Numbered from the stretch's first letter, positions 1-64,000 are shown. The stretch: DNA of 64,000 nucleotides from Gallionellaceae bacterium (GCA_028714875.1 JAQTLN010000016.1:1-64000), one strand, 5' to 3'. Notes: generated by a model from the sequence alone, not told the origin. Made by a program: numbers and translations.

Positions 1-5
1 GGGGT

Positions 6-66
6 CGTGGTGGTTGTGGACAATTCCCCGGCAAACCCCGCCGAGGAATTGTCCACAACCACCACG
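6..66. repeat. Perfect 22-bp inverted repeat (hairpin)
   Basis: The arms at 6-27 and 45-66 are exact reverse complements around a 17-nt loop. The arm reads CGTGGTGGTTGTGGACAATT... No T-run follows directly, so it is either a bidirectional hairpin for a gene to the left of the window or a REP-like palindrome. It does not resemble the G5/C5 repeats that follow it. Confidence 0.85.
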
Positions 67-111
67 GCACATATTCAGTTTGAAGAAATTCGATGGAAAA
101 GAAACATACAA

Positions 112-826
112 GGGGGATTTAGCGACGCTTGCCTGAGCAACCACCTCAGAAATCCCCCCTGCCCCCCTTTGGTAAAGGGGGGAGCCGCTTTGCCCAACGC
201 GTCTGTTTTCCAAGGCGCGGTTCGCTTGGGCGGGCGATGGGGGTGAAGGTGCCAAGGTGCGTGGCTTCCCCCTTTTTCAAAGGGGGAATGAGGGGGATTT
301 AGCGACGCTTGCCTGAGCAACCGCCTCAGAAATCCCCCCTGCCCCCCTTTGATAAAGGGGGGAGCCGCTTTGCCTAACGCGTCTGTTTTCCAAGGCGCTG
401 TTCGCTTGGGCGGGCGATAGGGGTGAAGGTGCCAAGGTGCGTGGCTTCCCCCTTTTTCAAAGGGGGAATGAGGGGGATTTAGCGACGCTTGCCTGAGCAA
501 CCGCCTCAGAAATCCCCCCTGCCCCCCTTTGGTAAAGGGGGGAGCCGCTTTGCCCAACGCGTCTGTTTTCCAAGGCGCTGTTAGCTTGGGCGGGCGATAG
601 GGGTGAAGGTGCCAAGGTGCGTGGCCTCCCCCTTTTTCAAAGGGGGAATGAGGGGGATTTAGCGACGCTTGCCTGAGCAACCGCCTCAGAAATCCCCCCT
701 GCCCCCCTTTGGTAAAGGGGGGAGCCGCTTTGCCCAACGCGTCTGTTTTCCAAGGCGCTGTTCGCTTGGGCGGGCGATAGGGGTGAAGGTGCCAAGGTGC
801 GTGGCTTCCCCCTTTTTCAAAGGGGG
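112..826. repeat. Four tandem copies of a 180-bp repeat
   Basis: The motif GGGGGATTTAGCGACG begins at 112, 292, 472 and 652, giving an exact 180-bp period with only a few substitutions between copies. The fourth copy is about 5 bp shorter, and a partial fifth begins near 827. Each unit contains three small hairpins: A (GGGGGATTT...AAATCCCCC), B (CCCCCCTTTGGTAAAGGGGG) and C (CCCCCTTTTTCAAAGGGGG). A spacer of about 85 bp contains CAACGCGTCTGTTTTCC. Because 180 is divisible by three, the array opens a long minus-strand ORF with a 60-residue period, which I regard as non-coding. Confidence 0.95.
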
Positions 827-960
827 GGGGGATTTAGCGACGCTTGCCTGAGCAACCGCCTCAGAAATCCCCCTGCCCCCCCCTTTGAAAAAGGGGGGAA
901 CTACCGCACCAAGCGCATCACCAGCTAAAAGGAAAAGAGCCTTTGGGAAAGGGGGCCGCG
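827..960 (+). repeat. MITE-like G5/C5 palindromic element, copy 1
   Basis: It contains hairpin A, hairpin B (CCCCCTTTGAAAAAGGGGGG) and a tail GAACTACCGCACCAAGCGCATCA followed by AAAAGAGCCTTTGGG. The same A-B-tail order recurs inverted at 4922-5048 and direct at 9896-10044. It sits directly 3' of the GGDEF/EAL gene. Confidence 0.8.
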
Positions 961-985
961 GCGCCACATCCCACGGACTGTATCG

Positions 986-3900
986 CTACTCCGAAGCCGC
1001 CGGCCCAGCCTGAAAAATCGGCAACAGCTTCTCCAGTTCCTCGGCCGGAATCGGCCGGCTGAACAGGTATCCCTGGTAGGCATCGCAGCCCATGGCGCCG
1101 AGGATTTCCAACTGCTGTCGCGTTTCCACGCCCTCCGCCAGCACCTCCAGGCGCAGGTTGCGCGCCATGGCGATGATGGTGGCGGCGATCTCGCGGTCGT
1201 TGGGGTCGTCGGCGAGGCCGTCGACGAAACCGCGGTCGATCTTGAGTTTGTCGATGGGGAAACGCTTGAGATAGGCCAGCGAGGAATAGCCGGTGCCGAA
1301 GTCGTCGATGGCCAGGCGCACGCCCAGCGCCTTGAGGGCATCCAGGGTGGCGATGGCCTGGTCCGCTTGCCCCATGATGACGCTCTCGGTCAGTTCCAGT
1401 TCCAGGTAACTCGCCGGCAGGCCGGTATCAAGCAGCACCGCGCGCACCAGTTCCACCATGTCCACGGCCTGGAACTGGCGTCCCGACAGGTTCACCGCCA
1501 TGACCAGCGGCGGCAGGCCGGTATCGAGCCAGGTACGCGCCTGGGCGCAGGCGGTACGCAATACCCATTCTCCCAGGGGCACGATCAGGCCGGTTTCCTC
1601 GGCGATGGGGATGAACTTGTCCGGCGGCACCAGTGCTTCGCCCGGTGGTTGCCAGCGCACCAGGGCCTCGACGCCGAAGATCTGGCCGCTGTGGGCTTCG
1701 ATCAGCGGCTGGTAATGCAGCACGAATTCGTCGCGCTCCAGGGCATGGCGCAGATGGGTTTCCAGGGATAGCCGTTCGCTGGCGGCGGTGCTCAGGGCTT
1801 CGGTATGGAAGCTGTAAGTGTTGCGGCCCCGCTGTTTGGCCTGATACATGGCCACGTCGGCATGCTGAATCAGTTCCGTGACCGTCTCGGCGTCGTCCGG
1901 GAACAGGCTGATGCCGATGCTGACGCCGACGAACACCTCATGCCCGCTGGGCAGATTGAACGGCACCACGAGCTGGTCGATAAGGGATTGCGCCACGGCG
2001 GCGGCATGTTCCGGTTGCGCCACGAACTCCAGCACCAGCAGAAACTCGTCGCCGCCCAGCCGCGCCAGCGTGTCTTCCTCACGCAAACGGCTACTCAGGC
2101 GTCGCGCCAGGGCCGCGAGCAGTTCGTCGCCGATCGGGTGGCCGAGGCTGTCGTTGACCGTCTTGAAACGGTCGAGGTCGATGTAGAGCGCCGCGACCCG
2201 GTAGTCGTGGCGCTCGGCGCGTTCGATGGCGTGTTGCAGGCGCGATTGCACCAGCAGCCGGTTGGGCAGATCGGTGAGCGGGTCGTAGTGCGCCAGGTGG
2301 TCGAGCCGTTCCTCGGACTGGCGAATCTGGCTCATGTCGGTGAATACACCGACGTAGTTGCATGCTTCGCCCCATTCGTCGCGCACCGTGCTGATGGAGA
2401 GCCATTGTGGGTAGATCTCGCCATTCTTGCGCCGGTTCCAGATCTCACCCTGCCAGTGGCCGGTCTCGCTGACGCTGGCCCACAGCGCCTGGTAGAAGGC
2501 GCGGTCGTGGCGGCCGGATTGCAGAATGCTGGGATTGTTGCCCAGCACCTCCGCCTCGCTGTAGCCGGTGATCTCGCTGTAGGCGCGGTTGATGGCGACG
2601 ATGCGCGGGCCGAGATCGGTGATCAGCACGCCGTCGCGGGTGCTCTCGAACACGGCGGCGGACTGGCGCAGGGCCTCGCCGGCGCGCACTTTCTGCACCG
2701 CGAGACTGGTGATGCGGGCGAATTCTTCGATCAATTCCAGATCGGCGGGCGCCGGTGCGCGTGGCGCGTCGTAATAGATGCCGAAGGTGCCCAGCACGCG
2801 TCCCGTCTCGTCCTTGAACGGCACCGACCAACAGGCATGCAGGCCGGCGCGTTGGGTCACCTCCAGATAGGGTGCCCAGTACGGGTGGCTGTCGATGTCG
2901 GTGACGATGACCGCTTCGCCCAGCCAGGCCGCCGTGCCGCAGGAACCACGCCCCTCGCCGGGCTCCAGGCCTTCAACCGCCGCGTTGTAGAAGTCCGGCA
3001 GACTGGGCGCGGCGCCATTGCTCAAGAGGCCGCTGCGCGGGTCGATCAGCAGGATGGAGACGCGCATGTCCGGGCCGATGGCCTCCAGGCGGCGCGCGAT
3101 GTCGTCCAGGATGCCCGGCAGCGGCCGATTGGCGACGATCTGATCGAGCACCGCGTTGCGCGTCAGTTGCACCGACTCGGTCCGCTTGCGTTCGTTGATG
3201 TCGAGCCAGGCGCCCACGACTTCCAGCGGCCGGCCTTGCTCGTCACGCAGCAACCGTTGGTCGTCGCGGACCCAGAGGTAGCGGCCATCCCGGTGCTGAA
3301 AACGATATTCGTGGGCGTACTCGCCCTGCGTGAACAGGATGGTTTTGCCGGCCGCCGCCGCGTCACGGTCGTCCGGATGCACGTGCGACCACCACCAATG
3401 CGGCGCCAATGCCTCCGCCGGCGTGTAACCCAGCAGGCTTGCCATGTTTTCGCTCACCCAGGTCGCGCGCAGGTTCTCGCCCGCGACGCGCAGGCTGTAA
3501 AGAATGCTGGGGCTGGTGGCGAGCAGATGGGAAAGGCGTTGGCTGGCCTCGCGCAGGCTGGCCCGTTCACGCGCCAATTCCGCCTGGCGCTGCACCTTTT
3601 CCAGAGTCGCGGCGAGCTCGTAGAGATAGCCTTCGTGCTTGGCCAGATAGTCGTCGACCCCCAGATGCAGGGCGCGCGCGGCCACTTCCTCGCTGCCGTG
3701 CCCGGTGATCAGGACGATGGGCAAATCCAGGCCGCGTTCCTCGCGCAGCACCTTGGTCAATTCCAGGCCATCCATGCCCGGCAGGCGGTAATCGACCAGC
3801 AGCAGGTCGAAATCGGCGGCTTCCGCGAGTGATTGCGGCAGCCGCGCCAGGGCTTCATGGGCGCTGGTCACCGTGGTCAGGCGGATGTGCGGCGCGTGTT

Positions 3901-4363
3901 GCGCCAGATGGCGGCGCATCAGGTCCACATCGAACACGTTGTGTTCGGCATAGAGCACGCGCAATACCCGGCTTCTACGCAGCGTGGATTCGTGGAAACG
4001 GGCGAGCGCGGCATTCAGCGTGCGCGGCAGGCGCTCCAGGTAATCGCCGCGCTTGACCAGATAATCGTCCGCCCCGGCCTTGAGCGCGGCGATGGCGGCG
4101 TCCTGGTCGCCGGAGCCGGTGAGGATGACCACCGCCATCGGCAGGGCCTGGCCGCGCACATAAGCCAGTGCCTCCAGGCCGGAGCCATCCGGCAGGGAAA
4201 GGTCGGAGAGCAGGAGATCGTGGCGCTCCACCTCGGCCAGGCAAGCCAGCCCGTCGCGCAACGTGGGCGCCACCACCAGTTCGATTTCCGGCGCCAGTCG
4301 CGCCAGCGCGTGGCGCGCCAGATCGGCATCGCTGGTGGAGTCTTCGATATAGAGAACCCGCAT
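986..4363 (-). CDS. REC-REC-PAS-GAF-PAS-GGDEF-EAL signalling protein
   Basis: This cytoplasmic c-di-GMP turnover protein of about 1125 aa has no membrane segment. Visible order: REC1 (MRVLYIEDSTSDADL, acceptor in LLLSDLSLPDGSG), REC2 (VLRVLYAEH, acceptor in LLLVDYRLPGMDG), PAS near 280-400, GAF near 420-560, PAS near 580-690, GGDEF near 700-860 and EAL near 870-1110. The GGDEF signature is intact (LARLGGDEF) with an RxxD I-site-like REED five residues upstream. The EAL motif (GVEALVRW) and DDFGTGYSS are also present, so both activities are possible. I chose the internal ATG at 4363 because GAGGT lies about 8 nt upstream; the track start at 4399 lies inside the preceding gene. It is 5 bp downstream of the single-domain response regulator and surely cotranscribed with it. 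Confidence 0.9.
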   Translation of the reverse strand: MRVLYIEDSTSDADLARHALARLAPEIELVVAPTLRDGLACLAEVERHDLLLSDLSLPDGSGLEALAYVRGQALPMAVVILTGSGDQDAAIAALKAGADDYLVKRGDYLERLPRTLNAALARFHESTLRRSRVLRVLYAEHNVFDVDLMRRHLAQHAPHIRLTTVTSAHEALARLPQSLAEAADFDLLLVDYRLPGMDGLELTKVLREERGLDLPIVLITGHGSEEVAARALHLGVDDYLAKHEGYLYELAATLEKVQRQAELARERASLREASQRLSHLLATSPSILYSLRVAGENLRATWVSENMASLLGYTPAEALAPHWWWSHVHPDDRDAAAAGKTILFTQGEYAHEYRFQHRDGRYLWVRDDQRLLRDEQGRPLEVVGAWLDINERKRTESVQLTRNAVLDQIVANRPLPGILDDIARRLEAIGPDMRVSILLIDPRSGLLSNGAAPSLPDFYNAAVEGLEPGEGRGSCGTAAWLGEAVIVTDIDSHPYWAPYLEVTQRAGLHACWSVPFKDETGRVLGTFGIYYDAPRAPAPADLELIEEFARITSLAVQKVRAGEALRQSAAVFESTRDGVLITDLGPRIVAINRAYSEITGYSEAEVLGNNPSILQSGRHDRAFYQALWASVSETGHWQGEIWNRRKNGEIYPQWLSISTVRDEWGEACNYVGVFTDMSQIRQSEERLDHLAHYDPLTDLPNRLLVQSRLQHAIERAERHDYRVAALYIDLDRFKTVNDSLGHPIGDELLAALARRLSSRLREEDTLARLGGDEFLLVLEFVAQPEHAAAVAQSLIDQLVVPFNLPSGHEVFVGVSIGISLFPDDAETVTELIQHADVAMYQAKQRGRNTYSFHTEALSTAASERLSLETHLRHALERDEFVLHYQPLIEAHSGQIFGVEALVRWQPPGEALVPPDKFIPIAEETGLIVPLGEWVLRTACAQARTWLDTGLPPLVMAVNLSGRQFQAVDMVELVRAVLLDTGLPASYLELELTESVIMGQADQAIATLDALKALGVRLAIDDFGTGYSSLAYLKRFPIDKLKIDRGFVDGLADDPNDREIAATIIAMARNLRLEVLAEGVETRQQLEILGAMGCDAYQGYLFSRPIPAEELEKLLPIFQAGPAASE

Positions 4364-4368
4364 GTCGC

Positions 4369-4803
4369 TTACCTCGGCCGCTCGTTGGTCACGCACCAAT
4401 ACAGTTCGATCCGTTGCGCCACCTCCATGAAGTTGTCGAAATCCACCGGCTTGACGATGTAGGAATTGGCGCCGAGGCGGTAGGCGGCTTGGATGTCGTG
4501 GTCTTCCTTCGAGGTGGTCAGGATCACCACCGGAATGTGCCGCGACACCGGATGGGCCTTGAGTTCGCGCAGCACGGTGAGGCCATCCACACGCGGCATG
4601 TTGAGATCGAGCAGGATCACCGCCGGCAGCGCTTCACCCGCTTCCCAGCGTGGCACCCAGGCCAGCGCCTCCTCGCCGTCGCGCGCCACCAGCACCGGGT
4701 TGGTGAGTTTGCGGCGGGCGAAGGCGCGCAGGGTGAGATCGACATCCACCGGGTTGTCTTCCACGAGCAGGATGGGGGGGTGAGCGTAGGCGGGGGTCAT
4801 CAT
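4369..4803 (-). CDS. Rcp1-type single-domain response regulator
   Basis: This 144-aa protein is a stand-alone receiver domain: ILLVEDNPVDVDLTLRAF, acceptor Asp in VILLDLNMPRVDG, the Thr in VVILTTSKED and the Lys in IVKPVDF. The C-terminal YWCVTNE ending is typical of the Rcp1 family, whose members pair with phytochrome-like kinases. I chose ATG 4803 over the track start 4887 because GGAG precedes it by about 6 nt and the upstream residues do not look like a receiver. It is the first gene of the operon with the REC-REC-GGDEF-EAL protein, so it probably relays phosphoryl signal to c-di-GMP output or competes for the same kinase. Confidence 0.88.
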   Translation of the reverse strand: MMTPAYAHPPILLVEDNPVDVDLTLRAFARRKLTNPVLVARDGEEALAWVPRWEAGEALPAVILLDLNMPRVDGLTVLRELKAHPVSRHIPVVILTTSKEDHDIQAAYRLGANSYIVKPVDFDNFMEVAQRIELYWCVTNERPR

Positions 4804-4921
4804 GTTCAGCTCCACGGTGAAATTCGCCCAGGCCGCCGCGTGGCGGTCGCTCGACGTCGGGCAAGCGCGCAGGTTACACCCGGCCAAACGTGTTTGGCTC
4901 GTGACGCCGGCTTACGAGGCT

Positions 4922-5048
4922 CCCCCCTTTGGGAAGGCTCTATTACCGTTACCTGGTGATGCGGTTGGCGCGGTGGTTCCCCCCTTTTTCAAAGGGGGGT
5001 TAGGGGGGATTTCTGAGACGGCCGCACAGGCAAACGTTACTAAATCCC
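4922..5048 (-). repeat. MITE-like G5/C5 palindromic element, copy 2 (inverted)
   Basis: This is the reverse complement of the 827-960 element: a tail with CTGGTGATGCGGTTGGCGCG, then hairpin B (CCCCCCTTTTTCAAAGGGGG), then hairpin A reversed (GGGGGGATTTCTGAGACGG). Copies 1 and 2 therefore form long inverted repeats around the response regulator/GGDEF-EAL operon. The rest of the 4804-5294 gap holds a further small hairpin and no recognisable gene. Confidence 0.8.
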
Positions 5049-5073
5049 TGCTTATACCCTTCGGTACCTCGTT

Positions 5074-5092
5074 CCCCCTTTGGGAAAGGGGG
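5074..5092. repeat. G5/C5 short hairpin
   Basis: CCCCCTTTGGGAAAGGGGG is a perfect 8-bp-arm palindrome of the same family as hairpin B of the larger elements. It stands alone in the gap before the first hybrid kinase. Confidence 0.7.
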
Positions 5093-5294
5093 AGCGGGCT
5101 CCACGCGGTTCCGGTACCCACACCCCCCTGGCGGCGCTTCATTCAAGATTTCTCCAGGGGGGTCGATAACCCGACGACATTCACTGCCGGGATTGTCGCG
5201 GCCATGCCGAATAGTCAAAGCGTCACCCTCGTTTTCATCGTCGAATCGTTCGAGAAACTCGCGGCACCCGGTTTCCGTGGCGAGCCTGTTGGCG

Positions 5295-8200
5295 ATGGCC
5301 GGCAAGATGCCTGATGCGCCCGCTGGCGACCCACTCCGGTTGCCCGCCATGAACTGGCCGCGCTGGTCGATCTATGTATTCGCGGTGGCGATTACCACGG
5401 CGATGCTGCTGCTCAGAATGACCCTGGCGCCGTCCTTCGGCGAGCGGCCGCTGCTGATTCTGCTCATGCTTCCCATCGTGCTCAGCGCACTGCTCGGCGG
5501 CATCGGGCCGGGGCTGCTCGCGACGTTCATCGCCGCCTGCGCTTCGGCCTGGTTCATCCCCCCGGTCGCTAAACTCGGGATCGAGGCCCGGCATGATCTG
5601 TTTCAGTGGGGCGCCCTCATCGTCAATGGCGTGCTCGTCAGCGCGCTGGCTGAATGGTTGCATCGCGTCCGTCGCCAGGTGGAGGTGGCCCGGTGCGCGC
5701 AGGCGGAACACTTGCGCACCCTGAACCTCATGGACGCCATCGCCGCCAGCTCCACCGATGCCATCTTCGCCAAGGACGCGGAGGGGCGTTTTCTGCTGTT
5801 CAACCGGGAGGCGGGGCGGGTGACCGGCCACCCGCCCGCGACAGTGCTCGGTCACGACTGCGCGATGCTTTTCCCTCCCGGACAAGCCGCCAAAATCATG
5901 CTCAACGACCAGTTGGTGATGGCGGAAAATCGCACCGTGACCTTTCAGGAGGAGCTTGTCACCACGGACGGCGAGCGCACCTTCCTGTCCACCAAGGGGC
6001 CGTTGCACGACGCTGATGGCAAGGTCGTCGGCCTGTTCGGCATCGCCCGCGACATCACTGAACTCAAACAAGTCGAAGCGGCGCTGCGGGAGAGTGAAGG
6101 GCGCTTCCGCGCGCTGGTGGAGGAGTCCCTGGCCGGCATCTACATCATCCAGGACGACCACTTCCGTTATGTCAATCCAGGTTTCGCCGCCCTCTTCGGC
6201 TATGACGCGCCGGAGGACTTGATCGACCGGGTGCCGGTCGCCGATCTGGTCAGCCCGGAAGACCGCGATTGGGTGGCCGAGTACCTCCGTCGCCGCCTCG
6301 AAGGCGAGATCGCGGATGCGCATTACACCTTTACCGGCCTGCGCCGCGATGGCCGCCGCGTCGATGTCGAGGTGCATGGCCGCGCCTTCGACTATCAGGG
6401 CCGCCCGGCGGTCATCGGTCTGATCCTGGACATTACCGAGCGCAAGCTGACTGAATTCAATCTCGCACGGGAGCGTGGTCTGCTCAAGACCCTGTTACAG
6501 ACCTTGCCGGATATCGTCTGGCTGAAGAACCCGGATGGCATCTATCTGGCGTGCAATCCTCGTTTCGAGCGTTTTGTCGGGGCCGGGGAGGCGGACATCC
6601 TCGGCAAGACCGATTACGACTTCGTGGACAAGGAATTGGCCGACCATTTCCGCGCCAAGGACCGTGCCGCCATCGCCGCCGGCAAACCCACCAGCAACGA
6701 AGAGGAAGTGACCTTCGCCGACGACGGCCACCGCGAACTGCTGGAAACCGTCAAAACCCCCATGTTCGATGCCGACGGGCGGCTCATCGGCGTCCTCGGC
6801 ATCGCCCGCGACATCACCGCCGCTCGCCAGGCGCGGGAGGCGCTGCGCAGGCAAGGCAAGCTGCTGGCCGAGTCGCAGCGCATCGCCCACATCGGCAGCT
6901 GGGAGGCCGAACTGCCGCTTAGCGTCATCACCTGGTCGGATGAGTTGTATCGACTCTATGGCGTCTCGCCCGAGTCTTTCGCACCCACGCCCGAGACGTT
7001 TATCCAGTTGATCCATCCGGATGACCGGCTTGCAATGCAGGTTTGGATACAAGCCTGTGTCGCCGGAGAACAGCCCGGCGACCTTGAATTTCGCGCGCTC
7101 CATCCCGACGGCGCGGTGCGCTTCATCAGCGGGCGCGGCGAACTGGTGCGCGACGCCGATGGCCGGCCGATCCGCATGGTCGGCACGGCGCAGGACATCA
7201 CCGCGCGCAAACTGGAACAGGAGGCGCTGCGCGAGAGCGAGGAGCGGCATCGGGCCGTGCTGACCGCCCTGGGCGAGGGGGTGTATGGCATGGACCGGGA
7301 GGGTCGCTGCACCTTCGTCAATAGCGCCGCTCTGGCCATGCTGGGCTTCAGCGAGGAAGAAATGCTGGGGCGGAACCAGCACGAGCTGTTCCACCATCAC
7401 CGCCCGGATGGTCGGCCCTACCCCAGTTCCGAATGCCCCATCTTCCTGACCTTGCGCGATGGCCAGGCGCGCAGCCGGGTGGAGTGGTTCATCCGCAAGG
7501 ACGGCACCCTGTTCCCCGTGGAAATGATCGCCACGCCGATGACGGAGGGCGGCGAACAAGTGGGCGCGGTGGTGTCGTTCCAGGACATCACCGTGCGTCT
7601 GGAGGCCGAGGATCAGGTTCGCAAGCTTTCGCTGGCCGTGGAGCAGAGCCCGGAAAGCATCGTCATCACCAACCTGAAAGCCGAGATCGAATATGTCAAC
7701 GAAACCTTCCTGCGCGCCACCGGCTATCGCCGCGAGGAGGTGATCGGGCAGAACCCGCGCCTGCTGCAATCCGGCAGAACCCCACGGGAAACCTACGTCG
7801 CGTTATGGCAGGCCATGGCCCAGGGCCACCCCTGGAAAGGCGAGTTCATCAACCGACGCAAGGATGGCGGTGAATATGTCGAGCTGGCCGTCATCACCCC
7901 CCTGCGCCAGGCGGATGGCCGCATCAGCCACTATGTGGCGGTACAGGAAGACATCACCGAGAAGAAGCGCATCGGCGTCGAGCTGGATCAGCATCGCCAC
8001 CATCTGGAAGGCCTGGTGGCGCAACGCACCGCCGAACTGACGGTCGCCAAGACTCAGGCGGAAGCGGCCAACCAGGCCAAGAGCGCCTTCCTGGCCAACA
8101 TGAGCCATGAAATCCGCACCCCCATGAACGCCATCCTCGGCCTCACCCATCTGCTGCAACGGGCGGGTGTGACCCCGGAGCAGGGCGATCGTCTCGGCAA

Positions 8201-9836
8201 GATCGACAGCGCCGCCCACCATCTACTCTCCGTCATCAACGACATCCTCGACCTGTCCAAGATCGAGGCCGGCAAGCTGCAACTGGAGCAGACCGATTTC
8301 GCCCTGGGCGCCGTGCTCGACCATGTCCGCTCGATGATTTCCGACGCGGCCCAGGCCAAGGGCTTGCGTGTGGAGGTGGATGGCGATGCCGTGCCGCTGT
8401 GGCTGCGCGGCGACCCCACCCGGCTACGCCAGGCCCTGCTCAATTACGCAGGTAACGCGATCAAGTTCACCGAACACGGCACGATTTTCCTGCGCGCCAA
8501 ACTCCTGGGAGAGAACGACGAAGAGCTCAGGGTGCGCTTCGAGGTTCAGGACACGGGTATCGGCATCGCCCCGGATGCCCTGCCCAGGCTGTTCGCCGCC
8601 TTTGAACAGTCTGATGTGTCCACCACGCGCAAGTACGGCGGCACCGGCCTGGGCCTGGCGATTACCCGCCACCTGGCGCGGAAGATGGGCGGTGACGCCG
8701 GGGTGGAGAGCGAAGCGGGCCAGGGCAGCACCTTCTGGTTCACGGTGCTTCTGGCGCGCGGCCACGGGGTCATGCCGAGCGTGGTCGCCGCCGAGCCGGA
8801 AGCCGAGGCCGAATTGTGCCGGCGCCATGCCGGCACCCGGTTGTTGCTGGCGGAAGACAACCTGATCAACCGCGAAGTGGCGCTGGAACTGCTGCATGCC
8901 GTGGGCCTCGCCGTGGACACCGCCGAGGATGGCCAGGTGGCGCTGGAGAAGGCGCGTGAAAACGACTACGCGCTGATTCTGATGGACGTGCAGATGCCGA
9001 ACATGGACGGCCTGGAAGCCACCCGCGCGATCCGCGCCCTGCCGGCCTGGCGCGACAAACCGATACTGGCGATGACCGCCAATGCCTTCGACGAGGATCG
9101 CCGCGCCTGCCTGGAAGCCGGCATGAACGATTTCGTCGCGAAGCCGGTGGACCCGGAGTCCTTGTTCGCCACGCTGTTGCAATGGCTGCCGGCGCGGCAA
9201 GCCGCCAACGCGCCGATCGCGCCGGCGAGCGGCGTGACGGCGCCGGCGAGCGCGGCCCTGGCGCGCTTCGCCACCCTGCCCGGCCTCGACCCGGCCAGGG
9301 GCCTGGCGCTACTGCGCGGCCAGGCGGACAAATACCTGCGTCTGCTGCGCCTGTTCGCCGAATCGCACGCCGGCGACATGGCACAACTGCGCGAACACCT
9401 GGCGGCCAGCCAGTTCGACGCGGCCCGCCATCTGGCGCACAGCCTCAAGGGGGTGGCCGCGACCCTGGGCGCGCATCATCTGGCGGACCAGATGGCGCGA
9501 CTGGAAACCGCCTTGAAACAGCCGGGAGGTGGCTGTGAAGGCTTGATCGACAACATCGAAGCGGGGCTTTCCACACTGGCGGCGGCGATTCTGGCCTTGC
9601 CGCAATGGCCAACCGAGGCAACGGCGCTATCCCTCAATCCCGGCCGCCTGGAACAGGTGATGGACGAACTGGAACACCTGCTGGCGCAAAGCGATGCCCA
9701 CGCCGGTCAACTGGCCGCTGACTCCACCGCTCAATTGCGCGCCGCGCTGGGCGACAGTTGCGACGAACTCCAGCGGCAGATCGAGCATTTCGACTACGAA
9801 ACCGCTTTGGCGACCCTGCGCGCGGCGCGTCAGTGA
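5295..9836 (+). CDS. Membrane hybrid histidine kinase: 4TM-PASx6-HisKA-HATPase-REC-Hpt
   Basis: A sensor kinase of about 1513 aa with a complete internal phosphorelay. The N-terminus has about four membrane segments resembling the KdpD-like DUF4118 module. Six PAS modules follow, each ending in a DIT-type motif ([48 protein letters not shown]). Then come HisKA ([11 protein letters not shown]), HATPase ([20 protein letters not shown]), REC (acceptor in [13 protein letters not shown]) and Hpt (phospho-His in [13 protein letters not shown]). The start is uncertain: ATGs at 5193, 5295, 5307 and 5349 all lack a clear Shine-Dalgarno. Those at 5295 and 5349 are the most plausible because the 5193 extension is not domain-like. 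From the last PAS onward it is nearly the same protein as the kinase at 14420-18304. Confidence 0.88.
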
Positions 9837-9895
9837 CCTGGCGGCAGGTTGAGGAAATGCCGATTGATTCCCCATCCGTCTTGGCGCGGTGGCAT

Positions 9896-10044
9896 CCCCC
9901 TTTCTCAAAGGGGGAATGAGGGGGATTGAGCGACGTTTGCCTGAGCGGCCGTCTCAGAAATCCCCCCTAACCCCCCTTTGAAAAAGGGGGGAACCACCGC
10001 ACCAACCGCATCAGCAAGCAACGAGAAAAGCACCTTACTTAAAG
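9896..10044 (+). repeat. MITE-like G5/C5 palindromic element, copy 3
   Basis: The order is hairpin C (CCCCCTTTCTCAAAGGGGG), AATGA, hairpin A (GGGGGATTGAGCGACGTTTG...AAATCCCCC), then B (CCCCCCTTTGAAAAAGGGGG) and the tail GAACCACCGCACCAACCGCATCA. It has the same orientation as copy 1 and fills most of the gap between the first hybrid kinase and the solute-binding PAS sensor. Confidence 0.8.
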
Positions 10045-10093
10045 GTTTACGAATCCAGGTCGATATGTCTTCGCTATTCACCGCGGGGTTTAT

Positions 10094-11692
10094 ATGGTCT
10101 TGCTGTGCCTCCATTTCACCATCCATCTGATAAACGATATCGCCGGGAAGCGCGCGCTTGTCGGCCGCTGGCTGTCGCGCCTGCTGCTGGTATGCCTGTT
10201 CCTGCTGGCCGGAGGGGTGGCGGCGGGCCAGGAGGCCGTCGCCGCCGCGACAGCGGCCGCTCTGCCGCAATCGCTGACCGATCAGGAACGGGCCTGGCTG
10301 CGTGAGCATCCCGTCATCCGCGTGGCGGGAGATCCGGGCTGGCCGCCGGTCGAATTTGCCGATGAACGCGGGGGGCCGTCCGGCATGAGCGGGGATTATC
10401 TGACGCTCATCGAACAGCGTTTGGGCGTGAAATTCGAGCGCGCGCGCAATCTGAGTTGGCAGGAGGCCTATGCCAAGCTGAAGCATTGGGAGATCGACAT
10501 GACCACCTCGGTGGTGGTGACACCGGAACGCGCGGAGTTCTGGGCCTTCACCCGGCCTTATATGCGTATTCCGATCGTCATCGTCACGCGCCGGAACGTC
10601 ACCTATATCGGCGCCATGCGTGAGCTCGCGGGGAAGAAAGTGGCCGTGGTGGAGGGGTACGCGGTCAATGACTGGTTACCGAGGGACTTCCCCGAAATCC
10701 CCCTGGTCCGGGTCAAGACCACGCGCGAAGGCCTGGAGGCGCTGCGTCGCGGGGAGGTCTACGCCTATATCGACAGCATGCTCACCGTCGACTATTACCT
10801 GGCGAAGCTGGATATGGCGACGCTCAAGATCTCCGGGCAGACGCCCTATGTGAACCTTCAGTCCATGGCGGTGCGCAAGGACTGGGCGATCCTGGCCGGG
10901 ATACTCGACAAGACGCTGGATTCGATTTCCGAAAGCGAACGCGACGCCATATACCGGAAATGGCTGCCGCCGCGGTATGAGCGCGGCTTTGACTACACCC
11001 GTCTGTGGCAGGCGCTGGCCCTCCTTGGCGCGGTGCTCCTGGGCATGCTGTTCTGGATACGCAAGCTGTCGCGGGAGATCCGGCGGCGCAAGGAAGCGGA
11101 AGCGGCTTCTGGCGAGAGCGAAAGGCGTTTCCACCAACTCTTTGATGTCGCGGCGGTGCCCTTGTGTTTCGTCAACAAGGACGGCGTGATCGTGGATTTC
11201 AACGACCGTTTCACGCGGATGTTTGGTTACAGCCATGCGGATGTGCCGACCCTGGCCGAGTGGTGGCGGCTCGCTTATCCCGACCCGGCCTATCGCGCCT
11301 GGGTGCTGGAAACCTGGAATGCCGCCGTGGAACAGGCCGCTCGAAGCGGCACGGATATCGCACCCATCGAGTACCAGGTCGTCTGCAAGGATGGCTCGCG
11401 CCGCACGGTTCTCATTTCCGGCAATACCCTGGGGGAGGATTTTCTCGCCACCTTCTTTGACGTCACCGAGCGCCGGGCCGCCGAGGATGCTCTGTACCGG
11501 CGGACCGAGGAATTGCGCCAGCGCAATGAAGAACTGGAGCGCTTCAACCGCGCCACGGTGGGGCGTGAGCTGGACATGATCGCGCTGAAACGGCGGATCA
11601 ACGCCTTGTCCATCCAGCTTGGGCGGGCGCCGCCTTATCCGCTGTCCTTTCTCGATGACCCGGAACCTCCCGCCGGGGATGCGACGCCATGA
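10094..11692 (+). CDS. Periplasmic solute-binding domain / TM / PAS sensor without kinase domain
   Basis: This 532-aa protein has an N-terminal membrane anchor or signal (LLLVCLFLLAGGVAAG). It is followed by a family-3 solute-binding (BvgS/EvgS-like) domain at about 60-285, starting LREHPVIRVAGDPGWPPVEF. A TM segment lies near 300-320 (LALLGAVLLGMLFWI), then a PAS domain near 350-465 ending FFDVTERR, then a coiled coil with ERFNRATVGRELDMIALKRR. That last motif is common after PAS domains in proteobacterial sensors. No HisKA, GGDEF or methyl-accepting domain follows. It overlaps the next kinase gene by 4 nt (ATGA), so the two are translationally coupled and probably act as a ligand-sensing subunit plus kinase. 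Confidence 0.82.
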   Translation: MVLLCLHFTIHLINDIAGKRALVGRWLSRLLLVCLFLLAGGVAAGQEAVAAATAAALPQSLTDQERAWLREHPVIRVAGDPGWPPVEFADERGGPSGMSGDYLTLIEQRLGVKFERARNLSWQEAYAKLKHWEIDMTTSVVVTPERAEFWAFTRPYMRIPIVIVTRRNVTYIGAMRELAGKKVAVVEGYAVNDWLPRDFPEIPLVRVKTTREGLEALRRGEVYAYIDSMLTVDYYLAKLDMATLKISGQTPYVNLQSMAVRKDWAILAGILDKTLDSISESERDAIYRKWLPPRYERGFDYTRLWQALALLGAVLLGMLFWIRKLSREIRRRKEAEAASGESERRFHQLFDVAAVPLCFVNKDGVIVDFNDRFTRMFGYSHADVPTLAEWWRLAYPDPAYRAWVLETWNAAVEQAARSGTDIAPIEYQVVCKDGSRRTVLISGNTLGEDFLATFFDVTERRAAEDALYRRTEELRQRNEELERFNRATVGRELDMIALKRRINALSIQLGRAPPYPLSFLDDPEPPAGDATP

Positions 11693-13815
11693 GCGAACCC
11701 ACCGATACCGATATGCGTGACAAGGCCGCAAAGCGGGCGGAGATGTCGCTGCAAACCTTTCTTACCCGGTTGATCTGGTTGTGCGTGCTGCCGCTGCTGC
11801 TGCTGACCGCCTGGCTGGCTTATGACAGCGTGCTGGACACGCAGGCCAGGCGTGACGTCGAAGCCGCCAACCTGGCGAACAATTTCGCATTGGCGATGGA
11901 TCAGCGCCTGAACGCGCGCATCGGCGCCCTGCGCATGCTGGCGGCGTCGCCGCTGCTGGACGATGCGGCGCGCCACCGGGATCTCTATATGTTCGCGTTG
12001 GGGATGCGCCCGAATTTCGGTGGTCACGTCATCCTCGTCGATTCGGAAATGCACATGCTGTTCAATACCCGCGTGCCTTTCGGTACCCCGCTGCCCTTGT
12101 TGCCGCGGCCGAAGGGCCACGCCGCCGCGCCGACCGCGCTGGCGACCGGCCAGCCCGCGGTCGGCGATCTCGTCTTCGGGCCGGTCGCCAGAGTGCCGCT
12201 GGTCGCCATCGCGGTGCCCGCCCAGCGTCGCGGCAAGACCGTTTTCCTCCTGCTCGCCACTTTTGAGACCCAAAAATTCCAGGAACGCATCAACCAGCTG
12301 GCGTTACCGGCCGGCTGGTCTCTCAGCCTGCTCGATGGCACCGGCGCGGTGATCGCCCGGCGCGCACCGTCCGGCTTCAATCCGGCTAAAGATGTCGATG
12401 CCGCCGGGCGTTTTATCGCCAGCTCGAAATTGTCGCCCTGGACGGTGGTGCTGGAAATTCCGCGCGACGCCTATCGCGCGCCGTTGCTGGCGGCGGCCGC
12501 TTCCATGTTGCCGCTGGTGTTGGGGGCCACCTTGATCGCTGTGCTTGGTGGCTTGCTGGCCAGCCGGCGTCTGGCCGGGGCGGTGGCGGCGCTGGCGGAA
12601 AACCCCACTCCCGGGGCACCGCTCCCGGAAATCCACGAAATCGCCACGGTCCGCCAGTTGCTCGATGCCGCCGCGAAACAACAGGAGGCGGCCAAAGCCA
12701 CGCTGCGCGAGAGTGAGGCGCGCTACCGAAAACTCTTTGAATATGCGCCGGATGGCATCGTCATTGCCGATGATGAGAGCCGCTACCTCGATGCCAATCC
12801 GAGCGTCTGCCGGATGCTTGGTTATGCCCGCGAGGAACTGATTGGGCTGCATGCTTCCAATATCATCGAGGCGACGGAGACAACCTATGTCGAACCCGCC
12901 CTGGAAGCGATCAATAGCGGGAAAAATTATCAGCGGGAGTGGCGCTTCCGCCGCAAAGACGGCTCGATCTTCACGGCGGAAGTGATCGCAACCAAGATGC
13001 CCGATGGCAAATTGCTTGGGGTGATCCGCGACATCACGGAGCGCAAGCTGGCCGAGGAGGCGATCAGTCAGCTCAATGCCGGTCTGGAACGGCGCGTGGC
13101 CGAACGCACCGTCGAACTGAGCGCCGCCAACCGCGAGCTCGACGCCTTCGCCTATGCCGTATCGCACGACCTGCGCGCGCCGTTGCGGGCCATGAGCGGT
13201 TTCAGCCAGGCGTTGCTGGAAGATTACGGCGATCAGTTGCAAGGCGAGGCGCGGGTCTACCTGGGGCAAATCGACAGCGCCAGCGCGCGGATGAGTGAAT
13301 TGATCGACGGCCTGCTGGCGCTTTCGCGCAGCACGCGCGGCGAGTTGCGGCGCGACGTGGTGGATATTTCCGCCCTGTCCGAACTGTTGCTGGCCGAACT
13401 GGCGCGGGGTGAGCCGGAACGGCGGGTGACGGTGGAAATTGAACCTGGGCTGGCGGCGCGCGGCGATGCCCGCATGATCGAGGTGGTGCTGCGCAATCTG
13501 TTGGGCAATGCCTGGAAATACAGCGCCCACGCGGCGGCGGCGAGCATCCGCGTGTATGGCGAGGAAACGGACGGCGCGCGCCGCTTTTGCGTGGCCGACA
13601 ACGGCGCCGGTTTCAACATGGCCCATGCCGGCAAGCTGTTCCAGCCGTTCCAGCGCCTGCACCGCCAGGACGAGTTCCCCGGCATCGGCATCGGCCTGGC
13701 CACCGTGCAGCGCATTGTCCACCGCCACGGCGGAACCATCGCGGCGTGGGGAGAACCGGGCAAGGGCGCGACGTTCTGCTTTACCCTGGGCGACGCGGCG
13801 AGGGAGGCGGTATGA
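11689..13815 (+). CDS. Membrane sensor histidine kinase (periplasmic sensor-PAS-HisKA-HATPase)
   Basis: A 708-aa kinase. TM1 lies near 27-43 (LIWLCVLPLLLLTAWLAY), a periplasmic dCache-like region spans about 45-265, and TM2 lies near 270-290. PAS spans about 345-450 (YAPDGIVIADDESRYLDANP). A phytochrome-type HisKA has its phospho-His in AYAVSHDLRAPLRAMSGF. The HATPase has the N-box NLLGNAWKYS and the ATP lid GIGIGLATVQR. It lacks its own receiver, and an Rcp1-type response regulator follows 156 bp downstream, which fits the usual pairing of phytochrome-type kinases with Rcp1 regulators. Confidence 0.87.
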   Translation: MSEPTDTDMRDKAAKRAEMSLQTFLTRLIWLCVLPLLLLTAWLAYDSVLDTQARRDVEAANLANNFALAMDQRLNARIGALRMLAASPLLDDAARHRDLYMFALGMRPNFGGHVILVDSEMHMLFNTRVPFGTPLPLLPRPKGHAAAPTALATGQPAVGDLVFGPVARVPLVAIAVPAQRRGKTVFLLLATFETQKFQERINQLALPAGWSLSLLDGTGAVIARRAPSGFNPAKDVDAAGRFIASSKLSPWTVVLEIPRDAYRAPLLAAAASMLPLVLGATLIAVLGGLLASRRLAGAVAALAENPTPGAPLPEIHEIATVRQLLDAAAKQQEAAKATLRESEARYRKLFEYAPDGIVIADDESRYLDANPSVCRMLGYAREELIGLHASNIIEATETTYVEPALEAINSGKNYQREWRFRRKDGSIFTAEVIATKMPDGKLLGVIRDITERKLAEEAISQLNAGLERRVAERTVELSAANRELDAFAYAVSHDLRAPLRAMSGFSQALLEDYGDQLQGEARVYLGQIDSASARMSELIDGLLALSRSTRGELRRDVVDISALSELLLAELARGEPERRVTVEIEPGLAARGDARMIEVVLRNLLGNAWKYSAHAAAASIRVYGEETDGARRFCVADNGAGFNMAHAGKLFQPFQRLHRQDEFPGIGIGLATVQRIVHRHGGTIAAWGEPGKGATFCFTLGDAAREAV

Positions 13816-13849
13816 CAGTGAAGCGCCTGGCCGTGTGGTGGGGTGGCTT

Positions 13850-13868
13850 CCCCCTTTTTCAAAGGGGG
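13850..13868. repeat. G5/C5 short hairpin
   Basis: CCCCCTTTTTCAAAGGGGG matches hairpin C of the 180-bp array. It lies between the sensor kinase and the response regulator, a 156-bp gap that otherwise holds nothing recognisable. Confidence 0.75.
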
Positions 13869-13971
13869 GGCTCGGCTCTTCGCGGTTGCAGGCGTTTCAA
13901 CAATGGCCGCATCCAGAGCTTTGAGAAAGTGGGGGATCTTTGCCCCGACCAGGTAGTCAGGAGCCCGGACG

Positions 13972-14412
13972 ATGACCGCTAAAACCCTCCTTCTCGTGGA
14001 AGACAACCCGCAGGACGAAATGCTCACCCTGCGCGCGTTGCGCCGCGCCAATCTGGCCAACCGGGTGGACGTGGCGCGTGATGGCCAGCAGGCGCTGGAC
14101 TATCTGTTCCGGGAAGGCGAATTCACCGACCGGGAAGGCCCCGATCTGCCCGCCGTGGTGCTGCTCGACATCGGCTTGCCGCGCCTGTCAGGCCTGGAGG
14201 TGCTGGAGCGGTTGCGCGGCGACGTCCGCACCGCGCTGCTGCCGGTGGTCATCCTCACCTCGTCGGACGACGAGCGCGACCGCTTGAAAAGCTACGAAAA
14301 CGGCGCCAACAGCTTCGTGCGCAAGCCGGTGGATTTCGCCGACTTCGCCGAGAGCGTGGCGCGTCTGGGCGTTTACTGGCTGGCGACCAACGAGCCGCCG
14401 CCGGGGGAGTGA
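13972..14412 (+). CDS. Rcp1-type single-domain response regulator
   Basis: A 146-aa receiver-only protein: [19 protein letters not shown], acceptor Asp in [25 protein letters not shown] and the conserved Lys in FVRKPVDF. Its C-terminus YWLATNEPP mirrors YWCVTNE of the 4369-4803 regulator, so the two are paralogues. AGGAG lies about 9 nt upstream of the ATG. It sits between a kinase lacking a receiver and a hybrid kinase, 7 bp before the latter, and is likely the phosphoacceptor for the 11689-13815 kinase. Confidence 0.9.
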
Positions 14413-14419
14413 ATCTGCC

Positions 14420-17400
14420 ATGAGCAAGCCACTGAAAATACTGGTCATCGAAGACGCCATCGCCGACTTTCTGCTGCTGGAGCGCCATTTGCGCCAGCAC
14501 GGGCTGGTGGCCGAGTGCCGGCGAGTTGGCGACGATGTGGCGCTGGATGCCGCGTTGCAAAGCGCATGGGATGTGGTGCTGTCGGACTACAGCGTGCCGG
14601 GCATGGATTTCGTCGCCACCCTGCGTCGCATCCAGGCGCGCCATCCCGATCTGCCGGTGATCCTGTTATCCGGCAGTGTCGGCGAGGAAACGGCGGTGGA
14701 GTTGCTGCGCCTGGGCCTCGCCGATTTCGTTCTCAAGGACCGCCTGGCCCGGCTGCCGCAGGCCATCGAGCGCGCGCTGAACGAGGCGGAAGAACGCCGC
14801 GCCCGCCGCGCCGCCGAAGCCGCGTTGCGCGAAAACCAGGCGGCCGCGCTGGAAGAGCAGCGCCTGGCGCACCTGGCGGCGCTGAATCTGATGGAAGACG
14901 CCATCGCGGCGCGCAACCAGGCCGAGGCGGCCAACGCGGCGCTGCGCGAGAGCGAGGAACGATTCCGCCGCGCGGTGTTGTTTTCGCCGTTTCCCATCCT
15001 GCTGCACGCCGAGGATGGCGCGATTCTCCAGGCCAGTAATTCCTGGTGCGAAATCACCGGATACTCACATGCGGAATTGGCCACCATCGCCGATTGGACC
15101 GAGCGGGCCTACGGTGAAAAACAAGCGCTCGTGCAGTCGGACATCGACCGGCTTTACGGCCTGGACCATCGCGTCGCCGAGGGCGACTACACCATCCGTA
15201 CCCGATCCGGGGGCACGCGCATCTGGGAGTTCAGCTCCGCGCCGCTGGGCCGCCTGCCGGACGGTCGCCGCCTGGTCATCAGCATGGCCATGGATGTGAC
15301 GGAACGGCGCGCGGCGGAACTGGCGCTGCGCGAGAGCGAGGAACGCTTGCGATCTACCCAGGATTTCGCTCGTATCGGCTCCTGGGAGCTCAGTCGGGAC
15401 GGGGTGTCCGCGATCTGGTCGGAGCAGACCTGCCGGTTGTTTGGCGTGCCGCCCAATTTTCTGGCGGGCCCCACACGGCTTTGCGAGATTGTTTCGAGCA
15501 ATGATTGTCCGGCAGTCCTTGCATCCCTTCATCACAGCCTTGCGACCGGCAAAGAGCATCGCATCGAATACCGGATTCATCGCCTCGATGATGGCGCGGA
15601 ACGTTGGATTGAATGCCGTGGCAAGCCGGTATTCGGCAAGGATGGATTGCCCGAGAAACTGTCAGGGTTCGTGCAGGACATCACCGAGCGCAAACAGGTC
15701 GAGGCCGCGCTGGAGAGTGAAGCGCTGCGCCGCCGTCTGCTCATGGATGGCTCCCGCGACGGCATCGCCATCGTCAACCAGCAACATCAGGTGGTGGAGG
15801 CCAACCCCAGGTTTGCAACCATGCTGGGCTACACCCCCGAGGAAGTGCTGAGTCTGCATACCTGGGATTGGGAGGCCACGCTGACGGAGGCGGACATCCG
15901 CGCCAATTTCGTGAATCTCCTCGATGCCAACACCACCATCGAAACGCGCCATCGCCGCAAGGACGGCACGGTCTACGACGTGGAAGTCAGCCTCGGCGGC
16001 GCCATGGTGGGCAATGAAGCCATGGTCTTCACCATCAGCCGCGATATTTCTGAGCGCAAGGCGGCGGAGGAGCAGTTGCGCAAACTCGCGCAGGCCGTGG
16101 AGCAGAGCCCGGAGAGCATCGTCATCACCAATCTGGCCGCCGAGATCGAATATGTGAACGAGGCTTTCGTCCAGGCCACCGGCTATAGCCGCGCGGAAGC
16201 GCTGGGCCAAAATCCGCGCATCCTGCAATCCGGCGAAACACCGAAGCAGGTCTACGATGCCCTATGGGGCGCCATGACCGAGGGCCGCCCCTGGAAAGGC
16301 GAGTTCATCAATCGGCGTAAGGACGGCGGCGAATATGTGGAATTCGCCATCATCACCCCGCTACGCCAGCCGGATGGCCGCATCAGCCACTACGTCGCGG
16401 TGAAAGAGGATGTGACCCAGAAAAAGCGTCTCGGCCTGGAGCTGGATCAGCACCGCCACCACCTGGAAGAGCTGGTCGCCCAGCGCACCAATGAATTGCT
16501 CATCGCCAAGACCCAGGCGGAAGCCGCCACCCATGCCAAGAGCGCCTTTCTGGCCAACATGAGCCATGAGATCCGCACGCCGATGAACGCCATCCTCGGC
16601 CTCACGCATCTGCTGCAACGCGACAATGTCACGCTGGAGCAATCGGAGCGGCTCGGCAAGATCGCCGGTTCCGCTCGCCATCTGCTGTCGATCATCAACG
16701 ACATCCTCGACCTGTCCAAGATCGAGGCCGGCAAGCTGCAACTGGAACAGAGCGATTTCGCCCTCTCCGCCGTGCTCGACCACGTGCGTTCGATGATTCT
16801 CGACGCGGCCCAGGCCAAGGGCCTGAGTGTGGAAGTGGATGGCGACGCGGTGCCGGTGTGGTTGCGCGGCGATCCCACCCGCTTGCGCCAGGCCTTGCTC
16901 AACTACGCCGGCAACGCGGTCAAGTTCACCGAGCACGGCGGCATCGCCCTGCGCGCGCGCTTGCTGAGCGAACAGGAGGGGAGGCTGGCGGTGCGCTTCG
17001 AGGTGCGGGACACGGGCATCGGCATCGCCCCGGACACCCAATCCAGGTTGTTCGCCGCCTTTGAACAATCCGATGTGTCCACCACGCGCAAATACGGCGG
17101 CACCGGCCTCGGGCTGGCGATTACCCGCAATCTGGCGCAAATGATGGGCGGTGAAGCGGGGGTGGAGAGCAAACCGGGCAAGGGCAGCACCTTCTGGTTC
17201 ACGGTGCATCTGGCGCGCGGCCACGGCGTCATGCCGGCCGCCGCCCCTCCCGCGCCGGAGGCCGAGGCGGAACTGCGCCGCCGCCATGCCGGCGCCCGTT
17301 TGCTGTTGGCGGAAGACAATCTGATCAACCGCGAAGTGGCGCTGGAACTGCTGCACGCCGTGGGCCTCGCGGTGGACGCCGCCGAGGATGGTCTGGTGGC

Positions 17401-18304
17401 TCTGGAGAAGGCGGTGTCGGGTGGTTATGCGCTGATCCTGATGGATGTACAGATGCCCAACATGGATGGCCTGGAAGCTACTCGCGCGATTCGCGCCCTG
17501 CCGGCCTGGCGCGACAAGCCAATTCTGGCGATGACCGCCAACGCCTTCGACGAGGATCGCCGCGCCTGCCTGGAAGCCGGTATGAACGACTTCGTGGCGA
17601 AGCCGGTGGACCCGGAAGTCCTCTATGCGACGCTGTTGCGATGGTTGCCGGACGAGGCTGTCGATCCGCGGCCGCTCACGCCGCCGGCCCCCGTCGCGCG
17701 GACAGCCTTGCCACAACAAGCGGCCCTGGCTCGCTTCGCCACGCTGCCCGGCCTCGATCCGCAACGGGGCCTGACGGCGCTGCGCGGCCAGGCGGACAAA
17801 TACCTGCGCCTGCTGTGCCTGTTCGCCGAATCGCATGCCGGCGACATGGCGCGGCTGCGTGAATTGCTGGCGACCGGGGAGATCACTGATGCGCGGCATC
17901 TGGCGCACAGCCTCAAGGGGGTGGCCGCGACCTTGGGGGCCAATCGCCTGGCGGATCAGATCGCGGGGCTGGAAGCCGCCTTGAAACAGCCGGGCGGCGA
18001 ATGCGCGGGTTTGATCGACCAGATCGAGGCCGGGCTTGCCGCCCTGGCGGCGGCGATACTGGCCTTGCCGCAACACCTGGCCGAGCCGACGCCGGCGCCC
18101 GTTGATCCCGCCCACGTGGAACAAGTGCTGAACGAACTGGAACACCTGCTGAAGCAAAGCGATGCCCATGCCGGGCAACTGGCCGCGGATTCTCGCTTGC
18201 TACTGCATACCGCGCTGGGTGATGCGGGTGACGAATTTCTGCGGCAGATCGAGCGATTCGACTACGAAGCCGCCTTGGCGATCCTGCGCAATGCACGCAT
18301 GTGA
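14420..18304 (+). CDS. Cytoplasmic hybrid histidine kinase: REC-PASx4-HisKA-HATPase-REC-Hpt
   Basis: A 1294-aa protein with no membrane segment. It begins with an N-terminal receiver ([18 protein letters not shown], acceptor in [13 protein letters not shown]) and a coiled linker. Four PAS modules follow (endings [32 protein letters not shown]). Then come HisKA ([11 protein letters not shown]), HATPase ([14 protein letters not shown]), a second REC ([13 protein letters not shown]) and Hpt ([13 protein letters not shown]), ending with a short helical tail. From the last PAS to the end it parallels the 5295-9836 kinase almost residue for residue, while the N-terminal sensing modules differ. This indicates duplication followed by input-domain replacement. 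The start codon follows the Rcp1-type regulator by 7 bp. Confidence 0.9.
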
Positions 18305-18305
18305 G

Positions 18306-18363
18306 GTGGGAGCGGGCTTGGCCGCGATGGCCTCCGCGGCATCGCGGCCAAGCCCGCTCCCAC
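18306..18363 (+). terminator. Perfect 24-bp inverted repeat, probable terminator or REP
   Basis: The arms GTGGGAGCGGGCTTGGCCGC... at 18306-18329 and 18340-18363 are exact complements with a 10-nt loop. A TTTTT run begins about 7 nt after the right arm. It lies directly after the hybrid kinase stop and before glmU. Similar GTGGGAGCGGGCTTG palindromes are known as REP sequences in other proteobacteria, so the role could be either. Confidence 0.7.
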
Positions 18364-18439
18364 GGCGATGTTTTTCTGAATATCGACTTGGCCGCTGTTT
18401 ATACTTACGCCGGTTTTTTCGCCGGTCACTTCCCCCCTC

Positions 18440-19810
18440 ATGAGCTCCCCTCTGAACGTCGTCATCCTCGCCGCCGGCCGCGGCACGCGGATGAAATCCG
18501 ATTTGCCCAAGGTATTGCATCCGCTCGCCGGTCGACCGTTGCTCAGCCATGTCCTGGCCGCCGCCGATACCCTCTCCCCGGAGAAAATCTGCGTGGTCTA
18601 CGGCCACGGCGGCGAGGCGCTGCCCAAGGCCATCGCTCGTGATGAGCTGGCCTGGGCGAAGCAGGAACCGCAACTGGGCACCGGGCACGCCGTGCAACAG
18701 GCGGTGCCGCATCTCGACCCGGAAGCGATCTGCCTGATCCTCTACGGCGATGTGCCGCTCACCCGCCCGGAAACGCTTCAGGAAATGACCCTGATCGCGC
18801 GCGAGGGCGCCATCGCCCTGTTGACCGTGCGCCTGGCCAACCCGGCCGGTTACGGCCGCATCGTGCGCAACGCGCGCGGCCAGGTCGAGCGCATCGTCGA
18901 GCACAAGGACGCGACCCCCGAGGAACTGGCGATCGATGAAGTGAATACCGGCATCCTCTGTCTGCCCGCCGGCAAGCTGGCGGGTTGGCTGGCGCGCCTG
19001 GGCAACGACAACGCCCAGGGCGAGTATTACCTGACCGATGTGATCGGCATGGCCGCCGCCGAGGGCGAGAAGGTCATGCCCTGCCATCCCGCCGCCGAGT
19101 GGGAAGTGCTGGGCATCAACAGCCGTCAGCAACTGGCGCAACTGGAGCGCATGCACCAGCACAACGTGGCCGAGGCGCTGATGGCGCAGGGCGTCACCCT
19201 GATCGACCCGGCGCGCCTCGACGTGCGCGGTAGCCTGGAGTGCGGCCGTGACGTGCTGATCGACGTCAATTGCGTATTCGAGGGCGCGGTCGTCCTCGCG
19301 GATGGCGTCAAGGTCGGCGCCAACTGCGTATTGAAAAATGTGAGTCTGGCGGCCGGTGTGGAACTGCAACCGTTCTGCCATCTCGACGGCGCCAAGGTGG
19401 GCGCCGACGCGCGCATCGGCCCATTCAGTCGTTTGCGTCCCGGCACCGAGTTGGCCGAGGAAACCCACATCGGCAACTTCGTCGAGATCAAGAACAGCCA
19501 GGTCGGCTTCAATTCCAAGATCAACCACCTGTCCTATGTGGGCGACGCCACGGTGGGCCGCAAGGTCAACATTGGCGCCGGCACCATCACCTGCAATTAC
19601 GACGGTGCCAACAAGCACCGCACGGTGATCGAGGACGACGTTTTCGTCGGTTCCGACACGCAACTGGTGGCCCCGGTCACCGTCGGCCAGGGCGCCACCA
19701 TCGGCGCCGGCACCACCCTCACCAAGGACGCGCCGGCCGGGCAACTGACCCTGTCGCGCGCCAAGCAACTCACTCTTCCCGGCTGGCAGCGGCCGGTCAA
19801 AAAGAAATAA
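18440..19810 (+). CDS. glmU: Bifunctional GlmU (GlcN-1-P acetyltransferase / UDP-GlcNAc pyrophosphorylase)
   Basis: 456 aa, the usual family length. It makes UDP-GlcNAc for peptidoglycan and LPS. The N-terminal uridylyltransferase shows [18 protein letters not shown] and [11 protein letters not shown]. The C-terminal left-handed beta helix is visible as hexapeptide repeats ([27 protein letters not shown]). No Shine-Dalgarno is obvious before the ATG. It is 13 bp upstream of glmS, so the two successive steps of amino-sugar synthesis are in one operon. Confidence 0.97.
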
Positions 19811-19823
19811 GCGGAGACAAATC

Positions 19824-21650
19824 ATGTGCGGCATCGTCGGCGCCATCGCCCAACGCAACGTCGTTCCCATCCTGCTGGAAGGGCTGCGGCGCCTGGAGTA
19901 TCGCGGTTACGACTCGGCCGGCCTCGCGGTACGCCGGCCGGATGGCGCGATGCAACGCATCCGTTCCGTCGGCAAGGTGGTCAATCTCAGTGAGATGGAG
20001 GCCGCCAACCCGATCCCCGGCGATCTCGGTATCGCCCACACCCGCTGGGCCACCCACGGCATGCCGGCGGAGCGCAACGCGCACCCGCACATGAGCGGCG
20101 AGAAGGTGGCGGTGGTGCATAACGGCATCATCGAAAACCATGCCGAACTGCGCGCGGAACTGAAGGCCCAGGGCTACCACTTCACTTCCGAGACCGATAC
20201 CGAAGTCATCGCCCACCTGCTCGCGCACCTCCTGGAAAGCGAGCCCGATCTGCTCAAGGCGGTGCAGGCGGCGGTAACCCGACTGGTTGGCGCTTATGGC
20301 CTGGCGGTCGCCAGCCCGGACGATCCGGACCGCCTCATCGTCGCCCGTTCCGGCAGTCCGCTGGTCATCGGCCTGGGTATCGGTGAAAACTTCATCGCCT
20401 CCGACGTGTTCGCGCTGCTGCCGGTGACGCAACGCTTCGTCTTTCTGGAAGAAGGCGATATCGCCGAGATCGGCCGCGAAGCCATCCGCGTCTTCGACGT
20501 CGCCGGCAACCCGGTCGAGCGCCCGGAACGCCTGTCGCTGCTGTCCGCTTCCACCACCGACAAGGGGCCTTACGCTCACTACATGCTCAAGGAAATCTTC
20601 GAGCAACCCTCGGTGATCGCGGAAACCCTGGAAGGCCGCATCCACAAGGGGCGATTGCTGGAAGAGAGCTTCGGCCACAAGGCGCAGGAACTGTTCGAGC
20701 AGGCAAAAGGTGTGCACATCATCGCCTGCGGCACCAGTTACCACGCCGGCATGGTGGCCAAATACTGGCTGGAAGAAGCCGGCGTGCCCTGCCATGTCGA
20801 GGTCGCCAGCGAATACCGCTATCGCAAGGTGGTGGTGCCGGAAGGCACCCTGTTCCTGTCCATCTCGCAATCGGGCGAGACCGCCGACACCCTGGCCGCC
20901 CTGCGCTTCGCCAAGACCGCCGGCTACATCGGCAGCCTGACCATCTGCAACGTGCCGGAATCGTCGCTCACCCGCGAATCCGACGTCGCCCTGATGACCC
21001 GCGCCGGCCCCGAGATCGGGGTCGCCTCGACCAAGGCCTTCACCACCCAGCTCACCGCCCTGCGTCTGGTCACCCTGGCCCTGGCGCGGCGACGCGGCAT
21101 GACGGCGGAACAGGAGGCCGTGTTGGTGGAGGAGCTGCAAGCCCTGCCGCGCCAGGTGGAAGTGGTGCTGGCGCTGTCGGACGAGATCAAGGTCATGGCC
21201 GCCGCCTTCTCCGACAAGAAAGACGCCCTGTTCCTCGGCCGTGGCCCGTTCTATCCGGTGGCCCTGGAAGGCGCGCTGAAACTCAAGGAAATCTCCTACA
21301 TCCACGCCGAGGCCTATCCCGCTGGCGAACTCAAGCACGGCCCCCTGGCGCTGGTCGACGCCGACATGCCGGTGGTCTGCGCTCTGCCCGACGACCCCTT
21401 GTTGGACAAGGTGCTGTCCAACCTGCAGGAAGTGCGCGCGCGCGGCGGCGAACTGTTCCTGTTCTCCGACCACAAGGTGAAGATCGAGCTGGACCACTAC
21501 CAGAACTTGACGCTGGCCGACATCTACCCCGGCACCGCGCCCATCGTCTACAGCGTTCCGCTGCAATTGCTGGCCTACCATGTCGCCGTGCTCAAGGGCA
21601 CCGATGTCGACCAGCCGCGCAACCTGGCCAAGTCGGTCACGGTTGAATAA
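19824..21650 (+). CDS. glmS: Glutamine-fructose-6-phosphate aminotransferase (isomerizing)
   Basis: 608 aa. It converts Fru-6-P and glutamine to GlcN-6-P, the committed step to UDP-GlcNAc. After Met removal the N-terminal nucleophile Cys2 is present (MCGIVGAIAQ). The class-II glutaminase domain continues with RRLEYRGYDSAGLAV and HTRWATHG. Two SIS domains follow (IIACGTSYHAGMVAKYW, SQSGETADTLAALR, LGRGPFYPVALEGALKLKE). The C-terminus ends in the conserved NLAKSVTVE. GGAGA precedes the ATG. No glmS ribozyme is present upstream, as expected outside Gram-positives. Confidence 0.97.
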   Translation: MCGIVGAIAQRNVVPILLEGLRRLEYRGYDSAGLAVRRPDGAMQRIRSVGKVVNLSEMEAANPIPGDLGIAHTRWATHGMPAERNAHPHMSGEKVAVVHNGIIENHAELRAELKAQGYHFTSETDTEVIAHLLAHLLESEPDLLKAVQAAVTRLVGAYGLAVASPDDPDRLIVARSGSPLVIGLGIGENFIASDVFALLPVTQRFVFLEEGDIAEIGREAIRVFDVAGNPVERPERLSLLSASTTDKGPYAHYMLKEIFEQPSVIAETLEGRIHKGRLLEESFGHKAQELFEQAKGVHIIACGTSYHAGMVAKYWLEEAGVPCHVEVASEYRYRKVVVPEGTLFLSISQSGETADTLAALRFAKTAGYIGSLTICNVPESSLTRESDVALMTRAGPEIGVASTKAFTTQLTALRLVTLALARRRGMTAEQEAVLVEELQALPRQVEVVLALSDEIKVMAAAFSDKKDALFLGRGPFYPVALEGALKLKEISYIHAEAYPAGELKHGPLALVDADMPVVCALPDDPLLDKVLSNLQEVRARGGELFLFSDHKVKIELDHYQNLTLADIYPGTAPIVYSVPLQLLAYHVAVLKGTDVDQPRNLAKSVTVE

Positions 21651-21662
21651 AGGAGTTATCGA

Positions 21663-22427
21663 ATGGCGGTGATCGCGGTATTCAACCAGAAGGGCGGGGT
21701 CGGCAAGACCACCACCACGCTCAACGTCGCCGCCTCACTGGCCCTGCTGGAACGCAAACCGCTGGTCATCGACCTCGACCCGCAGGCGCACGTAACCCTG
21801 GCCCTGGGCGTGAAACACCTGCCCGGCAACGCCAGCGCCGCCGCCTTCTTCCGCGAGCAGACCCCGCTCGACCGCCTCACCCGCCGTCTCGGCAACGGTC
21901 TTCGCCTGGTGCCCGGCCATGCCGAACTGTCCAAGGTCGATACCCTGCTGGCCGCCGCCCCCGGGGTCGCCGGCACCCTGAAGAAAGGGCTGGATGCCGC
22001 ACTGGCCTGGGACGACTCGCCCATCCTGATCGACTGCGCCCCGGCGCTTGGCGTGCTCTCGCTCAACGCCCTGTGCGCCGCCGACCGCGTGCTGATTCCA
22101 GTCACCTCCGAATTCCTCGCCATCCAGGGCTTGAACCGCCTCGACCTGGCCCTGGGCGTGCTGGAAAACGCGCTCAAGCGGCGCATCGAGCGGCGCGTGG
22201 TGCTGACCCGTTTCGATGAAGGCAAGCCGCTCTGCCGCGAGGCGCTGGCGTCCCTGAAAAGCCGCTATGGCGACGCCCTGTGCGAAACGAAAATCAGCGA
22301 CGATCCCGCCCTCTCGGAAAGCCCGGCGCATGGCCTGGACATCTTCGCTTACGCCGCCGATTGTTCCGGCGCCCACGACTACCGGCTGCTGACGATGGAA
22401 CTGCTGTCGAAGGGGTTCTTTGCCTGA
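21663..22427 (+). CDS. ParA/MinD-family ATPase
   Basis: 254 aa. The deviant Walker A motif is QKGGVGKTTTTLN, switch I is DLDPQAH, and Walker B lies in ILIDCAPALG. There is a good AAGGAG ribosome site 8 nt upstream. It lies 12 bp after glmS and is probably read from the same transcript. No parB or centromere-like repeat is nearby, so it is an orphan ParA that may position a protein cargo rather than DNA; its target is unknown. Confidence 0.85.
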   Translation: MAVIAVFNQKGGVGKTTTTLNVAASLALLERKPLVIDLDPQAHVTLALGVKHLPGNASAAAFFREQTPLDRLTRRLGNGLRLVPGHAELSKVDTLLAAAPGVAGTLKKGLDAALAWDDSPILIDCAPALGVLSLNALCAADRVLIPVTSEFLAIQGLNRLDLALGVLENALKRRIERRVVLTRFDEGKPLCREALASLKSRYGDALCETKISDDPALSESPAHGLDIFAYAADCSGAHDYRLLTMELLSKGFFA

Positions 22428-22470
22428 CCTTCCCCGCCAACCGGACGGAGACAAATGCTCGAAGCAGGCA

Positions 22471-22543
22471 TGTAGCGCAGGCGTCTCGCCTGCTTTGTCC
22501 TTCTGATCAGGCCCTTGATGCAGGCGGGACGCCTGCGCCACAA
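22471..22543. repeat. REP-like palindrome, TGTAGCGC family, copy 1
   Basis: TGTAGCGCAGGCGTCTCGCC ... CTGATCAGG ... GGCGGGACGCCTGCGCCACA is an imperfect palindrome of about 73 bp. The same sequence, with A/C and T/G swaps in the stem, recurs at 28474, 35825 and 51155. It lies between parA and bioA. Confidence 0.85.
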
Positions 22544-22607
22544 GCGCGCCAAGATGCGGTTCGCTCTGCTCACCACATCCTACGTTCTACGTTCTACGTT
22601 CATCGCC

Positions 22608-24029
22608 ATGTCGTTTCCAAACCCATCCAGCCCGCAAGCGGACCTCCTGCGCCGCACCCAATCCGCCGTCTGGCACCCGTGCACCCAGATGAAACACCTG
22701 GAGCGCACGCCGCCGCTGGCCATCGCCCGGGGCGAGGGGCCGTGGCTGATTGATCCCGATGGGCGGCGTTATCTGGATGCCATTTCCTCCTGGTGGGTCA
22801 ACCTGTTCGGCCACGCCAATCCACGGATCAACGCCGCGCTGATTGACCAGTTGTCCCGCATCGAGCACGTCATGCTCGCCGGCTGCACCCATGCGCCGGT
22901 GGTGGAGCTGTCGGAACGTCTGGGACGACTGACCGGGCTGGGCCATGCCTTCTATGGTTCGGATGGGGCCAGCGCCACCGAGATCGCCCTGAAGATGAGC
23001 TTTCACTTCTGGCGCAATAGCGGGCGGCCGGAGAAGACCGGCTTCATCTCCCTGAAGAACGGCTACCACGGCGAAACCCTGGGCGCCCTCTCGGTCACCG
23101 ACGTGGCTCTGTTCAAGGACACCTACGCACCGCTGCTGCGCCACAGCCACCAGGCGGTGAGCCCGGATGCGCGCCTGGCGGAACCGGGCGAGTCGGCGCA
23201 CGACTATGCGCTGCGCGCCGCCGCCGAGCTGGAAGCGCATCTGGCCGAACACGCCGACAGCACGGCGGCGATCATCCTGGAGCCGCTGGTGCAAGGCGCG
23301 GCCGGTATGGCCATGTATGCGCCGGTCTACCTGAAACGGGTACGCGAGCTTTGCGACCAATACAGCGTGCATCTGATCGCCGACGAAATCGCGGTCGGCT
23401 TTGGGCGCACGGGGACGATGTTCGCGTGCGAACAGGCCTTTCTCCCCTCCCCCTCCGGGGGAGAGGGGGCGGCGCTTGATCAATCGCTGGAGCCGGATTC
23501 GGCGCTTCTCCCTCTCCCCCGCCCTCCCCCGGAGGGGGAGGGAGTGAAAACCGCCGACTTCCTCTGCCTCTCCAAGGGCATCACCGGCGGCTATCTGCCA
23601 TTGTCCTGCGTGCTGACGACCGATCGGGTCTACGCTGCTTTCTACGGCGACGCGACGGCGCGCGGCTTCCTGCACTCGCATTCCTATACCGGCAACCCGC
23701 TTGCTTGCCGCGCCGCGCTGGCGGTGCTGGATATCTTCGAGCAGGACAAGGTGATTGAAACCAATCGCGCCAAGGCAGCCAGGTTCACGGAACTGCTGGC
23801 CGAGGTCGCCTCGCACCCGCGCGTCCGGAACTTTCGCCATCGCGGCATGATCTGGGCTTTCGACGTGGCGGATGCCGCGCCCGGTTTTTCCGAAGCATTC
23901 CACCGCCGCGCCCTGGCGCATGGCGTGTTCCTCCGCCCCATCGGCCACAGCGTTTATTTCATGCCGCCCTATGTCATCGAAGAAACTGAAATGCGCTTGC
24001 TGGCGAAGACCACCCTGGCTTGTTTGTAA
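22608..24029 (+). CDS. bioA: Adenosylmethionine-8-amino-7-oxononanoate aminotransferase (with in-frame insert)
   Basis: 473 aa. A PLP enzyme that makes 7,8-diaminopelargonate in biotin synthesis. Visible features are WHPCTQMKHLE, ISSWWVNLFGHANPRIN, GSDGASATEIALKM, the IADEIAVGFGRTG Asp region, and the PLP lysine in LCLSKGITGGYLPLS. I chose ATG 22608 because the upstream codons are repeat-derived; no Shine-Dalgarno is clear. Between FACEQA and ADFLCLSKG, where the family normally has only a few residues, about 36 Pro/Gly/Glu-rich residues are encoded by an inserted palindrome (residues about 279-314). The frame is kept. Whether the enzyme remains active is unknown; the insert is in a loop just before the PLP lysine strand. 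Other bio genes are not in the window. Confidence 0.92.
   Translation: MSFPNPSSPQADLLRRTQSAVWHPCTQMKHLERTPPLAIARGEGPWLIDPDGRRYLDAISSWWVNLFGHANPRINAALIDQLSRIEHVMLAGCTHAPVVELSERLGRLTGLGHAFYGSDGASATEIALKMSFHFWRNSGRPEKTGFISLKNGYHGETLGALSVTDVALFKDTYAPLLRHSHQAVSPDARLAEPGESAHDYALRAAAELEAHLAEHADSTAAIILEPLVQGAAGMAMYAPVYLKRVRELCDQYSVHLIADEIAVGFGRTGTMFACEQAFLPSPSGGEGAALDQSLEPDSALLPLPRPPPEGEGVKTADFLCLSKGITGGYLPLSCVLTTDRVYAAFYGDATARGFLHSHSYTGNPLACRAALAVLDIFEQDKVIETNRAKAARFTELLAEVASHPRVRNFRHRGMIWAFDVADAAPGFSEAFHRRALAHGVFLRPIGHSVYFMPPYVIEETEMRLLAKTTLACL
23441..23547. repeat. Palindromic repeat inserted in bioA
   Basis: The left arm contains CTCCCCCTCCGGGGGAG and the right arm contains its exact complement CTCCCCCGGAGGGGGAG, around a centre of about 50 bp with GGCGCTTGATCAATCGCTGG. 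The length is compatible with about 36 codons and the reading frame continues through it without a stop. Confidence 0.85.
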
Positions 24030-24042
24030 CCTGGAGAAATTC

Positions 24043-24495
24043 ATGTTTTTTCGCGCTCTGCCCCTCGTGCTCGTCCTGATCGCCGCCCCTGTGAAGGCGG
24101 GCGAGCACGCTCACCAAGCCGTCCCGCGGGAACAGCGCGCGGCGATTTATCTCACGACGGAAGAAAAGGCGCATATCCACCAGGAAATGCGTTTGTTCCT
24201 TTCCTCTACTCAGAAGATCGTCGCCAGCGCCGCCGCCAATGACATGAAGGGCGTGGCCGAGGCCGCGCGCGCGGCGGGCATGGCCGCCGCCCACGATGTG
24301 CCCGCCAAACTGCGGGAAAAATTGCCCATGCAGTTCAAGAAACTGGGCCACCTCACGCATCAGGGTTTCGACGACCTGGCGCGCGACGCGGACAGCCTGG
24401 GCGACGCCAGCCAGGCGCTCAAACAACTCGGCCAGGTGATGGGCAACTGCGTGTCCTGCCATGCCGTGTTCCGCATCGAAACGGGTAAACGCTGA
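24043..24495 (+). CDS. Secreted cytochrome c'-like monohaem protein
   Basis: 150 aa with a signal peptide (MFFRALPLVLVLIAAPVKAG). A helical body follows, and a single haem motif lies near the C-terminus (NCVSCHAVFR). That placement is typical of cytochrome c' and the cytochrome c-556 type rather than class I cytochromes. It probably acts in the periplasm in electron transfer or NO/peroxide binding; the ligand is not predictable here. CTGGAGAAATTC precedes the chosen ATG, which is 13 bp after bioA. Its TGA overlaps the ATG of queD by one base. Confidence 0.85.
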   Translation: MFFRALPLVLVLIAAPVKAGEHAHQAVPREQRAAIYLTTEEKAHIHQEMRLFLSSTQKIVASAAANDMKGVAEAARAAGMAAAHDVPAKLREKLPMQFKKLGHLTHQGFDDLARDADSLGDASQALKQLGQVMGNCVSCHAVFRIETGKR

Positions 24496-24851
24496 TGGAG
24501 ATATTCAACATCTTCCATCTGGAAGCCTCGCGCCGCCTGCCGCGCCTGCCGGCCGAACACCCGTGTTCGCGCCTGCACGGCCATTCCTTCCGCGTCGAGG
24601 TGCATGTGTCCGGGCCGCTCGCCCCGGAACTCGGCTGGGTGTGCGACTTCGCCGATGTGCAGGCGGCCTGGCGGCCGATCCACGCGGCGCTGGACCACCG
24701 CTATCTGAACGACATCGCCGGCCTGGACAACCCCACCAGCGAACATCTCGCCATCTGGATCTGGGATCGGCTGCTACCGGCGCTGCCTGGTCTGGGCAAG
24801 GTGGTGGTGATGGAAACCCACGCTTCCGGCTGTAGCTACAGCGGGGCGTGA
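24495..24851 (+). CDS. queD: 6-carboxytetrahydropterin synthase-like protein (QueD/PTPS family)
   Basis: 118 aa, the normal length for the family. It is predicted to convert dihydroneopterin triphosphate to 6-carboxytetrahydropterin on the queuosine/7-deazaguanine pathway. Zinc-binding histidines are seen in FHLEASRRL and CSRLHGHSFRVEV, the catalytic Cys is in EHPCSRLHGH, and FADV plus LDHRYLND are conserved. The start ATG overlaps the TGA of the cytochrome gene. Confidence 0.88.
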   Translation: MEIFNIFHLEASRRLPRLPAEHPCSRLHGHSFRVEVHVSGPLAPELGWVCDFADVQAAWRPIHAALDHRYLNDIAGLDNPTSEHLAIWIWDRLLPALPGLGKVVVMETHASGCSYSGA

Positions 24852-24864
24852 GCCCGTTTCACCT

Positions 24865-25434
24865 TTACATCGGGCGCCGCCGCAGCCCTACCATGCCGAT
24901 CAGTCCCAGCCCCAGCAATCCCATCGTCGCGGGTTCCGGTACGGGGTTCGAGGAGATGTTCAGCGACCAGGCATAGAGCGCCCCGCTGTCCAATCCCGCC
25001 TGGTCGGAGATGCGCAATGTCCAGGTGCCGAAAGCATCCTGGCCGTTGAAGACCGAGAGAGGGTCTTCCGGGCGGAAACTGCCGGTGAACGGGGCGCTGC
25101 CGCCGCCAATCGCGGTCAGCGCCTGATCGTCGAACACGGTGTTGATGAAGTTGTCGCCACTGCCGCCACGGTTTCTGGAGAGCGTCACCGTGGTGCTGGA
25201 CGGCGCGATCAAGCTGATCAAGAGATCGGCGTCAAAGGTATGGCGCAGGTCACCGATGATGGCTTCGAGATCGGTGATCACCATGTGGTCGTTCACCGTC
25301 AGGGTGGAATACGACGTGGTGTAGTCGTAGATGCCGACCGGCACATTGCTGCTGGAGATGACATAAGCATGCGCGACATTGCCCATCAGGCCGAGGGCCG
25401 CGAGGGTGCACGCGAGGAGGGTTCGGGTTTTCAT
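24865..25434 (-). CDS. PEP-CTERM protein with a proprotein-convertase P-like domain
   Basis: 189 aa. It has a signal peptide (MKTRTLLACTLAALGLMGNVAHA) and a beta-rich body. GTWTLRISDQAGLDSGALYAW resembles the P/Hom domain of subtilisin-like convertases. The C-terminus carries a PEP-CTERM sorting signal: VPEPATMG, a hydrophobic stretch (LLGLGLIGMVGL) and RRR. It should be cleaved and exported by an EpsH/XrtA-type exosortase, often with exopolysaccharide. AAGGTAAG precedes the ATG. A sigma54-type promoter lies 40-54 nt upstream. No exosortase gene is in the window. Confidence 0.88.
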   Translation of the reverse strand: MKTRTLLACTLAALGLMGNVAHAYVISSSNVPVGIYDYTTSYSTLTVNDHMVITDLEAIIGDLRHTFDADLLISLIAPSSTTVTLSRNRGGSGDNFINTVFDDQALTAIGGGSAPFTGSFRPEDPLSVFNGQDAFGTWTLRISDQAGLDSGALYAWSLNISSNPVPEPATMGLLGLGLIGMVGLRRRPM

Positions 25435-25473
25435 GGCTTACCTTTAGAGTGGAGTGAGTCCATCCCTGCAAAG

Positions 25474-25488
25474 GCAAGCCGAGTGCCA
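25474..25488 (-). promoter_or_regulatory. Sigma54 (RpoN) -24/-12 promoter of the PEP-CTERM gene
   Basis: On the minus strand the sequence reads TGGCACTCGGCTTGC, an exact match to the TGGCAC-N5-TTGC consensus. It ends 39 nt before the ATG at 25434. Several PEP-CTERM genes in betaproteobacteria are known to depend on RpoN and the PrsK/PrsR two-component system, so placement and consensus agree. Confidence 0.8.
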
Positions 25489-25665
25489 GGAAAAACCTGT
25501 TCAATAACAAATGGTTATAGAAACGCAAAAACACCAGAAGTGTGAGCATCAACAACTACGTCAATATCTTGACGGCGGGTGGGGATGGAAAAAAGTGTCG
25601 GCTAGTTGGCGCATGTCCCCGCTTTGCTGTTCCATGTGGGCATTCCACTGTTTCCACGGAGCCGC

Positions 25666-26640
25666 ATGTTCATGGACATTCTCTTGCTTGCCTCAGTAAA
25701 CGGCGCGCCCTCGCGCATGCTCGACCACATCGCGGCCTGCCCGGAGGAGGGTTTCGTCTGGCTGGACTTCACGCGCGAGCGGGAGCCGAACTGGGCGGAA
25801 ACGGTGGAACGCTTGTGCGGCGTCAGACTGCACGAAGGGCATGTGCGCGATAGCCTGAATCCGGCGCATCCGTCCTTCTTCGACAGCACCGGCGATTACG
25901 ACATGGTGATCTTTCGTGGCCTGGCTCCGGAAATGGAGGACGAGCAGTTCAGCACCCATCCGATCGCCTTCTTCCTGTTCGACCGCCTCCTGGTGACGGT
26001 TCAGCCAGGCGAGAGCCGTTCGCTGAAATGGGTGAAGGAACGCCTGCTCAGCCAGAGCGGCCGCGTGCCGAGCGATCCGGCGGCGCTGATGCACATGGTG
26101 CTGAACGCGATGGTCGATCGCTTCCTGGCCCTGCGCGAACCGCTCACGGAACACATGGAGGTGTGGGTGGATCGTCTGCTCGACCCGCGCAACCGCTTTT
26201 CTGAGTGGTACCAGGTGATGGGCCACCGCAGCCAGTTGCGGCGCCTGGAAATCCTCTGCGACGAGCAGGAGGATGCCATCGTCACCTGGCGTAACAGCAG
26301 CCGTCTGGAGGTGGGCGAGAACCTGTATGTCCGTTACACCGATCTGCTCGAACACATCCGCCGGGTCGCGAAATTCGCCAGCAGTCAGCAGCATGAAGTG
26401 GAAGGCCTGGTGCAGTTGCACTTTTCCGCCGTGGCGCATCGCACCAACGAAATCATGCGTGTGCTGACTGTGCTCTCCGCCATCTTCCTGCCGCTCACCC
26501 TGGTCGCCGGCATCTACGGCATGAACTTTGAGTACATCCCGGAACTGCATACCCGTTACGGCTACTTCGTCACTCTCGGCGGCATGCTGTCGCTGTCCGC
26601 CTTGTTGCTGGGGTGGTTCCGCTGGAAGAAGTGGTACTGA
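25666..26640 (+). CDS. CorA-family magnesium/zinc transporter
   Basis: 324 aa. The long cytoplasmic N-terminal funnel is followed by two C-terminal membrane helices. The signature YGMNF lies at the end of TM1 (LTVLSAIFLPLTLVAGIYGMNF), TM2 is VTLGGMLSLSALLLGW, and the C-terminus is basic (RWKKWY). I chose ATG 25666 because CGGAG lies 5 nt upstream; a second ATG at 25672 is possible. GMN gating transporters carry Mg2+, Co2+ or Zn2+, and the exact ion cannot be told from sequence. It is monocistronic between divergent or unrelated genes. Confidence 0.9.
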   Translation: MFMDILLLASVNGAPSRMLDHIAACPEEGFVWLDFTREREPNWAETVERLCGVRLHEGHVRDSLNPAHPSFFDSTGDYDMVIFRGLAPEMEDEQFSTHPIAFFLFDRLLVTVQPGESRSLKWVKERLLSQSGRVPSDPAALMHMVLNAMVDRFLALREPLTEHMEVWVDRLLDPRNRFSEWYQVMGHRSQLRRLEILCDEQEDAIVTWRNSSRLEVGENLYVRYTDLLEHIRRVAKFASSQQHEVEGLVQLHFSAVAHRTNEIMRVLTVLSAIFLPLTLVAGIYGMNFEYIPELHTRYGYFVTLGGMLSLSALLLGWFRWKKWY

Positions 26641-26655
26641 GTGCCGCTGGACGCT

Positions 26656-26862
26656 TCAACGCAGGCTCAGCGCCAGCCAGAACATGCGCCGGGTGATCTC
26701 GGCCTTGCGCGCCGAGCTGGTGTGGGGACGGGCGTTGTTATGTACCGGGACGACGGCTTCGACGGCCCGCAAGGTCGGCACCTGGCGTGGCCGTTCCAGT
26801 TCCGGTTGTTCCGCCCGCGCCACGCCAATCGTCAGCAACATGCACAACAGTATGCTTTTCAT
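26656..26862 (-). CDS. Small secreted protein of unknown function
   Basis: 68 aa. The predicted signal peptide is MKSILLCMLLTIGVARA. The mature part is about 50 aa, basic, and includes QVPTLRAVEAVVPVHNN and ARKAEITRRMFWLAL. I chose ATG 26862 because GGAGACGATC lies just upstream; the longer track start at 26895 removes the signal peptide from the N-terminus. It is convergent with corA. I do not recognise a family. Confidence 0.55.
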   Translation of the reverse strand: MKSILLCMLLTIGVARAEQPELERPRQVPTLRAVEAVVPVHNNARPHTSSARKAEITRRMFWLALSLR

Positions 26863-26925
26863 GATCGTCTCCAGCTTTGCCGTCTCTCGCCCCATGCGGG
26901 AGACCGTGAAGCCAGACTAGGCAGG

Positions 26926-26951
26926 CCGGGTTGCGTGGGTAAGCAACCCGG
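26926..26951. repeat. Short inverted repeat upstream of ygfZ
   Basis: The arms CCGGGTTGC and GCAACCCGG are perfect 9-bp complements around an 8-nt loop, followed by further GGGTTGG copies. It lies in the 273-bp gap between the divergent small secreted gene and ygfZ. No promoter could be assigned with confidence there. Confidence 0.55.
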
Positions 26952-27135
26952 TTGCGACCGGGTTGGCCCACCGGGTTGGTATGCGTATTCGCGCTTGCCG
27001 GCACGCGCGCGCTCCTTGCCAGGGGCGGGGAGGGCGGCTAAGTTAGCGCCGGGCATCAAACCCGGTCGCACTTGTCACGGCGCATTCCGGCCGCATATGC
27101 CTCCCGTTCAAGGCCATCACTTCGAGGTAACAAGC

Positions 27136-28158
27136 ATGTCTGTCTGGACCGATTTTCTGGCCGCCCAGGGCGCCACATTGGATGGCGAGGTTGTCGCCAG
27201 TTTCGGCGCGCCCGCCGAGGAGCTGATCGCCGCGCGCGATGGCGCCGTCCTCGCCGACCTGTCCCACTACGGCCTGATCGCCTTATCCGGCGAGGAAGCG
27301 CAAACCTTCCTGCACGCCCTGATCAGCAACGATTTGCGCAACCTGCGCGAAAGCGCCGCCGTGTTCGCCGCCCTGCTTTCGCCCAAGGGCCGCATGCTGA
27401 CCAACTTCCTGGTGCTGAAGCGCGGCGGCGACATCCTGGTGCTGCTGCCCGCTTCCCTGCGCGAGGCCATCCAGAAACGCCTGACCATGTACATCCTGCG
27501 CTCCAAGGTGAAAGCGCGCGACGCCAGCGGCGAATGGGTGCGCCTGGGCCTCTCCGGGCCTGGTTCCGATGCCGCCGTGGCGGCCGTTCTGGGCCAGGAA
27601 GTGCCGGAGGCCATCATGAGCATGGCGCAGGCGGAATCCGCCTTCGCGATCCGCCTGGGCGATCAACGCTTCGACCTGTTCGTGGCCCCCGAGTCCGCCC
27701 CGGCGGTTTGGGCCAAGCTGGCCGCCACTCACCGCGCGGTGGGCGCGCCGGCCTGGGACTGGCTGCTGGTGAATGCCGGCATTCCCGCCGTGCTGCCGGC
27801 CACGCAGGACCATTTCGTGCCGCAGATGGCGAACATGGAAGTGCTGGGCGGGGTGAGCTTCAACAAGGGCTGCTATCCCGGCCAGGAAATCGTGGCGCGC
27901 AGCCAGTACCTGGGCAAGGTCAAGCGACGCTTGTTCCTGGCTCATGTCGACGCCGAAGCCAAGCCGGGCGATGAACTGTTCAGCCCGGATCTGCCTGATC
28001 AATCCGCCGGCGGCATCGCCAACGCCGCCCCGGCGCCCGGCGGCGGCTTCGATGTGCTGGCCGTGGTCCACAGCAGCAGCATGGAAGCCGGCGAAGTGCA
28101 TCTGGGCGGCCGCGACGGCCCGCGCCTCGCTTTCCGGCCTCTGCCCTATCCGGTGTGA
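27136..28158 (+). CDS. ygfZ: tRNA-modifying/Fe-S cluster assembly folate-binding protein YgfZ
   Basis: 340 aa. A GcvT-like fold protein that uses tetrahydrofolate to support maturation or repair of certain Fe-S enzymes such as MiaB. The YgfZ signature with its essential Cys is visible as FNKGCYPGQEIVARSQYLGK. GAGGTAACAAGC gives a good ribosome site for ATG 27136. The track start at 26641 is a read-through of non-coding sequence. Its TGA overlaps the GTG start of the DUF4936 gene. Confidence 0.93.
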   Translation: MSVWTDFLAAQGATLDGEVVASFGAPAEELIAARDGAVLADLSHYGLIALSGEEAQTFLHALISNDLRNLRESAAVFAALLSPKGRMLTNFLVLKRGGDILVLLPASLREAIQKRLTMYILRSKVKARDASGEWVRLGLSGPGSDAAVAAVLGQEVPEAIMSMAQAESAFAIRLGDQRFDLFVAPESAPAVWAKLAATHRAVGAPAWDWLLVNAGIPAVLPATQDHFVPQMANMEVLGGVSFNKGCYPGQEIVARSQYLGKVKRRLFLAHVDAEAKPGDELFSPDLPDQSAGGIANAAPAPGGGFDVLAVVHSSSMEAGEVHLGGRDGPRLAFRPLPYPV

Positions 28159-28460
28159 GCTTCGGCTACTACATCTGGTATCGGGTACGCGCCGACGAGC
28201 GCGAAACCGAGACCGTCATCCGCCACATGATGGCGCGCCTGGCCTGCCGCGCCGGTGTCACTGGCCGGCTCCTGAAAAAACGCGAGGAGCCGCGCCTGTG
28301 GATGGAGATATACGAAGAGGTTGGCGACCCCGCCGCTTTCGAGCGACTGCTGGCGGCGGCCGTGGATGAATTCGACGTGGAGATGTTCTGCGAGGACAGC
28401 CGCCACAGCGAGTGCTTCACCCAGGCGGACGAAGTAGTGGCGGCGTGCCGCGCCGGATAA
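28155..28460 (+). CDS. DUF4936 family protein
   Basis: 101 aa with a GTG start overlapping the ygfZ stop (GTGA). It begins FGYYIWYRVRADERETE, contains RLLKKREEPRLWMEIYEEV, and ends with a Cys-containing segment (EMFCEDSRHSECF). This pattern fits the DUF4936 family found next to ygfZ in betaproteobacteria. Function is unknown; the ferredoxin-like alpha-beta pattern resembles dimeric alpha-beta barrel monooxygenase folds. Confidence 0.75.
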   Translation: MSFGYYIWYRVRADERETETVIRHMMARLACRAGVTGRLLKKREEPRLWMEIYEEVGDPAAFERLLAAAVDEFDVEMFCEDSRHSECFTQADEVVAACRAG

Positions 28461-28473
28461 ACCCGGATTGCCA

Positions 28474-28540
28474 CTTGTAGCGCCGGCGCCTCGCCGGCCT
28501 CGTGGGCCTGATCGGGAGGGCGATGCCGGCGTTTCTGGCG
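28474..28540. repeat. REP-like palindrome, TGTAGCGC family, copy 2
   Basis: CTTGTAGCGCCGGCGCCTCG, GGGCCTGATCGGG and GATGCCGGCG form the same palindrome layout as the copies at 22471, 35825 and 51155, with a degenerate right end. It lies directly after the DUF4936 gene. Confidence 0.75.
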
Positions 28541-28597
28541 CGCCTCAGATGATGGACCGTCCGGGATAAACATGGCCAACCCGGACCTGGCCGAACC

Positions 28598-28627
28598 CCG
28601 CCCCGCGCTTTGGTTGGCGCGGGGCGG
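28598..28627 (-). terminator. GC-rich hairpin at the end of the DUF302 cluster
   Basis: The arms CCGCCCCGCGC and GCGCGGGGCGG are perfect 11-bp complements around an 8-nt loop, 6 bp beyond the stop of the DUF302 gene at 28634. It has no U-run on either strand, so it would be an atypical or Rho-assisted terminator or an mRNA 3'-end stabiliser. Confidence 0.6.
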
Positions 28628-28633
28628 CTCCTG

Positions 28634-29341
28634 TTACAGGTCGCCGTTGGCGGCGGCTCTCATGATGTTGTCCATCTTGTCGCGGATGTCGGTGGCGTGT
28701 TTCAGCAACTGACTGGGGGCGCCCATCTTGCCGGAGATGGAATCCAGCCAGGAGGTGTTCCAGTCCAGGCTGAGCACCCAGATGTTCTTGTCGGCATCTT
28801 CCATGATGGCGATGCGGCAAGGCAGGTAGACGATGGATTCCGGGGCGTATTTGAGAATTTCGCGGCCGGCGGCGATGTCGCAGTAGTGGTAGACCTCGAT
28901 GCGCGGCGCGTCGGTGTCGCCCAGCACGGCCCGGATGTCCTTCCACATCGGGCTCTCGCCGACTTTCTTGAAGTTGAGCTGGTTGGCGCGCAGTTCCATG
29001 GACTGCTTGACGTCATCGAAGCTCAGGCCTTTCTTGGCCGGGTACTTGATGGCCATGAGGTTCATGACGTCCTTGATGTCCATGCGCGTGACCATGTTCA
29101 TCATGGGCATCATTTTTCTCATCATCGCCTCTTTTTCTTCCGGAGGGATGGTGCGCGACATTTCATAAGGGCGGGTGCCACGACCACCGGGAGACACCGG
29201 TAAGACCATGGGGCCGGCGGAAATCGGCACATGAGTCAGATAGGGGTTGGCGGCGGGCGCGGGGTCGGCGGCCAGGGTGGGGACGGTCAGGCTCAGAGCC
29301 AGGGTGGCGAGTAGGGTTTGTTTCATGCCGCGAATAGTCAT
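28634..29341 (-). CDS. Secreted DUF302 protein, copy A
   Basis: 235 aa with a signal peptide (MKQTLLATLALSLTVPTLAA). A Met-rich segment (MMRKMMPMMNMVTRM) precedes a DUF302-type domain: ELRANQLNFKKVGESPMW, IEVYHYCDIAAGREILKYAP, VYLPCRIAIMEDADKNIWV. I chose ATG 29341 because AGAAAGG is 9 nt upstream; the paralogous gene has the same leader arrangement. It is a close paralogue of 30617-31354 with an identical C-terminus (KMDNIMRAAANGDL). It lies after a degraded rhodanese, showing that the rhodanese-DUF302 pair was duplicated. Periplasmic function is unknown. Confidence 0.82.
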   Translation of the reverse strand: MTIRGMKQTLLATLALSLTVPTLAADPAPAANPYLTHVPISAGPMVLPVSPGGRGTRPYEMSRTIPPEEKEAMMRKMMPMMNMVTRMDIKDVMNLMAIKYPAKKGLSFDDVKQSMELRANQLNFKKVGESPMWKDIRAVLGDTDAPRIEVYHYCDIAAGREILKYAPESIVYLPCRIAIMEDADKNIWVLSLDWNTSWLDSISGKMGAPSQLLKHATDIRDKMDNIMRAAANGDL

Positions 29342-29383
29342 TGTCTGCATCCTTTCTCGTGAAAACTGATTTGATTGTGATGG

Positions 29384-29535
29384 TCACCAGGAAGTGACCC
29401 TGCTCAGGCTCAGCGATTTCCAGCTCAGCTGGCCGCCACGATACCACTTGAGTTTGCGTGCCGGATAACCGCGCTTGGCGCGCGATGACTTGATGTTGTC
29501 GGGGGATTTCCCCGACGGGGACAGTGTTTTTCCCC
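29384..29535 (-). pseudogene. 3' remnant of a rhodanese gene
   Basis: On the minus strand one frame reads GKTLSPSGKSPDNIK, then GYPARKLKWYRGGQLSWKSL, and then a stop. This aligns with the C-terminus of the intact rhodanese at 31396-32046 (AKTLVLYCNGPWCGQSPTNIK, GYPAHKLKWYRGGIQDWKML). About six residues including the catalytic Cys are missing, and no sequence upstream of KTL remains. It sits just before DUF302 copy A exactly as the intact rhodanese sits before copy B. A hairpin lies at its 5' breakpoint. Confidence 0.82.
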
Positions 29536-29558
29536 CTCGCCTCTCCGAGGTGAGGGGG
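29532..29558. repeat. Hairpin at the pseudogene breakpoint
   Basis: CCCCCTCGCCTC and GAGGTGAGGGGG pair over 12 bp (one G-T pair) around a TCC loop. It lies 8 bp beyond the stop of the NPF-rich gene and directly at the truncated end of the rhodanese remnant. It may serve as a terminator or mark an insertion/deletion event. Confidence 0.6.
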
Positions 29559-29565
29559 GCCTGAG

Positions 29566-30501
29566 TTACTTGGCGGGTTCCGCCTGCTTCAGAAACATCT
29601 GCAGCAGTGTCGCCGGGTCCATAGGCATGACCGGGGTCGCTGTCAGCGCGGGCGTCGCCGGGGCGGGCAAATTGGCCTGTGGCGCGGCTTTCCCGTCAGC
29701 CGGTTTGGCCGCGGGCGCCGGCGTCACTGCCGGCGCGGCAACGGGGGGCGACGTCATGAACTGCGGGAACGGCTGTTGCGCGGCGGGCTGGTTGGGAGGG
29801 TTGAACGGGCTGGCCGCGGCGGGCTGTGCGGTGGCCTGCGGCATGGGTGGGAAGAAAGAGGAAGCCGGGCTTTGCGCCGGCTGGGGTGCCGCGGGCACGG
29901 GGAGCATCATGAAGAAGGGTAGCCCGGGTTGCTGGGCGGCGGGTGCCTGGAACGGGTTGCCCTGCTGAAAGGGGTTGCCTTGCTGGTATGGATTAGCCTG
30001 TGGATAGGGGTTGCCCTGCTGGAACGGATTACCCTGCGGTACCTGGAAGAAATTGGGCATGGCGGGTTGCGGCGCGGCGAAGGGCAGGCCGGGCATGTTC
30101 GGGATGGAGGGCGTGAAGGCCTGTGTGCCATAGCCGCGCGGTGTTGCGTAGCCTGGCATCGAAAAAGGCATCGGCGAGTTCTGCTGGGCGAAAGGATTGC
30201 CGGGGAAGGGTCCGCCCGCGTAAGGGTTGGAGAAGGGATTGATGTAACCACCGGTAAGCAGGCCGGGCGCCATTTGTAGCGCGGGGCCACCCAGCGCGCC
30301 GAGCGCGGCCAGTCCACCCAGGCTGAGCAAGGGGTTGGAGAGTGGGTTGAAGCCCCCGTAGCCGCCATATCCACCATAGCCGCCGAAGGGGTTGAACGAG
30401 GGTGTCGGCGCCATCATGGCGAGCGGGTTCAACATGTTCTCGAAACCGGCCTGGGCCGAACCGGCGACGGCGACGAGCAATAGCGGGGCTAGGCGTTTCA
30501 T
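29566..30501 (-). CDS. Secreted low-complexity NPF / GYGG / Pro-rich protein
   Basis: 311 aa with a signal peptide (MKRLAPLLLVAVAGSAQAG). The mature protein has GGYGGYGGYGGFNP near residue 40, then many NPF/NPY repeats with Gln and Gly (GNPFQQGNPYPQANPYQQG). A Pro/Ala-rich C-terminal half ends DPATLLQMFLKQAEPAK. GGAGATATTC precedes the ATG. No enzymatic domain is visible. It lies inside the secreted rhodanese/DUF302 cluster on the same strand. Gly/Tyr/Asn-rich secreted proteins include the structural proteins of periplasmic sulfur globules, so such a role is a possibility, but I see no direct homology. Confidence 0.75.
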   Translation of the reverse strand: MKRLAPLLLVAVAGSAQAGFENMLNPLAMMAPTPSFNPFGGYGGYGGYGGFNPLSNPLLSLGGLAALGALGGPALQMAPGLLTGGYINPFSNPYAGGPFPGNPFAQQNSPMPFSMPGYATPRGYGTQAFTPSIPNMPGLPFAAPQPAMPNFFQVPQGNPFQQGNPYPQANPYQQGNPFQQGNPFQAPAAQQPGLPFFMMLPVPAAPQPAQSPASSFFPPMPQATAQPAAASPFNPPNQPAAQQPFPQFMTSPPVAAPAVTPAPAAKPADGKAAPQANLPAPATPALTATPVMPMDPATLLQMFLKQAEPAK

Positions 30502-30616
30502 GAATATCTCCAGGAAGTAGGGAGGGAGAACCGGGAACCGGTGTCTCGTGCGGGTCGTGATGATCAGGACCTGGGATTGGTGCCCCCACCGGAGTCGGTG
30601 AGGGGCGGCTTGCCTG

Positions 30617-31354
30617 TTACAGGTCGCCGTTGGCGGCGGCTCTCATGATGTTGTCCATCTTGTCGCGGATAATGACGGCGTGGTCCCACAGCACGTCAGG
30701 CGTGCCCATCCGGCCTTTGACGGAATCCAGCCAGGTGGTATCCCAATCCAGGGTCATCACCCAGATGTTCTTGTCCGCGTCTTCCATGATGGTGAAACGG
30801 CAGGGCATGTAGACGGCGGATTCCGGGGAGTACTTGAGCATTTCCCGGCCCACGGCGATGTCGCAGTAGTGGTAGACCTCGATGCGCGGCGCGTTCATGT
30901 CGCCCAGCACGGCCTGGAAGTCTTTCCACATCGGGCTCTCACCGACTTTCTTGAAGTTGAGGCTGTTGGCGCGCAGCTCCATGGAGGCCTTCACGTCGTC
31001 GAAAGTCAGGCCCGGCTTGGCTTTGTACTTGATGGTCATGAGGTTCATCATGTCCTTCAAGTCCATGCGCGTGGTCATGTTCATCAAGGGCAGCATCGAC
31101 TTGATCAGGCCCGCCTTCACATCCTGCGGAACGACGCCCGACATTTCATAGGGGCGGACACCCTGAGCCGGGAACTTCGGGATTGACGGGAGCGACGGGA
31201 GCGACGGGAACTTCGGAAGCGTCAGGCCGGTGGTAGCCGGTACATTGGTCAGGTAGGGGTTGCCCGTGGGTGCCGGATCGGCGGCCAGCGCGGGAACGGC
31301 CAGGGCCAGTGCGAGGGTGGCGAGTAGGGTGTGTTTCATGCTGCTGTTAGTCAT
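30617..31354 (-). CDS. Secreted DUF302 protein, copy B
   Basis: 245 aa with a signal peptide (MKHTLLATLALALAVPALAA). A Pro/Ser/Leu repeat (FPSLPSLPSIPKFP) is absent from copy A. Next come a Met-rich segment (MNMTTRMDLKDMMNLM) and the DUF302-type domain (YHYCDIAVGREMLKYSPE, YMPCRFTIMEDADKNIWV). ATG 31354 is preceded by AGGAAGG at the same spacing as in copy A. The track ORF starting at 32023 reads through from the antisense-frame upstream region and is not the real start. It is 41 bp downstream of the intact rhodanese, so it is probably one operon. Confidence 0.83.
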   Translation of the reverse strand: MTNSSMKHTLLATLALALAVPALAADPAPTGNPYLTNVPATTGLTLPKFPSLPSLPSIPKFPAQGVRPYEMSGVVPQDVKAGLIKSMLPLMNMTTRMDLKDMMNLMTIKYKAKPGLTFDDVKASMELRANSLNFKKVGESPMWKDFQAVLGDMNAPRIEVYHYCDIAVGREMLKYSPESAVYMPCRFTIMEDADKNIWVMTLDWDTTWLDSVKGRMGTPDVLWDHAVIIRDKMDNIMRAAANGDL

Positions 31355-31395
31355 TGTTGCGTCCTTCCTGGTGAATACCAGTTTGATTGTTACGG

Positions 31396-32046
31396 TTACA
31401 TAGGTGCGACCGTGCTCAGGCCCAGCATTTTCCAGTCCTGGATGCCGCCACGATACCACTTGAGCTTGTGCGCCGGATAACCCAGTGCGAGTAACTGCTT
31501 GATGTTGGTGGGAGATTGCCCACACCAGGGACCGTTGCAGTAGAGGACCAGAGTCTTGGCGTTTTCGAAATTCCACAGGCTGCCCTGGCGCGCGGCGCCG
31601 AAGCGAAAAATCAGGGTTTCGACGATTTTTTCCACATCGGTGTGACCGGGATGCAGTTCCTGCCAAGGCAGTTGCACGGCGCCGGGGATGATGCCGGAAC
31701 GTAACGGCCAGTCGCCGTCGCGCGAGTCGATGACCATGACGCTGGCATCGCGGCCGAGCTTTTTCAGGTATTCCAGCATTTCCAGTTCGCCGATGGTTTC
31801 CACGCCGGGGGCGAGGTGCATGGGCTGGATGCAATAAGGCGGACAGGGACGCGAGGTGAGGGAGTAGTCCGGGTCGAGCATGTTTTCCGTGTCCGGATTG
31901 CGCTCGATGATGACTTTTTTGCCCTGGTGCAGCACTTCCACCGCCTTGACGGTCTGGGTGATGTTGACCGGTTTTTCGCTCGCCTGGGCAGGCGGGGCGC
32001 TTGCCCAGAACAGTGCAAAGCACGCCGCGGTGATGGCTGTTTTCAT
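31396..32046 (-). CDS. Secreted rhodanese-like protein
   Basis: 216 aa with a signal peptide (MKTAITAACFALFWASAPPAQA). An N-terminal region carries a Cys-Pro cluster (RPCPPYCIQPMHL). The rhodanese domain follows: MVIDSRDGDWPLRSGIIPGA, catalytic Cys in LVLYCNGPWCGQS, and LKWYRGGIQDW. It is predicted to move sulfane sulfur in the periplasm. AGGAGGAGG lies just before ATG 32046. It is the first gene of the rhodanese-DUF302-NPF cluster; a duplicated but broken copy is at 29384-29535. Confidence 0.87.
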   Translation of the reverse strand: MKTAITAACFALFWASAPPAQASEKPVNITQTVKAVEVLHQGKKVIIERNPDTENMLDPDYSLTSRPCPPYCIQPMHLAPGVETIGELEMLEYLKKLGRDASVMVIDSRDGDWPLRSGIIPGAVQLPWQELHPGHTDVEKIVETLIFRFGAARQGSLWNFENAKTLVLYCNGPWCGQSPTNIKQLLALGYPAHKLKWYRGGIQDWKMLGLSTVAPM

Positions 32047-32140
32047 GTCGTCCTCCTCCTGCTCACATGAGCATGGGGGAGGCATTGTGGACGCGCCGGG
32101 CGGCGGGCGGCAAGAGGCGGTTGCCTCTCGCCGGAGTGCT

Positions 32141-32710
32141 TCAGTCGATGTACTCGAACACCTTCACGACTTTGGCGACACCGCTGGTCTTGGCGGCAAC
32201 CTCGGCGGCGGCGGCGCCCTCTTCGCGCTTGACCAGGCCTAGCAGGAATACGGTCCCGGCTTCGGTGACCACCTTGACGTGGTTGACGCTGAAGCGGCGG
32301 TCGTCCAGGAAGCGCGCCTTTACCTTGGTGGTGATGTAGGCATCGTTGCTGCGCGCCATGATGGTGCTGACGCCGGCCAGGAGGATCTCGTTCTGCACTT
32401 CGCGCACGTTAGTCACTTCCTTGGCGATCTGTTCCACCTTGGCGCGAGCGTCGGTGTCGGCGGTTTCCCCGGTCAGCAGCACGCGGCGGTTGTAGCTGGT
32501 GATGTTGACGTGAACACCTTCCTTGTAGGCATCGTGGATGCGGTTGGCCGCCTTCAGTTCGATTTCCTCGTCCATCAGGTAGGTGCCGGCGGTACGGCGG
32601 TCATCGGCCATCATCGCGCCGGCGCCGACGCCGACGGCGACGACAGGCACGCAGCCGCTCAGGTTGACTGCGGAAATGCCCAGCAGGGCGGTCAGGATGA
32701 GGGTTTTCAT
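32141..32710 (-). CDS. dolP: BON-domain outer-membrane lipoprotein (DolP/YraP-like)
   Basis: 189 aa with a lipoprotein signal (TALLGISAVNLSGC). A glycine-rich linker and two BON domains follow (about 50-115: AANRIHDAYKEGVHVNITSYNRRVLLTGE; about 125-189: TTKVKARFLDDRRFSVNHVKVV). DolP supports outer-membrane integrity and BAM function in enterobacteria. It is 3 bp after diaA, and the yraN-diaA-dolP order is conserved across proteobacteria. Confidence 0.88.
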   Translation of the reverse strand: MKTLILTALLGISAVNLSGCVPVVAVGVGAGAMMADDRRTAGTYLMDEEIELKAANRIHDAYKEGVHVNITSYNRRVLLTGETADTDARAKVEQIAKEVTNVREVQNEILLAGVSTIMARSNDAYITTKVKARFLDDRRFSVNHVKVVTEAGTVFLLGLVKREEGAAAAEVAAKTSGVAKVVKVFEYID

Positions 32711-32713
32711 GGT

Positions 32714-33292
32714 TCAGGCTCCTAGCAACAAGTAATCAATGCCATCACACAGGCTGTGGATGGCGCGTAAATGCAGTTCCCGCGTGATCGCGGCCGACTC
32801 GGCATAGGTGCAGATCACCACGTCTTGTTCATTCAGCGATTCGGCCAGCAGGCCACCATCGCCGCCAGCCAGGACAATCACGCGCAGGTCTTTATCGTGC
32901 GCGCCGCGCAAGGCCGCGAGCACGCCGGGCGCGTTGCCGCTCCCGGAAATCGCCAGCAATACATCGCCGGCCTGGCCCAGGTTTTCGATCTGCCGGGCGA
33001 ATACCGCGCTGGAATCGCCGTCATCGGCCAGCGCATGGGCGCCCTCGTCCAGCGCGATGGCGGTCAGGCCTGGGCGTGCCTGCTGGTACTGGTGGGTCAG
33101 CAGGGAGGCGAACAGGCGCGCGCTGGCGTGGCTGCCGGCCTGCCCACAGACGAGGATCTTGCCCTCGCGCATCAGGCTTTCCACCATCAATTCCGCCGCC
33201 CGCGCGAGTGGCTCGGCGAGTTGCTCGATGGCGTCGCGCTGAGCTTCGAGGCTGTTGAGGAAGCGGGAGTGAATGTGGGTTTGCAGGGGCAT
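32714..33292 (-). CDS. diaA: SIS-domain DnaA initiator-associating protein / phosphoheptose isomerase-like
   Basis: 192 aa with a single SIS domain: LVCGQAGSHASARLFASLL, LLAISGSGNAPGVLAAL and LAGGDGGLLAE. Family members are either GmhA, which makes heptose-7-phosphate for LPS, or DiaA, which binds DnaA. The position between yraN and dolP favours DiaA. DiaA function in this organism is inferred from gene order only. Confidence 0.85.
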   Translation of the reverse strand: MPLQTHIHSRFLNSLEAQRDAIEQLAEPLARAAELMVESLMREGKILVCGQAGSHASARLFASLLTHQYQQARPGLTAIALDEGAHALADDGDSSAVFARQIENLGQAGDVLLAISGSGNAPGVLAALRGAHDKDLRVIVLAGGDGGLLAESLNEQDVVICTYAESAAITRELHLRAIHSLCDGIDYLLLGA

Positions 33293-33331
33293 GGCGTGGT
33301 CATTATAGCCGGCTCCCTCAGACCCCCATGA

Positions 33332-33664
33332 TTAGACCCCCATGACGGCGCGCAGCCATTCCAGGCGGCCACCCTGCACCAGCACGGCATCGAAGCGGCA
33401 GGGCAGATCGAGTCCGTGGCGGCTGAGGTAATGCTGCGCGGCCAGGCGGATGCGGGCCTGTTTGCCGGCGGTGATGCTGGCCGCCGCGCCACCGAACCCG
33501 GTGCCGGCGCGCTCGCGCACTTCCACGAACACCAGGCTGGAACCATCTTGCAGGATCAGGTCGATCTCGCCGCCACGGCAATGATAGTTGCGCGCAATCA
33601 GCTTGAGCCCCTGTGCCGCCAGATAATCCGCCGCCGCCTGTTCCGATGCCGCCCCTTTGAGCAT
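33332..33664 (-). CDS. yraN: YraN/UPF0102 family endonuclease-like protein
   Basis: 110 aa. It has the restriction-endonuclease-like core [18 protein letters not shown]-type pattern (seen as [14 protein letters not shown]) and [15 protein letters not shown], with the catalytic-like E-x-D...E-x-K/R arrangement. It is short and has no other domain. AGGAGAATGGC precedes ATG 33664; the track start is upstream and not supported. It is divergent from rsmI, with a palindromic repeat between them. Confidence 0.87.
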
Positions 33665-33686
33665 GCCATTCTCCTGTTGAAAGCCA

Positions 33687-33777
33687 TAGGTCGGGTTAGC
33701 GGCAGTATTGCCAACCTGACATTTGCGCATGGTGAAAGTCGGGTTACGGCGCCAAAAACCGCGCCTAACCCGACCTA
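33687..33777. repeat. Inverted repeat TAGGTCGGGTTAG...CTAACCCGACCTA
   Basis: Perfect 13-bp arms lie at 33687-33699 and 33765-33777, with an internal GTCGGGTTAC between them. A related TCGGGTT/AACCCGA hairpin follows rho at 41885. It occupies the gap between the divergent yraN and rsmI genes. Confidence 0.75.
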
Positions 33778-33843
33778 CACCTGTCTGACAGGCCGCTATC
33801 CCGCCATTTGCTAAACTGCCGCGAGCTTACCCGCCCCGCCACC

Positions 33844-34704
33844 ATGTTCGACACTCCTCAATCCGCCCGCCCCGGCACGCTCTATATCGTCGCCACGCCG
33901 ATCGGCAACCTGCGCGATCTGACCCTGCATGCGCTCGATGTCCTGCGTTCGGTGGATCTGATCGCCGCCGAGGACACCCGCAACACCCAGGGGCTTCTGT
34001 CCGCCTACGGCATCCAGGCGCGCCTCACGCCCGTGCACGAACACAACGAACAGGCCGCCGCCGCGCGCCTGGTGATGACGCTGCAAGAGGGGAAAAGCGT
34101 GGCTTATGTCTCGGATGCCGGCACCCCCGGTATTTCCGATCCCGGCGCGCGTCTGGTGGCGGCGGCGCGAGCGGCGGGCGTGGTGGTGGTTCCCATCCCC
34201 GGCGCCAGCGCGGTGGCCACCGCGCTTTCGGTTTCCGGGCTGGAATCGCCCTGGCTGTTCGTCGGCTTCCTGCCGGCCAAGGCTTCCGGCCGGCGCCGCG
34301 CGCTGGAAGGCCTGCGTGATCTGCCTTATGCCCTGGTGTTTTATGAGGCGCCGCATCGGGTAAAGGAGACGGTGGTGGACCTGTGCGCGTTATTGGGTGA
34401 TGACCGCCGCATCCTGTTCGCGCGCGAACTGACCAAGCGTTTCGAGCAACTGCACGCCTGTCCGCTGGCCGAGGCGCTTGCCTGGCTGGAGGCGGATGAA
34501 AACCACCAACGCGGCGAGTTCGTGCTGGTACTCGCCCCGCCCGCCGCCAGGGAAGACAACGACGACGCCGAGGCGCGCCGCGTGCTCACCCTGCTCCTGG
34601 AAGAACTGCCGGTGAAACAGGCCGCGCATCTGGCGGCTCGCCTCACCGGCGCGCGCAAGAACGCCCTCTACCAATGGGCATTGGAAATGAAACAAGTTCC
34701 GTAG
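33844..34704 (+). CDS. rsmI: 16S rRNA (cytidine(1402)-2'-O)-methyltransferase
   Basis: 286 aa. A SAM-dependent tetrapyrrole-methylase-fold enzyme that 2'-O-methylates C1402 in the ribosomal P-site. Signatures are TLYIVATPIGNLRDLTLHAL, AEDTRNTQGLLS, VSDAGTPGISDPGARLV and GASAVATALSVSG. I chose ATG 33844 because residues before it are not conserved; no Shine-Dalgarno is visible. The neighbouring divergent yraN is the usual arrangement. Confidence 0.95.
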   Translation: MFDTPQSARPGTLYIVATPIGNLRDLTLHALDVLRSVDLIAAEDTRNTQGLLSAYGIQARLTPVHEHNEQAAAARLVMTLQEGKSVAYVSDAGTPGISDPGARLVAAARAAGVVVVPIPGASAVATALSVSGLESPWLFVGFLPAKASGRRRALEGLRDLPYALVFYEAPHRVKETVVDLCALLGDDRRILFARELTKRFEQLHACPLAEALAWLEADENHQRGEFVLVLAPPAAREDNDDAEARRVLTLLLEELPVKQAAHLAARLTGARKNALYQWALEMKQVP

Positions 34705-34784
34705 GATGTGGTGAGCGCCAGCGAACCGCATCAACGCTACGGCCTACGCCAAGTGATGCGGTTCGTACCTCACCGCATCCTACG
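34700..34784. repeat. Imperfect palindrome CGTAGGATGTGGTGAGC...
   Basis: The left arm CGTAGGATGTGGTGAGCG plus GAACCGCATCA pairs with the right arm TGATGCGGTTC plus CCTCACCGCATCCTACG with a few mismatches. The loop is about 20 nt. It begins at the rsmI stop codon and ends 20 bp before pyrC, filling the whole gap. Confidence 0.8.
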
Positions 34785-34804
34785 AATGAGACAAGGGGAA
34801 AAAC

Positions 34805-35860
34805 GTGGATCAACTGAAGATCACCCGGCCTGACGACTGGCATGTGCATCTGCGCGACGACGCCATGCTGGCCGCCGTCCTGCCCGACAGCGCGCGGCAG
34901 TTCGCGCGCGCCATCGTCATGCCCAACCTGAAGCCGCCGGTACGCGCGGTGGCGGAGGCCGCGGCCTATCGCGCTCGCATCCTCGCGGCCGTGCCGGCGG
35001 GACTCGATTTCACCCCCTTGATGACGCTCTATCTCACCGACAACACCACGCCCGAGGAAATCTTCAGGGCGAAGGAAAGCGGTTTCATCCAGGCGGTGAA
35101 GTACTACCCGGCCGGCGCCACCACCAACTCGGATTCCGGTGTTACCGACATCGCCAAGGTGCAGTCCGCGCTGGAAGCCATGCGGGAAGCCGGCCTGCCG
35201 CTGCTGTTGCATGGCGAGGTAACCGACCCGGAAGTGGATGTGTTCGACCGCGAGGCGGTGTTCATCGAGCGCGTTCTGGAACCCTTGCTCAAGCGTCTGC
35301 CCGGCCTGAAGGTCGTGCTGGAGCACATCACCACGCGCCAGGCGGCGGAATTTGTGACCGCCGCGCCGGCCAACGTGGCGGCCACCGTCACCGCGCATCA
35401 CCTCCTGTACAACCGCAACGCTATGTTCCAGGGCGGCATGCGCCCCCATTACTACTGTCTGCCGGTGTTGAAGCGGGAGAGCCATCGCCGGGCGTTGATT
35501 GATGTCGCCACCGGCGGCAACCCGAAATTCTTCCTCGGCACCGACAGCGCGCCGCATGCCCGCCATGCCAAGGAAAGCGCTTGCGGTTGCGCCGGCATCT
35601 ACACGGCGCATGCCGCCATCGAGCTGTATGCGGAAGCCTTCGAACTGGCCGGCGCGCTGGACAGGCTGGAAGCCTTCGCGAGTTTTCACGGCCCGGATTT
35701 CTATGGCCTGCCGCGCAACACGGAAACCATCACCCTGCGCCGCGAGCCCTGGCGGGTCGCGGCCGACCATGCCGCCGGGGTGGTGCCGTTGCGCGCCGGG
35801 GAAAGTCTGAACTGGAAGCTGGCATGTAGCGCAGGCGTCCCGCCTGCTTCGTCCTTCTGA
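34805..35860 (+). CDS. pyrC: Dihydroorotase (PyrC type)
   Basis: 351 aa with a GTG start; AAGGGG lies 6 nt upstream. It cyclises carbamoyl aspartate in pyrimidine synthesis. The zinc site is seen in [10 protein letters not shown], the carboxylated Lys in [11 protein letters not shown], and His ligands in LLLHGEV and VLEHITTR. Substrate and C-terminal motifs are HHLLYNRN and [10 protein letters not shown]. The last 11 residues ([11 protein letters not shown]) and the stop codon come from the REP palindrome that starts at 35825, so the native C-terminus was replaced or extended. Confidence 0.95.
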
Positions 35861-35896
35861 TCAGGCCCACGAAGCAGGCGAGACGCCCGCGCTACA
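35825..35896. repeat. REP-like palindrome, TGTAGCGC family, copy 3 (overlaps pyrC end)
   Basis: TGTAGCGCAGGCGTCCCGCC ... CTGATCAGG ... GGCGAGACGCCCGCGCTACA is nearly a full palindrome. It supplies the final codons and the stop of pyrC and lies 34 bp from the 3' end of the RAYT gene, the location expected for REP sequences mobilised by RAYTs. Confidence 0.88.
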
Positions 35897-35930
35897 GATG
35901 AGCCTCCGGCGTCGCCCCGGCTAATTGAGT

Positions 35931-36440
35931 TCAACCGTGCGGGGCGAAGCGGCCGAGCGTGGCGGGCGGCCCCAGCACCGCCCAGTCTTCCGTGTAGATG
36001 CCCTGATCGACCCGGGCGCGCAGACTGCTCCAATGGTAGTCATAAGCGCGCGCGCACAGGCCATGTTTGACCGGGTCGTAATGGATGTAATCGAGATGCG
36101 CGCGCAGATCATCGTGATCGGCCAGCACCCGCGCCTTGATGCCATGCTCCCAGAAGACGACCTCGTTGGCGTCCTTTTCGAGTTCCCGCCAGGCGCGCAC
36201 GAAGCGTGCCCGCAGATAGGTCATCGGCCCCAGATGTTCGCTGTCGGCGGCGGTGACGAATACCAGATGGGCATGGTCATCGAGGATCACATAGCCGCCC
36301 ACATGCAGTCCGAATTGCTTCTTCGTGTCGTGGATGGCGTTCAGCAGCAATTGCTTGAGCCGCGGCCGGGCGAGCAGCTGTTGGCGGTTGAAGCATTCCA
36401 GAGTGACAAAGTAGGTGGCGCCATCCTTGTACTCGTTCAT
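35931..36440 (-). CDS. REP-associated tyrosine transposase (RAYT, Y1_Tnp family)
   Basis: 169 aa. A single-strand DNA transposase-like protein of the IS200/IS605 Y1 superfamily, domesticated to act on REP palindromes. The HUH metal motif is DDHAHLVF, the likely catalytic Tyr is in LDYIHYDPVKHGL, and the C-terminal part has YDYHWSSLRARV. It starts MNEYKDGATYFVTLECF. No terminal inverted repeats or target duplication of a classical IS were seen. It is a single gene flanked by a REP-like palindrome, typical of RAYTs. Confidence 0.88.
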   Translation of the reverse strand: MNEYKDGATYFVTLECFNRQQLLARPRLKQLLLNAIHDTKKQFGLHVGGYVILDDHAHLVFVTAADSEHLGPMTYLRARFVRAWRELEKDANEVVFWEHGIKARVLADHDDLRAHLDYIHYDPVKHGLCARAYDYHWSSLRARVDQGIYTEDWAVLGPPATLGRFAPHG

Positions 36441-36570
36441 GGTCTGTCTCGGGGATTTCCTGATGATTCAGTATATGCGCGGGTCGTCTGCTTTACAGTG
36501 AGGCATAGGCCGTATGCGCCCCTCGCGAAAGTAATGCCCCTCACGGCGTCGAGGCTTGTGTGCCTGCCGT

Positions 36571-36576
36571 TATAAT
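36571..36576 (+). promoter_or_regulatory. Candidate -10 box of argS
   Basis: TATAAT is a perfect -10 hexamer 40 bp before the argS ATG at 36616. No good -35 hexamer at 17 bp was seen, so this is a tentative assignment. Confidence 0.4.
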
Positions 36577-36615
36577 TCCGCGCCTGCCGTATCCGACCCG
36601 ACATTGCCGCCAACC

Positions 36616-38367
36616 ATGCCCGCCATTACTACCGTCTCCTATCTCGACCCCAAATCTCAACTCGTGGCCCTGATCGAACAGGCCTTGCGGCAGGTTGCCG
36701 CCGATTCGATGCTCCTGATCGAACTGGAGCGCCCCAAGCAGGCCAGCCACGGCGACTTCGCCTGCAATGTGGCGATGCAATTGGGCAAGGCCATGAAGCG
36801 CAATCCGCGCGAACTGGCGCAGGCGGTCATCAGCGCGTTGCCGGCGTCCGATCTGCTGGAAAAAGCCGAAATCGCCGGCCCCGGCTTCATCAACTTGTTC
36901 CTCAAGCCGGCCGCCTGGCAGGGCGTCGCGGCGCAAGTCCTGGCGCGGGGCGCGGCCTATGGCGGCGGCAGTGTCGGGCAAGGCGAGAAGGTGCAGATCG
37001 AATTCGTTTCCGCCAATCCCACCGGGCCGCTGCATGTGGGGCATGGGCGTGGCGCGGCGTTCGGCGCCAGCCTGGCCAATGTTCTGAAACTGGCCGGTTA
37101 TGACGTGCAGCGCGAGTATTACGTGAATGACGCCGGGCGCCAGATGGACATCCTGGCGCTCTCCACCTGGTTGCGTTACCTGGCCCTGTGCGGCGAGTTC
37201 GTGCCCTTTCCCGGAAACGCCTATCAGGGCGACTACGTCGGCGCGATGGCGGACAGCATCTATGCGTTGCACGGCGAGCGCTACAAACGCGCCGCCACCG
37301 AGGCGATGGTCGGTGTGCCGGTGGCGGGCGAGGACGCGGAAGGCCATCTCGACGCCCTCATCGCCAATGCCAAACGTCTGCTCGGTCCCGATTACGCCTA
37401 CATCCACGGCCATGCCCTGGAAGAGCAACTGGGTGACACCCGCAACGATCTCACCGAATTCGGCGTCACCTTCGACACCTGGTTTTCCGAGAAGACACTG
37501 CACGAATCCGGCCTCATCGACCGCGCCGTCGAGCAGATGAAGCAGCATGGCCACGTCTACGAACAGAACGGCGCCCTCTGGTTCCGTTCCACCGCCTTCG
37601 GCGACGAGAAAGACCGCGTGGTGCGGCGCGAAAACGGCATCTACACTTATTTCGCCGCCGACATCGCCTACCACATCAACAAGTTCGAGCGCGGCTTTAG
37701 GCGTGTGCTGGATGTCTGGGGCGCCGATCACCACGGCTACATCCCGCGTGTGAAAGGCGCGCTCTCCGCCGCCGGCCTCGACGCCGATCGCCTCACGGTC
37801 GCGCTGGTGCAGTTCGCCGTGCTCTACCGCAACGGCCAGAAGGCCTCGATGTCCACCCGCTCCGGCCAGTACGTCACCTTGCGCGAACTGCGTGGCGAAG
37901 TGGGCAACGACGCCGCCCGTTTCTTCTATGTGCTGCGCAAATCCGAACAACACCTGGATTTCGACCTCGACCTGGCCAAGTCGCAAAGCAACGACAACCC
38001 GGTCTATTACATCCAGTACGCCCACGCCCGCATCTGTAGCGTGCTGAACAGTTGGGGCGGGGTGGAACGAGACCTGCTCGATGCCGACAGCAGCCTCTTG
38101 CGAGAGCCGCAGGAACTGGCGCTCCTGAAACGTCTGGTCGAGTTCCCGGAAACCGTCAACAGCGCCGCGCGCGAGTTGTCGCCCCATGTCATCGCCTATT
38201 ACCTGAAAGACCTGGCGGCCGACCTGCACGGCCTTTATGTGGCCTGCCGCTTCCTGGACGCGGAGGAGCCGCTGAAGCAGGCGCGCCTGCTGCTGATTTC
38301 CGCCACCCGCCAGGTGCTGCGTAACGGCTTGAGCGTGCTGGGCGTCTCCGCGCCCGAGAAGATGTAA
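36616..38367 (+). CDS. argS: Arginyl-tRNA synthetase
   Basis: 583 aa, the normal length. The HIGH-type motif is NPTGPLHVGHGRGAAFG, the KMSKS-like loop is QKASMSTRSGQYVTL, the catalytic core has EYYVNDAGRQMD, and the C-terminal anticodon-binding domain includes HVIAYYLKDLAADLHGLY. ATG 36616 was chosen because upstream codons overlap the TATAAT promoter. It is followed after 4 bp by the SPOR-domain gene. Confidence 0.97.
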   Translation: MPAITTVSYLDPKSQLVALIEQALRQVAADSMLLIELERPKQASHGDFACNVAMQLGKAMKRNPRELAQAVISALPASDLLEKAEIAGPGFINLFLKPAAWQGVAAQVLARGAAYGGGSVGQGEKVQIEFVSANPTGPLHVGHGRGAAFGASLANVLKLAGYDVQREYYVNDAGRQMDILALSTWLRYLALCGEFVPFPGNAYQGDYVGAMADSIYALHGERYKRAATEAMVGVPVAGEDAEGHLDALIANAKRLLGPDYAYIHGHALEEQLGDTRNDLTEFGVTFDTWFSEKTLHESGLIDRAVEQMKQHGHVYEQNGALWFRSTAFGDEKDRVVRRENGIYTYFAADIAYHINKFERGFRRVLDVWGADHHGYIPRVKGALSAAGLDADRLTVALVQFAVLYRNGQKASMSTRSGQYVTLRELRGEVGNDAARFFYVLRKSEQHLDFDLDLAKSQSNDNPVYYIQYAHARICSVLNSWGGVERDLLDADSSLLREPQELALLKRLVEFPETVNSAARELSPHVIAYYLKDLAADLHGLYVACRFLDAEEPLKQARLLLISATRQVLRNGLSVLGVSAPEKM

Positions 38368-38371
38368 GCGC

Positions 38372-39103
38372 ATGGCTCGACGTGAAACCAGATCGACTCA
38401 GCGCGAGGAGCCCAAGCGCGGGGGCGGCAAACCCGGTGGACTGTTCCTGGGCCTGTTGCTGGGGCTGGTAGTCGGCCTGGTGGCCGCCGCCGGCCTCGCC
38501 TGGTATTTCAATCTCACGACGGGCGAATTCAAGACTGTCGAGCAGGCCCCGAAAGCAACCGGGCCGGTGCAGCCGATCCAGCCCGACCGGTCCGTCGAAC
38601 CCGTAAAAAAGGCGCCGCCGCCCGCGCGTGAGGCCATCCCGCCACCGCTAGCGCCACCGCCGCCGAAACCGGTCGAGGCCAAACCGGTCGAGGCCAAACC
38701 GGAAAAGCCCGCGAAAACTTCCAAAGGCGGCGAAACGGCCGCCCCCATCGTCGAGCGCAAACCCGCCAGGACTAACGAGCCGACCGCGCGCGTGCCGCTT
38801 ACTTTCTACGGCATCCTCCCCGGCGAAAAACCGGCCAAGCCGGTGGAACCACCTAAGCCCACGGAACTCTGGTGGCTGCAGGTTGCCGCATTGAAAAGCT
38901 CGGACGATGCCGACAAGTTGAAAGCCCGCCTGAGCCTGCTCGGACTGGTCGTTACCATTCAGCAAGTGGAAAGCGCCGGGCTGTCCCTCTACCGGGTGCG
39001 TGTCGGCCCATACAAGCGGGACGAGGATGCCTTCGCCGACCTGGATACCCTGGCCGCCAATAATTACGAACCGAGATTGTTCAAGGAACCCGTGAAACCC
39101 TAG
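38372..39103 (+). CDS. SPOR-domain membrane protein
   Basis: 243 aa, type II membrane topology. A short basic N-terminus and one TM helix near 24-46 (LFLGLLLGLVVGLVAAAGLAWY) lead to a long Pro/Lys/Ala-rich periplasmic linker with a repeated PVEAKPVEAKP. The C-terminal SPOR domain (LWWLQVAALKSSDDADKLKA ... LYRVRVGPYKRDEDAFADL) should bind denuded septal peptidoglycan. The argS-SPOR-dsbA order is common in betaproteobacteria. It resembles FtsN in layout but is not clearly FtsN. Confidence 0.88.
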   Translation: MARRETRSTQREEPKRGGGKPGGLFLGLLLGLVVGLVAAAGLAWYFNLTTGEFKTVEQAPKATGPVQPIQPDRSVEPVKKAPPPAREAIPPPLAPPPPKPVEAKPVEAKPEKPAKTSKGGETAAPIVERKPARTNEPTARVPLTFYGILPGEKPAKPVEPPKPTELWWLQVAALKSSDDADKLKARLSLLGLVVTIQQVESAGLSLYRVRVGPYKRDEDAFADLDTLAANNYEPRLFKEPVKP

Positions 39104-39116
39104 GAGTCATGCCGTG

Positions 39117-39737
39117 ATGAAACGTTTTGCCCCGCTCGCCCTGATTCTGCTGCTCGCCAGCGCCCCCGCCGCCGCCCTGGAATGGGGCAAGGACTATGTG
39201 GAAGTGCCGGCGCAGCCGACCTCGGCCAAACGTGGCCAGGTCGAGGTGCTGGAGTTTTTCTGGTACGGCTGCCCGCACTGCTTCCATCTGGAGCCGGAAC
39301 TCAACGCCTGGGCCAAGAAGTTGCCGAAAAACGTGGTGTTCAAACAAGTGCCCGGCGTCCTGAGCGATGGCTGGCTGCCGCTTGCGCGCGCTTTCTATGC
39401 ACTGGAAGCCACCGGCTTGCTGGAAAAACTGCATGGCGATGTGTTCAACGCCATCCATGTCGAGGGGCTCGACCTCAATCCGCCGGACGCCTTCCTCGAT
39501 TGGGCCGCGAAAAAAGGCGCCGATCGCAAGAAACTGGCCGCCGCCTACAATAGTTTTTCCGTGGAAACCAAGGTCATGCGCGCCCGGCAATTGACCCGCG
39601 CGTTCAAACTCAACGGCGTACCCGCCTTCGTGGTCGCCGGCAAGTACAGCACCTCCGCCTACCTGACCGGTGGCAACCCGCAGACCTTCAAGGTGCTCGA
39701 TGAACTGATCGAGCAGGAGAGCCAGGGGAAGAAATGA
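39117..39737 (+). CDS. dsbA: Thiol:disulfide interchange protein DsbA
   Basis: 206 aa with a signal peptide (MKRFAPLALILLLASAPAAA). A thioredoxin fold with inserted helical domain carries the active site FFWYGCPHCFHLEPEL, and the cis-Pro loop is NGVPAFVVAGK. It is a periplasmic oxidase of protein thiols. TAGGAG lies upstream and serves either GTG 39114 or ATG 39117; I give the ATG. It follows the SPOR gene by 13 bp. Confidence 0.94.
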   Translation: MKRFAPLALILLLASAPAAALEWGKDYVEVPAQPTSAKRGQVEVLEFFWYGCPHCFHLEPELNAWAKKLPKNVVFKQVPGVLSDGWLPLARAFYALEATGLLEKLHGDVFNAIHVEGLDLNPPDAFLDWAAKKGADRKKLAAAYNSFSVETKVMRARQLTRAFKLNGVPAFVVAGKYSTSAYLTGGNPQTFKVLDELIEQESQGKK

Positions 39738-39740
39738 TCC

Positions 39741-40064
39741 TCAGCGCTTCAGCAACTCGCGCTTGCTCGGTTTGCCGAGCCAGGTGTCGGCCTCGGCCAG
39801 CGCGGGTTTCTTCTCGGTGATGACCGGCCAGGTCAGGGACAGTTCGGCGTTGAGGGCGATGAAGTCGCGTTGGTCATCCGGTACGTCGTCCTCAGCGAAG
39901 ATGGCCTCGGCCGGGCATTCCGCCACGCATAGCGAGCAGTCGATGCACTCCTCGGGGTCGATCACCAGGAAGTTCGGCCCTTCGTGGAAACAATCGACTG
40001 GGCAGACTTCCACGCAGTCGGAATATTTACAGTTGATGCAGTTCTCGGTAACGACGTAGGTCAT
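39741..40064 (-). CDS. fdxA: 7Fe ferredoxin FdxA
   Basis: 107 aa. The N-terminal Cys pattern [20 protein letters not shown] holds a [3Fe-4S] and part of a [4Fe-4S] cluster. The second motif [12 protein letters not shown] completes the [4Fe-4S]. The C-terminal extension ([18 protein letters not shown]) is typical of the FdxA family. It is convergent with dsbA (3 bp between stops) and divergent from trxA. Confidence 0.95.
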
Positions 40065-40182
40065 TCTTTCCTCGCTATGACTTTTTCGCTAGGATAGCGG
40101 CGAAATGCGCCCCCGACCATCCACGGTCAACTCCCATAGCTATTCAGGCAATACCTCAATCTCCTCCCGCAAAGGTTCCACA

Positions 40183-40509
40183 ATGAGCGAACACATCCAT
40201 TACGTCACCGACGACACCTTCGAACAGGAAGTTCTGCAATCCCCCATGCCCGTGCTGGTGGATTACTGGGCTGATTGGTGTGGCCCCTGCAAGATGATTT
40301 CCCCCATCCTCGACGAGGTGGCCAAGGAATACGCAGGCCGTCTCAAGGTATGCAAGCTCAACATCGACGAGAACCAGGGCACCCCGCCCAAGTACGGCAT
40401 CCGCGGCATTCCCACGCTGATGATTTTCAAGAACGGCAACGTCGAAGCCACCAAGGTGGGCGCGCTCTCCAAGTCGCAGCTCACGGCTTTTGTTGACAGC
40501 AACATCTAA
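40183..40509 (+). CDS. trxA: Thioredoxin 1
   Basis: 108 aa. The active site is [16 protein letters not shown] and the cis-Pro is in [13 protein letters not shown]. It reduces cytoplasmic protein disulfides. AAAGG lies 8 nt before ATG 40183; the longer track ORF is unsupported. The trxA-rho order is conserved in many proteobacteria. Confidence 0.97.
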
Positions 40510-40525
40510 GTTCCGCTAGTTTCAC

Positions 40526-40550
40526 GGCGTCCGGTGTTCTGCCGGACGCC
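40526..40550 (+). terminator. trxA terminator / rho leader hairpin
   Basis: The arms GGCGTCCGG and CCGGACGCC form a perfect 9-bp stem with a 7-nt loop, followed by TCTCTCC. It is 16 bp after the trxA stop and about 70 bp before rho. Confidence 0.6.
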
Positions 40551-40622
40551 TCTCTCCAAGCCCCCCCTGTTTTTCCCGCTCCCGGCCCTCCTCGCCGGTT
40601 CAGCCACACGCATCCATAAGCC

Positions 40623-41882
40623 ATGCATCTATCCGAACTCAAGCAATTGCACGTCAGCCAGCTTCTCGAAATGGCCGAAGCCGAAAACATCGAGAATGCC
40701 AACCGCATGCGCAAGCAGGAACTGATCTTCGCGCTGCTGAAAAAGAAGGCGAAGAACGGCGAGAGCATCTTTGGCGATGGCGTGCTGGAGATCCTGCCGG
40801 ATGGCTTCGGCTTCCTGCGTTCGCCGGATACCTCCTACCTGTCCAACCCGGACGACATCTACATCTCGCCCTCGCAGATACGCCGCTTCAACCTGCATAC
40901 CGGCGACAACATCGAGGGTGAAATCCGCACCCCCAAGGACGGTGAGCGCTATTTCGCGCTGACCAAGCTGGACAAGGCCAATGGCGGGCCGGTGGAGGAT
41001 CTGAAGCACAAGATACTGTTCGAAAACCTGACCCCGCTGTTCCCCAACAAGCCATACCGGCTGGAGCGCGAGATCAAGGCGGAAGAGAACATGACCGGGC
41101 GCATGGTCGATATCGTCGCCCCCATCGGCAAGGGTTCGCGCGGCATCATCGTCGCCAGTCCCAAGTCCGGCAAGACGGTGATGCTGCAACACATCGCGCA
41201 TGCCCTCTCCGCCAACTATCCGGAAGCCATCCTCATCGTTCTGCTGATCGATGAGCGTCCGGAAGAAGTGACCGAAATGCAGCGCACCGTGCGCGGCGAA
41301 GTGGTCGCCTCCACCTTCGACGAACCCGCCAGCCGCCATGTACAGGTCGCGGAGATGGTGATCGCCAAGGCCAAGCGCCTGGTCGAGCACAAGAAGGACG
41401 TGGTGATCCTGCTCGACTCCATCACCCGCCTGGCGCGCGCCTACAACACCGTGCAGCCGACCTCCGGCAAGGTGCTCACCGGCGGTGTCGACGCCAACGC
41501 CCTGCAGAAGCCCAAGCGCTTCTTCGGCGCCGCCCGCAACATCGAGGAAGGCGGCTCGCTGACCATTCTCGCCACCGCCCTGATCGACACCGGTTCCCGC
41601 ATGGACGATGTGATCTACGAGGAATTCAAGGGCACCGGCAACATGGAAATCCACCTCGACCGGCGCATGGCGGAAAAGCGCGTCTACCCGGCCATCAACG
41701 TCAACCGATCCGGCACCCGCAAGGAAGAACTCCTGATCGAAGCCAGCGTGCTGCAGAAGATCTGGGTGCTGCGCAAACTGCTCTACCCGATGGACGACCT
41801 GGAGGCGATGGAATTCCTCTCCGACAAGATTCGCGCCACCAAGAACAACGCGGAGTTCTTCGAGTCGATGCGGCGCGGCTGA
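40623..41882 (+). CDS. rho: Transcription termination factor Rho
   Basis: 419 aa. The N-terminal helical domain is [19 protein letters not shown], the RNA-binding OSB fold includes [14 protein letters not shown], the Walker A is [16 protein letters not shown], and Walker B is [18 protein letters not shown]-loop regions are conserved. It forms a hexameric RNA helicase. There are no insertions, unlike long Rho proteins of actinobacteria. Confidence 0.98.
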
Positions 41883-41884
41883 TC

Positions 41885-41912
41885 CGTCGGGTTGGCGCCG
41901 CGTAACCCGACG
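41885..41912 (+). terminator. Hairpin after rho
   Basis: The arms CGTCGGGTT and AACCCGACG are perfect 9-bp complements around a 10-nt loop, starting 3 bp after the rho stop. The stem matches the TCGGGTT repeat at 33687-33777, so it could be a member of that family reused as a terminator. The remaining gap before ubiB holds no gene. Confidence 0.6.
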
Positions 41913-41992
41913 CAGCCACTCCACGGTCGGATTACGCGCCTGGTTATGTAGTCAAGCCGGTCACTCGACCTATACAGCGAACCCGCTCACCC

Positions 41993-43510
41993 ATGTACCT
42001 TTTCCGCCTTCTGCGCATCTGCCTCACCGCCGGCCGTTTTGGCCTGGATGAGTTTTTCCTCGGCCACGAACGGGTGAGGCTCGTGCGCTGGGCGGTTCAG
42101 ACCCTGTTCTTCTGGCGTCGCCTGTCGGCGCCGCGCGGCGAGCGCCTGCGCCTGGCGCTGGAGTCGCTGGGGCCGATCTTCATCAAGTTCGGCCAGATGC
42201 TGTCCACCCGGCGTGATCTGGTACCGCCGGACATCGCCGATGAACTGGCGAAGTTGCAGGATCGGGTGCCGCCCTTTCCCAGTGAACAGGCGTTGGCGGT
42301 GCTGCGCCGCGCCTATGGCCGCGATGCCGCCGACGTATTCGCCGAGTTCGACCCGACCCCGGTCGCCTCCGCCTCCGTGGCCCAGGTGCACAAGGCGCGC
42401 TTGAAAAGCGGCGAGGCGGTGGCGGTGAAGGTGTTGCGACCCGGCATTCAGAAAGTCATCGGCCAGGACGTGAAGCTGCTCGACGCCTTCGCCCACCTGG
42501 TCGAACTACTCTGGTGGGACGGCAAGCGCCTGAAGCCGCGCGAAGTGGTGGGCGAGTTCGCCAAGCACCTGGGCGACGAGCTGGACCAGATGCGCGAGGC
42601 CGCCAACTGCTCGCAACTGCATCGCAACTTCGCCACTTCCTCGCTGCTGGTGGTGCCCGAGGTGTACTGGGATTACTGCGCCCCGGAAGTGATGGTGATG
42701 AGCTGGATGGACGGCACGCCTATCTCGCGCACCGACGAGCTGCGCCGACAGGGGATCGATTTCCCCCGTCTGGCCCGTGCCGGGGTGGAGCTGTTCTTCA
42801 CCCAGGTGTTTCGCGACGGTTTTTTCCACGCCGACATGCACCCCGGCAACATTCAGGTCACCCCCGATGGCAAGTACATCGCCCTCGACTTCGGGATCAT
42901 GGGCACGCTCACCGATGGCGACAAGAACTACCTGGCACAGAACTTCCTGGCCTTCTTCCGGCGCGATTACAAAAAGGTGGCGCAGGCGCATCTGGATGCC
43001 GGCTGGGTGCCGGCGGATACTCGGGTGGACGAATTCGAGGCCGCCATCCGCGCGGTATGCGAGCCGGTGTTCGACCGGCCACTCAAGGAAATCGCCTTCG
43101 GCAAGGTGCTGTTGCGCCTGTTCCAGACTTCGCGCCGCTTCGGCATGGAAATCCAGCCGCAACTGGTGATGCTACAAAAGACCCTGCTCAACATCGAAGG
43201 CCTGGGGCGCGATCTCGACCCCGACCTCGACCTCTGGTCCACCGCCAAGCCTTTCCTGGAGCGCTGGATGAACGAGCAGATCGGCTGGCGCGGCTGGCTG
43301 CGCACCTTCCAGGAAGAAGCGCCCTACTGGGGCGCGCTGATTCCGCAACTGCCGCGCCTGGCGCATCAGGCCCTGCGCGCGGATCGCCTGGAAAAGCTGG
43401 AAGCCGGCATGGCGCTGATGCTGCGTCAGCAACAGGGGCGCAACCGCTGGCTGGGCGTGATCGCCGGCCTGCTTGCGGCGATGCTGGTGCTTTCCTTTGT
43501 CGTGATCTGA
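41993..43510 (+). CDS. ubiB: UbiB-family atypical kinase
   Basis: 505 aa. An ABC1/ADCK protein needed for ubiquinone biosynthesis. The family KxGQ motif is [13 protein letters not shown], the Ala-rich loop is [11 protein letters not shown], and the ATP lysine is in [10 protein letters not shown]. The catalytic HADMHPGN and metal-binding LDFGIMG are present. C-terminal membrane segments lie near 480-503 ([20 protein letters not shown]). It is monocistronic here; ubiD lies about 17 kb away. Confidence 0.93.
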
Positions 43511-43647
43511 ATGGCCGCCCGCTGATGGTTGCTTTCCGGGCGCGTAGCGGCGTACCTGTGGCTGAGCGCAATCGGAGACGCTGACACCCGCATCTACGCG
43601 GCCATTACAAGGGCTGAGGAGCGGTCAACTGCTGTTTCTAGGGTGAA

Positions 43648-44595
43648 TCAAACTTGCTTCAGGGCGCGCCGCACTCTCCCCAGGTTTTTGAAGAAAAACA
43701 ATTTGATGCCGAAATGCGTGGCGATACAGTCGGCATCGTTGTAATTGAACGAATAGGTCTCGGGTAAGGCGCGATGTTGGCTCGTACAATCAACCAGATG
43801 GTTGTAGGCATGCTGCTCGAAGGTGTAAACCCGGTCGACCCGCTCTTTGTTTTTTTCAAGCCAGTCCTCAAATACGGGCAGATCAAATGCGCCTTGATCA
43901 AGACATATCAGGCCTGAATTAAACCCGAGCGGCGCCTCCTCCTTGCGCGCGAAGCCGACCACGCTCTGGTTGGCATTCAGCACGGGCCGGTAGTACTCAT
44001 GGCAATAGAGAGTCTCTCTGGTGTTTTTGTCATCGATCCAGGCAATGATTTCATCAGGCCGCTTGAAAAACAGCACGTCTGTATCCAGAACCAGAACCTT
44101 GCTGGCATTTTCCAACAAGTTGAAATCAATCAGTTTGAGAGAAAAAATACTCATCCTTCGGCCCCAGTCTGTTTCACCAAGCTGGCCAAATCGATACTTG
44201 AATACATGTGAATAATTCGCAACCCTGGGGGCGATCAATGAATCCGCTTCGGGTTTCCGAAAAATACGAACACCAACCAGGTGCCGCTGTAATTTGGCTA
44301 TATCACCATCGGTCAAACTTCCGTCGTCATGTAATACAACGGCATAACGCTTTCCCGCGCAGTGCAGAAAGCTTTTTACCGCCCAAAGACACATGCCGAC
44401 ATGACGCGTACCAAGCAGCGCGTGAATTTCAAAATCAAGGTCGTCCTGGTTGGTCACCAGGCAGGGGGTGGCCTCTATGAGTCGGTCATGAATGCGCCGC
44501 AGCACCTCGATATGGTATTTCGCCAATCGTTGGCTCAACCACCAGGGGATTCTTTTCTCGCTAACCAGGGAAATGATTCGTTGCATCATCCGCAT
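43648..44595 (-). CDS. Putative glycosyltransferase (DxD motif, GT-A-like)
   Basis: 315 aa with no signal peptide. A DxD-type motif in ASKVLVLDTDVLFFKRPDEI, and FNSGLICLDQGAFDLPVFEDWL after it, resemble GT8-like or related nucleotide-sugar transferases. I do not recognise an exact family. The GC content is visibly lower than in flanking genes (many AAA, TTT and ATT codons), suggesting recent acquisition. AAGGCG precedes ATG 44595. It is a single gene between ubiB and exbB, convergent with ubiB. Glycan substrate unknown. Confidence 0.7.
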   Translation of the reverse strand: MRMMQRIISLVSEKRIPWWLSQRLAKYHIEVLRRIHDRLIEATPCLVTNQDDLDFEIHALLGTRHVGMCLWAVKSFLHCAGKRYAVVLHDDGSLTDGDIAKLQRHLVGVRIFRKPEADSLIAPRVANYSHVFKYRFGQLGETDWGRRMSIFSLKLIDFNLLENASKVLVLDTDVLFFKRPDEIIAWIDDKNTRETLYCHEYYRPVLNANQSVVGFARKEEAPLGFNSGLICLDQGAFDLPVFEDWLEKNKERVDRVYTFEQHAYNHLVDCTSQHRALPETYSFNYNDADCIATHFGIKLFFFKNLGRVRRALKQV

Positions 44596-44902
44596 GCATC
44601 GCCTTCTTGTCGGATACTCAGTCAGACCGGGTTCGGTTTCCGCTCGAACCCCTCGAAATAATGGTGCGCCGCCAGTTGCAACCGCTTACTCACGCGCCGT
44701 GTGAGTGTAGCCGGGGTGGCTGGTGAGGGCGCCCCGCTGAATGGGGAATTCTGTCTCCCGGTTCCGCCGCCACCGCGACAGTGCCAGGGCTATCTAGCCA
44801 CACCCAGCCTTTATGACTTTCCGCTTTCCGGCTTGCCATCGCCGCTATGTATAAGCACTCCCTTATAATCCGCTCGCCTTTCATAGCCCGCGCGTGCCTC
44901 CC
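44596..44902. other. Intergenic region upstream of exbB
   Basis: 307 bp between the divergent glycosyltransferase-like gene and exbB. The only promoter-like element seen is TATAAT at 44864-44869, 33 bp before the exbB start, without a clear -35 box. No ORF or structured RNA was recognised. Confidence 0.4.
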
Positions 44903-45556
44903 ATGTTCCATTTCTCCGATTCCACCGCCGTCAACCTGGCGCTCTCCGTCCTTATCCTGTTTTCCCTGATTACCTGGACGATGATCTTCGCCAAAGGCTG
45001 GTTGCAATGGCAGTTGCGCAAGTCCAACGCCGCCTTCGCCAAGCGTTTCTGGCAGGCCCCCGATCTGGAAGCGGCGCAGGTTGCCGCCAAGCAGGCCGAT
45101 AGTCCGCTGGCGCGGCTGGCCAAGGCGGGCTTCGACACCCTCGCTTCGCTGGGCGATCGCCAGACCCTGGCGCACGCCGGCGACCGTCAAGCGGTGCTGG
45201 AACGCGGCCTCTCGCAGCAGGTTAAGAAGGAACAACACAAGCTGGAAGCCGGCCTCATGCTGCTCGCCAGCATCGGCAGCACGTCGCCTTTCGTCGGCCT
45301 GTTCGGCACCGTCTGGGGCATCATGAATGCGATGAGCAACATCGCCGTGTCCGGCGGTTCCGGCCTGGAAGTCGTGGCCGGCCCGGTGGGCGAGGCGCTG
45401 CTCGCCACCGCCATGGGCATCGCCGCCGCGATTCCCGCTGTGCTTGCCTACAACTATGGGGTACGCGTCACCCGCCTGATGGTTTCCGAGATGGAAGGCT
45501 TCGCCAACGACTTCCTTAGCCTGGCCAGCCAACCCGAAGGCAAGAAGGAGTCCTGA
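44903..45556 (+). CDS. exbB: ExbB/TolQ-family proton channel protein
   Basis: 217 aa. Three TM helices: about 11-35 (LALSVLILFSLITWTMIFAKG), near 130 (SIGSTSPFVGLFGTVWGIM) and near 165-185 (LLATAMGIAAAIPAVLAYNYG). The conserved TSPFVGLFGTVWGI is the signature. It couples the proton-motive force to TonB. GTG 44894 is an alternative start. It is 1 bp before exbD and clearly cotranscribed with it and tonB. Confidence 0.92.
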   Translation: MFHFSDSTAVNLALSVLILFSLITWTMIFAKGWLQWQLRKSNAAFAKRFWQAPDLEAAQVAAKQADSPLARLAKAGFDTLASLGDRQTLAHAGDRQAVLERGLSQQVKKEQHKLEAGLMLLASIGSTSPFVGLFGTVWGIMNAMSNIAVSGGSGLEVVAGPVGEALLATAMGIAAAIPAVLAYNYGVRVTRLMVSEMEGFANDFLSLASQPEGKKES

Positions 45557-45557
45557 G

Positions 45558-45977
45558 ATGGCAATTCGCCACGACTCGGACTTCCAGCCCATGAGCGAGA
45601 TCAACGTCACGCCGCTGGTGGACGTGATGCTGGTACTGCTGGTGATCTTCATGGTCACCGCGCCGTTCATCCTGCAATCGGTAAAGGTACGCCTGCCGGA
45701 AACCTCGCCGGTGGCGGCGCTGAAGCCCGCGCCCGCGCTGGTGGTCAGCGTACAGGCGGACGGCATGGTGTTTCTCGGCCGCGAGGGGATCGACCTGACG
45801 CTCCTGGAAGCCCGCCTGAAGGGTGAAATGGACAAGAACAGCGATCTCGTCCTGCAATTGCGCGCCGATACCGGCGTGCCCTACGGCCGCATCACCGAAG
45901 TCATGGCCGCCGCCAGCCGCGCCGGCGTCGCCAAGCTCACCTTCGTCACCGCCGCCGCTCCGCAGGGGAACAAGTGA
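45558..45977 (+). CDS. exbD: ExbD/TolR-family biopolymer transport protein
   Basis: 139 aa. One TM helix (VDVMLVLLVIFMVTAPFIL) preceded by the proton-carrying Asp in INVTPLVDVMLVLLV. The periplasmic C-terminal domain has LQLRADTGVPYGRITEVM. It overlaps the GTG start of tonB by 4 nt (GTGA). Confidence 0.93.
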   Translation: MAIRHDSDFQPMSEINVTPLVDVMLVLLVIFMVTAPFILQSVKVRLPETSPVAALKPAPALVVSVQADGMVFLGREGIDLTLLEARLKGEMDKNSDLVLQLRADTGVPYGRITEVMAAASRAGVAKLTFVTAAAPQGNK

Positions 45978-48289
45978 TTCCAGCCGCATTCGCGCGCGCG
46001 GTCGCGGCACGCCTCGGTGGCGTGCTGGCTCGCCTGGAGCCGCGTCATTGGGTCGCCCTGGTCGGCAGTGCCGCGCTGCACCTGGGGGTATTTCTCGGCC
46101 TCAGCCAGGCGCCGCCACCCCTGCCGCCGCCGCTGACCTTCGAGGTCACACTGGAACCACCCCCCGCCGCGAAACAGCCCAGGACTCGCCATGTCGAGGC
46201 GAAACCCAAGGCGAGCAAGGCGAAAGCAAAAAAACGTCTGGCGAAGAAGAAACCCCTCAAGCCGTTGGTGCGCGAGCCGCATACGATGGAAGCGGAATGG
46301 AAAAGCGAAACGCGGCCAGCCAAGGACACTCCGGTGGTCACACTGCCGGATGCGCACGCCATCGGCATCAATGTGGCCAGCGCCGTCGGCCGCGTCGCGC
46401 CCGCCAAACTGGCCAGCGTGAGTACCCGCTCCAGTTCCGCCGAGACGGCGGCCGCCGCCAATAGCAGCGCGGCCAGTTCACTGAGCGAGCCTGGCGGAAA
46501 ATCCGGTGCTGGCAATGGCGCGGCCAGCGGAGGTGACCCGGGCATCGCCCTGGCCGCCGCGCACGGACTCGGCAAGACCCAGGCGCTCTCCGCCAACAGC
46601 GGCGCCGGCGCTCAGGGCAGCGATGCGCTGGCCGGCAGTGCCGCCGCCTCCGGCAACTTCGCGGCGGCCGCGCTGTCCGCTAGCGCCGCCGCCGGTAGCA
46701 GCCTCAATCGCGCCGCCAGCGGTGGTGGCCACAGCGTGCAGGCCAGCGATTTCAGTTCACACAACCCCGGTGCCCTGGTGGCCGTCGAATCCAGCGGCGA
46801 ACCCGGCGGCGTGCGTCTGACCATGGCCGGCGTCCTCTCCAGCCTGGCCGCGCTTCCCGCCGGTAACGGCAGTCTGGCCAGCGGCCAGCTTAGTGGCATG
46901 GCCGGACACAGCGCGGCCACCGCCGGCCAGGGCAGCCCGGCCAATCTGGCGACCGCCTCCAGCAGCGGACAACCCGCCGTGGTCGCCGCCGCTGGGCCGA
47001 CCCGCGCCGGCGCGGGCAGCGAAACCAGCGCCGCCAGCGAGCGTGGTGCGGCGGCGAGCGGCGGTTCAGGCGCCGGCAGTCTGGCCAGTGTCGCCGCCGG
47101 TAGCGTTATTCCGTCCAGCAAGCCCAGCAGCGGCCAAGGCGGCGCCAAAGAAAGTGACAAGCCGGTCAGCGGCGCGCTGGCCGGCGCCGTCGCACCCGCG
47201 AGCGTGGGCAAAACCGCCCTGGCCAGCATCGGTGGCGGCGATAGCGCCGGGCGGGCACCGGCGGCGCGCAAGAACACACCCGGCGGCGGTGAGGCCGTCG
47301 GCAAATCGGCTGCCGCCGCGGCGACACCGGCGGATTTGGTGAACGGTGGTGGCAAGCTGGCGCGGGCTGCCGGCGCCGGCAGCCAGGCTGGCGCGAATGC
47401 CGGTGCCGGTGGCGTGGATTCGGGCGCCGCGGACGGCAGCCCGCATGGCCTGTCCGGCGCGGGAGCCGCCAGCGGCGCCGGCCGACTGGCCGCCGCGCCT
47501 TCCCTGGGCGGCGCCTTGCCGGGACAGGCCACGGCCAGCTTCGGATTGGCCAGCGGCCATGCCGCGCCCGCCGCGCTCGCCCCTGGCGAACCCGGCAGCG
47601 CGCCGCGCCTGGCCTTGGCCATGCAGGCGGTGCCCGCCATCCTCGAGATGCGGCCGGGCGGCGCCCGCTCCAACTTCCGCGCCCAGGCCGGTGAAGGCGG
47701 TGGTGGCGCCGCGCGCGCGACCGCCGCGAGCCTGGACCAGGCCGGCGGCGGCCAGGGCACGCCGCTGCAAGGTCGCGCCGACACGACGCCCGGCCTTTCC
47801 AGCGCAAGCCACCAGGCCAGCGTCGGTGGCGGTGGCAACAACCCCGCCGGGACCGGAACACTGCAAGGTGTGAGGGTGGCCGCCGTGCAACAGATCCGCG
47901 CGGATAGCCAGGTGCGGCCGCTCGATGTGCTGGCGCCCTCCACTTATTGCCCGCTACCCGGCCATGTGCAGCCCGATAACCGTCCACGCGACACCACGCA
48001 GGACATTACCGAGAAGCCGGCGTATGCCAGTGACAACCCCAGTTTTTCCTTTCCCCTGCGCGCCTGGGCTTATGGCCACCAAGGCCGCGCGACCGTGCGG
48101 GTGCAGGTTCTGGAAGATGGCACGCCGGGGCAGATGTGGATCAAACAGAGCAGCGGCTCCGGTATTCTTGACGTGGATGCTCGGGAACAACTCGCCAAAT
48201 ATCGTTTCAAACCCGCCCGCAAGAACGGCCAGCCGGTCACGGCCTGGATCGACGTCCCGGTGGATTACCGCCTGAACGCCGAGAAATAA
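45974..48289 (+). CDS. tonB: Giant TonB-like protein with a long Ala/Gly/Ser-rich spacer
   Basis: 771 aa, about three times the usual TonB length. N-terminal TM segment near 26-45 (WVALVGSAALHLGVFLGL), then a Pro-rich and Lys-rich stretch (KPKASKAKAKKRLAKKKPLK). About 500 residues of Ala/Gly/Ser-rich low complexity follow. The C-terminal TonB domain is at about 690-771 (FPLRAWAYGHQGRATVRVQV ... YRFKPARKNGQPVTAWIDVP). It should span the periplasm and energise outer-membrane receptors. The GTG start overlaps exbD. No receptor gene is in the window. The spacer replaces the usual Pro-Lys/Pro-Glu rod. Confidence 0.9.
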   Translation: MIPAAFARAVAARLGGVLARLEPRHWVALVGSAALHLGVFLGLSQAPPPLPPPLTFEVTLEPPPAAKQPRTRHVEAKPKASKAKAKKRLAKKKPLKPLVREPHTMEAEWKSETRPAKDTPVVTLPDAHAIGINVASAVGRVAPAKLASVSTRSSSAETAAAANSSAASSLSEPGGKSGAGNGAASGGDPGIALAAAHGLGKTQALSANSGAGAQGSDALAGSAAASGNFAAAALSASAAAGSSLNRAASGGGHSVQASDFSSHNPGALVAVESSGEPGGVRLTMAGVLSSLAALPAGNGSLASGQLSGMAGHSAATAGQGSPANLATASSSGQPAVVAAAGPTRAGAGSETSAASERGAAASGGSGAGSLASVAAGSVIPSSKPSSGQGGAKESDKPVSGALAGAVAPASVGKTALASIGGGDSAGRAPAARKNTPGGGEAVGKSAAAAATPADLVNGGGKLARAAGAGSQAGANAGAGGVDSGAADGSPHGLSGAGAASGAGRLAAAPSLGGALPGQATASFGLASGHAAPAALAPGEPGSAPRLALAMQAVPAILEMRPGGARSNFRAQAGEGGGGAARATAASLDQAGGGQGTPLQGRADTTPGLSSASHQASVGGGGNNPAGTGTLQGVRVAAVQQIRADSQVRPLDVLAPSTYCPLPGHVQPDNRPRDTTQDITEKPAYASDNPSFSFPLRAWAYGHQGRATVRVQVLEDGTPGQMWIKQSSGSGILDVDAREQLAKYRFKPARKNGQPVTAWIDVPVDYRLNAEK

Positions 48290-48311
48290 CCTTTAACTGA
48301 GAGGACTCGCC

Positions 48312-49784
48312 ATGAAACTTCGCACCCTGCCCCTCCTGCTTGCTTTGCACGCCGCGCCCTTGCTGGCCGCCGCTCCGGCCGTTCCCGACCCCATGCAGGC
48401 CATGCAAATGGCGCTGCGCTACTACCAGATGGCGGCCAGCGCGGGCGATGCCGAGGCGCAGACCAAGATGGGCTGGCTGTTCGAGCAGGGCATGGGCGTG
48501 GCCAAGGATCTCGGCCAGGCCGCCAAGTGGTATGAACTCGCCGCCAAACAGAACGAACCGATCGGCCTCTACAACCTGGGCCTGCTGCTCCTGCGCGGCG
48601 ATGGTGTGACCAAGGATGCCGATCAGGCCGCCCGGCTGATGACCGGCGCCGCCGAACTCAACCTCGCCGCCGCCCAGTCACAACTGGCCACCATGTACGA
48701 AAAAGGTATCGGCTTGCCGGTCAACCTGGAGGCGGCCTTTGCCTGGACCCGCCGCGCCGCCGAACTGGGCGATGTGCCCGCGCAGAATAATCTCGGCATC
48801 AAGCATGCCTATGGTCTGGGCACCAAAACGGACTATCCGGAAGCGGTGAAGTGGTTTACCAAGGCAGCCGAAGCCGGCAATTCCGAAGCCCAGGGCAACC
48901 TCGGCCTGATCTACAAGGAAGGCCTGGGCGGCGTGAAGCAGGACTTGCTCGCCGCCGCCAACTGGCTGGCGCTGGCAGGCAGCCAGGGCCATGTGCAGTC
49001 GCAGAACCGCCTCGGCTGGATGTTCGAGAAAGGCCAGGGCCTACCGAAAAACATGGCGGAAGCCGGACGCTGGTTCCGCATGGCCGCCGAAGCGGGTGAC
49101 GCGCCTTCCGCCACCCACCTGGGCTGGCTGCTGGAGACCGGGGCGCTGGGTCAGGCGGACCTCGCCACCGCCTTGCCCTGGTATGAACGCGCCGCCGCCG
49201 CCGGTGACGCCGCCGCCCAGAACAATCTCGGCCGTCTCTACCGCGAAGGCCAGGGTGTGGCCGCCGACTACGCCAAGGCGCGCGACTGGCTGCTCAAGGC
49301 CAGCGCGAAAAACGAACCGCTCGCCTGGTACAACCTGGCGCTGATGGCGGAACAGGGGCAGGGACAGGCGCGTAATGAAACGGAAGCCCTGGCGCTCTAT
49401 GCCAAGGCCGCCGAGCAGGGCGTGGTGCCGGCGCAGAGCCGCCTGGGCTGGCTGCTACAGAAGAACGGCAAGACCGAGGATGCCGTGCGCTGGCTGACCC
49501 GCGCCGCCGAAGCCGGCGACATCACCGCGCAGAACAACCTGGGCGTGATCCAGGAACAAGGCAAGAACATGGGCGAGGCCGCGCGCTGGTATCGCAAAGC
49601 CGCCGAAGCCGGCGACAAGGTCGCCCAGCACAACCTGGGCGTGCTCTACCGCGACGGTATGGGTGTCGACAAGAACGAAGCCGAAGCCCTCGCCTGGTTC
49701 CAGAAATCCGCCGAACAGGGCTACGCCAAGGCGCAACTCAACCTCGGCCAGTTGTACGAAAAACTGGCGACGCAGAAAAAGTAA
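48312..49784 (+). CDS. Secreted Sel1-repeat protein
   Basis: 490 aa with a signal peptide (MKLRTLPLLLALHAAPLLAA). About thirteen Sel1-like repeats of 33-36 residues fill the rest (for example AVKWFTKAAEAGNSEAQGNL and AARWYRKAAEAGDKVAQHNL). Sel1 proteins are periplasmic scaffolds. GAGAGGAC precedes the ATG, 22 bp after tonB, so it is probably in the exbB-exbD-tonB operon and may organise the complex or its receptor. Confidence 0.88.
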   Translation: MKLRTLPLLLALHAAPLLAAAPAVPDPMQAMQMALRYYQMAASAGDAEAQTKMGWLFEQGMGVAKDLGQAAKWYELAAKQNEPIGLYNLGLLLLRGDGVTKDADQAARLMTGAAELNLAAAQSQLATMYEKGIGLPVNLEAAFAWTRRAAELGDVPAQNNLGIKHAYGLGTKTDYPEAVKWFTKAAEAGNSEAQGNLGLIYKEGLGGVKQDLLAAANWLALAGSQGHVQSQNRLGWMFEKGQGLPKNMAEAGRWFRMAAEAGDAPSATHLGWLLETGALGQADLATALPWYERAAAAGDAAAQNNLGRLYREGQGVAADYAKARDWLLKASAKNEPLAWYNLALMAEQGQGQARNETEALALYAKAAEQGVVPAQSRLGWLLQKNGKTEDAVRWLTRAAEAGDITAQNNLGVIQEQGKNMGEAARWYRKAAEAGDKVAQHNLGVLYRDGMGVDKNEAEALAWFQKSAEQGYAKAQLNLGQLYEKLATQKK

Positions 49785-49856
49785 GACGCGGTCTGGGCGC
49801 TAAGCCCATTCGACTTCCGCGATAATGCGCGTCATCCCATTCCCATCGAGACCCGC

Positions 49857-50198
49857 ATGAAAGCCCTGCCTTCTTCCTTGCTGGCGGCCGTCGCCGCCGT
49901 TTCCTTCGCCACCACCGCCCTGGCGGCCGATGAGTGGAACGGTTCCGACAAGATCAAGCATGTCGCGGTAAGCGCGGCATTCGGCACGGCCTCGGCCATG
50001 CACTTCGAGGACAAATGGGTCGCCTTCGGCGTCGCCATGATTCCCGGGGTGCTCAAGGAAGTCGCCGATAGTACGCGGAAGAACAACCACTTCAGCGGCA
50101 AGGATCTCGTCGCCGACGCCCTTGGCGCCGCGCTTGGTGTGCAGCTCGGCAACTGGATCGTCACCACGCGCGGTGTTGGTTATCGCGCGGCTTTCTGA
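49857..50198 (+). CDS. Small secreted YfiM-like (DUF2279) protein
   Basis: 113 aa with a signal peptide (MKALPSSLLAAVAAVSFATTALA). The body has DKIKHVAVSAAFGTASAMHF, VAMIPGVLKEVADS and FSGKDLVADALGAALGVQLG, a pattern shared with YfiM/DUF2279 proteins. Two hydrophobic stretches could associate with the membrane. Function unknown. Confidence 0.7.
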   Translation: MKALPSSLLAAVAAVSFATTALAADEWNGSDKIKHVAVSAAFGTASAMHFEDKWVAFGVAMIPGVLKEVADSTRKNNHFSGKDLVADALGAALGVQLGNWIVTTRGVGYRAAF

Positions 50199-50240
50199 GT
50201 CGCGCCATCCGCCACGCGGCGGGAATGGGCCAAGCTTGCC

Positions 50241-51140
50241 ATGACTCTGCAAGAACTGCGTTACCTGGTCGCCTTGGCCGATTGCGGCCATTTCGGGCAA
50301 GCCGCCGAGGCCTGTTGCGTCAGCCAGTCGACCCTCTCCACGGGCTTGAAGAAGCTGGAGGATTTTCTCGGTGTCATCGTGTTCGACCGCTCGCTGAAGC
50401 GGGTGACACCGACCCCGATCGGTCGTGAAATCGTCGAATCGGCGCGGCGTATCGTCGAAGAAGCCGCGCGCATTCGGGAACTCGCCAGTTATGCCAAGGA
50501 CCCGATGGACCGCACCGTTCACCTCGGCATCATTCCCACGCTAGGGCCGTATTACCTGCCGCATGTGCTGACCGAAGTGCGCGCGGCATATCCGAAACTG
50601 AGATTGCTGCTGCGTGAGGAAATGACCCCACACATGCTCACTCACCTGGCTGAAGGCAAGCTCGACGCCGGCTTGCTGGCGCTGCCGATCAGCGACCCGA
50701 GCCTGGAAGTGGTGCCGTTGTTCGTGGAGCCATTCCTCGCCGCCGTGCCCGCCGACCATCCGCTGGCCGCCGCCGCTGAAATCCATATCGATGAACTCGC
50801 CCGGGCCGGCCTGCTGTTGCTGGAGGAGGGCCATTGCCTGCGCGACCAGGCCCTGGCGGCCTGTCATCTGCAAGGGCTGAAAAGTGAGGAAATACGCGCC
50901 ACCAGCCTGGAAACCCTGCGTCAGATGGTGGCGATGGGCTTGGGTGTGACCCTCATCCCCACACTGGCCAGTGTCAGCCCGAGCGGTCAGCAGGTGGTGC
51001 TGAAACCGATCGCGGCCCCCGGCGCCTCGCGCGGCATCGGCCTGGTCTGGCGCCGCCGTTCACCGCTTGCCTATACGATGGCTCAATTGGCGGAAACGCT
51101 CGCCACCAAACTACCGCCGGGAACGCTGGCGATTGGGTAG
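50241..51140 (+). CDS. oxyR: LysR-family peroxide regulator OxyR
   Basis: 299 aa. The N-terminal winged HTH is LQELRYLVALADCGHFGQAA ... SQSTLSTGLKKLE. The redox centre is conserved: EEGHCLRDQALAACHLQG places Cys199 and Cys208 at the classical spacing, so H2O2 should form the activating disulfide. No oxidative-stress target gene is adjacent; ahpC/katG or grx are not in the window. Confidence 0.93.
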   Translation: MTLQELRYLVALADCGHFGQAAEACCVSQSTLSTGLKKLEDFLGVIVFDRSLKRVTPTPIGREIVESARRIVEEAARIRELASYAKDPMDRTVHLGIIPTLGPYYLPHVLTEVRAAYPKLRLLLREEMTPHMLTHLAEGKLDAGLLALPISDPSLEVVPLFVEPFLAAVPADHPLAAAAEIHIDELARAGLLLLEEGHCLRDQALAACHLQGLKSEEIRATSLETLRQMVAMGLGVTLIPTLASVSPSGQQVVLKPIAAPGASRGIGLVWRRRSPLAYTMAQLAETLATKLPPGTLAIG

Positions 51141-51154
51141 GTCTGGTATTCACT

Positions 51155-51215
51155 TGTAGCGCCGGCGTCTCGCCGGCTTCGTGGGCCTGATTAGAAGAAC
51201 GAAGCCGGCGCTACA
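51155..51215. repeat. REP-like palindrome, TGTAGCGC family, copy 4
   Basis: TGTAGCGCCGGCGTCTCGCC ... GGGCCTGATTAGAAG ... GAAGCCGGCGCTACA forms a nearly complete palindrome. It separates the convergent oxyR and ankyrin genes and could terminate both. Confidence 0.85.
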
Positions 51216-51217
51216 TT

Positions 51218-51805
51218 TCAATGCGGGCGCGGCATGAAGCTGACCACTTTCGCGCCATCTTGCGGTGGGCCTTTACGCGCGCCGCTGGAACAGGAGCCCC
51301 CTTCGGTATCCATGACCAAGCCTTCCGCTTCGTACAGCAGGTTGATGACGTCCACGTAGAAGCGCTCCTTGGCCATCATCAGCGCCGTGATGCCGCCTTC
51401 ATTGGGGGCTTTCACGTCGGCGCCAGCGCCGAGCAAGGCGGCGCAAACCGCGGCTTCACCGCCACCGGCGGCCAGCATCAGGGGGGTGAGGCCGAAGAAG
51501 ATGCGGGCGTTGACGTCGGCGCCGGCGTCGATCAGCGCCTGCACCACCGGGGCGAAGCCGCAATCGAGCTCGTGGTTGTACGCGGCTTTGAAAATCGGCG
51601 TCCAGCCATTGGCATCCTTGGCATTGGCGTCGGCGCCCGCTTCGAGCAGCGTATTGACGACATCGAGGTGCCCTTGCAGGGCGGCGAGATGCAGTGCGGT
51701 ATCACCCGCCTCGTCGAGTTCCTTGGGGTTGGCGCCAGCCGCCAGAAGGTTGCGGACTTGCGCGCTGTCGCCGGCGCGGGCGGCGTCGTGAAGTGCTGCG
51801 GACAT
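51218..51805 (-). CDS. Ankyrin-repeat protein
   Basis: 195 aa, with no signal peptide visible. Four ankyrin repeats: ALHDAARAGDSAQVRNLLAA, TALHLAALQGHLDVVNTLL, TPIFKAAYNHELDCGFAPVV and TPLMLAAGGGEAAVCAALL. A C-terminal non-repeat tail with GGSCSSGARKG follows. It is convergent with oxyR; ankyrin proteins next to peroxide-defence genes (such as AnkB with KatB in Pseudomonas) are known, but no catalase is here. A TATAAT box lies about 35 bp upstream on its strand. Confidence 0.85.
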   Translation of the reverse strand: MSAALHDAARAGDSAQVRNLLAAGANPKELDEAGDTALHLAALQGHLDVVNTLLEAGADANAKDANGWTPIFKAAYNHELDCGFAPVVQALIDAGADVNARIFFGLTPLMLAAGGGEAAVCAALLGAGADVKAPNEGGITALMMAKERFYVDVINLLYEAEGLVMDTEGGSCSSGARKGPPQDGAKVVSFMPRPH

Positions 51806-51836
51806 AGGTCAATCTCCGGGTGTTAAATACCCGAGT

Positions 51837-51842
51837 ATTATA
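51837..51842 (-). promoter_or_regulatory. Candidate -10 box of the ankyrin gene
   Basis: TATAAT on the minus strand, 31 bp before the ATG at 51805, just upstream of a short CGGGTATTTAACACCCG inverted repeat that could be an operator. No convincing -35 hexamer was found. Confidence 0.35.
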
Positions 51843-51843
51843 A

Positions 51844-52890
51844 TCAACTAATACTGGCCGGGTTGAAAATATTCATTGCGTCGAGTCCGCCGGTGAGCAC
51901 ATGGGCGTCGAATCCGCGCTGTGCCATGAGAAAGGCGGCGGTGCTGCTGCGGCGGCCGGTCTGGCAATAGAGGATGTAGGGGCGCGCCGGGTCCAGCGCC
52001 TTGGCGCGCAGGCGCAGCAGGTAGAGCGGCAAATTGAGGCTGCCCTTGAGTGCGCCATGCTTGTATTCGTCTTCCATGCGCACGTCGAGCAGCACGGCGC
52101 CGCGCCAGCGCACCATCGCCCCAGCCTCGTCGGCCGCCACCTGGTGGACCAGTGGTGCCTGCAACAGGATGCGGAAATCGCTGGCGGCCAGGCGCATGAG
52201 CAGGCCGTTGCTGAGCATGCTGACGGTGGCGTTGCGCGGTTCTCCGGAGATCAACGCATCCTCGCCGAAGCCCTGTCCGGGTTCCAGGCGCGCCAGCACC
52301 ACCGGCTTGCCCCCTTTGGTGGATCGCGTCACCTGGGCGCTGCCTTCACGGATCAGGTAGTAGTAGTCGCCCACCTCGCCCTGGCGGAGTATTTCCTGTC
52401 CCGCCACCACCGGCAGAGCCTCGAAGCGGCCGAACAGAGAGTGCAGGTTGGCTGGCGGCACGCGAGAGAAGGACTGGTTGCGCAGCAGGTCGAACAGCCA
52501 ACTCGGATCGTCGCCCTCGAATTCGGTCACTTCATAGGAGGTGGCCTGATCGCGCGCCACAAGGCGATCCAGAGCGTCATCGGCGAATGCCACCACCGCG
52601 CAGGGCGTGCGCGCCACGCAGGTATAGAGACGTGGCTTGAGACGGGCGAGCGGGTGGCGCGCGGCATCACCGCCGGCATGGATGACCAGGGACGGGGCAT
52701 CGGCATCCTCGGAGTCCAGCGAGACTTCCCCCTCCAGCAAGTAATAGGTGTCGTGATCCATTTCTTTACGCGCGAACAGCGTCTGGCCCGGGTCCAGATG
52801 CAGCACACGGCCTTGCTGGACGGCGAGTTGCAGGGCTTCGTCGGAAAGCCCGTTGAAGGGGACAAGTTGCGATAGTTGTGTGGTTTGCAT
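51844..52890 (-). CDS. Tandem cNMP-binding / rhodanese protein (catalytic Cys present)
   Basis: 348 aa. An N-terminal degenerate cNMP-binding-like fold spans about 1-130, and a clearer cyclic-nucleotide-binding domain about 140-250 (LRQGEVGDYYYLIREGSAQV, GFGEDALISGEPRNATVSML). A C-terminal rhodanese domain spans about 255-345 (LLDVRMEDEYKHGALKGSLN), with the active Cys in ILYCQTGRRSSTAAF. It has no HTH, so it is not a Crp-type DNA binder. AGGGA precedes the ATG. It is paralogous over its full length to 59833-60879. It likely couples ligand binding to sulfur transfer or redox sensing. Confidence 0.87.
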   Translation of the reverse strand: MQTTQLSQLVPFNGLSDEALQLAVQQGRVLHLDPGQTLFARKEMDHDTYYLLEGEVSLDSEDADAPSLVIHAGGDAARHPLARLKPRLYTCVARTPCAVVAFADDALDRLVARDQATSYEVTEFEGDDPSWLFDLLRNQSFSRVPPANLHSLFGRFEALPVVAGQEILRQGEVGDYYYLIREGSAQVTRSTKGGKPVVLARLEPGQGFGEDALISGEPRNATVSMLSNGLLMRLAASDFRILLQAPLVHQVAADEAGAMVRWRGAVLLDVRMEDEYKHGALKGSLNLPLYLLRLRAKALDPARPYILYCQTGRRSSTAAFLMAQRGFDAHVLTGGLDAMNIFNPASIS

Positions 52891-53055
52891 GTTCGATTTT
52901 CCCTGTACCGCCCCCGGTCGATTGTGGCCTCGGGGGCACCATCCCGAATTTAATGGAATATGTCATGCAAATGGCAATTGGCCTGCCCACCGGCGCTTCT
53001 TGTCCATGGATTGTGGATGGAGAAGATTTCGCCGACATCACAGCGCCGCATTCCG

Positions 53056-54846
53056 CTAACACGTGGTTGCCAGGTGCGGGCTGGGCGCGGTGAACCGCCC
53101 CGACGCCAGGAAGTCCATAAACGCCACCGGCGGCATCGGCTTGCTGAAGAAATAGCCCTGAGCGGAATCGCACTCATGCTGGCGCAGGAAATCGAGTTGC
53201 GCCTGGAGCTCCACGCCTTCCGCCGTCACTTGCAAGCCCAGGTTGTGCGACAAGGCGATCACCGCCAGGGTGATTTCCCGGTCGCTCTTGTCGCTGAGCA
53301 GGTCGCTTACGAAGGAGCGGTCGATCTTCAGTTTGTCGATGGGGAATTTCTTCAGGTAGGCCAGCGAGGAATAGCCGGTGCCGAAATCGTCGATGACGAT
53401 GCCCATGCCCAGCGCCTTCAGGTCATGCAGCAGGTTCGCGGCCAGGTCCGGACGTTCCATCAAGGCGCTCTCGGTCACCTCCAGCTCCAGCTGACCCGCC
53501 GCGATCCCGGATTCCAGAAGGAGGCCGTGGATACGCGAGGTCAGGCCGGGCTGGCGGAACTGGCGCGGCGAAATGTTTACGGACACCCGCGGCGTCTTCA
53601 GGCCCCGCGCCCGCCAGGCGGCGAGATCGCGGCACGCCTGCTGGATCACCCAATCACCGATCTGCACGATGACGCCGGTTTCCTCCGCGATGGGGATGAA
53701 CTTGTCCGGCGGGATCAGGCCGCGTTCCGGAGAGTGCCAGCGGATCAGCGCCTCGACACTGGACAGGGTGCCGCTGGCCAGGTCGAGAATGGGCTGGTAA
53801 TAGAGCTGAAACTCGTCACGCTCCAGGCTCCCCAGCAAGGTGTTTTCCAGCTCCAGCTTTTCCCGCGCCTGCTCGTTCATGATCGGGGCGAAGAATTGCG
53901 AATTGCCGCGCCCCCGCGCCTTGGCCTGATACATGGCGGTATCGGCGTTCTGCATAAGCGTATCGGCGCTCTCACCATCTTCCGGGTAGATGGCGATGCC
54001 GATGCTGGCGGCGGCATGGAGATTCTGGGTGCCCACCGTCATGGGCCGGCCGAGCGTGCTGTGGATCTTGGCCGCGACGGCGACGGCATTGGCTTCGTCT
54101 TCCAGGTTTTCCAGCACCACCACGAACTCGTCGCCGCCCAGGCGCGCCACCGTGTCCACGTCCCGGACGCTGGCGCGCAGACGACTGGCCACACTCATCA
54201 GCAGGAGATCGCCGGCGGCGTGGCCGAGGGAGTCGTTGACGTTCTTGAAACTGTCCAGATCGATGAACAACACCGCCAGGTGATGCCGTCGGCGCTGGGC
54301 GTTGGCCATGGCATGCTGGAGCCGGTCGCGCAGCAGCAAACGGTTGGGCAGGCCGGTCAACACGTCGTGATAGGCCAGTTTGCGTATCCGTTCCTCCGCC
54401 TCCTTGCGCGCGGAGACATCCATGAAGCTGGCCACGTAGTAGTCCGCCACGTCGCGGCCCTCCACCTCCATCCCGGGCACTACCTTGATGTGCAGCCACT
54501 TGGGATAGAGCGAGCCATCCTTGCGCCGGTCCCAGACTTCTCCCGTCCACACGCCCCGCTCGCGCAGGTCACGCCACATGGCCTGGTAGAAAGCCCTGTC
54601 GTGACGCCCGGACTTGAGCAGGCTGGGCGTCTGGCCCACAGCTTCTTCCGAGCTATACCCGGTGAGCTGGCTGAACCCGGGATTCACCGCGATGATGCGG
54701 TTGTCCTGATCGGTGATCATGATCGCGGCCGGGCTGCTTTCGAACATGGTGGCGAACAGGCGCTGGCAATGCAGCGTCTCCTTGCTGCCGCCATCGCCGT
54801 CTTCACAGCTCACCAGCGCGGTGACGGCGGGGAATGTCGTGTCCAT
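53056..54846 (-). CDS. PAS-GGDEF-EAL c-di-GMP cyclase/phosphodiesterase
   Basis: 596 aa, cytoplasmic. PAS near 20-155 (FESSPAAIMITDQDNRIIAVNPG), GGDEF near 165-325 (VARLGGDEF intact, RDVD I-site-like five residues before), EAL near 335-580 (SSVEALIRW, IDDFGTGYSSLAYLKKF). ATG 54846 was chosen because GAGGGGAACGG precedes it; the track GTG at 54861 lies in the upstream gene. It is the last gene of the STAS-chemoreceptor-GGDEF/EAL operon, 11 bp after the chemoreceptor. Confidence 0.92.
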   Translation of the reverse strand: MDTTFPAVTALVSCEDGDGGSKETLHCQRLFATMFESSPAAIMITDQDNRIIAVNPGFSQLTGYSSEEAVGQTPSLLKSGRHDRAFYQAMWRDLRERGVWTGEVWDRRKDGSLYPKWLHIKVVPGMEVEGRDVADYYVASFMDVSARKEAEERIRKLAYHDVLTGLPNRLLLRDRLQHAMANAQRRRHHLAVLFIDLDSFKNVNDSLGHAAGDLLLMSVASRLRASVRDVDTVARLGGDEFVVVLENLEDEANAVAVAAKIHSTLGRPMTVGTQNLHAAASIGIAIYPEDGESADTLMQNADTAMYQAKARGRGNSQFFAPIMNEQAREKLELENTLLGSLERDEFQLYYQPILDLASGTLSSVEALIRWHSPERGLIPPDKFIPIAEETGVIVQIGDWVIQQACRDLAAWRARGLKTPRVSVNISPRQFRQPGLTSRIHGLLLESGIAAGQLELEVTESALMERPDLAANLLHDLKALGMGIVIDDFGTGYSSLAYLKKFPIDKLKIDRSFVSDLLSDKSDREITLAVIALSHNLGLQVTAEGVELQAQLDFLRQHECDSAQGYFFSKPMPPVAFMDFLASGRFTAPSPHLATTC

Positions 54847-54857
54847 GTCCGTTCCCC

Positions 54858-56969
54858 TCACACCTGGAATCGTGCCGCGTCCATGCGTAGTTGCCGCGCC
54901 GTTTCCGAGAGCCGTTGCGCGGACGAGGAGGTTTTCCGCGCCACGGCGCTATTCTGTTCGCACATCTGCGCGATACGCTCCACATTCTTGGCGATGTCCT
55001 GGGAGGCGACGCCCTGCTCCTTGAGGGCCAGGGCGATGTCGTCGACGGATTGCACCACCCGGTTGGCGTTCTCCTGGATGCCGATGACGGAATTGCCCGC
55101 CTCATGGGTGGTGTTCACGCCCTCGCCGACCCGCGCCATGCTCGCTTCCATCTCCGCCACCGCCTTCTGGGCGCCGCTCTGGATGCGTTCGATCATCTGG
55201 GTGATCTGCACGGTGGAGTTCCCGGTGCGTTCCGCCAGCTTGCGCACCTCGTCGGCCACCACCGCGAAACCACGCCCCTGCTCGCCCGCCCGCGCCGCCT
55301 CGATGGCGGCGTTGAGCGCCAACAGATTGGTCTGATCGGCGATCTCCTTGATGACCCCGACGATGGCGGATATCTCGTTGGAATGGCTTTCCAGATCGCG
55401 AATGGCGTTGGCCGAATTGCCCACGGTTTCGGCGATGCCGCGCATCTCGGCGGCGGCGCGATGGATCACCGCGCCGCCCTGTTCGGAAGCTTCGCCGGAC
55501 GCCTTCGAGAGGGCATGCGCCGCGTGGGCATGTTCCCCCACCTGGTCTATCGACACCGACATCTGCTCCACCGCCGCCGCCATGCTGGAGGCGGACTCCG
55601 ACTGCTCCTCGGCGGAACGCGCGGCGGTGCCGGCCGCGCCACTGAGTTCAGTCGAGGCCTCGCTCAGGATCTCGGCCTTGCCGCGGATGGAGTAGACCAT
55701 CTCGAACAGGTTGTCGCGCATGCGCGTGAGCTGGGTCAGCAGTTCCCCGACTTCGTCGCCGCGCCCACCGGGTAGCCGGGTCTTGAGGTCGCCCTGGGCG
55801 ATGGCGCGGGCGGCGTCGCAAGCCGCGCGCACCGGGCGCACGATGGTGTTGCTCAGCGTCCAGGCGGCGACGATCAACAACAGGGTCGCCAGGAGCATCA
55901 GGCCGGAGCTGGCATCGCGAACCATCTGGAAGCGTTCCCCGGCGCGCAGGTATTCCGCCTTGGCTTCATTGGCCTGCAGCGCCATGAGCTGGTCGAGGGC
56001 GTGCCTGACCTCGCCCCCCACGCCCTGGTCCTCACGCAAAAAGGCGGTGAAAGGCGCGCTATCGAAGCGCCCGTCGCGCATCTCCTCCACCGCCGGGCGC
56101 AGATAGCCGCGCACATACTCCGCGCGCTTCTCGCTGAAGACAGTGGCCAGCGCCTCTTCCTCGGGGGTCAACGTGGTGACCATATAGGCCTTCCAGAGCC
56201 GGTCTATTTCCAGCCGGTTGTGCTCGATGCGTTCCAGGTGAACCGTCGCGTCACCCGCCGGCAACCCGGCGAACGCGCCCGGGGCGGATTGGTAGCCGCG
56301 CAACACCTCGGCCACGTTTTCGTTGAGGAGTTTCTGGATCTGCGCCAGGTCGCGTAGCGGCACGGTGCGATCCTCGTAGACCGATTTCAAACCCGCCATG
56401 TCCTGCCGCATCTGGTACAGCGTATTGCCACCCAGTACCAGGATGAACAGCAAAGCCAGGGCGTTCATCAGCCACAGCTTGCGACTGATCCGGATGTTCC
56501 CGAGCAGCCGCGCGACCCGGAGCCGGATTCCGCTCATGTAAACCTGGCCGCGATAAAGGCGGGCGGGGCCGCGGCCTTCCCGCATGTCCTTGTAGAGAGT
56601 CTCCGCGGCGGCGACTTCATCCCGCGCCGGCGTCTGCCGCACCGACATGTAGCCCCCATCGGCGAGGGGGGTGACGCTGGCCCGCACCCAGTAATGGTCG
56701 CCATCCTTGCGGCGATTCTTCACCAGCCCGCTCCAGCTCATCCCGGACTTGATGGTCTCCCACAGGTCGCGGAAGGCCTCGGCCGGCATGTCCGGGTGGC
56801 GCAGCAGGTTGTGCGGTTGCCCCAGCAGTTCGTCTTCTTCGTAGCCGCAGGAGTCCAGGAAATCCTGATTGACGAAGGTCATCCGCCCCTTGGCGTCAGT
56901 CTTGGAAATGATGGCGGTGCCAGCCTCCAGCGCGTATTCACGGTGGCTGACGGGATTGTTCAGGCGCAT
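54858..56969 (-). CDS. Aer-like PAS chemoreceptor (methyl-accepting)
   Basis: 703 aa. An N-terminal PAS domain of the Aer type comes first ([35 protein letters not shown]), which in Aer binds FAD and senses redox or oxygen. A TM helix near 168-188, a periplasmic four-helix-like segment, a second TM near 360 and HAMP follow. The signalling hairpin tip is [37 protein letters not shown]. It overlaps the STAS gene by 10 bp and precedes the GGDEF/EAL gene by 11 bp, so redox sensing appears linked to c-di-GMP. Confidence 0.92.
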
Positions 56970-57313
56970 GGGGTTTCTCCTCTATTTGCGGGTTCCCGAC
57001 CTTGGGCTTGCAGTTGAAATGATCGATCGAGATGCGCCAGGCGCAGGAGTTGGCCCACCTCCGGGTCGGCATAAAGGATGACCGCGTTGCCGTCGGTCAC
57101 CCGGTATCGGCCTTTGAGATAAAGCATGGTGCCGAAGCCCACGGTATGCAGCATCCGGGTCTGGGTGAGATCGAATACCAGCCGTTTCGGCAGGCCTTTC
57201 CTGTCTTCGCGACAGTGGCGCAGGCAGTCCCTCGCCACGTCGACATCAAAGATTTCACCGATACGTATGCGCCATTCCCGCGCCGACGCTTCCATCAAAA
57301 AGGGGGGATTCAT
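56960..57313 (-). CDS. STAS-domain protein
   Basis: 117 aa. A STAS/anti-sigma antagonist-like fold: [60 protein letters not shown]. The position of the usual phospho-Ser is Leu-His-Thr-Val here, so a Thr might be the phosphosite. I chose ATG 57313 with GGAAGTTGG upstream; the first eight residues of the track ORF are doubtful. First gene of the chemoreceptor operon (10-bp overlap). Confidence 0.75.
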
Positions 57314-57598
57314 GATTCCAACTTCCCGATTAAGCACGCCAGCGCCAGACGAATAGCGTCAGGCATGGCGCGACACCACGCGCACGGCAACGCATGACCC
57401 GACAAACGGGTAAATGACTCGGGCGGGAATCGGCCCATCAGGTAGTGGCCGCGAGGGGCTGGGCGGCGGGCGTCTGGTGACCGCGGCGGCCGTGCTGGGC
57501 CGAGGTGACGAGGGTATTACGGGGTAATTACCGGCGGTATTATCCGGGACAAACTTTGGTAGATTTCGGGATATGCCTTAATAACTTGTCGTGATACT
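57314..57598. other. Intergenic region upstream of the STAS operon
   Basis: 285 bp between the ANTAR regulator and the STAS gene, both on the minus strand. The part at 57510-57597 is AT-richer. GGTAATTACC at 57523-57532 is a perfect 10-bp palindrome that could be an operator or part of an RNA hairpin. No ORF or clear promoter was recognised. Confidence 0.4.
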
Positions 57599-58204
57599 TC
57601 AGCGCTTGCTATCAGCCACGCCGTCCAGCACGCCATTGGTGGTTTCCACGGCGGCAATCAGATCCTCCGCGACTTCGTTGATCTTGCGCCGCTGCTCGCG
57701 CGCGCGATTACGCAGCAATTCAAACGCGGCCTGCCGGTCGAGCCCCTTGCGGACCATGATGATGCCCACCGCCGTGCGTGTCTTTTGCTCCACCTGAAGG
57801 GCCCGCTCAAGCCGTTCGTTGCCGCCGCGCAGGGCATCGATGTCCTTGCCACGAGCGAGGGCCGCCTCGATGAATGGCACCAGCTGCTGTGTATCCACCG
57901 GCTTGACCAAATAGCCGAGGGCACCGGCCTCGCTGGCTTGTCGCACCACCGTCTCATCGCTGTAGGCGGACAGGAACACGAATGGGGGGTCGCCGCCCCG
58001 CTTCAGTGTCTGAGCCAGTTCCAGGCCAGAGCGGCCCGGCATGCGCACATCCAGCACAGCCAGATCATATGGCCCTTCACCGATCAGTTTCAGCGCCTCA
58101 TCGGCGGACTGCGCGGCGCCAACCCGGTAACCCCGGTCGCGCAGGCCCTCCGCCAACAGGTTAAGAACCACCCGATCATCGTCGACGAGCAACACGCTTT
58201 TCAT
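57599..58204 (-). CDS. Response regulator with ANTAR antitermination domain
   Basis: 201 aa. A receiver (VLLVDDDRVVLNLLAEGL, acceptor Asp in LAVLDVRMPGRSG, YLVKPVD) is joined through a coiled coil to an ANTAR RNA-binding domain (VEQKTRTAVGIIMVRKGLDR, AAFELLRNRAREQRR). ANTAR regulators bind paired hexaloop hairpins in leader RNAs and prevent termination. Its ATG overlaps the kinase TGA (ATGA), and AAGGTGG serves as ribosome site. The RNA target is unknown; the STAS-chemoreceptor transcript downstream is a candidate. Confidence 0.92.
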   Translation of the reverse strand: MKSVLLVDDDRVVLNLLAEGLRDRGYRVGAAQSADEALKLIGEGPYDLAVLDVRMPGRSGLELAQTLKRGGDPPFVFLSAYSDETVVRQASEAGALGYLVKPVDTQQLVPFIEAALARGKDIDALRGGNERLERALQVEQKTRTAVGIIMVRKGLDRQAAFELLRNRAREQRRKINEVAEDLIAAVETTNGVLDGVADSKR

Positions 58205-59742
58205 GCTTCCACCTTTTGTTCAGTTCGTGGCGCCAGGATCGGGGGCTCGATGCGCATCTCCGTCACCACATCCCCACCCTCCTGACGCAGATCGAGGCTG
58301 ACCCCATGGGTAGGCAGCAACGCCAGCACCAAACCCAGGCCGGTACCCAGGCCTTTGTTCCGGGCAAAATCGAACCCGGATGGCAGACGACCTGGATTGC
58401 TGATGCGCACACGGCCCACGGCAACCTCCTGGGATAAGGTCACCGATACGCCGGCCTGTTCCGATTCGGGCTTCAGGTGCTTGACCGCGTTGCTGACCAG
58501 TTCATTCAGAATCAGCGCCATGGCCACGGTCTCGCTTTCCTGGAGGCGCGGCGAGCCACCGCCTTTCGCGATGCCTTTTACCCGCACGGGCACTCCTCCG
58601 ATGTCGGAGATACCGCGGCAGATGGCCGGCAGCAGTTCGCACAACATCACACCATGCTGATTGACGCCGCCATGCAGGCCGTGCACCACGGCAATGGATT
58701 GCACCTGATTGATGGCGGACTCCAGCATCGGCGCGGCTTCGGGATGTTTGGCGGCATCGCGCCGCAGCAACCCCACCACGGTTTGCAGATTGTTCTTGAT
58801 GCGATGATGCACCTCGCGGATCAGGGCATCCCGCTGTGCCAGGACATCCTCCAGATGAGCCCGCTCCAGGCGCCGGTTCGTGCTCGTCAACATCCCCAGG
58901 GCGAGGAACGACATGCCGATAACCGTGATGAAACCGTGCAATGGCCGCACCCATTGTGGGTCCGACGACATCGCCATGGCCCAGTGTCCCCAATTCGCAT
59001 TCGCCGCCAATACGGCATAGATCCAGGCCAGGGCCAGCGCGACCACTCGCACCTCCGCGCGCAAGGCCAGCCAGAGCAGGAAGGGCATGAGCGGGTAAGG
59101 ACGCAGGGACGCGGCTGGCAAACCAAAGAGCTCTGGATTCGCCAGTAGCAGCGAGCCCAGCCCCAGGCCAAGCAGCGCCACCCCGGTCTCCACACGCGGC
59201 GTGAATAGGCCGGTGTTGTCCGTGTTGCGCCAACAGAGCATGAGCGGGGCGAATACCAGCACCCCATCCAACTGGCTCAGCAACAGGGCGGAGGCCTGCC
59301 AGGCAAGATCGAGCTCCCAGAATCCATTGACCTCCCGCAGCGCCAGATAAGCCAGGGGCAAGGCCGCCAGTCCGCCCAGCAGCCCTCCCGACAACACCAG
59401 TCGGAACAGGTCGCCAATCTGATTGAAGCTCTTTGTGACACCCGCCCAACGCAGCAAAAACCAGCTCAGTGTGGCCTGAACGGCTATGGCCAGCCCCAGC
59501 CATAGGGCCGGCATGGCTCGTGTTTCCTGGAACGCTGCCGCCAGCGCGGTGCCCAGGGCGGCCGCCGGAATGACGCGCCAGCCCCACAGCACCACCGCCG
59601 CCACAGCCACGCCGGCGGGCGGCCAGAACAGCGCGGGCGCCATCGCCGAACCGACCAGCGCATAGGCCAGGAGGCCGCTCAGCAGGCAGGCCGTGGCCGT
59701 GAATGCCCACTGGAAAAGCGGATACCGGAATAGCTGCGACAT
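58201..59742 (-). CDS. MASE1 sensor histidine kinase (HisKA_2 type)
   Basis: 513 aa. Eight or so TM helices form a MASE1-like integral membrane sensor (LFWPPAGVAVAAVVLWGWR). A cytoplasmic kinase follows with HisKA_2 (REVHHRIKNNLQTVVGLLR) and a HATPase (MALILNELVSNAVKHL, GLGTGLGLVLALLP). HisKA_2/HWE-related kinases commonly pair with ANTAR regulators such as EutW-EutV, and the partner gene overlaps by 4 bp. No Shine-Dalgarno was obvious. Confidence 0.88.
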   Translation of the reverse strand: MSQLFRYPLFQWAFTATACLLSGLLAYALVGSAMAPALFWPPAGVAVAAVVLWGWRVIPAAALGTALAAAFQETRAMPALWLGLAIAVQATLSWFLLRWAGVTKSFNQIGDLFRLVLSGGLLGGLAALPLAYLALREVNGFWELDLAWQASALLLSQLDGVLVFAPLMLCWRNTDNTGLFTPRVETGVALLGLGLGSLLLANPELFGLPAASLRPYPLMPFLLWLALRAEVRVVALALAWIYAVLAANANWGHWAMAMSSDPQWVRPLHGFITVIGMSFLALGMLTSTNRRLERAHLEDVLAQRDALIREVHHRIKNNLQTVVGLLRRDAAKHPEAAPMLESAINQVQSIAVVHGLHGGVNQHGVMLCELLPAICRGISDIGGVPVRVKGIAKGGGSPRLQESETVAMALILNELVSNAVKHLKPESEQAGVSVTLSQEVAVGRVRISNPGRLPSGFDFARNKGLGTGLGLVLALLPTHGVSLDLRQEGGDVVTEMRIEPPILAPRTEQKVEA

Positions 59743-59832
59743 GAGGAATACAGGACAGGATTACGCTTAGGCATAAGTATCGCCCAGTACGGAGCGCCCA
59801 AGGAGCCGCTTTAAGCCGCCCCACTCATTTAC

Positions 59833-60879
59833 TCAGGCAGCGCCCTTGTCGTTGGATTGCTTCAGCGCGCTGAGCCCTCCCGCCAGGACGCGCGCGTCGA
59901 GGCCGCGTTGCGAGAGGATGAAGGCGGCTATGCTGCTACGCCGGTCGGTGTCGCTGATCAGAATATGGAGACGTTGCCTGTCCAGCGCGCCGATCTTGAG
60001 GCGCAGCAGGCACAGCGGGACGTTGACGCTGCCCTTGATATTGCCCTGCTTGAATTCATCGGCCACGCGCACGTCGATCAGGTCGGCTTTACCGCCTTGC
60101 AGCAACGTCATGGCTTCCGTGGCGGTTACCTGGCGTACCAGCGGCTCCTTCAGCAGCGTATCGAAGTCGTCGGCGGACAGGCCCATGATCAGGCCGTCGC
60201 TCACCATGCTCACCGTGGCCCTGCGCGCGGCATGCGCGATCAGGGCTTCTTCGCCGAAACCGTCTCCCGGCCCCAGTTTCGCCAGCACCGTCTCCTGCCC
60301 GACTTCATTGTGCCGCGACACCTGGGCCTGGCCTTCGCGGATCAGGTAGTAATGGTCGCCGACGGGGTCGTCCTGGCGGATGACCACCTGGCCGGCGGTG
60401 ACCGAAATCGGGTGAAAACGGGTGAACAGGGCATGCAGATTGGCTGGCGGCACGCGGGAAAAAGCGGGATTGCGCAGCAGATCGAACATCCAGTAGGGGT
60501 CGTTGCCCTCGAATTCCTGAACGGCATAGGCGGTGGTCTGGTCTTGCGCGATCAGTTTGTCCAGCGCCGCTTCGTCGAAGGCGGCAATGCGGCAGAGGGT
60601 CTGCGCCACGGCGGAATAACGGCGTGGTTTCAGACGCGCCAGGGGGTGGCGGGCGGCTTCGCTGCCGGCGTGGATCAGCAGCGGCGGTGAGCCGTCACCG
60701 GTGTCCAGGGAGATCCTGCCTTCGAGCAGGTAATAGCGTAGTGGGTCGGCATCGCCGCGCTGGAACAGTGCTTGCCCGATCGTCAGGCGAACCTCGCCGA
60801 CCAGTCCCTCCACTTGGGTCAGGGCTTCGGCGGAAAGACTGTTGAGCGGGACAAAGCCGGTGACATGGGTGCTATCCAT
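59833..60879 (-). CDS. Tandem cNMP-binding / rhodanese-like protein lacking the catalytic Cys
   Basis: 348 aa, a full-length paralogue of 51844-52890 with the same layout: a degenerate cNMP fold, a second cNMP-binding domain (DHYYLIREGQAQV, GFGEEALIAHAARRATVSM) and a rhodanese-like C-terminus (IDVRVADEFKQGNIKGSVNV). The active-site loop reads ILISDTDRRSSIAAF where the paralogue has ILYCQTGRRSSTAAF, so the sulfur-accepting Cys is Ser. It is probably a ligand-binding regulatory protein. It starts 9 bp after ubiD, with AAGGTG at the ubiD end as ribosome site. Confidence 0.87.
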   Translation of the reverse strand: MDSTHVTGFVPLNSLSAEALTQVEGLVGEVRLTIGQALFQRGDADPLRYYLLEGRISLDTGDGSPPLLIHAGSEAARHPLARLKPRRYSAVAQTLCRIAAFDEAALDKLIAQDQTTAYAVQEFEGNDPYWMFDLLRNPAFSRVPPANLHALFTRFHPISVTAGQVVIRQDDPVGDHYYLIREGQAQVSRHNEVGQETVLAKLGPGDGFGEEALIAHAARRATVSMVSDGLIMGLSADDFDTLLKEPLVRQVTATEAMTLLQGGKADLIDVRVADEFKQGNIKGSVNVPLCLLRLKIGALDRQRLHILISDTDRRSSIAAFILSQRGLDARVLAGGLSALKQSNDKGAA

Positions 60880-60888
60880 CGCGCCCGG

Positions 60889-62367
60889 TCACCTTGCCCC
60901 GGAGTCGAGGCCCAGTTCGGGCCAGAGTGCATCGATTTTCTGTTTCACGGCATCGCTCATCTTGATAGGTGTTCCCCACTCGCGGTGGGTTTCTCCCGGC
61001 CATTTGTTGGTGGCGTCGATGCCCATTTTACTGCCCAAACCGGATACCGGGCTCGCGAAATCCAGGTAATCAATCGGGGTGTTTTCCACTAGCAAAGTGT
61101 CGCGCGCGGGATCGACGCGGGTGGTGAGCGCCCACATGACGTCGTTCCAGTCGCGCACGTTCACGTCGTCGTCGGTGACGATGATGAACTTGGTGTACAT
61201 GAACTGGCGCAGGAAGCTCCAGATGCCGAACATCACCCGTTTGGCGTGGCCGGGGTATTGCTTCTTCATACTCACCACCGCCATGCGGTAGGAACAGCCT
61301 TCCGGCGGCAGGTAGAAGTCGGTGATCTCGGGAAACTGCTTTTGCAGGAGTGGCACGAATACTTCGTTCAGCGCCACGCCAAGGATGGCCGGCTCGTCCG
61401 GCGGCTTGCCGGTGTAGGTGGAGTGGTAGATCGCGTCGCGGCGCAGGGTGATGCGCTCGACCGTGAATACCGGGAAGGTTTCCCGCTCGTTGTAGTAGCC
61501 GGTGTGATCGCCGAAGGGGCCTTCCAGGGCGGTTTCGCCCGGGTGGATGACGCCTTCCAGGACGATCTCGGCGCTCGCCGGCACTTGCAGATCGCTGCCC
61601 AGCGCTTTGGAAACCTCGGTTTTGGCGCCGCGCAGCAGGCCGGCGAACTGGTATTCCGAGAGCGAGTCCGGCACCGGCGTCACCGCGCCCAGGATGGTGG
61701 CCGGATCGGCGCCTATGGCCACGCAGACCGGGAACGGCTTGCCCGGGTGGGCGGCCTGGAACTCATGGAAATCGAGGGCGCCGCCGCGATGCGCCAGCCA
61801 GCGCATGATCAGCTTGTTGGGGCCGATGACCTGTTGCCGGTAGATACCCAGATTCTGCCGCGGCTTGTGCGGCCCTTTGGTGATGACCAGGCCCCAGGTC
61901 AGCAGCGGCCCGATGTCACCGGGCCAGCAGGTCTGGATCGGCAGGCGCGCCAGATCCACATCCTTGCCTTCCCACACCACATCTTGGCAGGCGGGCGAGC
62001 GCACGACTGATGGGGTCATGTTGAGCACCTGCTTCAACACCGGCCATTTGTCCCAGGCGTCTTTCAGGCCGCGCGGCGGTTCCGGCTCTTTCAGATACGC
62101 AAGCAGCTTGCCGATCTCGCGCAACCGCGCCGGGTCTTCCTCGCCCATGCCCAGCGCCACTCGCTTCACCGTGCCGAACAGGTTGGCCAACACCGGGATG
62201 TCGTAGCCCTTGGGATTCTCGAACAGCAGGGCGGGACCGCCGGCGCGCAGCACACGGTCACCGATTTCGGTCATTTCCAGATTCGGGTCGACCAAGGCGG
62301 AGATGCGCTTGAGTTCGCCGCGTGCTTCAAGTTGCGCGATGAAGTCGCGCAGATCGGCATAACGCAT
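60889..62367 (-). CDS. ubiD: 4-hydroxy-3-polyprenylbenzoate decarboxylase
   Basis: 492 aa. The prenylated-FMN decarboxylase of ubiquinone biosynthesis. Visible motifs: [17 protein letters not shown] at the N-terminus, [20 protein letters not shown], the catalytic region [13 protein letters not shown], and [19 protein letters not shown] 62367 is 5 bp after the lipoprotein stop; the track start at 62844 is an out-of-family extension. It is in an operon with the lipoprotein before it and the cNMP-rhodanese protein after it. UbiX is not in the window. Confidence 0.96.
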
Positions 62368-62372
62368 GGGGA

Positions 62373-62813
62373 TTACTCTTCTTCGGCTTTGCCGGAGGGG
62401 TCGGCGGCAATGAACTGGAACACTTTGCCCTCGACACGGAAAGTGCCCAGCCTTACGCCCATATCCGGCGGCGTTTCCTTGAATTCCTGGACGCGGCAGG
62501 ATTGGGTGCTGACCGCGAATACGCGCTTGCCGGTTCTCAGCAGATGCAGAGGTTCCGGATATTCGTCCGGGGCCTTGTAGAAGGCGATGCGGGTATCCAG
62601 CGGCACATCCTTGATGGTCATGCCGCCGCTGCACTGCGGCAGGCGGATGACGGCAACCGCGACCTCCACGGTGTCCTTCCAGAACCAGGTCTGGTTGCGC
62701 ACCAGGGTGACGGCGTGTTCCTTCTCCCCGAAGGAATAGGAGGCCGTGTCCTGAAGACAGCCGGCCAGCGGCAGAACGGCGAGGAGCAAGAGCGAGCGGG
62801 ACAGCATATTCAT
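62373..62813 (-). CDS. Hypothetical lipoprotein
   Basis: 146 aa. Lipobox signal [15 protein letters not shown], then a soluble domain ([20 protein letters not shown] ... [19 protein letters not shown]) with two further cysteines (PQC and STQSC). Strong GGAGGTGACC ribosome site just before ATG 62813. Upstream of ubiD in the same transcript. I do not recognise the family and see no catalytic motif. Confidence 0.8.
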
Positions 62814-62994
62814 GAGTGGTCACCTCCAGGGGGCGTATGGACAAGCCGGCGCGCGGTATCGCCCGGTTACTTCGGCCGGCTCGGCCGGCGGCACACCACT
62901 TACGGCCAGCGGCCGGGATTTCTTGAGGTGAAGCTCAACGCCGCCAGCGGAAACAGGGGAGTGATCCGGTTCCCCGCATGCCGATTTGATGCCG

Positions 62995-64000
62995 CTACAC
63001 CGCTTCCAGCTTGGCGTATTCCAGCAGAAACGCCTTCTCGCCGATCTTGGGGAAGTTGATCTTGATTTCCATGTCCGGGGCCTGGCCCTGATAGCCGGAG
63101 ACCACGCCTTCGCCATAGCGGACGTGGCTGACCCGGCTGCCGACCTTGAAGGGAACATCGGCCAGGCGGCGCGGCGGCGGCGGGGCGGCGGGGACGATCT
63201 TGCGGGTGACGAAATTCGTGGCCTGCGCGCGAGGCGCGGGTTCCGTGTGGGCAATGCGATTCGATTCTGAGTGCACCAGTTTCTCCGGGATTTCTTCCAG
63301 AAAGCGGGAAGGCAGGCCGTAGCGCACTTGGCCATGCAGCATTCTGGATTGCGCGTGGGTGAGGTAAAGCTGTTTGCGCGCGCGCGTGATTGCAACGTAC
63401 ATGAGGCGGCGTTCTTCTTCCAGACCGTCGCTTTCGGTCAACGCGTTCTCATGCGGGAACAGGCCTTCTTCCAGGCCGGTGATGAATACGGTGTGGAACT
63501 CCAGGCCCTTGGCGGCGTGCACGGTCATCAACTGCACCGCGTCCTGGCCCTGCGCGGCTTCGTGCTCGCCGGCTTCGAGGGCGGCGTGGCCGAGGAAACC
63601 TTCCAGGCTCTGGTCTTCATTTTCCTGCGCGAAAGCGGCGGCGGCGTTGGCTAGTTCGCCGAGGTTTTCCACGCGATCCTCGCCGTCCTTCTCGTTCTTG
63701 TAGAACTCCAGCAGGCCGCAGCGGGCGACGACATGGTCGACCTGCTCGGACAGCGGCAGGTTGGCTATTTCCGCGCGCAGTGCTTCGATAACTTGGACGA
63801 AGGGGGCGAACTTCTTGCCACCGGCACAGGCCGCGGCCCACAGGCTGGAGCCGGCGGCGGCCGCCTGGTCGCTCACCAACTCGACGCTGCGATTGCCGAT
63901 GCCGCGCGCGGGGAAGTTCACCACGCGCAGGAAGGCGTTGTCGTCTTCCGGGTTGGCGGTCATGCGCAGGTAAGCCAGGGCGTGCTTGATTTCGGCGCGC
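62995..64000 (-). CDS. uvrD: UvrD/Rep-type DNA helicase, C-terminal part (truncated by window)
   Basis: About 335 residues of the C-terminal half of a superfamily-1A helicase. The frame stays open to the window edge (EIKHALAYLRMTANPEDD). Conserved motifs are NFPARGIGNRSVE, the motif V region VQLMTVHAAKGLEFHTVFI, and motif VI RRLMYVAITRARKQLYL. A C-terminal Tudor-like tail (FKVGSRVSHVRYGEGVVSGY) is typical of UvrD/PcrA. The N-terminal Walker motifs lie outside the window. Confidence 0.93.
   Translation of the reverse strand, partial: RAEIKHALAYLRMTANPEDDNAFLRVVNFPARGIGNRSVELVSDQAAAAGSSLWAAACAGGKKFAPFVQVIEALRAEIANLPLSEQVDHVVARCGLLEFYKNEKDGEDRVENLGELANAAAAFAQENEDQSLEGFLGHAALEAGEHEAAQGQDAVQLMTVHAAKGLEFHTVFITGLEEGLFPHENALTESDGLEEERRLMYVAITRARKQLYLTHAQSRMLHGQVRYGLPSRFLEEIPEKLVHSESNRIAHTEPAPRAQATNFVTRKIVPAAPPPPRRLADVPFKVGSRVSHVRYGEGVVSGYQGQAPDMEIKINFPKIGEKAFLLEYAKLEAV

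Follow-up and report, generated by a model that had tools for sequence, protein, structure and literature searches.

A minus-strand locus of a Gallionellaceae bacterium, encoding a rhodanese, two DUF302 proteins and an NP-rich protein, is probably a Sox accessory operon that has moved from soxYZ to a housekeeping slot and that would serve sulfur transfer and storage through its SoxL-type rhodanese, DUF302 and NP-rich products. It lies in a stretch of 64,000 nucleotides (GCA_028714875.1 JAQTLN010000016.1:1-64000), the whole of which is called the window. According to the proposed mechanism, the rhodanese, predicted to be exported to the periplasm, would drain the sulfane sulfur that stays on SoxYZ for want of SoxCD, and would carry it as a cysteine persulfide. 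Further downstream, the secreted DUF302 proteins may accept the sulfur or chaperone it; the NP-rich protein may form or coat a periplasmic sulfur store, which Dsr would later oxidise.

The removal of SoxYZ-bound sulfane sulfur without SoxCD, and its conversion to stored sulfur, are poorly defined outside purple sulfur bacteria. For Thiobacillus-type bacteria the operon provides three concrete candidates in its SoxL-type transferase, its DUF302 protein and its exported NP-rich protein, and it suggests a hypothetical role for the DUF302 family, which is widespread and of unknown function. The first-pass annotation spoke of a possibly undescribed periplasmic sulfur-handling system. A conserved, secreted and sulfur-linked gene set is indeed present, but the word is too strong for its parts, since the rhodanese is of SoxL type and the set belonged ancestrally to soxYZ operons. 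SoxL and Sox-linked DUF302 proteins are each known; their combination with an NP-rich protein in one module appears to be undescribed, no account of it having been found in the open-access papers searched. Only two of these name DUF302 as well as rhodanese, the latter in one case merely as an enzyme activity; the other is a survey of plasmids.

The elements announced by the first-pass annotation are all present on the minus strand (Table 1), in the order rhodanese, DUF302-A, NP-rich secreted protein, rhodanese 3′ remnant, DUF302-B. Here DUF302-A denotes the copy adjoining the rhodanese and DUF302-B the distal one; the earlier labels were reversed, the order being the same. Its claim that all intact products have signal peptides agrees with inspection, which shows typical Sec leaders on all four. 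The upstream gene for a BON-type lipoprotein is a conserved neighbour of the displaced slot and is not counted in the module. Promoter and terminator scans gave nothing beyond chance.

Table 1. Elements of the locus and its upstream neighbour, with positions counted from the first nucleotide of the window
Feature	Position	Strand	Basis
SoxL-type secreted rhodanese, 216 aa	31396..32046	-	PF00581, E 5.6e-10
DUF302-A, 245 aa, derived paralogue, Pro-rich SLPSLPS linker	30617..31354	-	PF03625, E 1.6e-7
NP-rich secreted low-complexity protein, 311 aa	29566..30501	-	composition; neighbour conservation
Second-rhodanese remnant, 3′ end only	about 29396..29525	-	alignment to intact rhodanese
Start region of B (spacer, ribosome-binding region, signal-peptide leader; captured)	29212..29395	-	direct repeats D2, D3; homologous to rhodanese/DUF302-A junction
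DUF302-B, 235 aa, ancestral-type copy	28634..29341	-	PF03625, E 1.6e-6; type carried by single-copy genomes
BON-type lipoprotein gene, upstream	32141..32710	-	DiaA-BON-rhodanese order conserved in BON-slot loci; domain named by inspection

The rhodanese matches PF00581 with 40 bits against a cut-off of 22.2. Four of its cysteines are invariant in an alignment of 15 rows (mean column identity 78%), Cys68 and Cys72 in an N-terminal RPCPPYC motif, Cys170 and Cys175 in a CNGPWC loop (CNGPWCGQSP). A search of solved structures by sequence returned a single spurious match for this protein, and its AF2 model is too poor for use (pLDDT 53). Its assignment comes from gene context. The window rhodanese is 46-51% identical to rhodaneses at four loci (L137, L143, L140, L141). 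At L137 and L143 the gene sits between a SoxK-like gene and soxB, within a complete soxCDXYZA-K-rhodanese-B cluster, and at L140, after soxX-soxA, the rhodanese forms a fusion with a SAXB (SoxK) domain, for which the model scores 86 bits, just under its cut-off of 95. Since the same family occurs in the soxA-K-L-B order or as a fusion with SoxK, the rhodanese is a SoxL-type sulfurtransferase as judged from synteny and fusion.

The arrangement is the soxXAKL one described for Allochromatium, where SoxL of A. vinosum (Alvin_2171) is proposed to pass the sulfane of SoxY to sulfur globules (PMC3368242). Both proteins are secreted single-domain rhodaneses of SoxCD-less, Dsr-containing oxidisers, and they are likened by gene context, through the soxA-K-L order or SoxK fusion seen in the family of the window rhodanese. 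The contexts differ in two respects: the window gene, the one copy of this rhodanese in its genome, stands at the displaced site, away from sox genes and together with DUF302 and NP-rich genes, and in outgroups the rhodanese follows soxYZ rather than soxXAK.

These outgroups, in the Thiobacillaceae, carry the module directly downstream of soxYZ and on the same strand. The full order soxY-soxZ-rhodanese-DUF302-NP is found at L045 and L058, and soxZ-rhodanese-DUF302-NP at L060; L168 has soxYZ-rhodanese-DUF302, while L056 and L163 have soxYZ-DUF302-NP. In another family (L135), genes for an NP-repeat protein, DUF302, a YeeE-like protein, SoxB, a TusA-like protein and the rhodanese, followed by soxXYZA, lie within about 14 kb. 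The window genome itself has soxB-A-X (C3), soxYZ (C6) and dsrA (C13), and the search for SoxC in it found nothing above the cut-off. With soxXAB, soxYZ and dsrA and without SoxC, it is of the sulfur-storing type, SoxCD-less being a label that refers to the SoxC search.

Distribution across the class points in the same direction, in enrichment tests over 369 genomes that ignore phylogeny. The rhodanese is present in 87 genomes, 72 of them with soxB (odds ratio 12.3) and 64 with dsrA (odds ratio 11.5); nine lack both genes. DUF302 proteins fitting the long-form profile occur in 75, with soxB accompanying them in 69 (odds ratio 29.7) and at least one of soxB and dsrA in 74, most DUF302 matches outside the family covering the C-terminal domain only. 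A distribution unrelated to sulfur oxidation, or an absence of co-occurrence, had been named at the outset as what would speak against the sulfur-handling idea, and neither is observed. Within the dsrA-positive genomes, rhodanese and DUF302 have no further mutual association (p 0.71), and no adjacent pair of the two was seen outside the family; the lack of tracking implies that two Sox/Dsr-linked parts came together as a single operon in this family.

The same observations bear on a quite unlikely alternative, a redox or envelope stress module in which rhodanese and DUF302 would serve the periplasmic detoxification of reactive sulfur, cyanide or metals, with no role in energy metabolism. Rhodaneses commonly detoxify cyanide, and the window locus occupies a housekeeping slot beside the gene of a BON-type lipoprotein. 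Moreover, a DUF302 gene that resembles one in the sqr plasmid operon of Synechocystis has been discussed under metal resistance (PMC5061849). A stress function is nevertheless difficult to reconcile with membership of soxYZ operons in the outgroups, with the SoxK fusion of the rhodanese family and with the soxB and dsrA enrichment.

Conservation of the gene set, which the first-pass annotation had proposed to look for, is extensive among the 61 relatives compared. All 23 genomes of the genus to which the window genome belongs have the rhodanese, each time with DUF302 directly downstream, in a slot that reads DiaA-BON-[module]-YgfZ, and the rhodanese extends to some further genera of the family. 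Of the 35 rhodanese-DUF302 loci examined in the family, all but L168, hence 34, have a secreted NP-rich ORF of low charge beside the pair. Because rhodanese-DUF302 loci are fixed within one genus, recent common descent explains part of this conservation.

The NP-rich protein contains 21% Pro, 13 NP motifs and 11 charged residues, lacks Cys and His, and has no Pfam or NCBIfam match. It carries more weight than the first-pass annotation gave it, for NP- or MNP-rich secreted proteins of differing sequence recur beside DUF302 in the sox islands of unrelated families. For example, MNP-repeat proteins flank DUF302 in G274, G074 and G104, three with a CxxCH motif. In A. vinosum the sulfur globule proteins are Sec-exported and hydrophobic, and their repetitive sequences have prolines at regular intervals (PMC10386293). 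By analogy with them (SgpA-D), the NP-rich protein is a candidate sulfur-globule-type structural protein: it shares a Sec leader (by inspection), low charge, repeats with spaced prolines and a sulfur-storing type of organism. It differs in having no detectable homology to them, in being NP-rich, in being encoded with sulfurtransferase genes and in not being small, at about 31 kDa against 11-13 kDa for SgpA-C.

The strength of conservation within one genus, together with the variation of the NP-rich protein among loci, in sequence and in length (173-432 aa), could also mean a near-neutral, hitch-hiking locus, the duplication and gene order reflecting recent descent in that genus and the NP-rich ORF low-complexity drift. 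This is very improbable and already contradicted. Between species, dN/dS is 0.06-0.26 for DUF302-A, 0.14-0.17 for DUF302-B and 0.11-0.18 for the rhodanese, so that the three folded genes all stay within 0.06-0.26; the same trio stands behind soxYZ in other genera, and NP/MNP-rich partners of differing sequence recur in unrelated families. Both DUF302 copies and the rhodanese are maintained by purifying selection.

The DUF302 proteins have two invariant cysteines, C164 and C185. Searching solved structures by sequence returned nothing for them, and the AF2 model of DUF302-A matches the crystal structures of the DUF302 proteins 1q9u and 1j3m (Foldseek E about 2e-6). The C-terminal domain is predicted to have the same fold, whereas the known structures are short and lack the secreted N-terminal extension of the window proteins. 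A DUF302 gene is also known from the sox clusters of Acidithiobacillia (soxXYZA-hyp-soxB; PMC5037610, PMC4109375), likewise Sox-linked and in organisms with truncated Sox; the window proteins differ in that they measure 235-245 aa and carry an additional N-terminal region, occur in two copies and are paired with SoxL and an NP-rich protein.

The Acidithiobacillia cluster is the starting point of the main rival for DUF302 chemistry, a role in polythionate processing. On this view DUF302 and the rhodanese would be periplasmic proteins of the Kelly-Trudinger pathway that hydrolyse or shuttle trithionate or higher polythionates, the NP-rich protein being only a surface scaffold. The position of DUF302 between soxA and soxB in these organisms has led to speculation about trithionate oxidation (PMC5037610), and the truncated Sox system of the window genome, without SoxC, is compatible with it. 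Yet T. thioparus has a sox operon without DUF302 and six DUF302 genes elsewhere, and according to PMC5037610 it does not grow on trithionate; no hydrolase signature was found, and the hypothesis would not account for the conserved pairing with SoxL and NP-rich proteins. A polythionate role is thus considered unlikely, and transfer of SoxYZ-derived sulfur to a store remains the preferred reading.

The present arrangement was shaped by a partial tandem duplication, as the first-pass annotation had claimed. Direct repeats of 300 nt (84% identity), 133 nt (80%) and 125 nt (77%), spaced by about 2 kb, are long enough to prove it. The rhodanese remnant is equally real: it aligns to the 3′ end of the intact gene with a local score of 98, against at most 27-34 for comparable shuffled intergenic stretches, and for the rhodanese-tail/spacer/leader tract as a whole the score is 212, shuffled sequences reaching 32 at most. 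It occupies the same position, before DUF302-B, in L034 and L036, and an eroded remnant of 54 bp lies between A and B of L049 (none of 300 shuffles scored as high). These four remnants imply that the start of the duplicated unit lay within the rhodanese gene and that the unit was formed before the lineages split; the duplication is therefore old and predates the species.

The leader arrangement shared by the two DUF302 genes, also noted in the first pass, has a more specific origin. The remnant, the spacer and the B leader of the window all copy the rhodanese/A junction, and L035, which has no remnant, keeps a B-type leader. Copy B therefore seems to have obtained its start from the front part of the operon, its leader apparently having been captured from the rhodanese-DUF302-A junction. 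The identical C-termini of the first-pass annotation are likewise borne out, as in the window the two genes do not differ over their final 54 nt; only 5-24 nt match exactly in other genomes, which suggests recent gene conversion.

In a protein tree of 49 DUF302 sequences, copy A forms one clade (n=13, support 100/100) on a stem of 0.38, which branches from within the B-type proteins; the B type is also the one present in single-copy genomes. An old tandem duplication would thus have yielded two DUF302 genes, of which A diverged and B later took the rhodanese-tail and leader segment. The suggestion of selection for DUF302 dosage or diversity can be kept in part: purifying selection acts on both copies, and the single A clade on its long stem makes dosage less likely than divergence. 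Horizontal transfer of DUF302-A was considered and is not claimed; the tree groups the window copy with L038-L041 and not with L049, whereas the dS value for L049 (0.43) is below that for L041 (0.62). Most sister genomes have the order rhodanese-A-B-NP, and the NP gene lies between A and B in the window, in L034 and L035 and in the contig-broken L036 and L055. The idea that a second NP gene once stood downstream of B and was lost was rejected, there being no clear NPF remnant at that place and the match in L034 being a spacer hairpin only.

A wider and more tentative reading, rather doubtful as a whole, is that long-form DUF302 proteins and secreted NP/MNP-rich repeat proteins, some with CxxCH, could constitute an unrecognised sulfur deposition system. 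Truncated Sox would feed it with sulfur through SoxL, and it would build a periplasmic store in many sulfur oxidisers, a DUF302 paralogue having specialised after the duplication in this genus. The window genome has a third DUF302 paralogue (G000:C19), which is surrounded by housekeeping genes and has neither sox nor NP partners.

The 3′ ends of DUF302 copies A and B are fully identical over 54 nt (window 30617-30670 and 28634-28687), an identity confined to the window genome among the genomes compared, which looks like recent gene conversion. This genome also harbors a third DUF302 paralogue (48% identical), devoid of sox or NP partners and adjoining two phytoene/squalene-synthase-like genes and a malic-enzyme-like gene, as named by inspection. 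Several genomes of the family possess second or third RHOD-DUF302 operons, in which the NP-rich partner protein differs.

In unrelated families (L135, L155, L157), long-form DUF302 genes are adjoined by genes for secreted MNP-repeat proteins, built on a 10-residue unit ('MNPAxYxx') and without meaningful match in Pfam or NCBIfam; a CxxCH motif followed by 'ARYxKD' occurs in three of these proteins. Elsewhere, SoxK (SAXB) and a SoxL-type rhodanese are fused in a single protein, encoded after soxX-soxA. The window itself encodes a secreted protein whose C-terminus appears, by inspection, PEP-CTERM-like (VPEPATMGLLGLGLIGMVGLRRR).

Locations of the features (L, loci from the genomes compared; G000:C19, a contig of the window genome)
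Feature	Location	Strand
Third DUF302 paralogue	G000:C19:36356-37102 (= L004:6357-7103)	
Additional RHOD-DUF302 operons	L059:8734-9477; L061:2303-3016; L171; L173; L175; L177	
MNP-repeat protein genes	L135:2169-2735, 3917-4855	
MNP-repeat protein genes	L155:3078-3749, 3809-4501, 4595-5590	
MNP-repeat protein gene	L157:5816-6487	
SoxK-rhodanese fusion	L140:7735-8697	
SoxK-rhodanese fusion	L141:7959-8930	
PEP-CTERM-like protein	window 24865-25434	minus
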